The position numbers were made by a program, and so were the translations under genes. DNA of 28,054 nt from positions 1-28,054 of IMG/VR virus record IMGVR_UViG_3300046468_000079. One strand, 5' to 3'. Position 1 is the first letter of the stretch. The number at the start of each line of letters is the position of its first letter. This DNA is from a virus. The notes beneath the pieces were generated by a model. It searched no databases. It worked only from the letters and a program-made list of their open reading frames with translations, and was not told the origin of the DNA. Below are positions 1 to 28,054 of this stretch, piece by piece.

Positions 1-509
1 CTTTAGGTAGAAAAACCGACAGTGTATTAACTGGAATTATGAATGGAGCTACAACTCTTGCGAACAACTCATCAGGAACAGGTACTGGTATGAACTTAGG
101 TAAAGCGACATCTATGATGGAACTTTTTAATACTAATGACCTTCCAGATGATAACCAAAGATACTGGGTAGTAGGACCAAAACAATGGTCTGATCTACTA
201 GCATTAGATCAATTCTCTAGAGTAGAATATGTAGGCGAAGGTGAGCTTCCATATGCTGGAGGAATGACTGCAAAAAGATGGTTAGGATTCTTATGGTTTG
301 TACACAGTGGACTAGAAACTTCTGGTTCTACTGATAGACATACTGTGGCTTTCCACAAATCATCACTGGGCTTAGGAATAGGTTCTGATGTTAAAACTGA
401 AGTGAACTACATACCAGAAAAAGTTTCTCACTTAATTACTTCTATGCTAAGCATAGGTGGTACATTGATTGATGACAATGGTATTAGAGTTCAAAAATGT
501 GCAGAGTAA
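1..509 (+). CDS. Major capsid protein, C-terminal part (cut by window edge)
   Basis: The frame is open from base 3 with no stop, so the ATG at 39 is internal and the gene begins before the window. About 169 residues are visible. They carry the pattern I associate with podovirus capsid proteins: a GPKQWSDLLA stretch, a YVGEGELPYAGG loop, a WFVHSGLE strand, an AFHKSSLGLGIG segment, and an ending of the type YIPEKVSHLITSM...GGTLIDDNGI. It would form the HK97-fold icosahedral shell. It is followed at 12 nt by a small virion gene and then by tail genes, the usual order after a capsid gene. Family assignment is from memory of related phages; position and neighbours agree. Confidence 0.8.
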   Translation, partial: LGRKTDSVLTGIMNGATTLANNSSGTGTGMNLGKATSMMELFNTNDLPDDNQRYWVVGPKQWSDLLALDQFSRVEYVGEGELPYAGGMTAKRWLGFLWFVHSGLETSGSTDRHTVAFHKSSLGLGIGSDVKTEVNYIPEKVSHLITSMLSIGGTLIDDNGIRVQKCAE

Positions 510-521
510 TAGGAGGATAAT

Positions 522-770
522 ATGGCTTACTCAACAGACAATCCTGTGAAAAAAATTTCACAGATGGGTCCAAGCAATTCTCTTTGGTATTACACTGATG
601 GAGATGCAATTGGAACAATAGATGACGCAGATTATTTTCTTGCTGATTACGAAAACCTAACTGCTGGTGACATAATTTTTGTTAACAGTGGAGGTGCAAA
701 TGGCGTAGTCGACATTTTAATAGTTTCAGCATCATCTTCTAGTACAGTTACAACTGTATTATTAGCATAA
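522..770 (+). CDS. Small virion-associated protein, possible head decoration
   Basis: This is an 82-residue protein behind a strong ribosome binding site (AGGAGG, 6 nt before the ATG), directly after the capsid gene. The sequence is rich in Ser, Gly, Asp and aromatic residues (WYYTDGDAIG), followed by a beta-rich C-terminus ending in a Ser/Thr/Val run; there is no membrane segment. Similar small proteins sit after the capsid gene in marine podoviruses. The strong ribosome binding site and capsid linkage suggest a high-copy structural protein such as a head decoration or fibre-like component. I cannot name the family, so the function is inferred from position. Confidence 0.6.
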   Translation: MAYSTDNPVKKISQMGPSNSLWYYTDGDAIGTIDDADYFLADYENLTAGDIIFVNSGGANGVVDILIVSASSSSTVTTVLLA

Positions 771-781
771 CGCTAAAACTT

Positions 782-807
782 GTGTGGGCGAGGCAACTCG
801 CCCTCAC
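782..807 (+). terminator. Hairpin after capsid genes, attenuator-like
   Basis: A perfect 7-bp GC-rich stem GGGCGAG/CTCGCCC (786-792 and 797-803) has a GCAA (GNRA-type) loop. It is extended beyond a T-T mismatch by GTG/CAC (782-784 and 805-807). It lies in the 54-nt gap between the small virion gene and tail tubular A. Only a weak T-rich stretch follows, so it may be a partial terminator or an RNA-stability element. T7 places its main terminator just after the capsid gene, a comparable position. Confidence 0.55.
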
Positions 808-824
808 TCTTAATTAAGGAATTT

Positions 825-1424
825 ATGGCAACATCAAAAGTAGATATATGTGCAAGAGCATTAGTAATGATAGGAGCACAACCTATATCTTCTTTTACAG
901 ATGGATCTACAGAAGCTTTAGTTGCTTCAAATGTTTATGAAGATATTTTACAAGCTTCTTTAACAAGACATAGATGGAAATTTGCTACCAATCAAAAACA
1001 ATTATCATTATTATCAACAGCTCCAGTAGGAAGATATGAATATGCTTATCAGCTACCTGCTGATCCTGGAGTATTACAAATTAATACATTAACAGTTAAC
1101 GATTATATTATTCCTTATACAAGATATAAGAATATGATTTATGTTAATACTTATGGTGCAAATCATAATTTAGTATTAGATTATATTTACAGAGTAGAAG
1201 AAGATTATTTTCCAGCTCATTTTAGATTAGCTTTGGAATATGAACTTGCTTCTTTATTTGCAGGTTCAGTTGCTAGAGATGCTGGTATGATAAATCAATT
1301 TAAACAAATGTCTGATAGACAATTTTTAATATCTAAAAATATAGATACAGCAGAAGTAACTACAAGAAAATTAGATACTTCTAGATTTATAAATCTAAGA
1401 AACTCTACGAGAACTGATGTATAA
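825..1424 (+). CDS. Tail tubular protein A (T7 gp11-like adaptor)
   Basis: The protein has 199 residues (T7 gp11 has 196). I chose the ATG at 825 because AAGGA lies 5 nt upstream; the longer reading from a TTG at 780 would translate through the hairpin at 782-807. The N-terminus (KVDICARALVMIGAQPISSF) and the RHRWKFA segment are the hallmark opening of the gp11 family, which forms the ring between portal and nozzle. The rest alternates Tyr-rich strands with helices, as expected. Its stop overlaps the start of tail tubular B by one base (TAATG). It needs the missing upstream portal as partner. Confidence 0.9.
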   Translation: MATSKVDICARALVMIGAQPISSFTDGSTEALVASNVYEDILQASLTRHRWKFATNQKQLSLLSTAPVGRYEYAYQLPADPGVLQINTLTVNDYIIPYTRYKNMIYVNTYGANHNLVLDYIYRVEEDYFPAHFRLALEYELASLFAGSVARDAGMINQFKQMSDRQFLISKNIDTAEVTTRKLDTSRFINLRNSTRTDV

Positions 1425-3634
1425 TGGCAAGAACATTAAAAACTGTATTAACCAATTTTTCTTCTGGAGAGCTTAACCCACTACTAGCTACTAGAATAGA
1501 TACACCTGCTTATACTAATGGTGCTAAGCAATGTAGAAATTTTGCATTATTAGCAGAAGGTGGTTTAATGAGAAGACCAGGTACTTCTTACTTAGCAACA
1601 TTACCTGCTGAATCTAGATTAATTCCATTTGTATTTTCTGATGATGAAATAGCTATTATAGTTTTATCTAATCAAAGAATGGATGTTTATAATATAAATG
1701 GTAGTGCAATAGTTTCTAATTATACAACTAATTGTAATTGGACTACAGCTCAATTGTTTGAATTAAATTTTGCTCAATTTGGTGATACTGTTTTTATTAC
1801 TCACAGAGATAATGAAACTAGAAAAATATTTAGAGATTCGGCAACTTCATTTACAGTTTCAATATTTGCATTTGATGATGACGATTCAGTAACTGTAAGT
1901 GGCGTTAATAAAACAACAAGACCATTTTATAAATACGCAGCTAGTTCAATTAGTGTTAGTTTATCTTCTCATGCAACAGGAACAGGTAGAACTGTAACTG
2001 CAAGTGCTGATGCTTTTACAAGTAATCAAGTTGGAGATTATATAGAGATTAATAAAAAGCAAGGTAAGATAACTGGTTTTACTTCTGCTACAGAAGTTAC
2101 TATAACTATTATTGAAGACATGGTTAATACTGGTCCACATTTTGATTGGGCAGAACAATCTATTTCTACTAAAAGAGGATTTCCACAAGCTGTTACTTTT
2201 CATAGTAATAGACTTTGGTTAGGTGGTTTAAAATCTAGACCTGCTGGTATACTTGCTTCTAGAATATCTGAGTATTTTAATTTTAGTCCTGGATCTGGAG
2301 AAGCTGATGAAGCTATAGATTTAGATATTGCAGGTTCAGAAGTTAATGAAGTTAGACATTTATTATCTGGTAAAGACTTACAAGTATTTACAGATGGTGG
2401 TGAATATTATATTCCAAGAGCAAATGACAATACTATTACTCCTGGTAATGTGTCAGTATTAAGACAAACACCTTATGGTATTAGTAGAACAGCTCCAGTT
2501 ATGTTTGATCAAGCAGCAGGATTTATTCAAAAGAATGGTAAAGCTGTAAGAGAATTTGTTTATTCAGATATTGAAGATGGTTATAAATCAACTTCGGTAT
2601 CAATACTTGCACAACATCTAATTGATAACCCTAAACAAGTAGCTATTATAAAAGGTAACTTTACTAGACCAGAACAATATGCTTTCTTTCTTAATAATGG
2701 AACTACACTACCAGGAACAATGGCTATCTTTCATTCTGTAAGAGATGAAAAAATAGCAGGTTGGAGTCTATGGACAACTAAAGAAAATGATTTGTATCAA
2801 TCAGTAGTTACATTAAATGAATATTTAGTATGTATTGTTAAAAGACAATTAAATGGATCTACAGTATATACACTAGAAAAATTTGGAGATGATGATAGTA
2901 TTACATTAGATATGCAAACAACATCAACAGTTAGTCAAAGAGGAATACCATTAGTACAAGGTGGTAGTCAATCTGGAGCTGTTGTTAAAATAGATGGATT
3001 TACTTCTGATCCACAAATTAACGAAACATTTACTATTGCAGGTAATGCTACTGAATATACTATTCAAGCTGTTACTAATAATGGTGGTGGATCTTATGAT
3101 CTTAACTTAGATAAAAATTTAGCAGCAACTCCAGGAGATAATGCTGTTGTTACAATTGTTAAAGGATATTTTCATTCTGTAAATGGTATCTATACAAATG
3201 AATCTATAAATGCAGTAGAAGGTAATAGCTCATTAGGTGCGTTTACTGTTACTGCTACAGATACTATTACATTAAATTCGCCAAGAGCAACTGGAGTAAA
3301 AATTGGATTTAACTATACACCTATTATTGAAACTATGCCAATAGACAAAGAATTACCAGAAGGTCCATTAACTGGATTACCAAGAAGAATCTCAAGAGCC
3401 ATCATTGATATTAATTCTGCTTTAGATTTGACTGTAAAAGCTGCAGACACAACCTCTAAATCTTTAGTAGTCCAACAAGTTAATTTTACTGGTGGTTCTG
3501 ACTTAACACCTGTAACTGAAAAAAAAGAATTTTTCTTTTTAGGTTATAGTAAAAGTCCAACAGTAACATTATCGCAAGATGATCCGTTACCAATTAAAAT
3601 ATTAGGAATGAGTGTGGAGGTAGTTTTTGCATGA
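1424..3634 (+). CDS. Tail tubular protein B (T7 gp12-like nozzle)
   Basis: At 736 residues it is close to T7 gp12 (794). The N-terminus has the family signature: NFSSGELNPLLATRIDTPAY, then CRNFALLAEGGLMRRPGT. Later come a WLGG segment (TFHSNRLWLGG) and a FTDGGEYYIP stretch typical of the beta-propeller part of nozzle proteins. It forms the tail tip through which DNA leaves. It overlaps the preceding adaptor gene by 1 nt and the next gene by 4 nt (ATGA), which implies translational coupling. Residues ~505-600 look like an inserted beta-rich domain, but I cannot assign it. Confidence 0.92.
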   Translation: MARTLKTVLTNFSSGELNPLLATRIDTPAYTNGAKQCRNFALLAEGGLMRRPGTSYLATLPAESRLIPFVFSDDEIAIIVLSNQRMDVYNINGSAIVSNYTTNCNWTTAQLFELNFAQFGDTVFITHRDNETRKIFRDSATSFTVSIFAFDDDDSVTVSGVNKTTRPFYKYAASSISVSLSSHATGTGRTVTASADAFTSNQVGDYIEINKKQGKITGFTSATEVTITIIEDMVNTGPHFDWAEQSISTKRGFPQAVTFHSNRLWLGGLKSRPAGILASRISEYFNFSPGSGEADEAIDLDIAGSEVNEVRHLLSGKDLQVFTDGGEYYIPRANDNTITPGNVSVLRQTPYGISRTAPVMFDQAAGFIQKNGKAVREFVYSDIEDGYKSTSVSILAQHLIDNPKQVAIIKGNFTRPEQYAFFLNNGTTLPGTMAIFHSVRDEKIAGWSLWTTKENDLYQSVVTLNEYLVCIVKRQLNGSTVYTLEKFGDDDSITLDMQTTSTVSQRGIPLVQGGSQSGAVVKIDGFTSDPQINETFTIAGNATEYTIQAVTNNGGGSYDLNLDKNLAATPGDNAVVTIVKGYFHSVNGIYTNESINAVEGNSSLGAFTVTATDTITLNSPRATGVKIGFNYTPIIETMPIDKELPEGPLTGLPRRISRAIIDINSALDLTVKAADTTSKSLVVQQVNFTGGSDLTPVTEKKEFFFLGYSKSPTVTLSQDDPLPIKILGMSVEVVFA

Positions 3635-4134
3635 GTGCTGATCCTGTAACATTAGCTATTGCTAGTACTGTTGTACAAGCAGTTGGAACTTATTCACAAA
3701 TACAAGCTCAAAAAGCAACTAATAAAGCTATTATAAGAGAATATGAAACTGAAAAAAAATACAATCAGTTAAAAGGATTACAAGATTCTAATGATGTATT
3801 AGAAGAAGCTAGAAGAAAAAGAAAACAAAACTTAGCTATTGTAGCAGGTTCTGGTTACAATGATACAAGTAGAAGTTTTTTATCTACTCAAACTGAAATA
3901 GATAGAATTGCAGCAAAAGATGTAAGCAATATTAAAATTAATACATTGCGTGGTGAGTCTAAAATAGAAACACAAATTTATACAACTAAAGTTATGGGTA
4001 AAGCTCAAGAGTTTGGAGCTTATGCAAGTATAGCAGCATCAGCGTTAAAAACAAAATCTTATGCTGATTCATATAAAGCAAGAGGACAATATGATAATTA
4101 TTATGATCCTCTTGATCCAGGACAAACGGAGTAA
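3631..4134 (+). CDS. Internal virion protein, T7 gp14-like
   Basis: The 167 residues consist of a small hydrophobic N-terminal segment (VTLAIASTVVQAVGTY, ~5-21), a long charged helical/coiled-coil region (~22-110, rich in Lys, Glu, Gln) and a second Ala-rich helix near 128-140. This is the layout of T7 gp14 (196 aa), the ejection protein thought to sit in the outer membrane during DNA entry. It lies in the expected slot between the nozzle gene and two giant internal proteins. The start overlaps the upstream stop as ATGA. The assignment rests on architecture and order rather than on strong motifs. Confidence 0.72.
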   Translation: MSADPVTLAIASTVVQAVGTYSQIQAQKATNKAIIREYETEKKYNQLKGLQDSNDVLEEARRKRKQNLAIVAGSGYNDTSRSFLSTQTEIDRIAAKDVSNIKINTLRGESKIETQIYTTKVMGKAQEFGAYASIAASALKTKSYADSYKARGQYDNYYDPLDPGQTE

Positions 4135-4136
4135 TT

Positions 4137-7100
4137 ATGGCATTAAAACAAGCAAAAAAACAAGTTAATTTAAAATCAAGTGTAGCTGATAATATCGGTA
4201 TTCCAAAATTCCCTACAACAACTATAGCAGCACAAATATCTAAACCTATATCTGAAGCTATAGATGTATTTAGAAAAAAAGCTGAAGCTGATGCTTCTGC
4301 AACTTGGCAATTTAATTTTAATCAACAATCTAGAGATCATTATTTACAATTAAAAGATAAGTTTAAATTTGATCCAGATGGTATGAGAAATGCAATAGAT
4401 AATTATTCTAAAACTACACTTGCAAATACACCAGGAGTTTTTAAAAATGTTGCACAAAATGTATTAGCACAAAAAAATCTAGCTAATATGTCTTATGCTA
4501 CAACTAATTTTAATGCTAGAGAAGATCAAAAAGCATTAGATGGATGGAACTTAACTAAAGATCAAACAATGATTGATGCTGGATCTCATTTAGAAACTAT
4601 AAATATGAATCCAGATTTAAGTGTATTAGATATAAATAGTTTTATTGGTAATGATTTACAAAAAACAATGAATCATAATTATGGTGGTGCAGAAACTACA
4701 TTAGTAAATACTAATAGATATAGTGGTAGTAATCTTAAAAAAGATTTAGATAATGATATTATAGATTTAGAAGCTTTAAGAGTATTTAGTATTATTAAAA
4801 AAAGTGGAGATGTAGAAGGTAACAAATATTTTCTTAATTATGCAATGGGTAAAGATAATTTTCCTGTAACACCAGATAATGTAGATAATCCTATATTTCA
4901 AAAATATGCTAAAGATATTACAGATCCATTTAAAAGATCTCAAATAATAACTAAAGTTAAATCATTATATGATGATTATAATAGTAAAAATATTAATGGA
5001 TTAAAAAGTGCTAAAACAAAATATAATATTGATAGATTACAAGATGCTGGTTCTATATTAGATGTAAACATTTTTGCTAATGGTGCAAACGGAAATGCTA
5101 CTAATTATGTTATAAATAATATGCCAGGTATTTCTGATACTGATTTTCCTAGAGCTGTTGAAATAGTTAATAAAAATATTAATGTTCAAAAATTAGTAAG
5201 CAAAGCTTTAGATTATGAAGTTATTGATAATTTTGAAAATAATGAACAAATGGAATTATTTAAAACTGCTTTACTTAGAAGATACGGAATAAATGATAAA
5301 AATATAACTGATATTGAAAATGAAGATTTAGCAACAGTTATGGAATTATATAAAAATCAAAATATAGAACCAACAGCTGTACTTAAAAAAATTAATAAAA
5401 GTTATAATGTTAATTTTAAAACACCAGGAATGAAAGAAGATTTTTTTGAAAACTATGCTTTACGTAATTTTATAAAATCACAAGATATGTTTCCTTATTT
5501 AACAATTGAAAATGAACATATTTATAATGCAGCAGATAAAATGGGTTTAAGTGCTATGGAATCTCCAGAAGTAATTGCTGAAAAGTTAAATCAAATAGTA
5601 TCTAATCAAGGTACTTTAGAAGAAAATTACAATAAAGTATCTTCTAATATTGATAATAATTTAGATGTTGCAGTTAATAATATGAAGTGGACTATTGAAA
5701 TGCAAGATATAAATACAGATACTTGGTGGCTTAAAAAAATATTTAATAAAAAACAAAATAAATTTAGTCATATGTTTACACCAGAAAGTACAAGTGCTTG
5801 GTATAAAGGTTTAGATATGACACCACAAGTACAACAAGTTTGGTTAAATAATATTAAAACACAATTAGCATATATAAATGGTAATAGTGATATTGATATT
5901 ACAACAGATGAAGGTAAAGAACAATTTTACAAAGCATCTATACAAGCTTTACATTCAATGAATAAACAAGGTTACTCAGCTACTAGATTAAATGGAACTG
6001 GTAAAGTAAGTATGATTAAACATGGTTTTGAAAAAGAAATAGGGTTCACTGGTCAAGGTTTTGATTCTGCATTAATGGCACAAGCAAATTATTTAAAAGA
6101 AAATTTATCTAAAGAAGAACAAATAGAAAGATTTGGTTTTGATCCTGTTGGTCCAAGTGGAAAAGAACAAGAACCAGTAAATATTACAGATGTAATGAAA
6201 AGACTTATAGATGAAAATTATAAAAATTTAATTATAGAACCTACAGGAACTTTTAATAAAGAAGGTAAACCTAATTATCATGCTAAAGTTATATATGATG
6301 ATAAATTAATTTCTTTAACACAAGGAGATAATTATTTTGATCCTACTGGTTTAAGAAGCAATATGTTAGTAGAAGATTTACCAGATTCTAGATCTCAAGT
6401 TATACAAGAAATTGCTACTAAAAGATTTGATTTATTTATGGAAAAAGGTTTAGGTAGATTTATTGATGGCGATTCTGGTACAGAAAAATGGTTACAAAAA
6501 TTTTTTTATGGAATTAGTAAAACAAAAGTAGAAGCTTCTGATTATAGATTTTATCCAGACTTTCCTTTAATAGATGATGTACCTGCTGAAGTAAAACCAT
6601 TTGGTTTTATATTTAAAGCATTAGGTCAAGATATAGATGTTGAGTCTTATTACAATGAAGCTGTAGAAATTAATAATGAAGTTAATGAAATTGTATCTTA
6701 TGATACACAAATTCAAGGTAATAGAAATTTTAACAATAAACAAAAATTAATAGAATCTAGATTTCCTCCACATAAAGCTTCTTTTACAGAAGAAAATGTT
6801 CAAAAAAGTTATATGCAACATGTATATAATAATTATCAAGATACATCTTTACCATTAACATTTAGAACTAATAACTATATGGCAGTTATGAAAACAGATC
6901 AAACTTGGGATGGTGAAATGAAAGATATTACAACAGGTAATCAAGCAGCAATATTTGCTAGTCCTGTAGATTCTATAAGAGCTGGTATAAGAGTTATGAT
7001 TAATAATTCTACTTTAATTAAAAATGAAACTACTAAAAGATATGGTAATAATCCTACAGCAGAACAAATATTAAAAGTTTATGCAGTTGATAGTGAGCCA

Positions 7101-7334
7101 TATTTAAATGCGTTAGAAGATAAAACTAATTTTACTAGAGATACTGCAATTAATTTTTATGATGGAAATCAAATGTATCAATTAATTAAATTTATGATTG
7201 AACACGAAATGGGTTCAGAAGCATTTTATAAATATTATCCACCAACAAATCAATTACTTTTAGATAAAATGATTTTTGAAGGTTATACAAGAGGAATAAA
7301 TTCATATGGTGGTAAATTAGGTAAATTAAATTAA
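4137..7334 (+). CDS. Internal virion protein (gp15-position) with a lysozyme-like C-terminal domain
   Basis: A 1065-residue, mostly helical, Asn/Lys-rich protein in the gp15 position (T7 gp15 is 747 aa). The body is unremarkable. The last ~150 residues (~905-1060) differ: FRTNNYMAVMKTDQTWDGEM, then AAIFASPVDSIRAGIRVMIN, a VYAVDSEPYLNAL segment and a final FMIEHEMGSEAFYKYYP helix. That succession resembles, from memory, the P5-type phage lysozyme domain (NNPGNIR...W.G...F.SP..GIRA...HE.G), with the first motif degenerate. T7 carries its transglycosylase on gp16 instead. The likely role is ejection-channel formation plus local peptidoglycan opening; the enzymatic part is an inference. Confidence 0.75.
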   Translation: MALKQAKKQVNLKSSVADNIGIPKFPTTTIAAQISKPISEAIDVFRKKAEADASATWQFNFNQQSRDHYLQLKDKFKFDPDGMRNAIDNYSKTTLANTPGVFKNVAQNVLAQKNLANMSYATTNFNAREDQKALDGWNLTKDQTMIDAGSHLETINMNPDLSVLDINSFIGNDLQKTMNHNYGGAETTLVNTNRYSGSNLKKDLDNDIIDLEALRVFSIIKKSGDVEGNKYFLNYAMGKDNFPVTPDNVDNPIFQKYAKDITDPFKRSQIITKVKSLYDDYNSKNINGLKSAKTKYNIDRLQDAGSILDVNIFANGANGNATNYVINNMPGISDTDFPRAVEIVNKNINVQKLVSKALDYEVIDNFENNEQMELFKTALLRRYGINDKNITDIENEDLATVMELYKNQNIEPTAVLKKINKSYNVNFKTPGMKEDFFENYALRNFIKSQDMFPYLTIENEHIYNAADKMGLSAMESPEVIAEKLNQIVSNQGTLEENYNKVSSNIDNNLDVAVNNMKWTIEMQDINTDTWWLKKIFNKKQNKFSHMFTPESTSAWYKGLDMTPQVQQVWLNNIKTQLAYINGNSDIDITTDEGKEQFYKASIQALHSMNKQGYSATRLNGTGKVSMIKHGFEKEIGFTGQGFDSALMAQANYLKENLSKEEQIERFGFDPVGPSGKEQEPVNITDVMKRLIDENYKNLIIEPTGTFNKEGKPNYHAKVIYDDKLISLTQGDNYFDPTGLRSNMLVEDLPDSRSQVIQEIATKRFDLFMEKGLGRFIDGDSGTEKWLQKFFYGISKTKVEASDYRFYPDFPLIDDVPAEVKPFGFIFKALGQDIDVESYYNEAVEINNEVNEIVSYDTQIQGNRNFNNKQKLIESRFPPHKASFTEENVQKSYMQHVYNNYQDTSLPLTFRTNNYMAVMKTDQTWDGEMKDITTGNQAAIFASPVDSIRAGIRVMINNSTLIKNETTKRYGNNPTAEQILKVYAVDSEPYLNALEDKTNFTRDTAINFYDGNQMYQLIKFMIEHEMGSEAFYKYYPPTNQLLLDKMIFEGYTRGINSYGGKLGKLN

Positions 7335-10300
7335 TGACAGCTTTTCCGTTTAAGCCTTCTGATGCAGAAAGTTTAAAGCAACAAAGAAATACTCCTATAG
7401 AGTATAGTCCTTATGCAGATTTTCAACAAGGTTTTGCTTCTGAAAATTTAACATCAATGGCTGTTGATTATCTTGTTAATTATCAAGATTTTGTACCAGA
7501 TGAAAATTATAATCCTAAGAATGATCCACAATTAAAAAACTATGAAGATTTTTATGATCAGTTTATGTTTAGTAAAAGTGCTGCAGAATCTACAGCTATT
7601 ATACAAAAATTAAATACACAAGCTGAACAAAATTATGCAAGTCCTTGGTATCATATAGGTAAAATTACTGGAGCATTTTTAGATCCTTCAAGTTTATTAT
7701 TAGCAACTAAAGCAGGGCAAAGTGCGAAAGTATTTGGTACAGCTTTTACTGCTGAAGAAATAGCAAAACAAAATATAGATCCAACAAGACCAGATGATTA
7801 TGTTCCTTGGATTGTTGCTGGTGGTTATGGATTACCATATATTATAAATAAAATGGGCAAAGGTACTATAGGTGGATCTACACAACAAAAGATTATAGAT
7901 GCAGATAAATCTTTTCATGCACCACCTAAAACTATGACTCAAGAAATATATGAAGATGGTAAATTTATTAATCCTAATGAAAGACCTCCAACACCTGGTA
8001 ATGTAGGTGCAGCAGCTAATGAACAAAAAGTAAAACCAACTCCTAGTCAAGAATTTCAAGGTGAAAGATTTGTTAAAAGTAATTTAGGTATATTTGGTGA
8101 AGATGGTCCTTGGACTAATGTATTTAGAGTTACTAAAGCTGTATCTAAAAATGCAAGAACTATGATTGCAGATATATTAGATACACCATTACTTAAATTA
8201 AAAAACACTAAAGAGTATGGTTTTAAATCAACAGATCCATCTATTGAACTACAACTTAGAATGAGAGAAGTAGGATCTATAGAAGCTATGAAAGATATTA
8301 AAGAACAATACATGAAATATATTGCTAGAGTACAAGATGCACATCCTAAAACAGAATTAGGAATTAATATGCACAACATAATGAATAGTCAAATGTCTTT
8401 AGCTCAATTTAGTAGAGAAGTTACATTAACAAGATTAAAAGGTATGCAGAATGATATTCCAGAAATAGCACAAGCTGCAAGAATTACACAAGATAAAGTA
8501 TATGGACCAATAGGTAAAGAAATGCAAGAACTTGGTATTCGTAAATTACCAATTGAAAGAGAATTAAATTTTTGGAAAGGTACTATGGACACAATGAAAA
8601 AGAAAGGTGAAACTTCTAAATCATTTAAGTCTAAAGTAGATGGTACTACATCACAATATTCTGCAACAGAAATCAAAAATAAAATTGCTAAGTTAGAAGA
8701 ACGCTTAAAAGCGTCAGATGGTTTAATAAAAGATTATGTTAATATAATTTATAATAAAACCAATATAGATAAAAACAAAGAATTGTTTAAAAATATAATT
8801 AGAGAAGATCTAATTAAAAGAGGAAAGTATATTAATGAAAAAAAATTAAATACTTTAGTAGATGATCTAGCAGGACATTTTCCATTTCAAAGATTTGAAA
8901 AAACAAAATATACTGATGATATTAAAGATCTTATATTTGAAAGATATGCTTTTAATAGACCTAGATATGCTAGAGCTACAAGAGCTAGAGAGTTAAACCT
9001 TCTACCAGAAACACAAGTTAAATTATTAGAAAATGATTTTATGGTTAGTGATATTTTTTCACTAATGAAAACATATTACAGACAAGTAACTCCAGACATT
9101 TTATTTACTAAAAAATACGGAGATCCAAATGGTCTAGGATATAAATACATAGATGAAGCTCAATCAATGACGTTTCCTGGATTATATCAAGTAGCTGAAG
9201 AATATAACATTAAGGCATTTAAGGCAAAAACTAAGGCACAAAAAGCTAAAATTATGGCAGAGAGAAACAAAGTTCTAGAAGATCTAGAAGCTGGTATTGA
9301 GCTGGTTAGAGGTACATATGGATTACCTGCTGATCCTCATGCTTGGACATCTAGAGCTATGAGAACAATGAAACACTATAATGCTTTAACAATGCTTACT
9401 GGTTTTTTTGCAGCAGTAGCTGATGTACCAAGAACTATTATGACATCTGGTATTCAAAGAGGTTTTAAAACTCAATTTGAAATGTGGGCAGATATGCTGT
9501 CTAATAAAAAATTCGGTATCTTCAAAGCAGGTAAAAAAGAAGCTCAGTCTTTTGCAGAAGCAGTAGATATGGTTACAGGACAAAGAGCTATGTTATTTTC
9601 TGATATTGGAGATATGTTTGGTATGTCTTCTAAAGTAGAAGGTATGATGGGTAAAGCAGCCAACTTTAATTTTATGTATATTAACATGATGTCTAGATGG
9701 ACAGAATTTATGAAAAGTGCAGCATCTGTTACTATTGGTTCTAGAATCTTAGAAGACTCTGTTAAATGGAGTAAAGGTACTTTATCAGATAAATTTAAAA
9801 CTAAGTTAGCAGCTTCTGGTATTGATGAAGAAGTAGCAAAAAGAATTGCTAAAATGTATGAAGAACATGGAACTAAAACTGTACACAATAGAATGGCTAA
9901 TTCAGTAGAATGGACTGATGATTTAGCTAAACAAAGATTTGGTGCAGCGTTAAATAAAGATATTAACATTACAATTGTAACGCCAGGCAAAGGAGATACA
10001 CCTTTGTTTATGAACTATGAACTTGCTAGTACTATTGTACAGTTTAAAAAATTTGCAATGGCTTCTACACAAAGAATGTTAATGAGAGGTATGCAAGAAA
10101 AAGATATGGATTTTTTATTTGGTTCTATGTTGTTAATGGGATCTGGTATGTTAGTAGATGCAGTTTACAGTGAGTTTAGATTTAACAAAGATTATTCTAA
10201 AAAATCTTTAACTGCAAAACTATTAGCAGCGTTTGACAGATCTGGATTAGGTGGAATATTTGTAGATGTTAATAGATCTATAGAAGCTCTTACAGATAAT

Positions 10301-10540
10301 AGAATTGGTATAGCTCCATTAATGGGTGAAGGTAAACCTTATGGTTCTTCTATGAAATCTAAAGTAGGATTACTTGGCCCAAGTGCATCACAAATTTATA
10401 ATGTGTTTGATATTATGTATGATGTTGGTGGCAAATCATATAATCACTATACAGCACGTAATGTGCGTAGATTAATTCCATTTCAGAACGTATGGTACTT
10501 AGATTGGTTATTTGACGATATAGAAAAAGGACTTCGATAA
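7334..10540 (+). CDS. Large internal virion protein, gp16-position ejection protein
   Basis: A 1068-residue protein, coupled to the previous gene by a 1-nt TAATG overlap and to the tail fibre by another. An Ala/Gly-rich, amphipathic helix-rich region lies near residues 105-175 and long charged helices fill the middle. Hydrophobic stretches occur at ~678-705 (ALTMLTGFFAAVADVPRTIM) and ~926-945 (FLFGSMLLMGSGMLVDAVYS). It ends with an aromatic, Trp-rich tail (QNVWYLDWLFDDI). I see no N-terminal transglycosylase motif like that of T7 gp16; that activity may have moved to the upstream protein. It is probably part of the DNA-ejection conduit across the cell envelope. Confidence 0.78.
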   Translation: MTAFPFKPSDAESLKQQRNTPIEYSPYADFQQGFASENLTSMAVDYLVNYQDFVPDENYNPKNDPQLKNYEDFYDQFMFSKSAAESTAIIQKLNTQAEQNYASPWYHIGKITGAFLDPSSLLLATKAGQSAKVFGTAFTAEEIAKQNIDPTRPDDYVPWIVAGGYGLPYIINKMGKGTIGGSTQQKIIDADKSFHAPPKTMTQEIYEDGKFINPNERPPTPGNVGAAANEQKVKPTPSQEFQGERFVKSNLGIFGEDGPWTNVFRVTKAVSKNARTMIADILDTPLLKLKNTKEYGFKSTDPSIELQLRMREVGSIEAMKDIKEQYMKYIARVQDAHPKTELGINMHNIMNSQMSLAQFSREVTLTRLKGMQNDIPEIAQAARITQDKVYGPIGKEMQELGIRKLPIERELNFWKGTMDTMKKKGETSKSFKSKVDGTTSQYSATEIKNKIAKLEERLKASDGLIKDYVNIIYNKTNIDKNKELFKNIIREDLIKRGKYINEKKLNTLVDDLAGHFPFQRFEKTKYTDDIKDLIFERYAFNRPRYARATRARELNLLPETQVKLLENDFMVSDIFSLMKTYYRQVTPDILFTKKYGDPNGLGYKYIDEAQSMTFPGLYQVAEEYNIKAFKAKTKAQKAKIMAERNKVLEDLEAGIELVRGTYGLPADPHAWTSRAMRTMKHYNALTMLTGFFAAVADVPRTIMTSGIQRGFKTQFEMWADMLSNKKFGIFKAGKKEAQSFAEAVDMVTGQRAMLFSDIGDMFGMSSKVEGMMGKAANFNFMYINMMSRWTEFMKSAASVTIGSRILEDSVKWSKGTLSDKFKTKLAASGIDEEVAKRIAKMYEEHGTKTVHNRMANSVEWTDDLAKQRFGAALNKDINITIVTPGKGDTPLFMNYELASTIVQFKKFAMASTQRMLMRGMQEKDMDFLFGSMLLMGSGMLVDAVYSEFRFNKDYSKKSLTAKLLAAFDRSGLGGIFVDVNRSIEALTDNRIGIAPLMGEGKPYGSSMKSKVGLLGPSASQIYNVFDIMYDVGGKSYNHYTARNVRRLIPFQNVWYLDWLFDDIEKGLR

Positions 10541-11850
10541 TGAGTATAACAATTTCAGATGTAGAACCACGAGTTCAATATACAGCAACAGCTGGACAAA
10601 CTAGCTTTACTGTAGGATTCGAGTTTTTTGATAATGCAGATTTAAAAGTATTTAATGGTACAACATTATTAACTTTTTCTGCATCACCATCAGATGCAAC
10701 AGAATATTCTGTATCTGGTGCAGGACAAACTGGTGGTGGATCTATTACATTAGGTTCGCCTGGTGCTACAGTAAATGATGTAATTACAATATCTAGAGAT
10801 TTAGCAATTGCAAGATCTACAGATTTTCCAACATCTGGTGCTTTTCAAATAGGATCACTTAATACAGAATTAGATAAAATTATTGCTATGTGTCAGCAAT
10901 TAGAAAGAGATTTAAAATTTTCTCCTAAAGCTGCTGCTACTACAGCAAATACATTTAATATAACATTTCCAAACCTTGTTGCTAATAAAGTTTTATCAGT
11001 AAATAGTTCTGGTAATGGATTAGAATTTGCACAAGATTTAACCGACATAACTGCTCTTGCAGCAATTACTAGCGATATTACTGCTTTAAGTGCTATAGCT
11101 AGTGATATTGCAGCAGTAGAAAATATTAAAGCTGATATAACTTCAGTTGCAAATGATGCTACTGATATTGGAACTGTTGCAGCTAAAGCAACTGAAATAG
11201 GTAGATTAGGTACAGTAGATGCAGTAGCAGATTTAGCTTTACTTGGTACTTCGGCAGTAGTTACTGATATGGATTTATTAGCAACTTCTGCAAATATAAC
11301 TGCAATGGGAAATCTTGGTACTTCAGCAAATGTTACAGCAATGGGATTACTTGGTACTTCTAGTGTAATAACAGATATGGGATTATTAGGAACTACAGAT
11401 GTTGTTGCAGACATGGCTTTACTTGCAAATTCTGATGTAATAGCTGACATGGCTTTACTTGCTACTTCAGATGTAATTGCAGATATGAACACACTTGCAA
11501 CATCAGATATAGTTTCAGATTTAAATACTTTAGCAACTACAGATATTGTTAATGACCTTAATCAATTAGCAACTTCAGATTTTGTATCTGATTTAAATGC
11601 TATTGAAGGAATAAAAGCTAATGTAACAACTGTTGCTGATAATATTTCTGGTGTAACTAGTTTTGCTGAAAGATATAGAGTTGGCTCATCTGATCCATCT
11701 TCAAGCAATGATGAAGGAGATTTATTTTATAATTCTACAAGCAATGTATTAAAATACTATAATGGAAGTGCGTGGACAAATATTGAATCTACTGATACTT
11801 CTAATTTAGCAACAAATGGATTCGCTATAGCCATGGCGATTGCATTATAA
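10540..11850 (+). CDS. Tail fibre protein with T7 gp17-like N-terminus
   Basis: 436 residues. The first ~130 match the T7 tail-fibre attachment domain pattern: ITISDVEPRVQYTATAGQTS, FTVGFEFFDNADLKVF, then ISRDLAIARSTDF and the closing LERDLKFSP helix. Residues ~165-232 are loose DIT-x-V/L-A repeats, followed by ten tandem 12-residue units (233-352). The C-terminus has GDLFYNSTSNVLKYYNGSAW, a motif common in marine phage fibres. The N-terminus should dock on the adaptor/nozzle; the repeats probably build a trimeric shaft. It lacks a large receptor-binding head, which may be supplied by the small fibre genes downstream. Confidence 0.88.
   Translation: MSITISDVEPRVQYTATAGQTSFTVGFEFFDNADLKVFNGTTLLTFSASPSDATEYSVSGAGQTGGGSITLGSPGATVNDVITISRDLAIARSTDFPTSGAFQIGSLNTELDKIIAMCQQLERDLKFSPKAAATTANTFNITFPNLVANKVLSVNSSGNGLEFAQDLTDITALAAITSDITALSAIASDIAAVENIKADITSVANDATDIGTVAAKATEIGRLGTVDAVADLALLGTSAVVTDMDLLATSANITAMGNLGTSANVTAMGLLGTSSVITDMGLLGTTDVVADMALLANSDVIADMALLATSDVIADMNTLATSDIVSDLNTLATTDIVNDLNQLATSDFVSDLNAIEGIKANVTTVADNISGVTSFAERYRVGSSDPSSSNDEGDLFYNSTSNVLKYYNGSAWTNIESTDTSNLATNGFAIAMAIAL
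11236..11595 (+). repeat. Ten tandem 36-bp in-frame repeats in the tail fibre
   Basis: Ten contiguous units of exactly 36 nt encode a 12-residue repeat of consensus xLLATSDVIADM (variants GLLGTSSVITDM, NTLATSDIVSDL and so on). The DNA copies have diverged, while spacing and hydrophobic positions are kept, so selection acts on the protein. No spacers separate the units. Likely a regular fibre shaft whose length can change by unit gain or loss. Confidence 0.9.
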
Positions 11851-11862
11851 TAAAGGAGATAT

Positions 11863-12189
11863 ATGGCACAAAACTTTAGACGATACACAAGTAATAATGT
11901 AGGCACAGGAGCTGCAACTTTATTTACTTCAGATAGTTATGATACTGTTGTTGGTATATCAGTTTCAAATGTTACAACATCTGCTGTTGTAGCATCTGTA
12001 TATATTAATGATAGTTCTAATGACATCTATTTAATTAAAGACGCACCAATACCTGCTGGTTCATCATTACAAGTATTAGATGGTGGAGCAAAGTTTGTAG
12101 TTCAATCTGGTGATGCTTTAAAAGTAATATCAGATACAGCTTCATCTTTAGACGTTTGGGTATCAACAGTAGATGCAATAAGTACATAG
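11863..12189 (+). CDS. Small virion/appendage protein
   Basis: A 108-residue, beta-rich protein with no membrane segment, preceded by AAGGAGAT 4-5 nt before the ATG. It opens NFRRYTSNNVGTGAATLFTS and continues with a pattern of alternating strands (VVGISVSNVT, ASVYINDSSNDIYLIKDAPI, SSLQVLDGGAKFVV). Comparable proteins sit beside fibre genes in marine podo- and myoviruses, and I take it as a neck or tail-appendage structural protein with a compact beta-sandwich. No specific function can be read from the sequence. Confidence 0.65.
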   Translation: MAQNFRRYTSNNVGTGAATLFTSDSYDTVVGISVSNVTTSAVVASVYINDSSNDIYLIKDAPIPAGSSLQVLDGGAKFVVQSGDALKVISDTASSLDVWVSTVDAIST

Positions 12190-12196
12190 GAGATTA

Positions 12197-12979
12197 ATGC
12201 CGTTTATAGGAAATCAACCAGCATTAAGTTATACAAGTTTTGCTAAGCAAGACTTTAGTACAAGTGCGACTACATCTTACACATTGGATAATCCAGTTAC
12301 TAATGCAAATGAGTTAGCATTATTTATTAACTTTGTAAGACAAGAGCCTACAACTGCATATTCTGCAAGTGGAACTACATTGACACTAACAAGTGCTACT
12401 GCATCATCTGACGATATGTACTGTGTGTATTTAGGTAAAGCTGTTCAAACTGTTAATCCACCAAACGCATCTGTTGGTTTATCTCAACTAACTGCTAGTG
12501 GTACAAAAGACGCAACTACATTTCTAAGAGGAGATAACACATTTGCTGTTGCTGGTGGAACAAATACTCCAGCTTTTTCTGCATATTTAAGTTCAGATCA
12601 AAGTGGTATTAGTCAAAATACAGATGTTAAAATTACAATAAACGCAGAAGATTTTGATACTGATAGTGCTTATGACCATTCTACAAATTATAGATTTACA
12701 CCTCAAACTGCTGGTAAATATTTTTTTCATGGACAAATAAAATGTAATACTTCAACAGAAAATGATTTTGTTGCAAAAATAAAAAAAAATGGAAGTGATA
12801 CAAAAAATAGAAGAATGCAAAATGTAGATCAAGATGCAGTAGATGTTTCTTGCGTATTAGACATGAATGGTTCTAGTGATTATGTTGAACTTTATGGTAG
12901 ATTTACAAACGCAAATATTACAGCAGTTTCTGAAAGTGGAGTAACAACATTCTTTTTTGGATATAGATTAATTACATAG
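12197..12979 (+). CDS. Tail fibre/adhesin protein with C1q-like C-terminal domain
   Basis: 260 residues in two parts. The N-terminal ~120 residues (YTLDNPVTNANELALFINFV, then LTSATASSDDMYCVYLGKAV) form an attachment-type domain common in marine phage fibres, ending in the linker GTKDATTFLRGDNTF. The C-terminal ~135 residues resemble a C1q/TNF-like jelly roll: PAFSAYLSSDQ, FDTDSAYDHSTNYRFTPQTA, GKYFFHGQI and a final TFFFGYRLI strand. Such domains trimerise and often bind receptors. The linker recurs in the protein starting at 13843, evidence of module swapping. Confidence 0.78.
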   Translation: MPFIGNQPALSYTSFAKQDFSTSATTSYTLDNPVTNANELALFINFVRQEPTTAYSASGTTLTLTSATASSDDMYCVYLGKAVQTVNPPNASVGLSQLTASGTKDATTFLRGDNTFAVAGGTNTPAFSAYLSSDQSGISQNTDVKITINAEDFDTDSAYDHSTNYRFTPQTAGKYFFHGQIKCNTSTENDFVAKIKKNGSDTKNRRMQNVDQDAVDVSCVLDMNGSSDYVELYGRFTNANITAVSESGVTTFFFGYRLIT

Positions 12980-12987
12980 GATAAATT

Positions 12988-13491
12988 ATGGCAATAACAA
13001 AATTAATAGCAGATAGTATTACAAGTGGTGCGATAGGAAACACTCCAGCTTTTTATGCAGAATTAAGTGCAACTACAGGAACTACTGATGCTGGAAATTC
13101 AAAAATACAATTTAATACAGAAATTTTAGATACAGATAATGCTTATGATAATTCTTCTAATTATCGTTTCACAGTACCAAGTGGCAAAGGTGGTAAATAT
13201 TTTATTTTTACAGGATTGTCAGTATATGGAACTGTTAATTATAGTGTTTATGATGCTTATTTAAAAGTTTATAAAAATGGAAGTCAATTTATGACAGAAC
13301 AACATTATGAGCATGATAGTACACCTAATGGCTCTGCATCTTTTCACATAGGTAGAGTTATGAATTTATCTGCTGGAGATTATTTAGAAGTTTATTTATA
13401 TTGTGATACAAATGGTGGTAATCCATCTGTTCAAGGTGGAACAGGCTCATCAAATAACACATATTTTGGTGGCTACAAAATGTTAGTATAA
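12988..13491 (+). CDS. C1q-like adhesin protein
   Basis: 167 residues, essentially a second C1q-like jelly roll with only a ~20-residue leader (MAITKLIADSITSGAIGN). Strand landmarks parallel the preceding gene: PAFYAELSATTG, ILDTDNAYDNSSNYRFTVPS, GGKYFIFTGLSVYG, YLKVYKNGSQF, AGDYLEVYLY and YFGGYKML at the end. It probably trimerises and acts in host recognition, either as an alternative tip or a second adhesin. It seems to be a paralogue of the C-terminal half of the gene at 12197, retained by duplication or acquired separately. Confidence 0.75.
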   Translation: MAITKLIADSITSGAIGNTPAFYAELSATTGTTDAGNSKIQFNTEILDTDNAYDNSSNYRFTVPSGKGGKYFIFTGLSVYGTVNYSVYDAYLKVYKNGSQFMTEQHYEHDSTPNGSASFHIGRVMNLSAGDYLEVYLYCDTNGGNPSVQGGTGSSNNTYFGGYKMLV

Positions 13492-13509
13492 AATTAAGGA
13501 GGACAAACT

Positions 13510-13839
13510 ATGGCACAACTAAGTACAAAAATAAAATCATACTGCGAAGCAAATGGTGTTTCAAATGTAGATTTTACAAATGATGTTATGTTGCAAGATG
13601 ACAGCGATGGTAATGGTGCTTACATTAAGGAGTGGAATTTAGATATTGCACAACCAACAGACGCACAATTAACAGCACAAGAAACTTCAGCTAACACAGA
13701 AGAAGCCAATAACGAAGTTAAAGCAACTAGAAAAGCTTTATATGGAGATATTGGAGAACAGCTAGACGAAATCTATAAAGATATAGATGGTTGGAAAGCT
13801 AGAATTAAATCAATTAAAGACGCAAATCCAAAAGGTTAA
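13510..13839 (+). CDS. Fibre-linked chaperone-like protein (XkdW-like)
   Basis: A 109-residue acidic, helical protein behind a strong AAGGAGG site. The middle has QPTDAQLTAQE, and the C-terminus has LYGDIGEQLDEIYKDIDGWK followed by ARIKSIKDANPKG. The same closing pattern (YPSIQEQLD...W...I..K) appears in the protein at 15419-15721. From memory this is the pattern of the XkdW-like proteins that accompany tail fibres in marine phages. Likely an assembly helper or small fibre-associated protein; the exact role is unknown. Confidence 0.6.
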   Translation: MAQLSTKIKSYCEANGVSNVDFTNDVMLQDDSDGNGAYIKEWNLDIAQPTDAQLTAQETSANTEEANNEVKATRKALYGDIGEQLDEIYKDIDGWKARIKSIKDANPKG

Positions 13840-13842
13840 TGA

Positions 13843-14682
13843 ATGGCATATATAGGTAAGACACCAACAATAGGAAACTTCCAAGTCTGCGATGCAATAT
13901 CAGTAGTCAATGGTCAAGCTGCATACACTATGCAAGTAGGCTCTGTAAATGTATCTCCAGAAAGTGCTAATCACATGTTGGTTAGTTTGAATGGTATTTT
14001 ACAAAAACCAGGAAGTTCTTATACTGTATCTGGTTCTACAATTACCTTTGCATCAAACCTAGTTACAGGAGATGTGATCGACTTCATTCAAATATTGGGT
14101 AATGTTCTTGATCTTGGAGTACCTAGTGATGCTACAGTTTCACTTGCTAAGCTAACAGCTACAGGAACTAAATCATCTTCTACTTTTTTAAGAGGAGATA
14201 ATACTTTTGCTTCTGCACAAGGTAAATTTGAAAGTCAATTATTACAAGTAAGACATGAAACTTCATCTGGTACTCATGGAGGAGATGCAGTCGCTAATAC
14301 AGATAATGTTAGAGTTTTAAATACTGTTGTTACAAATGAAATTACTGGTGCATCTTTAAGTTCAAATAGAATTACATTACCATCTGGCACTTATTACATT
14401 AATTCAGTAGGAATTAGTTATGATACTGCTACTCACAGAATAATTTTATACAATTATACTGATAGTAGCGTTACTCTTTTAGGATTAATGGTTTATGCAG
14501 ATGTAAATAATGAAGTAGCAAATCACTCCTTTTTAAATGGAAGATTTACAATTTCATCTCAAAAAGTTTTTGAAATAAGACATTTTACAGAAACAGCTAA
14601 ATCTACTTTAGGTTTAGGAGTTTCTGGTGGCGATAGTAGAACAAATGTATTTGCAGATGTTCAAATATGGAAGGTAGCTTAA
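13843..14682 (+). CDS. Tail fibre/adhesin protein with a marine-phage N-terminal module
   Basis: 279 residues. The N-terminal ~90 (YIGKTPTIGNFQVCDAISVV, then HMLVSLNGILQKPGSSYTVS and TGDVIDFIQIL) form a module I recognise as widespread in marine phage fibres. Codon use there looks less AT-biased than in its neighbours (GTC, GGC, CTC and ATC codons), which hints at recent horizontal movement. The linker TGTKSSSTFLRGDNTF matches that in the gene at 12197. The C-terminal ~150 residues are a beta-rich head of unknown fold ending in VFADVQIWKV. The role is receptor binding by inference. Confidence 0.75.
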   Translation: MAYIGKTPTIGNFQVCDAISVVNGQAAYTMQVGSVNVSPESANHMLVSLNGILQKPGSSYTVSGSTITFASNLVTGDVIDFIQILGNVLDLGVPSDATVSLAKLTATGTKSSSTFLRGDNTFASAQGKFESQLLQVRHETSSGTHGGDAVANTDNVRVLNTVVTNEITGASLSSNRITLPSGTYYINSVGISYDTATHRIILYNYTDSSVTLLGLMVYADVNNEVANHSFLNGRFTISSQKVFEIRHFTETAKSTLGLGVSGGDSRTNVFADVQIWKVA

Positions 14683-14683
14683 T

Positions 14684-14950
14684 ATGAAATACGCATTAAT
14701 TAAAAATAATATTATTGAACAAATATCTTATCAATCAGTAGATAGTTGGGAAGAAGTTGAAGATAATGTTTGTGCTGGAATGATTAAAAAAGCAGATGGA
14801 ACATTTGATTTAACAGATGAAGTTAAACAACAAAATGCAAATTTAGAAACAGAAAAGCAAGACGCAATAACTAAAAAAGCATCTGGCAAACAAAAACTTT
14901 TAGACTTAGGTCTAACCGAAGAAGAAGTTAAAGCATTGATAGGAGTATAA
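14684..14950 (+). CDS. Small fibre-assembly-like protein
   Basis: 88 residues: an N-terminal beta portion (MKYALIKNNIIEQISYQSVD), a charged middle helix (LTDEVKQQNANLETEKQDAI) and a C-terminal KLLDLGLTEEEVKALIGV. The plan, a short strand-rich start and a helical coil ending in a small LGLTEEE helix, resembles tail-fibre assembly chaperones. It sits one base after a fibre gene and 4 nt before another, consistent with a fibre helper. I cannot assign a family with confidence. Confidence 0.55.
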   Translation: MKYALIKNNIIEQISYQSVDSWEEVEDNVCAGMIKKADGTFDLTDEVKQQNANLETEKQDAITKKASGKQKLLDLGLTEEEVKALIGV

Positions 14951-14954
14951 CAAT

Positions 14955-15422
14955 ATGGCATTAATTAAATTAGGAGCAAACGCAATAACAGCTTTACCAA
15001 CTGGTGTAGGTGGTAAGGTTTTGCAAATTGTAACTGCAACCACATCAACAGAAGTTAGCAATACTGCAACTAGTTACATAGATACTGGATTAACAGCTTC
15101 AATTACTCCATCTTCAACTTCAAATAAAGTTTTAATTATAATTCAACAAGTTATGGGTAAAAATTCTGCTAACACATGGATTGATATTAACCTTTTAAGA
15201 GATTCAACAACATTAGCTTCATTAAAAAGTGTTGGTTATACTGCATCAACACAAGCTAATTATATTGGTATTGGCTCTGGTTTTAATTATTTAGATACTC
15301 CTTCAAGTACAAGTAGCCTTACTTTTAAAACTCAATTTAGAAATGTTACAGCATCTGGAACAGTAAAAGCACAACAAGATAATAGTTTAAGTATGATAAC
15401 TTTAATGGAGATAGCTGGATGA
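14955..15422 (+). CDS. Fibre/adhesin head-domain protein
   Basis: 155 residues of the type common in marine phage fibre clusters: a leader ALIKLGANAITALPTGVGGK, then VLQIVTA, SYIDTGLTASITPSSTSNKV and a jelly-roll-like series of strands ending SLSMITLMEIAG. No collagen-like or coiled-coil part, so it is likely a tip or accessory head domain. The stop overlaps the start of the next gene (ATGA). Receptor contact is inferred from the family and the cluster. Confidence 0.7.
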   Translation: MALIKLGANAITALPTGVGGKVLQIVTATTSTEVSNTATSYIDTGLTASITPSSTSNKVLIIIQQVMGKNSANTWIDINLLRDSTTLASLKSVGYTASTQANYIGIGSGFNYLDTPSSTSSLTFKTQFRNVTASGTVKAQQDNSLSMITLMEIAG

Positions 15423-15721
15423 TAGTTGAAGCAATATTAAAAATTAATCCTAATGCAAAAGTAGGTGTTAGAGGTACAGATATTAACACTTGCGAAATAG
15501 AATGGTTAGATGGAACAACACCTATACCAGTAGCTGACATAGAAGCTAAGATGACAGAACTACAAGCAGAGTATGATGCTAACGAATATCAAAGAGAAAG
15601 AGCAACTGCTTATCCATCAATACAAGAACAGTTAGATATGCAATACTGGGATAAAGTTAATGGTACTACTAACTGGCAAGATGCTATTGCTAAAGTTAAA
15701 TTAGATACACCTAAACCATAA
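15419..15721 (+). CDS. XkdW-like fibre-associated protein
   Basis: 100 residues, coupled by ATGA to the preceding adhesin and by TAATG to the next gene. The N-terminal half is a small beta domain (AILKINPNAKVGVRGTDINT, EIEWLDGTTPIP); then comes a helix (IEAKMTELQAEYDANEYQRE) and the closing YPSIQEQLDMQYWDKVNG, W.DAI.KVK. It shares the C-terminal design with the protein at 13510. Members of this group sit next to tail fibres in marine phages; assembly or baseplate-type roles are guesses. Confidence 0.65.
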   Translation: MIVEAILKINPNAKVGVRGTDINTCEIEWLDGTTPIPVADIEAKMTELQAEYDANEYQRERATAYPSIQEQLDMQYWDKVNGTTNWQDAIAKVKLDTPKP

Positions 15722-15960
15722 TGCCTAAAAAAAAAATAACTCCAAAAGAGTATAGCGAAGTAACTACTGGAGTTAGACTTTCATCACACGAAAAACTTTG
15801 TGCTGAAAGAATGAATAATATTTTAAAATCTATTGAAAGACTTGAAAAAAAAGTAGAACAATTAAGTGATCATGTTTCTACTGGAAAAGGAATAGTTAAA
15901 GTACTTGTTGTTCTTGGTAGTCTTGCAGTAGGTGTTATTGGCTATTTTAATTTTAAATGA
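15721..15960 (+). CDS. Small coiled-coil membrane protein, XhlA-like
   Basis: 79 residues: a basic N-terminus (MPKKKITPKEY), an amphipathic coiled coil (~32-53, SIERLEKKVEQLSDHV) and one C-terminal transmembrane helix (VKVLVVLGSLAVGVIGYF). This is the layout of XhlA/hemolysin-type phage lysis accessory proteins. It heads the lysis block and overlaps the next gene by 4 nt (ATGA). Likely a holin partner or lysis regulator; sequence alone does not prove it. Confidence 0.6.
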   Translation: MPKKKITPKEYSEVTTGVRLSSHEKLCAERMNNILKSIERLEKKVEQLSDHVSTGKGIVKVLVVLGSLAVGVIGYFNFK

Positions 15961-16169
15961 AATTTATATTGATAGTGTGGGTTTGTACCTTTACTAGCAA
16001 TCAATGTGGTCCACCTATACAAAGCAATACAATATATAACTCATGGAATGAGTGCGTTGTTGAAGCATACAATTATAGTACTAATTTTCTTGCACAACAG
16101 AAAAATGAAGATGTTAATGAATTTAGATTAGCAACTAAATTTTTGTGTAAGGAAATAGAAAATGTTTAA
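15957..16169 (+). CDS. Small Cys-containing protein with hydrophobic N-terminus
   Basis: 70 residues starting MKFILIVWVCTFTSNQCGPP, a short signal- or anchor-like segment with two Cys. A Tyr/Asn-rich middle (NTIYNSWNECVVEAYNYSTN) and a basic end with another Cys (ATKFLCKEIENV) follow. The spacing of four Cys could allow disulfides outside the cytoplasm. I recall similar small proteins beside lysis genes in marine phages, without known function. The overlaps (4 nt before, 8 nt after) place it in the lysis operon. Confidence 0.6.
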   Translation: MKFILIVWVCTFTSNQCGPPIQSNTIYNSWNECVVEAYNYSTNFLAQQKNEDVNEFRLATKFLCKEIENV

Positions 16170-16926
16170 AGGTCATAGAATAATAGTTATAGGGGATGCT
16201 CATGATAGTCCTCATATAAAACAAGATCGTTTTAAATGGATAGGTAAATATATTAAATCTGTTAAACCAGATTATATTATACAAATAGGTGACTGGGCAT
16301 CTTTTGATAGTCTAAGTTTTTTTCAAAAAAATAGTACACAAGCAGGTAAACTTAAAGATGCTTACATGATGGATATAGAATCAATGCGTAATTCTATAGA
16401 TTTATTAGATAAGCATATTGATAATGATTTAATACCTAGACATGTTACATTTGGTAATCACGAAGAACGAGTTTATAGGTTTGAAGAAAATATTCCAGAG
16501 ATAGCAGGTATGATGAAGAAAGAGCTGCATGATTCTTTTGATGATCGTAAATGGAAACGATCTTCTTATGGTGCTTTTAAGAATATAGGTGGTGTATCAT
16601 TTACTCATTGTCCATTAAATATAATGGGTAAAGAGTATGGTGGTAAAAACTGTGAAGTCCAGGTAGCTAATGATGCTACCAATGATATTGTATTTGGACA
16701 TACTCATAAATTTAGAGATTGGAAAGCTCCCAAAATTGGGGATAAAAATTATGTTAGAATAGTTAATGTAGGATGTGCGTTGCCACATGACCATGTAGAA
16801 GACTATGCTAAGATGAATTTAACTGGGTGGTCTTGGGGTATAGTTGAACTCGGTATCTGGGATAACCATATACAAGAGAGTCAATTTATATCTATGGATA
16901 GACTGGAGAAAACATATGATAACTGA
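16162..16926 (+). CDS. Calcineurin-like metallophosphoesterase
   Basis: 254 residues with the full metal-binding set of the calcineurin-like superfamily in order: GDAH (11-14), GDW (43-45), GNHE (98-101), an isolated His in SFTHCP (149) and GHTH (179-182). These would bind two metals and hydrolyse a phosphomonoester or phosphodiester. The substrate cannot be read off; phage relatives include nucleases, phosphatases and 2',3'-cyclic phosphodiesterases. No signal peptide, so cytoplasmic. It overlaps the previous gene by 8 nt and the endolysin by 11 nt, an unusual place for a nucleic-acid enzyme. All ligands are intact. Confidence 0.88.
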   Translation: MFKGHRIIVIGDAHDSPHIKQDRFKWIGKYIKSVKPDYIIQIGDWASFDSLSFFQKNSTQAGKLKDAYMMDIESMRNSIDLLDKHIDNDLIPRHVTFGNHEERVYRFEENIPEIAGMMKKELHDSFDDRKWKRSSYGAFKNIGGVSFTHCPLNIMGKEYGGKNCEVQVANDATNDIVFGHTHKFRDWKAPKIGDKNYVRIVNVGCALPHDHVEDYAKMNLTGWSWGIVELGIWDNHIQESQFISMDRLEKTYDN

Positions 16927-17317
16927 TGGTACAAATTTTGCTAAATATAATAATTTTAGCAGCAACGAGTTTAAATGTAAATGTTGTGGGGAATTAAAAA
17001 TTTCTGAAATAGTTTTAGACTTTTGCCAGGCATGGCGTACTCATATCCAAGAAGGTGTTACAATTACTTCAGCTTATAGATGTCCAGAACATAACAGTAA
17101 AGTTAGTTCTACTGGAGATAATGGACCACATACTACAGGTTTTGCAGTAGACATTTCTACTTCACCACAATTACAATATAAATTAATTGACTTTGCTTTA
17201 CACTATGATCCTAAACCTACAGGTCTAGGTATAGCAAGATCGTTTACTCATCTTGATTGGTTAACAGCAGATGTTGATCAAAAGTATGTAGTAAGACCTA
17301 ACGTATGGAAATATTAA
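16916..17317 (+). CDS. Endolysin, M15-family peptidase
   Basis: 133 residues from the ATG at 16916, which has GGAG 7 nt upstream; a longer frame from 16844 only overlaps the phosphoesterase gene. Motifs of M15 (D-Ala-D-Ala carboxypeptidase-like) enzymes are complete: SAYRCPEHN (52-60), the zinc pair H72-x6-D79 in PHTTGFAVDI, and the third ligand H112 in THLDW. The start has FKCKCCGE, usual for this subgroup. It would cut peptidoglycan cross-links. No signal peptide, so it needs the holin encoded next, at 17319. Confidence 0.9.
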   Translation: MITDGTNFAKYNNFSSNEFKCKCCGELKISEIVLDFCQAWRTHIQEGVTITSAYRCPEHNSKVSSTGDNGPHTTGFAVDISTSPQLQYKLIDFALHYDPKPTGLGIARSFTHLDWLTADVDQKYVVRPNVWKY

Positions 17318-17318
17318 T

Positions 17319-17696
17319 ATGTGGTTGAGTGCAATAAAACTTGCAATGAATGCTGGTTCTCATGTATATAAAAAAAGACAGCAAACAAAAATGTTAATGG
17401 CTGATGCACAAATGCGTCATGCTGAAAAAATGAGCAGTGGTGAACTTGAATATAAAGCGAAAATTATTGAGAGCAATGATAACGGTTGGAAAGACGAATT
17501 TGTATTGGTGCTTGTATCTTTGCCTATGCTTTTATTGGGTTGGTCTGTTTTTTCTGACGATCCAGAAATACGTAATAAATTAGATTTATTTTTTGAGTAT
17601 TTTAAAAATTTACCTTATTGGTATCAAGCAATTTTTATCGGTGTAGTATCTGCGATCTATGGATTAAAAGGTGCTGATATTATGAGGAAGAAATGA
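17319..17696 (+). CDS. Holin-type membrane protein
   Basis: 125 residues: a cytoplasmic basic, helical first half (QQTKMLMADAQMRHAEKMSS, GELEYKAKI) and two hydrophobic segments at ~62-78 (VLVLVSLPMLLLGWSVF) and ~100-117 (YWYQAIFIGVVSAIYGLKG). It resembles, from memory, the GTA_holin_3TM group found in marine phages. It follows the endolysin by one base and overlaps the next gene by 4 nt. Probable function: inner-membrane hole releasing the M15 endolysin. Confidence 0.75.
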   Translation: MWLSAIKLAMNAGSHVYKKRQQTKMLMADAQMRHAEKMSSGELEYKAKIIESNDNGWKDEFVLVLVSLPMLLLGWSVFSDDPEIRNKLDLFFEYFKNLPYWYQAIFIGVVSAIYGLKGADIMRKK

Positions 17697-18055
17697 AAAT
17701 TTCTGAAAACACTTCGGTATCAATGCCAATACGTAATATGGCTATGATAATTTTTGGTGTAGTAGCAGGTGTAATTGCATACACTGAACTTACAGGTAGG
17801 TTAACATCATTAGAAACTTCTAGAGAATTATTTGAAAATGATTTGCTTAAAAAATCTGAGCAAGTACCTACTGACCAGGAGCAGCACTTTTTATTAGAAG
17901 ATCTTTATAAAACTGTAGAGAAACTACAATCAACTCAAGAGATGAATATGACTAATAAAGTCAATATAGAATTTTTAAAATCACAACTTGAAAAAGCGTT
18001 AAATGATATTGAACATTTAAAAGATAAGGTTAGAGCAAATGGGAAATCTTACTGA
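17693..18055 (+). CDS. Membrane-anchored coiled-coil lysis-block protein
   Basis: 120 residues: short N-terminus SENTSVSMPIRN, one transmembrane helix (~15-32, MAMIIFGVVAGVIAYTEL) and a long coiled coil to the end (~34-117). The topology would suit an inner-membrane spanin or a holin regulator, but there is no outer-membrane lipoprotein partner that I can identify. The opening sequence is one I associate with marine phage lysis regions. It overlaps the next gene by 17 nt. Confidence 0.65.
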   Translation: MKISENTSVSMPIRNMAMIIFGVVAGVIAYTELTGRLTSLETSRELFENDLLKKSEQVPTDQEQHFLLEDLYKTVEKLQSTQEMNMTNKVNIEFLKSQLEKALNDIEHLKDKVRANGKSY

Positions 18056-18257
18056 AGTAGTAATAGCTTTACTTATGATTGTTAATGGAGAAATCAAAGA
18101 ACATAGAATACAAGATACTATGTCTGATTGTTTAAAAGGTAAACGTATAGCTAATAGAGAAGTTAATAATAATATTGAATATCAATGTATAAAATCTATG
18201 GCTGAAATAGAAATCTACATGGGATCTAAATCTATTAAAAAACTTATATTAGAATAA
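18039..18257 (+). CDS. Small protein with hydrophobic N-terminus
   Basis: 72 residues starting MGNLTEVVIALLMIVNGEIK, a short hydrophobic stretch, then a basic region with two Cys (SDCLKGKRIA; IEYQCIKSM). The design parallels the small Cys protein at 15957, so the two may be distant relatives or do similar jobs at the envelope. It starts inside the 3' end of the preceding gene. Function unknown; it is probably part of the lysis operon. Confidence 0.55.
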   Translation: MGNLTEVVIALLMIVNGEIKEHRIQDTMSDCLKGKRIANREVNNNIEYQCIKSMAEIEIYMGSKSIKKLILE

Positions 18258-18258
18258 T

Positions 18259-18471
18259 ATGTGGTGTGTAATCTGGAAACAGAAAGATCTATATAAAATG
18301 TTTACAAATGTAATATTTGAATCTGAAAAGAAAGCTACTGAATTTAAGAATCAACAGAAGTCTATGCGAAAAGCTCACGATTGTAGAGCTGTACCCTATA
18401 TGTACAGTTATTTTAATGGAATGGCTAATTTAGACCATTTAAATAGCTCTGAGAAGCCACAGGATAGCTAA
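18259..18471 (+). CDS. Small hypothetical protein, last gene of the rightward block
   Basis: 70 residues: a beta-like start (MWCVIWKQKDLYKMFTNVIF), a charged helix (ESEKKATEFKNQQKSMRKAH) and a Tyr/Asn-rich tail. One base separates it from the previous stop, which supports translation in the same operon. No motif recognised. It ends 56 nt before the stop of the convergent early gene; I see no strong terminator in that gap, only one TTCGGTATC motif at 18482. Confidence 0.5.
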   Translation: MWCVIWKQKDLYKMFTNVIFESEKKATEFKNQQKSMRKAHDCRAVPYMYSYFNGMANLDHLNSSEKPQDS

Positions 18472-18527
18472 ATAGACCACATTCGGTATCATTGGGTATA
18501 ATATATTTAAAGGCTGTGTGCGTAGCT

Positions 18528-18800
18528 CTATGACAGTTTATTGCCTGTTTCAACAAAATGTTCTGATTCTAGCTCAGCTAAAGCTCCACGCATTAAATCT
18601 ATAGCAAATTTCTTATTATTATAGTTAGATGCTATCTGCATTACATTAGATACCAAAGCAACTTGAGCTGCATCTATGTTATTACCTTTAAGTAAATCAA
18701 TTGTTACAGTATCAGCAATATTATCAAACAAATTTATTACTTCTTTGTTAGATACTTTTCTTGATTTAAATATATCTCTTAAGCATATTATTGTTTTCAT
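18528..18800 (-). CDS. Small helical hypothetical protein, last gene of the leftward block
   Basis: 90 residues, helical: RDIFKSRKVSNKEVINLFDN, then a VTIDLLKGNNIDAAQVALVS helix and an Ala/Glu-rich end. No known motif; not membrane-bound. It is separated from SSB by the ~300-nt gap 18801-19105, so it may have its own promoter or leader. A TTCGGAA motif lies 21 nt before its start codon on the opposite strand. Function unknown. Confidence 0.55.
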   Translation of the reverse strand: MKTIICLRDIFKSRKVSNKEVINLFDNIADTVTIDLLKGNNIDAAQVALVSNVMQIASNYNNKKFAIDLMRGALAELESEHFVETGNKLS

Positions 18801-18864
18801 AAGTAAATGTTATTATGAAATTCGGAAGCTTACACCTCACATAAAAAAAAATAATTTAGTGATG

Positions 18865-18896
18865 GGTTGAACTTGATGCAATTATTGTATTCAACC
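18865..18896 (-). terminator. Weak terminator-like hairpin downstream of SSB
   Basis: A 7-bp stem GGTTGAA/TTCAACC with an 18-nt loop. Leftward transcripts would meet nine U residues 13 nt after it (18851-18843). The distance between stem and U-run is too long for a classic intrinsic terminator, so this is tentative. It would end the transcript from YqaJ to SSB. Confidence 0.3.
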
Positions 18897-19000
18897 TTTA
18901 AGTCAAGAACGCACCACTGCAGGACTTTAGCTATAATGAGGACTAGTATCTAATTATATACAGGTTCTAGCTTACCTATTTGTTATCACAAATTTTATAT

Positions 19001-19043
19001 CTGTAGGCGTACTCAATTCAAAGTTTTATTCATACGCCTACAG
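19001..19043. repeat. Perfect 11-bp inverted repeat with 21-nt loop
   Basis: CTGTAGGCGTA (19001-19011) faces TACGCCTACAG (19033-19043). It is GC-richer than its surroundings and lies in non-coding DNA, so it is unlikely to be chance in this AT-rich genome. It could be a dyad operator, a structured RNA stem or an origin element. No U-tract follows on either strand. Confidence 0.6.
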
Positions 19044-19105
19044 TTCACAACAGATGTAGTTACATACTACGTGTTAATTATTAAAAGGTAAATTAACTTA
19101 ACCTA

Positions 19106-19507
19106 TTAAAACTGGTCATCAAAATCATCTGATGGTTTAGACGGCTGTGCTGTCTTTGTACCAGATGGTTTGTCGCCAACCATTCTAATGCTTCCTGTAA
19201 ATCGAGGTACTACAACCTCAGTTACAATTCTGTTTTGATCGTTAGAATCTTTAAACTGTCTAGTTTCTAATTCACCTTCGACATATAATAAAGTTCCACT
19301 CTTACCATATTTTTGCATAGTTTCTGCAAGTCTTGGATCCCATACAACAATCTTATGCCATACAGTTTTTTCTTGCCATTCACCATCTTTAGTCTTGTAC
19401 TTTTTATTAGTAGCTAAAGACAGGTTAGCAAAAGACTCACCTTTTTTAGTTTGTTTTATTTCTGGGTCTGCTCCCAGTCTTCCTATCAACATTACTTTGT
19501 TTATCAT
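19106..19507 (-). CDS. ssb: Single-stranded DNA-binding protein
   Basis: 133 residues with the classic SSB OB-fold opening (MINKVMLIGRLGADPEIKQT, FANLSLATNKKY), the W..VVW block (TVWHKIVVW) and VEGELETRQF. A disordered Pro/Ser linker leads to the acidic tip DDFDDQF, the usual partner-binding tail. An AAAGGAG site 6 nt before the ATG supports this start, although it lies inside the preceding recombinase gene (62-nt overlap). It coats single strands during phage recombination/replication and works with the annealing protein and exonuclease upstream. Confidence 0.95.
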   Translation of the reverse strand: MINKVMLIGRLGADPEIKQTKKGESFANLSLATNKKYKTKDGEWQEKTVWHKIVVWDPRLAETMQKYGKSGTLLYVEGELETRQFKDSNDQNRIVTEVVVPRFTGSIRMVGDKPSGTKTAQPSKPSDDFDDQF

Positions 19508-20003
19508 TGTTTAACTCCTTTGTATTGATTACGGTTATGTTAGTTGGTTTAGCATCAAACTTAGCTTTCATTTCTTGTACATATTTGTTGTTATCAAACA
19601 AACCAAGAAACACATCAGCACTGATACCAAGATGACTAAAACCTTTGGTCATAGCATCTGTCATTGCTTTCTTTGGTGCTTCATCATCTAGTCCACCATT
19701 CTTCTTGTACAATGCTTGTACTGAAGATACTGGGCCAAATTGATTCCATTCTAAGCTAGGTTCTTTTCTGTATCTTATTGTTACTTCTGCAAACACATTT
19801 TTATCTGTGTATGTATAATCAACATGATAAGCCCAACCCAAACCTACTGGACCAAACATACCAGTCATAACTTGTATTTGATACATTGGATCTATAGTAG
19901 TTAGTTCTTTACCACCAAACTTTGTAAATGCTTTTGTGTATTTAGGATTAGTATTTTTTACTTGATCCCATATCCAAAAGTGTTCTTCTTTTCCTGTTCT
20001 CAT
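19446..20003 (-). CDS. Single-strand annealing recombinase (Sak/Rad52-like)
   Basis: 185 residues. The region VSSVQALYKKNGGLDDEAPK, then KAMTDAMTKGFSHLGISADV and FLGLFDNNKYV, is the conserved core of a phage single-strand annealing protein group (Sak/ERF/Rad52-like in broad terms; the exact subfamily is not certain to me). The N-terminal half is beta-rich (GLGWAYHVDYTYTD, FAEVTIRYR). It would anneal complementary strands made by the YqaJ exonuclease. Its start overlaps the upstream stop (TAATG), with AAAGG just before. The last ~20 residues, polar and probably disordered, are read in an overlapping frame over the SSB start. Confidence 0.8.
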   Translation of the reverse strand: MRTGKEEHFWIWDQVKNTNPKYTKAFTKFGGKELTTIDPMYQIQVMTGMFGPVGLGWAYHVDYTYTDKNVFAEVTIRYRKEPSLEWNQFGPVSSVQALYKKNGGLDDEAPKKAMTDAMTKGFSHLGISADVFLGLFDNNKYVQEMKAKFDAKPTNITVINTKELNNDKQSNVDRKTGSRPRNKTN

Positions 20004-20335
20004 TATATACCTTTCTGTGTGTATTGATTATTAATATGAGTTTTACTTACTACATAAACATATGCAGAACGCTTACTAGCATTCTTACGTTTATCTTTTC
20101 TTTCTATCTTATCTTGTTTATATAGTTCAGTTACTCTTGGTCTTACAGTAAATGAAGACAACCCTAATAAATCAGCTACTTCATCTGCTGTTGCTCCAAA
20201 GTTACCTTTGTTTGCAATAACATTAAATACTTTAGCTCTTATAGTATCAGCACCTTCTTTTAATAGTTCGGCAGCTTCTACTGAAGTATCAACTTTCTGA
20301 CTGCCTGGTGAGTAAGGGTATGATTTCTCTACCAT
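20003..20335 (-). CDS. Winged-helix DNA-binding protein
   Basis: 110 residues. The N-terminal tag SYPYSPGSQKVDTSVEAAEL is a signature I know from a family of small phage winged-helix proteins. It is followed by a helix-turn-helix (NFGATADEVADLLGLSSFTV, then RPRVTELYKQDKIER) and a basic wing ending YVYVV. A good AAAGGAG site supports the start at 20335, inside the exonuclease gene (47-nt overlap). Placed between exonuclease and annealase, it may regulate or assist recombination; this is an inference from linkage. Confidence 0.78.
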   Translation of the reverse strand: MVEKSYPYSPGSQKVDTSVEAAELLKEGADTIRAKVFNVIANKGNFGATADEVADLLGLSSFTVRPRVTELYKQDKIERKDKRKNASKRSAYVYVVSKTHINNQYTQKGI

Positions 20336-20912
20336 TGTTATGCTCCTTTATCTGTTCGTTAAAATTATTAAAGTCAACAAAATCTGGTGGTGGTGTTTTG
20401 GTTTGTACCAAATGCCAAAACAATATTTCAGCAGATTCTAATTGATTTTGAAATTCTTTATCTGGTGTTACTTCAACAAGTCCCCATTTCATATTACCAA
20501 AGAACATAGATAAATACATTTTGTCTGCACCATATATCATAAGGTAATGCTGTATTTGTGCTTTGTATTTTTCTGCTGTTTTGATTTCATTAGTAAAAGC
20601 ATTGGTATGTTTACATTCTAGTAAAGCTTTTTTTTCTTGAAGGACACCATCTATATTGCAATACATAAATGGATATTTTTTAGATTTGATAAATACTTGT
20701 TCACCTACAACTTTAATACCTGTTTGTTTTTCAAACCAGCGAATATTAAAGTCTTCGGTATGCACTCCCATTTGTACTGGTAAAACATTTGAGAGATCAT
20801 CTGATTCTTTCTCTCCAATTTTTTCTAGATACAAATCGTGCCAGTCACCATTGTAAAGCCTGGTGGCATCTGATCCACCAATACCTGTCTTACGATCAAA
20901 GTCTTTGTTCAT
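20289..20912 (-). CDS. YqaJ-type recombination exonuclease
   Basis: 207 residues with the YqaJ/lambda-exonuclease-like nuclease elements in order: GIGGSDATRLY (10-20), E53 in GVHTEDFNIRWFEKQTG, D88 in NIDGVL, the E99-x-K101 pair in LECKH, and Q119 in KYKAQIQHYLMIYGADKMYL. These are the metal-binding and catalytic positions of the PD-(D/E)XK fold. It would chew 5' ends to expose 3' strands for the annealing protein. A 3-nt overlap couples it to the small gene at 20909. All key residues are present. Confidence 0.9.
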   Translation of the reverse strand: MNKDFDRKTGIGGSDATRLYNGDWHDLYLEKIGEKESDDLSNVLPVQMGVHTEDFNIRWFEKQTGIKVVGEQVFIKSKKYPFMYCNIDGVLQEKKALLECKHTNAFTNEIKTAEKYKAQIQHYLMIYGADKMYLSMFFGNMKWGLVEVTPDKEFQNQLESAEILFWHLVQTKTPPPDFVDFNNFNEQIKEHNNGREIIPLLTRQSES

Positions 20913-21088
20913 TTATTCTTCCTTTCAATGTCTTCTATCATGTTGTGTATTTCGGTATAAATCCATTTAAGTTCTTGTACACCTAACAATGCTGCAATTT
21001 CTGTAATTGCATTCATTCTTTTTTGTTGTAAAGCTTGATGTTTATTTCTTGAATGTATTTCTTGTATTGCTTCATCTTGTTCTGCCAT
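20909..21088 (-). CDS. Small helical hypothetical protein
   Basis: A 59-residue gene: it begins MAEQDEAIQEIHSRNKHQAL and ends IHNMIEDIERKNK. AGGAG lies 6 nt before the ATG and the stop overlaps the exonuclease start as ATGA, so it is very likely translated. It is predicted all-helical and charged, with no known motif. The start lies 17 nt inside the gene upstream. Possibly an accessory of the exonuclease. Confidence 0.7.
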   Translation of the reverse strand: MAEQDEAIQEIHSRNKHQALQQKRMNAITEIAALLGVQELKWIYTEIHNMIEDIERKNK

Positions 21089-21380
21089 CTTTACTCCTGT
21101 ATATATTTCGGAAGCTTAAACCTACACGAGTTGCACCCTTTCGTTTTATGTCTTCCCATTTCTTTTTTTCTTGTTGATTGTGTTTTCTTCTAAGACTATC
21201 TAATTGTTTTAATATCTTTGGATCTATTTTACCTGCAAACAATTTGGTAGCAAAGTCTGTATATATATTATCATCATACTCAATATTTTTATAAAATTTA
21301 AGCAATGACATATACCAAGCTTGTTGTCTAACGTGATAAGGTGTGTAGTCTATTTCAACTTTTGGTTTCTGTTTTTTCAT
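21072..21380 (-). CDS. Basic hypothetical protein
   Basis: 102 residues, strongly basic at both ends (MKKQKPKVEI; KKKWEDIKRKGATRVGLSFR and a C-terminal RSKDGRTR), with an aromatic helical middle (YHVRQQAWYMSLLKFYKNIE). The charge suggests nucleic-acid contact, but no family is recognised. It overlaps both neighbours (26 nt upstream, 17 nt downstream), so it is part of the compact early operon. Confidence 0.6.
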   Translation of the reverse strand: MKKQKPKVEIDYTPYHVRQQAWYMSLLKFYKNIEYDDNIYTDFATKLFAGKIDPKILKQLDSLRRKHNQQEKKKWEDIKRKGATRVGLSFRNIYRSKDGRTR

Positions 21381-21666
21381 TTGTAGATGTTCCTTCTCCT
21401 AAACCTTCTAGTGCTGCTTTAACTTTAATTTTATCTGCATCTAATTCTTTAAATTCAGATTTAATTTTTGTTAAATAATGTACAGCGTCTAACAGTTCTT
21501 CGATTGTTTCATCTACCCATTCGGAAGTAGGTCTTTTGTTATCTGACATAGTCTTCCCAAACTTTTCCATACCTTGTACATGTCTATCAATAGTTTTTTT
21601 GATTACATCATTTACAATTGGATCGTCTGTTATGTCACCAGGATTAAAGTCTGGATTAATTGTCAT
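21355..21666 (-). CDS. MazG-like nucleotide pyrophosphohydrolase, tentative
   Basis: 103 residues. The stretch IDRHVQGMEKFGKTMSDNKR followed by SEWVDETIEELLDAVHYLTK matches, from memory, small phage MazG-like proteins whose EE..D helix binds magnesium and a nucleotide. The C-terminal ~35 residues are charged and Thr/Glu-rich. If correct, it would hydrolyse NTPs or a signalling nucleotide. GAGG precedes the start, which overlaps the regulator gene by 11 nt. The helical motif is suggestive, not conclusive. Confidence 0.55.
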   Translation of the reverse strand: MTINPDFNPGDITDDPIVNDVIKKTIDRHVQGMEKFGKTMSDNKRPTSEWVDETIEELLDAVHYLTKIKSEFKELDADKIKVKAALEGLGEGTSTNEKTETKS

Positions 21667-21898
21667 GTTTTACCTCTTTTATTTTTATTACAATTTCGGC
21701 ATTTAGTGCTTCTGCCCAACAACAGAATAACCAGCCACTTGGTTTTCTTATACCACACTCCCATTTTGATACAAGTCCCTTAGCTACTCCTAATATTTCA
21801 TCCATTTCTAATTGTGATATACCCATATTTTTTCTTATCTTAACAAATTGGGGTATCACTTGATTATGAAATTGTTCACCTAGTGCCTTATTTGTCAT
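21656..21898 (-). CDS. XRE-family helix-turn-helix regulator
   Basis: 80 residues from the ATG at 21898. The alternative is a TTG at 21934 overlapping the upstream stop (TTGA), giving 92 residues; neither start has a good ribosome site. The HTH is clear: RKNMGISQLEMDEILGVAKG, then LVSKWECGIRKPSGWLFCCW. Cro/CI-like DNA binding is expected. It is adjacent to a second XRE protein, so the pair may form a small regulatory switch for early genes. A TTCGGTA motif lies 22 nt before the ATG, on the other strand. Confidence 0.78.
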   Translation of the reverse strand: MTNKALGEQFHNQVIPQFVKIRKNMGISQLEMDEILGVAKGLVSKWECGIRKPSGWLFCCWAEALNAEIVIKIKEVKHDN

Positions 21899-21930
21899 AA
21901 TTACTAGGTATATGTATATTTCGGTAGCTG

Positions 21931-22191
21931 TCAACTACATATAGTAGTGCTGTTCATTACACTATTAGGAATAAAATAACCTAATGGCTTCTTTGTATAT
22001 TCTGCTATTTTACCTAATTTAGTTATTGATACTTTGTTGGTAGCTCTTTCATACTTTTGAATTTGTTGAAAGGTACAACCTGCAGCTTTTGCTAATTCGG
22101 ATTGAGTCATAACTCTATGTTCGAATGTAGTATGTCTAGCATGTTTAATTTGTTTACCAATATAAGTATATAGTTCTTGATCGTTATACAT
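21931..22191 (-). CDS. XRE-family helix-turn-helix regulator, Cro/CI-like
   Basis: 86 residues: an N-terminal YIGKQIKHARHTTFEHRVMT, then the HTH QSELAKAAGCTFQQIQKYER, the usual ATNKVSITKLGKIAEYTKKP segment and PLGYFIP at the end. This is a standard alphaproteobacterial-type Cro/CI domain of full length, without a cleavage/dimer domain. The start overlaps the small gene at 22191 by 1 nt. Probably a repressor of phage transcription. No integrase is in the window, so lysogeny cannot be claimed. Confidence 0.85.
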   Translation of the reverse strand: MYNDQELYTYIGKQIKHARHTTFEHRVMTQSELAKAAGCTFQQIQKYERATNKVSITKLGKIAEYTKKPLGYFIPNSVMNSTTICS

Positions 22192-22325
22192 TATTTACCT
22201 GCTTTCCATTTTGGGTATTTAGTATTTAATATAACTAACAATCTAGCAAATGCTGTTACACCATTTTTATCATTCATAAAAATTCCAGCTTTTACTAAAT
22301 CTTTAAATAATTTATTTACTAACAT
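22191..22325 (-). CDS. Small basic hypothetical protein (44 aa)
   Basis: A 44-residue gene: start MLVNKLFKDLVKAGIFMNDK, end YPKWKAGK. It is linked by TAATG overlaps on both sides (stop/start at 22325 and at 22191), and a GGAAAG-rich leader precedes it. This makes translation likely despite its size. Basic, amphipathic; no known family. Confidence 0.65.
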   Translation of the reverse strand: MLVNKLFKDLVKAGIFMNDKNGVTAFARLLVILNTKYPKWKAGK

Positions 22326-22633
22326 TATATATTTCCTTTCCTTCTTGATGCTTCTAATGTTCTCCATATTTCTATTTTCATTTCTGCAGTTTTTCTTTTA
22401 TTTTTTAATTGCAGAAGATCAATATTAAAATCATTAATTTTTTTTATTGAACTTACATAACTTTCGGAAGCGTAATAACTTTCGGTAGCTTTAGACACAG
22501 CTACATCTGATTGAGTTACATAAGCTCCTTTGAAATGTTTAATCATATCTCGCTGATATTCTACCTCTGCCATAAGTTTAGCAAAGGTAGTATCAGTTTC
22601 AGCTAGATAATTGATTTCATTATCTATATCCAT
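22325..22633 (-). CDS. Helical hypothetical protein
   Basis: 102 residues, nearly all helix: INYLAETDTTFAKLMAEVEY, QRDMIKHFKGAYVTQ, then a Ser/Tyr-rich segment and a basic coil (NKRKTAEMKIEIW). I recall phage early proteins opening in the same way, without function. It carries two TTCGG[A/T]A motifs (22463 and 22481) on its non-coding strand, both read as (S/T)-E codon pairs. Gap to the upstream gene is 1 nt. Confidence 0.6.
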   Translation of the reverse strand: MDIDNEINYLAETDTTFAKLMAEVEYQRDMIKHFKGAYVTQSDVAVSKATESYYASESYVSSIKKINDFNIDLLQLKNKRKTAEMKIEIWRTLEASRRKGNI

Positions 22634-22634
22634 A

Positions 22635-23228
22635 TTACTTACTTTCTAATTGTAGAAACTCTTTAGGTGCAGCTACTGGTACACCAGAAGCTTTGAATGT
22701 AGAACCTAAATGTTTCCATACATCTTTTATATCTCTACCAGAATATAAAACATTTTTAGCTTGTTCTTCAAGTAAATCTAAATCATGTTTTACTTTAAAT
22801 TTAGGTAATTTAGATACAGCTAATTCTGTTTCTTGTTTACAAGCTTTAGTTAAATAATGTTCTATATTGTCATATTCTTTAATTTCTATAGACATTCTGT
22901 CATTGTAATTACCTTTCCATCCTCTAATAGAAGACCAAGAGTTCATTCTAGATTCAAGTTTATCACCTGCTGCTCTTTTAGTTGCAAATAATTTAGCTTC
23001 ATAAGATTCTTTTTGCTGTTGAAACTTTCTAAGTTTATCATCAGCTTCTTTAAAAGCTTTTATTTCAGCTTTAATACCTAGCTTTTCAACAAATGATTTG
23101 TAATTTTTATCAGTTTGTTTTTGAGTAGCAGCTTCTATTTCTGAGTTTATATTTTGTCTTCTGTGTCTAAACTTATCTGCAATAAGTTGATCAAGATAGT
23201 TTAGTTCATTACTTCTTATTGGTTTCAT
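22635..23228 (-). CDS. Coiled-coil rich hypothetical protein
   Basis: 197 residues from the ATG at 23228, preceded by GAAAGG; a longer reading from a TTG at 23285 lacks support. The N-terminus is RSNELNYLDQLIADKFRHRR. Charged coils follow (~45-85, EADDKLRKFQQQKESYEAKL), with a Trp-containing middle (NSWSSIRGWKGNYND) and a helical C-terminus. No enzyme motif or membrane segment. Possibly a DNA- or virion-assembly-related scaffold-type protein, but I cannot assign it. Confidence 0.65.
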   Translation of the reverse strand: MKPIRSNELNYLDQLIADKFRHRRQNINSEIEAATQKQTDKNYKSFVEKLGIKAEIKAFKEADDKLRKFQQQKESYEAKLFATKRAAGDKLESRMNSWSSIRGWKGNYNDRMSIEIKEYDNIEHYLTKACKQETELAVSKLPKFKVKHDLDLLEEQAKNVLYSGRDIKDVWKHLGSTFKASGVPVAAPKEFLQLESK

Positions 23229-23331
23229 CTTTACCTTTCTTTTTTGTTTTAGTTGTTTTAGTGGTAACAGTTTTTTGATTAGCAAAACTATTTACCCATT
23301 TAGTGTACTCTCTTTTTTCTTTAGGTGTCAT
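23209..23331 (-). CDS. Tiny basic protein (40 aa)
   Basis: It reads MTPKEKREYTKWVNSFANQK and ends in a Lys/Thr-rich tail (KGKDETNKK). The start overlaps the upstream stop as ATGA and the end overlaps the next gene by 20 nt, the same coupling seen throughout this operon. Highly basic tail, so nucleic-acid or protein binding is possible. Very short, so confidence is moderate. Confidence 0.5.
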   Translation of the reverse strand: MTPKEKREYTKWVNSFANQKTVTTKTTKTKKKGKDETNKK

Positions 23332-23747
23332 TTCTCTACACCTAATCTTTCAAAGATATTTTCTTTTTTATCTTTAAAAACATTACCAGACTTTGATTCA
23401 TCACTATATTCTGAATGTGTGTAATCAGCACTATCATCAAAGTCACCTGTTTCTGTATTAATGGTAAGTGTACCATTGACAGAATACTCACCTGCAAATG
23501 AATACCATTGATTTAATCTACCTTCATCAGCATAAACTAATGCTTCAAAGTTGTCGTCATCAAAGTCTTCATCTTCATCAAGATCTAAAGTTTTAGCCCA
23601 ATCTACTGTAACAGATTTATCATCTGCATAAAATACTGGTCTATCAAATGATCCTTCATCATTACCACCAGAATATTCTATTTCTACTTTAGTAATACCT
23701 TGTGTATGTAATGCTCTTAGTACGTCTTCAATTGTCTTGTCCGACAT
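23328..23747 (-). CDS. Acidic DUF6878-like protein
   Basis: 139 residues, very acidic (LDEDEDFDDDNFEALV and TGDFDDSADYTHSEYSDESK). The N-terminal pattern VLRALHTQGITKVEIEYSGG followed by NDEGSF resembles DUF6878-type proteins carried by alphaproteobacterial phages and mobile elements. It overlaps the DUF6915-like gene by 20 nt; the two families are often neighbours as I remember them. Function unknown; the acidity could suit DNA mimicry, which is speculation. Confidence 0.6.
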   Translation of the reverse strand: MSDKTIEDVLRALHTQGITKVEIEYSGGNDEGSFDRPVFYADDKSVTVDWAKTLDLDEDEDFDDDNFEALVYADEGRLNQWYSFAGEYSVNGTLTINTETGDFDDSADYTHSEYSDESKSGNVFKDKKENIFERLGVEK

Positions 23748-24072
23748 TTCTATAACCTTTCATTGTCCATTTGGTTGGCTTGATTAAAATTGCCCAATCG
23801 TAAAAACTTGGGATCCAACCCATGTCTTCAACGATATGTCTTTCTGCAATTAATCTGACAGGAACCATTTTACCATCAGAATTTTTTATTGATGTGCCAA
23901 ACTTTTGTTCGGCAGCAAAACAACCTTCAGCGTGATGTCGCAAAGCTCTATGACTCCAGTGTGCAATAATCTTTTTTGATTCGTCAAACCAGTCATGAAT
24001 AGGTTGGTAGTCTTCTGGTTTACCACCCCATTTTTTAACTGATGATACCGAATGATAATAACAATTAGCCAT
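23728..24072 (-). CDS. DUF6915-like protein
   Basis: 114 residues from the ATG at 24072, which has AAGGAG 4 nt upstream (the frame is open to 24123). The sequence is strongly patterned: NCYYHSVSSVKKWGGKPEDY, HDWFDESKKIIAHWSHRALR, HHAEGCFAAEQKFG, PVRLIAERHIVEDMGWIPSF, DWAILIKP. The AHWSHRALRHHAEG segment with its His residues is the mark of DUF6915, seen in phages and mobile elements. The conserved His could bind metal; no activity is known to me. It overlaps the gene upstream by 8 nt. Confidence 0.75.
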   Translation of the reverse strand: MANCYYHSVSSVKKWGGKPEDYQPIHDWFDESKKIIAHWSHRALRHHAEGCFAAEQKFGTSIKNSDGKMVPVRLIAERHIVEDMGWIPSFYDWAILIKPTKWTMKGYRNVGQDN

Positions 24073-24400
24073 TGATCTCCTTAAGTTTGAATTTTTGTTT
24101 TTTAACAATAGCAACAGTTCCAACTAAATTGTCGCCAGGCAAACAAGCTCTTTTAGTTCTTTGTTGCCAAGCATACCAAGCTTTAGTTGCTCTTTTGTTT
24201 GGGTAGTTTAAGTTATTAAACTTACCTTCTTCGTCTATATGCATTTCAAATGTACCTAATTCTTCGGTATAACCTTTTGTAATTTCAATTAATTCACACC
24301 CAATAAGTTTATACAAATCATCAAATGTAGGTTTATTTTTAAACACATGAATGTCTTCGTTGTCATTATCTTTCCATAATATTACATTATACATTGTCAT
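24065..24400 (-). CDS. DUF3846-like protein
   Basis: 111 residues: a beta start (MYNVILWKDNDNEDIHVFKN), then LYKLIGCELIEITKGYTEEL, FEMHIDEEGKFNNLNYPNKR, and LPGDNLVGTVAIVKK near the end. The order G-x-E-I..., DEEGKF..L..N..A and D...G...V matches the DUF3846 pattern of small phage proteins. A Trp/Arg-rich insert (KAWYAWQQRTKRA) sits before the last block. Function unknown. Confidence 0.6.
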   Translation of the reverse strand: MTMYNVILWKDNDNEDIHVFKNKPTFDDLYKLIGCELIEITKGYTEELGTFEMHIDEEGKFNNLNYPNKRATKAWYAWQQRTKRACLPGDNLVGTVAIVKKQKFKLKEING

Positions 24401-24602
24401 CCTTTTGTTCTGCTCTGTCTAAATAATCTACTACTAATGATCTAACTAAAGTAGCTTTATACAAATTATGTTTAGTACAATAATTATGTAATCTTTCGTA
24501 GTTTTTTTCACCTAATGATAATCCAAACATTCCATATTTAATTGTATTTTCATTTCTTTTAGTTCTTTTATTTACTTTGTTTAACAATTCATCTTCAGTC
24601 AT
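24387..24602 (-). CDS. Ribbon-helix-helix-like DNA-binding protein
   Basis: 71 residues. A basic start (KVNKRTKRNENTIKYG) precedes FGLSLGEKNYERLHNYCTKH and NLYKATLVRSLVVDYLDRAE, which fits a strand followed by two helices as in MetJ/Arc-type RHH proteins. It probably dimerises and binds DNA, a third candidate regulator in the early block. It overlaps the upstream membrane gene by 8 nt and the downstream gene by 14 nt. Confidence 0.6.
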   Translation of the reverse strand: MTEDELLNKVNKRTKRNENTIKYGMFGLSLGEKNYERLHNYCTKHNLYKATLVRSLVVDYLDRAEQKDDNV

Positions 24603-24804
24603 TTTTTTCTTTCGTTATTGTTTGTTTAATAAATTTTACATAGTGATTACAAATATCTATAGTTAAGCCAGTAAAGTATAAACACCAACTTAATCCAGAT
24701 AATATGGCTATTAAAATATATTTCAAAAAGCCAAAAAACTTAGGTATTACCCCTTCTACATTTGTGCGTAGAAGTTTTGCTTTTTCTTTGATAACGGACT
24801 TCAT
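24595..24804 (-). CDS. Small membrane protein behind a structured leader
   Basis: 69 residues: a basic amphipathic start (MKSVIKEKAKLLRTNVEGVI), a hydrophobic stretch long enough for one or two membrane passes (~23-47, FFGFLKYILIAILSGLSWCL) and a basic tail. The start has GAAAGG about 9 nt upstream. It is the first gene after the pseudoknot-bearing leader at 24805-24946, so its expression may be RNA-controlled. Function unknown. Confidence 0.55.
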   Translation of the reverse strand: MKSVIKEKAKLLRTNVEGVIPKFFGFLKYILIAILSGLSWCLYFTGLTIDICNHYVKFIKQTITKEKND

Positions 24805-24845
24805 ATAGCTATACCTTTCATAGTTATTTCTTTCTTTCTGTTTAA

Positions 24846-24909
24846 AGCTATCTCATTTCTTGGGATAGCTATGTGCGTTGCTTAATCCCCACAGTGCAAC
24901 GCAACTGTG
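24846..24909 (-). promoter_or_regulatory. Leader RNA candidate: H-type pseudoknot plus hairpin
   Basis: Read leftward, CACAGT (24909-24904) pairs with ACTGTG (24895-24890). GCGTTGC (24902-24896), lying in that loop, pairs with GCAACGC (24881-24875). Loops are 1, 0 and 8 nt, the standard geometry of an H-type pseudoknot. Four bases on, AGCTATC/GATAGCT (24870-24864 and 24852-24846, extended by two pairs) forms a hairpin, and the membrane gene starts 42 nt later. The layout is aptamer-like plus expression platform. No known riboswitch class recognised; all pairs are perfect apart from one G-U. Confidence 0.5.
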
Positions 24910-24946
24910 TGTTTATCGTAGAATAAGGGAGCAGTAATGATACCGA

Positions 24947-25162
24947 CTAATCTTCTACGCTAGGATTCTCTAATTCATATAATGCCACTAAATGCTTTAA
25001 TCTTTCATTTAGTTTATAACATTTAATATCTTTGGTATCTTTATAAGCTAATGCTTCTTGCTCTAAAAAATATAGTTTTAATATTTCTTGTAAATCAAAT
25101 ATTTCTTTAAAACTTATTTTGATGTTGAGATACTTTGTAGTCGTATCTTGCTTCTTCTGCAT
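24947..25162 (-). CDS. Small helical hypothetical protein
   Basis: 71 residues, helix-rich: MQKKQDTTTKYLNIKISFKE, IFDLQEILKLYFLEQEALAY, then a basic helix and the end YELENPSVED. GGAG lies ~12 nt before the ATG. It starts 56 nt inside the gene upstream. No motif recognised. It ends just before the structured leader at 24805-24946. Confidence 0.5.
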   Translation of the reverse strand: MQKKQDTTTKYLNIKISFKEIFDLQEILKLYFLEQEALAYKDTKDIKCYKLNERLKHLVALYELENPSVED

Positions 25163-25310
25163 TTGATCTATGCTCCTCTATGTCGCCTGGTGAATCTACT
25201 CCTAGTCTTGTTATACTAGAAATAAATTCAGCCATTTCAATTCTGCATTCTGCATAATCAAATTGCAACTTAGCTAGTTCATCTATTATATGTTGTTTGT
25301 ATTTAGTCAT
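25107..25310 (-). CDS. Small helical hypothetical protein
   Basis: 67 residues of acidic helix: YKQHIIDELAKLQFDYAECR, IEMAEFISSITRLGVDSPGD, and a His/Tyr/Asn tail. Its start overlaps the stop of the small membrane gene at 25307 (ATGA). The 56-nt overlap with the next gene is large but both frames have start sites consistent with coupling. Function unknown. Confidence 0.5.
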   Translation of the reverse strand: MTKYKQHIIDELAKLQFDYAECRIEMAEFISSITRLGVDSPGDIEEHRSNAEEARYDYKVSQHQNKF

Positions 25311-25474
25311 CTGTCCTTTTGGTTGTTTGGTAGTCCTGTTAACATTGTCATGATACCAGCAAAACTAATTAAGATCCCTAATACTTGGTGATCAGAATGT
25401 ATTGCTGTTATCATACCTAACATACCTAGTATAAGTCCTGTTAGTGTCATCATGATTCTCATAATTACATCCAT
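25307..25474 (-). CDS. Small two-segment membrane protein (55 aa)
   Basis: It opens MDVIMRIMMTLTGLILGMLG and has a second hydrophobic segment VLGILISFAGIMTMLTGL before a polar end (PNNQKDR). It is coupled by TAATG upstream and ATGA downstream. The two membrane helices with a short His/Asp turn give it a holin-like or small-toxin-like shape, but it sits among early genes. Function unknown. Confidence 0.6.
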   Translation of the reverse strand: MDVIMRIMMTLTGLILGMLGMITAIHSDHQVLGILISFAGIMTMLTGLPNNQKDR

Positions 25475-25659
25475 TAGTTATACCATTTTTCTTTAGGTTG
25501 TTCATTCTTAACAACTTTGTAAGGTAATTCAACCTTAGTAGGCATATGCTTTGATACAGCAAATATTAAACCTAGAATGATTCTAATTGGCAACATGATT
25601 GCAATCCAAATCCATTTGGCAGCAACATTCATTAGCCAGTTTTGTAGTTTTATTAACAT
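25474..25659 (-). CDS. Small membrane protein
   Basis: 61 residues: an amphipathic start (MLIKLQNWLMNVAAKWI), a hydrophobic helix (~18-35, WIAIMLPIRIILGLIFAV) and a polar basic tail ending KEKWYN. It overlaps the next gene by 1 nt and the previous by 7 nt. It pairs with the 55-aa membrane protein downstream, so the two may act together at the inner membrane. Unknown function. Confidence 0.55.
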   Translation of the reverse strand: MLIKLQNWLMNVAAKWIWIAIMLPIRIILGLIFAVSKHMPTKVELPYKVVKNEQPKEKWYN

Positions 25660-25844
25660 TGTTTTTCCTTTCTGTTAGTTATTAACTCTTTTTCAGCAGC
25701 ATCATATAATGCACCTTCTTGCTTTGCTAATTCATTTAACATTCTATAAGCTTGAGTATTTTGTAGATTGTGTCCATTTAATAATAACAAAGCTTGTATT
25801 ACTGCATTATGATACTGACTTATTAAGTCTATAGTGTTTCTCAT
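25653..25844 (-). CDS. Small hypothetical protein behind a structured leader
   Basis: 63 residues, helical: MRNTIDLISQYHNAVIQALL, NGHNLQNTQAYRMLNELAKQ and a basic Cys-ending tail. AAAGGAT precedes the start. It is the first gene after the terminator at 25925-25963 and after the pseudoknot candidate at 25867-25913, so it begins a new transcription or control unit. No known motif. Confidence 0.5.
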   Translation of the reverse strand: MRNTIDLISQYHNAVIQALLLLNGHNLQNTQAYRMLNELAKQEGALYDAAEKELITNRKEKQC

Positions 25845-25866
25845 ATTATCCTTTTATTGTTAGAGT

Positions 25867-25913
25867 TTCGGCAGCAACGCCCAATGATTTTCAACGCCGA
25901 ACGTTTTGAAAAT
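25867..25913 (-). promoter_or_regulatory. Leader RNA candidate: second H-type pseudoknot
   Basis: Read leftward, ATTTTCAA (25913-25906) pairs perfectly with TTGAAAAT (25894-25887). The loop contains TTCGGC (25901-25896), which can pair with the downstream GCCGAA (25872-25867). Loops are 4, 1 and 14 nt. It lies between a strong terminator and a start codon 23 nt further on. The downstream strand is the complement of a TTCGGCA motif. A short alternative stem AACG/CGTT exists inside the loop. Role by inference: translational control of 25653-25844. Confidence 0.45.
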
Positions 25914-25924
25914 AGGCTGTAACG

Positions 25925-25963
25925 ATAAAAAAAACCCAGTACCCTGTTAAGAGTACCGGGTTT
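25925..25963 (-). terminator. Intrinsic terminator
   Basis: A 13-bp stem (25932-25944 with 25951-25963) contains two G-U pairs when read leftward, has a 6-nt loop, and is followed by a run of U (from the A run at 25927-25934). It sits 12 nt past the stop of the 164-aa gene. This is the clearest Rho-independent terminator in the window and ends the transcript from the divergent region. Confidence 0.9.
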
Positions 25964-25975
25964 GATTGTTTATTA

Positions 25976-26470
25976 TTACTTACCTAGAGCTTCTTTTAGT
26001 CTAGTCATATTGTATTCTTTCATCTGTTTAGTCACATCTTTGACAGGAGCTTTGCTTTGAGGCATAAACTTCTTACCAAAGGTAGTTTCATAACATAGAA
26101 GAAACTCATTCAATATAGACTCAGCTCTTTTGATATTAACTTCTTGAGCATCACGTCTAAAGATTAACTTGTCAACATTTAGCTTAGTGATCTCATTACC
26201 AACATCTTCTCGTAACGCAGTTTGCATAAGATCTTTTGTCTTATCTAGACTTTTGATACACTGCTCATGATGTCTTTGGAATACACCAATAATACTATTA
26301 GCATTCCATTCAGCCAACATTGACCAATCTGGATGATCAGCAAATGGTGATATAACTGTATTGAAAAAGCCAGTAACACCAGCTTTCATATCAACACAAT
26401 CTAATACATCTTGCATATCATCTAATCTACTATCTGAATAATCTTGTTGATTTAATTCACTACCCATCAT
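25976..26470 (-). CDS. Hypothetical protein, abundant-transcript early gene
   Basis: 164 residues: an acidic start (SRLDDMQDVLDCVDMKAGVT), an aromatic GFFNTVISPFADHPDWSMLA segment, helices (HHEQCIKSLDKTKDLMQTAL) and a basic end (KQMKEYNMTRLKEALGK). AAGGAG lies 6 nt before the ATG. Base composition is visibly less AT-rich than in neighbours. It is the first larger gene leftward of the structured region and has its own terminator, which suggests strong early expression. No family recognised. Confidence 0.65.
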   Translation of the reverse strand: MMGSELNQQDYSDSRLDDMQDVLDCVDMKAGVTGFFNTVISPFADHPDWSMLAEWNANSIIGVFQRHHEQCIKSLDKTKDLMQTALREDVGNEITKLNVDKLIFRRDAQEVNIKRAESILNEFLLCYETTFGKKFMPQSKAPVKDVTKQMKEYNMTRLKEALGK

Positions 26471-26630
26471 ATCTAACTCCTTTAGTTATATTATTTATTT
26501 CGCTATCTATTTCACTAACTTTATCATAGTCAGCTTTAACTATAGCTTCTTCTTTTAACATTGATAACTCAACAACTCTTTTTCTATCGTGTTCATCTGT
26601 TATCAACTCATAGTATTTAACGTACTCCAT
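26460..26630 (-). CDS. Small acidic helical protein (56 aa)
   Basis: It reads MEYVKYYELITDEHDRKRVV and ends NNITKGVRYDG, one continuous charged helix in prediction. AAAGG lies 7 nt before the ATG, and the stop falls 11 nt inside the next gene. It is the first leftward gene after the divergent structured gap, hence among the earliest transcribed if the promoter lies there. No known family. Confidence 0.6.
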   Translation of the reverse strand: MEYVKYYELITDEHDRKRVVELSMLKEEAIVKADYDKVSEIDSEINNITKGVRYDG

Positions 26631-26670
26631 TGTAACCTTTCTGTTATCGTTTACTTTATAACCGACATGG

Positions 26671-27044
26671 CATAACGCATGTGGTTAAGGTGTGCAGTCA
26701 TCATGAGGCAAAGCTTAATGATACAGTGCGACACAACGCACCCGAAGGGGAATCACCTTTAGGTGAGGCGTTGATGTCCCTTGCACTGTTCATTAAGGCA
26801 AACTCATGATACAAGCACATTAATCCACGTGTGTGGGGGGGACCCATAGCAATAGTGAGCAACAGCGAACGGTTTCTTTAGAAAATTGCGTATGGGGTTG
26901 TAAGCGTTGCCTTTGGCAACTCTATCAGAGCAATCCAGAGGATTGATCAATGCGACCAGGATCGTTACCCTTTAGGGACAAGACCGAAGGGCTTGGGTGC
27001 TTTAGCACTAGAGCCTGTAAGTCGCCATACAAGATATAGTTATG
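26671..27044. ncRNA. Large multi-branched structured RNA candidate in the divergent gap
   Basis: No gene fits 26631-27136. Instead nested complementary segments fill it. A closing stem CATAAC/GTTATG (26671-76, 27039-44) encloses two domains. Domain A (26678-26831) stacks CATGTGG/CCACGTG, GTGC/GCAC, TCATGAG/CTCATGA, CTTAATGA/TCATTAAG, ACAGTGC/GCACTGT, GACA/TGTC and CAACGC/GCGTTG. It ends in a three-way junction with CCC-GAA-GGG and TCACC-TTTA-GGTGA hairpins. Domain B (26890-27030) is closed by GTATGG/CCATAC and holds GTTGCC/GGCAAC, CAATCC/GGATTG, a CCC/GGG mini-stem and GGCT..GTGC/GCAC..AGCC. Four hairpins share a C-TTTA-G loop, including TTTC/GAAA (26873-26884). Composition is richer in GC than the genome. 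The strand is undetermined; the same DNA could hold a packaging site. It does not match tmRNA, RNase P or tRNA as I know them. Confidence 0.7.
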
Positions 27045-27080
27045 TGAGTTTCCAATACCACTAAAGTCCTGTTATTTCTC

Positions 27081-27117
27081 TTGACACAATGAAATTAAAT
27101 ATCTACGTACCTATAAG
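27081..27117 (+). promoter_or_regulatory. Possible promoter for terS, weak
   Basis: A perfect TTGACA box at 27081-27086 lies 51 nt before the terS start, but no good -10 box is at 16-18 nt; the best TATAAG (27112-27117) is 25 nt away. The box is suggestive only. It lies just outside the structured region. Confidence 0.25.
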
Positions 27118-27136
27118 GGTAGAATAAATAAGTGTT

Positions 27137-27511
27137 ATGAAAGACGATCTTACAGATAAACAACGAGCCTTAGTAGATACAATCGTAGCTACTGGGTGTA
27201 GTATAACAGAAGCTGCTAAAACAGCAGGATATTCAACGAATGTTAGTAAAGATTCAGCGAGAGTAAGTGCTTCTCGCACACTACGTTTACCAAAGGTACA
27301 ACAGTATATGCAACAACGTGTGGCACAAACTCTTGGACTTGGGGCAGTAAGTGCGAGTAAAAGACTTATCGAGCTATCCACAGGAGCAAGGAGTGAATAC
27401 GTTCAACTAGAAGCTAGTAGAGATATTCTCGATAGAGTAGGGTTGAGAGCACCAGATAAGGTATCTCACAACATACAGGGGGATATTAAGATTAATATTG
27501 ATTTAACGTGA
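27137..27511 (+). CDS. Terminase small subunit
   Basis: 124 residues with the usual plan: LTDKQRALVDTIVATGCSIT, EAAKTAGYS (helix-turn-helix for recognising packaging DNA), SARVSASRTLRLPKVQQYMQ, then a helical oligomerisation part (LGLGAVSASKRLIELSTGAR, LEASRDILDRVGLRAPDKV) and a short acidic/Ile-rich tail (GDIKINIDLT) for contact with the large subunit. The tail pattern and helices are typical of the TerS family. It would start packaging, probably at a site nearby. The missing large subunit should follow to the right of the window. Confidence 0.88.
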   Translation: MKDDLTDKQRALVDTIVATGCSITEAAKTAGYSTNVSKDSARVSASRTLRLPKVQQYMQQRVAQTLGLGAVSASKRLIELSTGARSEYVQLEASRDILDRVGLRAPDKVSHNIQGDIKINIDLT

Positions 27512-27627
27512 GGCGTTGGTATGCACCCACTCCATGTAGACTCGCAGAGTCGGAGGGTGGGGGCAAAAATCATCAGCCATAGCTGACGAGGCGACTATCA
27601 CAGACAACAGGGTTCAAAAAGGTACAC
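27512..27627 (+). other. Structured gap after terS
   Basis: No gene seen. A strong hairpin (27524-27559) combines GACTC-GCA-GAGTC, CTCC/GGAG and CACC/GGTG with small bulges, starting 13 nt after the terS stop. A second one, TCAGC-CATA-GCTGA (27573-27586), follows. Neither has a T-tract. The ten bases TGAGGCGTTG at the terS stop (27509-27518) also occur inside domain A of the large RNA (26764-26773 region). It could be an attenuator, RNA-stability element or packaging-related structure. Confidence 0.5.
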
Positions 27628-27762
27628 ATGGCAAAGCAGAAGTTCACACATTTTATACCACGAGATAAGCCTAAGAAAAGAAAGGGCGTTCATACAAAGA
27701 GTCTGAACAAATCCAAAAAACTTCAAAAGAAACTTACAAGGTACAAAGGACAAGGGCGTTAG
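27628..27762 (+). CDS. Small very basic protein (44 aa)
   Basis: It reads MAKQKFTHFIPRDKPKKRKG and ends RYKGQGR; nearly half the residues are Lys or Arg. AAGG lies 6 nt before the ATG. I recall small proteins opening AKQKFTHF in marine phages, always unassigned. The charge suggests nucleic-acid binding, perhaps packaging-linked given its position after terS. A small stem TTAGC/GCTAA straddles its stop codon. Confidence 0.7.
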   Translation: MAKQKFTHFIPRDKPKKRKGVHTKSLNKSKKLQKKLTRYKGQGR

Positions 27763-27803
27763 CATTGCTAAGTGCGTTTCAAAATTTTTTTTAGTTCTAT
27801 AAG

Positions 27804-27834
27804 GTTCTCCATTCCAACAAACAAAGGAGAGAAC
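27804..27834 (+). promoter_or_regulatory. Hairpin that can hide the ribosome binding site of the 70-aa gene
   Basis: GTTCTC (27804-27809) is complementary to GAGAAC (27829-27834), which directly abuts the ATG and overlaps the AAAGGAGAG ribosome site. The loop is 19 nt. If formed it would limit translation. Six pairs is modest and chance cannot be excluded. Confidence 0.35.
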
Positions 27835-28047
27835 ATGAATTACAAAGTTAATATATGGCAAGATGACACTCTCAAAAGAGAGATTGTATATTCAGCCGAA
27901 AATGATATACAAGCAATACAGATGGCAAGTGCTGCAACACCAGATGGATGCAGATCAACATACGAACAAGTAATGGAGGAACAATGCCCTACGGAAAAGG
28001 AACCTACGGTTCAAAAAGAGGAAGACCTGCTGCAAAAAGCAAGTTAA
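27835..28047 (+). CDS. Small hypothetical protein with nested partner gene
   Basis: 70 residues from the ATG at 27835, chosen because AAAGGAG lies just upstream; the longer frame from 27772 has none. The N-terminal half is compact (MNYKVNIWQDDTLKREIVYS, AENDIQAIQMASAATPDGCR), followed by an acidic tail (EEQCPTEKEPTVQKEEDLLQ). The tail region is also read in another frame as the start of the next gene, so its sequence is constrained twice. Function unknown; it may be related to packaging by position. Confidence 0.65.
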   Translation: MNYKVNIWQDDTLKREIVYSAENDIQAIQMASAATPDGCRSTYEQVMEEQCPTEKEPTVQKEEDLLQKAS

Positions 28048-28054
28048 CAGGAAA
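27984..28054 (+). CDS. Small MPYGKGTYG-type protein, cut by window edge
   Basis: An ATG at 27984 with GGAGGA 3-4 nt upstream opens a frame that runs off the window: MPYGKGTYGSKRGRP, then a basic Ala/Lys stretch. This start is very characteristic of a short protein I recall near terminase genes in many marine phages. It lies almost wholly inside the 70-aa gene (64-nt overlap) in a different frame. The recognisable sequence and the strong ribosome site favour it being real. Confidence 0.7.
   Translation, partial: MPYGKGTYGSKRGRPAAKSKLTG

Follow-up and report, generated by a model that had tools for sequence, protein, structure and literature searches.

A modular folded element upstream of terS in a marine SAR11-type tailed phage, a candidate single-strand initiation site

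Layout, folding and relatives of the element

What occupies the gap between the early genes and the packaging genes of a marine SAR11-type tailed phage, where no gene fits between the start of the leftward gene at 26630 and terS at 27137? In the window, that is the whole stretch of 28,054 nucleotides analysed here (IMG/VR record IMGVR_UViG_3300046468_000079, positions 1 to 28,054), a preliminary description had already recognised this gap as gene-free and had proposed that it is filled by a multi-domain structured RNA or by structured packaging DNA. The pairings on which that proposal rested, namely the closing stem, arm A and the hairpins, were all recovered on re-reading (Table 1), with 8 Watson-Crick (WC) and 2 G-T pairs in the closing stem, as were the four occurrences of C-TTTA-G (26757, 26876, 26970 and 27000) and the repeats GGCAAA (26707 and 26797) and TGTAAG (26899 and 27016).

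Table 1. Features of the element and of its borders, in window coordinates
Feature	Position	Strand	Remarks
First gene of the leftward early operon, 56 aa	26463..26630	-	Kept at the same place in relatives
Closing stem around arm A, ACGCATGTGG/CCACGTGTGT	26675-26684 (left half), 26825-26834 (right half)	+	Read directly
Module 1, arm A	26690..26819 (pairing re-read as 26691-26819)	+	Long stem, internal loops, terminal three-way junction
Hairpins of the arm A three-way junction	26741-26749 and 26753-26766	+	
Module 2, core, CCCATA-GCAAT / ATTGC-G-TATGGG	26843..26896 (54-nt hairpin)	+	37 versions, same closing stem
Inner hairpins of module 2	26855-26870 and 26873-26884	+	
Hairpin GTTGCC-TTT-GGCAAC	26906..26920	+	Read directly
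Hairpin GAGCAATCC-AGA-GGATTGATC	26928..26948	+	Read directly; optional among relatives
Module 3, closed, multi-hairpin	26952..27025	+	Stems GCGAC/GTCGC (closing) and CAGG/CCTG
Hairpins of module 3: CCC-TTTA-GGG, CAAG-..-CTTG, GTGC-TTTA-GCAC			Unpaired ATCGTTA and TAGAG
Conserved right flank (AGATATAGTnnTGTGAGTTT...CACTAAAG)	27028..27075	.	Alignment of relatives
terS, small terminase subunit	27137..27511	+	PHROG 51, E 5e-14; right border of the element

The complementarity had been judged to be far beyond chance, and folding against shuffled controls bears this out on each strand (z = -3.9 for the + strand and -4.6 for the - strand with RNA energies). With DNA energies, 63 out of 63 distinct regions upstream of terS were more stable than the mean of their controls, which consisted of four shuffles of each region's own sequence (mean folding energy -79.7 vs. 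-49.9 kcal/mol), and the + strand was the better folder of the two in 52 of these 63 regions. The structured element is not due to chance.

Relatives were collected by a TerS scan, which gave 80 loci, and by a core-motif scan, which gave further ones. The motif CGTGTGTG...GGGRCCCATAG is present in 111 loci, once in each, and TerS was detected in 108 of them, always directly downstream of the motif at a distance of 186-570 nt; of the three others, two lie on contigs that stop within 231 nt. The nearest cultured phage, and the sole cultured relative found, is pelagiphage EXVC031P Hodr (TerS 58% identical), whose gap at the same place is also strongly folded. Among relatives the arms are swapped, so to speak, for unrelated ones with the same kind of branched hairpin fold: a replacement arm B stands instead of arm A in 14 other versions, the hairpin at 26928-26948 is missing in three relatives (L003, L005 and L011), and module 3 is missing in many phages of the clade, which have other modules. 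Judged from such sequence comparisons, the element is modular. The core hairpin itself measures 38 to 195 nt in relatives and enlarges by the insertion of whole hairpins, and tandem G-A/A-G steps (GTGAGC..GCGAAC) are recurrent in both the core and module 3. More distant terS relatives (L057-L068) differ in the folded gap upstream of terS, where a conserved AGCCCAGAcCGAAGCCCnTAGGG..GAGACCTTGGCTCGACTTTAGCGAGGGCTGG domain may be another type of module.

Regarding conservation of the fold, arm A was compared across 35 versions, with 97.6% of cells being WC and 2 G-T among 664. Module 3 is closed and comprises three to five hairpins; a covariance model built from 20 copies, the window copy included, scores that copy at 67 bits (E 4e-15); two diverged phage copies from outside the model building (L066 and L070) reach 65 and 68 bits with a G-C pair of the second stem swapped for T-A. 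RNAalifold, applied to seven pelagiphage copies of module 3, did not recover the fold, and explicit structure counts were therefore used. In 113 aligned copies, 97.9% of the cells are paired and both partners have changed in 9 of the 12 pairs; covariation reaches a score of 0.242 vs. 0.065 +/- 0.005 in shuffles, with 0 out of 500 as high, a result that is to be taken as supportive and not as a p-value because the alignment was fitted to the model and its rows are related. The multi-domain structure announced by the preliminary description is thus real, with clear covariation.

As for the surroundings of the folded part, the conserved right flank is possibly a leftward promoter or operator. A consensus scan found no sigma-70 (-35/-10) boxes within 26631-27136. 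A set of phage-polymerase promoters was also considered and dropped, because the right-flank motif RTTGTGAGTWT is repeated in the window only at chance level. Within 27028-27136, conserved AGATATAGTnnTGTGAGTTT and TTGACA...TACGTACCTATAAGGGTAGAAT flank the element ahead of terS; in L049 the counterpart of the latter is palindromic (TACCCTTAcgaacagTTAGGGGTA) and might serve the HTH repressors of the early operon as an operator.

Nature of the folded strand

Covariation and folding energy alone may mislabel folded DNA as RNA, and it is the wobble frequency and the type of loop that discriminate between the two. The paired cells were counted by class. Module 3 has 1,248 WC, 21 G-T and 9 A-C among 1,296 cells in 113 copies, its third stem 769 WC, 12 G-T and 4 A-C in 163 copies, and the phage arms together with the core 2,159 WC, 42 G-T and 17 A-C. 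The share of wobble pairs is thus 1.5-1.9%, against 9.5% G-U in the control of 51 tRNAs from the retrieved loci, i.e. about five times rarer on the + strand and even rarer on the - strand.

The loops GNA, GNNA, GNAB and TTTA make very stable DNA hairpins. In the phage regions, GNA triloops number 38 on the + strand vs. 8 on the - strand, compared with 8 vs. 16 in the rest of the window, and TTTA loops 17 vs. 3, compared with 1 vs. 4. In module 3, 78 GNA triloops are found on the + strand and 11 on the - strand (p 1e-13, assuming independent hairpins, which is not strictly so). With pairs that are nearly pure WC and DNA-type loops that favour one strand, the most economical interpretation is a + strand acting as folded ssDNA; both the DNA nature of the element and the strand are well supported.

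That the gap would instead encode a structured RNA, be it a non-coding RNA or a long leader, on either strand, appears unlikely. Such a reading would suit the RNA folding, which is far better than in shuffled sequence, the covariation, which alone cannot separate RNA from DNA, and the position, as the element would lie in the path of a leftward leader for the early operon. Against it stand the scarcity of wobble pairs on the + strand and still more on the - strand, the rarity of GNRA loops and the fact that module 3 of phage Pf1 shares part of its sequence with the last stretch of a coding gene. Neither the window nor 19 homologue-bearing loci gave a match in Rfam at gathering level, one weaker match (E 2.6) being due to chance, and membership of an Rfam family was rejected at gathering and E-value thresholds alike; no tRNA or tmRNA was detected, in line with the preliminary description, in which no match to tmRNA could be made. 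The element is probably not an RNA, and this part of the preliminary description is not supported in view of the wobble share, the one-strand DNA-type loops and the occurrence of module 3 in other replicons.

Module 3 beyond the phage clade

Direct comparison gave no link to other elements: blastn returned no match, either for the whole window element against phages or for its left part (26670-26960) when plasmids were searched, and modules 1 and 2 were not found outside this phage clade. The link emerged only via pattern scans with AGGATCGTTACCC(n)GGG from the centre of the right-hand domain; this pattern is found in 80 copies in this clade and in full copies in filamentous phage contigs. Module 3 is present in Pf1, other Pseudomonas inoviruses and one Synechococcus inovirus, in 24 genome loci of inovirus type, in 37 plasmids, and in 117 stretches among 84,980 species genomes, mostly of alpha-, beta- and gammaproteobacteria. 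Such sharing with filamentous phages and with the anti-restriction regions of conjugative elements is unexpected for a dsDNA phage.

In inoviruses, the copies are on the viral strand wherever this was checked (16 out of 16 for the Zot-type cluster and 16 out of 16 for the adsorption-type), at about 80-440 nt upstream of a gene of ssDNA-binding-protein type, where one was recognised, and the genes around module 3 lie on the motif strand. The neighbours in plasmids and integrated elements lie to the left and on the opposite strand, namely ArdC (12/12), ParB (20/20), the DUF2493 type (6/6) and ParA (10/11), with ArdA and others also among the nearest left genes; the gene calls of the genome loci are mechanical ORFs, Pfam-checked in part. 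The motif strand thus serves these neighbours as template. Nine loci have 2-3 copies of module 3, all on one strand and about 0.7 to 4 kb apart, and the window has no second copy.

Two other tailed-phage contigs carry module 3. One is a temperate phage (L274:6779-9691, minus) with three same-strand copies 1.3-1.5 kb apart, which lie among rightward genes having the motif strand as template; its genes include an integrase, an Erf ssDNA-annealing protein and a methyltransferase. The other is podophage-like (L286:8172-8259, minus), with a T7-type head-tail adaptor and RusA, and has one module 3 beside runs of CTTGCTTGC repeats. In the literature, the letters of module 3 gave only primer-type chance matches, and the literature covered on Pf phages and inoviruses, to which most subscription papers do not belong, mentions no hairpin origin.

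Candidate role and comparison with known systems

The element as a whole is probably a multi-module single-strand initiation site of the ssi/Frpo-like kind on the + strand. It is so read because the elements that share module 3 handle ssDNA, and because of the template-strand orientation, the one-strand copies and the leftward early operon. Following this context, the hairpin modules would fold when the + strand becomes single; the folded strand would be recognised by host proteins, presumably primase, primosome or RNA polymerase, which would start an RNA complementary to the + strand, leftward into the minus-strand early operon. This RNA could act as a primer for making the missing strand and may double as the first early transcript, as at the Frpo/ssi sites of conjugative plasmids. 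Modules 1 and 2 would do the same job by extrapolation from module 3, and leftward initiation would probably benefit the 56-aa gene adjoining the element.

What makes a single-stranded phase of the + strand plausible is the set of products of the early operon, to the left of the element on the minus strand: an SSB (Pfam E 2e-32), a RecE-like exonuclease and a protein of exonuclease/annealing type. No polymerase, primase, helicase or Rep was recognised among the early genes tested. The lack of a recognised Rep, primase or helicase counts against the initiation reading, as do the absence of module 3 from many phages of the clade, the confinement of modules 1 and 2 to that clade, and the lack of detectable likeness of module 3 to known ssi/Frpo sequences and of sigma-70 boxes in the element. 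Another early gene (23728-24123, minus) gave a strong match to DUF6915 (E 2e-43).

A narrower role, in which the folded + strand would serve only as a promoter for early genes before the second strand is made, along Frpo logic and with no part in replication, seems rather unlikely: the copies of plasmids, integrated elements and pelagiphages do precede leading or early genes that are templated by the motif strand, but in inoviruses a leftward transcript would be antisense, since the genes around module 3 are there on the motif strand, and the element has no canonical -35/-10 boxes. Recognition by the terminase, as a cos or pac site of structured DNA, would suit an element that directly adjoins terS wherever terS was detected, the usual place of cos. 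This packaging alternative of the preliminary description, whose claim of structure stands, is nonetheless weakened because plasmids, integrated elements and filamentous phages, which all lack terminase, have module 3 too, and the bias of the loops to one strand would not be expected for a dsDNA target; we regard it as improbable. The arms swapped between related phages could also recall a small mobile or recombination element, REP-like or attC-like, that landed at this gap, all the more as attC sites too act as folded single strands; since each phage has a single copy, always at this place of its contig, and no neighbouring recombinase was seen in the phage, this has very little probability.

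Beyond the initiation site itself, a wider proposition is that dsDNA tailed phages of SAR11 go through a phase in which the + strand is single, and possess undescribed ssDNA initiation sites for early transcription and second-strand synthesis, common to filamentous phages and to conjugative elements of Proteobacteria, "undescribed" meaning absent from Rfam, from the E. coli collection and from the literature searched. This remains speculative and is put forward tentatively. If the initiation-site reading is right, an undescribed and widespread single-strand start signal of Proteobacteria would join filamentous phages, conjugative elements and tailed phages, and a single-stranded stage would be suggested for some dsDNA phages. 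One 80-nt motif would then make testable how Pf1-like phages start their complementary strand, of which no description was found in the literature searched, and likewise early anti-restriction gene expression in alphaproteobacterial conjugation.

Among known systems, the closest in behaviour would be the Frpo/ssi sites of conjugative plasmids (Masai and Arai 1997, cited in PMC11541004 and PMC9849209). Frpo-type ssDNA promoters sit in leading regions, where ArdC/ArdA-, ParB- and ParA-like genes are typical (PMC11541004, PMC9849209). Both they and the present element are hairpin DNA, in several same-strand copies, upstream of leading-region genes templated by that strand, whereas the element shows no detectable sequence similarity to them and no -35/-10 boxes (which only the Frpo kind requires), is multi-hairpin with conserved ATCGTTA and TAGAG, and is common to inoviruses and tailed phages. 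Conserved hairpins with one functional DNA strand are indeed found here, and the plasmid and integrated-element copies of module 3 precede leading-region genes, on the strand that these use as template. E. coli ssi/Frpo sites were rejected as homologues, with no match of module 3 to all complete E. coli genomes and plasmids, which should include the classical F-type plasmids.

The complementary-strand origins of ssDNA phages (the M13 minus origin, G4) are alike in having several hairpins of the viral strand near an intergenic gap; that of G4 differs in having no shared sequence and was rejected as a homologue. The placement typical of such origins in inoviruses, on the viral strand at or close to a gap beside the gene of the ssDNA-binding protein, is found for module 3 of Pf1 and other inoviruses, the copies to which this comparison applies. 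The GOLLD and ROOL RNAs are likewise large, ornate, phage-linked and modular, but these are RNAs in Rfam, from which the element and its homologues are absent, and the element has few wobble pairs; cos/pac sites are comparable by the position next to terS and differ in that module 3 is also present in elements without terminase. A GOLLD/ROOL-like RNA and a cos/pac site are both less likely readings. By analogy, and not by assignment to either class, the element may act like the Frpo/ssi sites and the complementary-strand origins of inoviruses.
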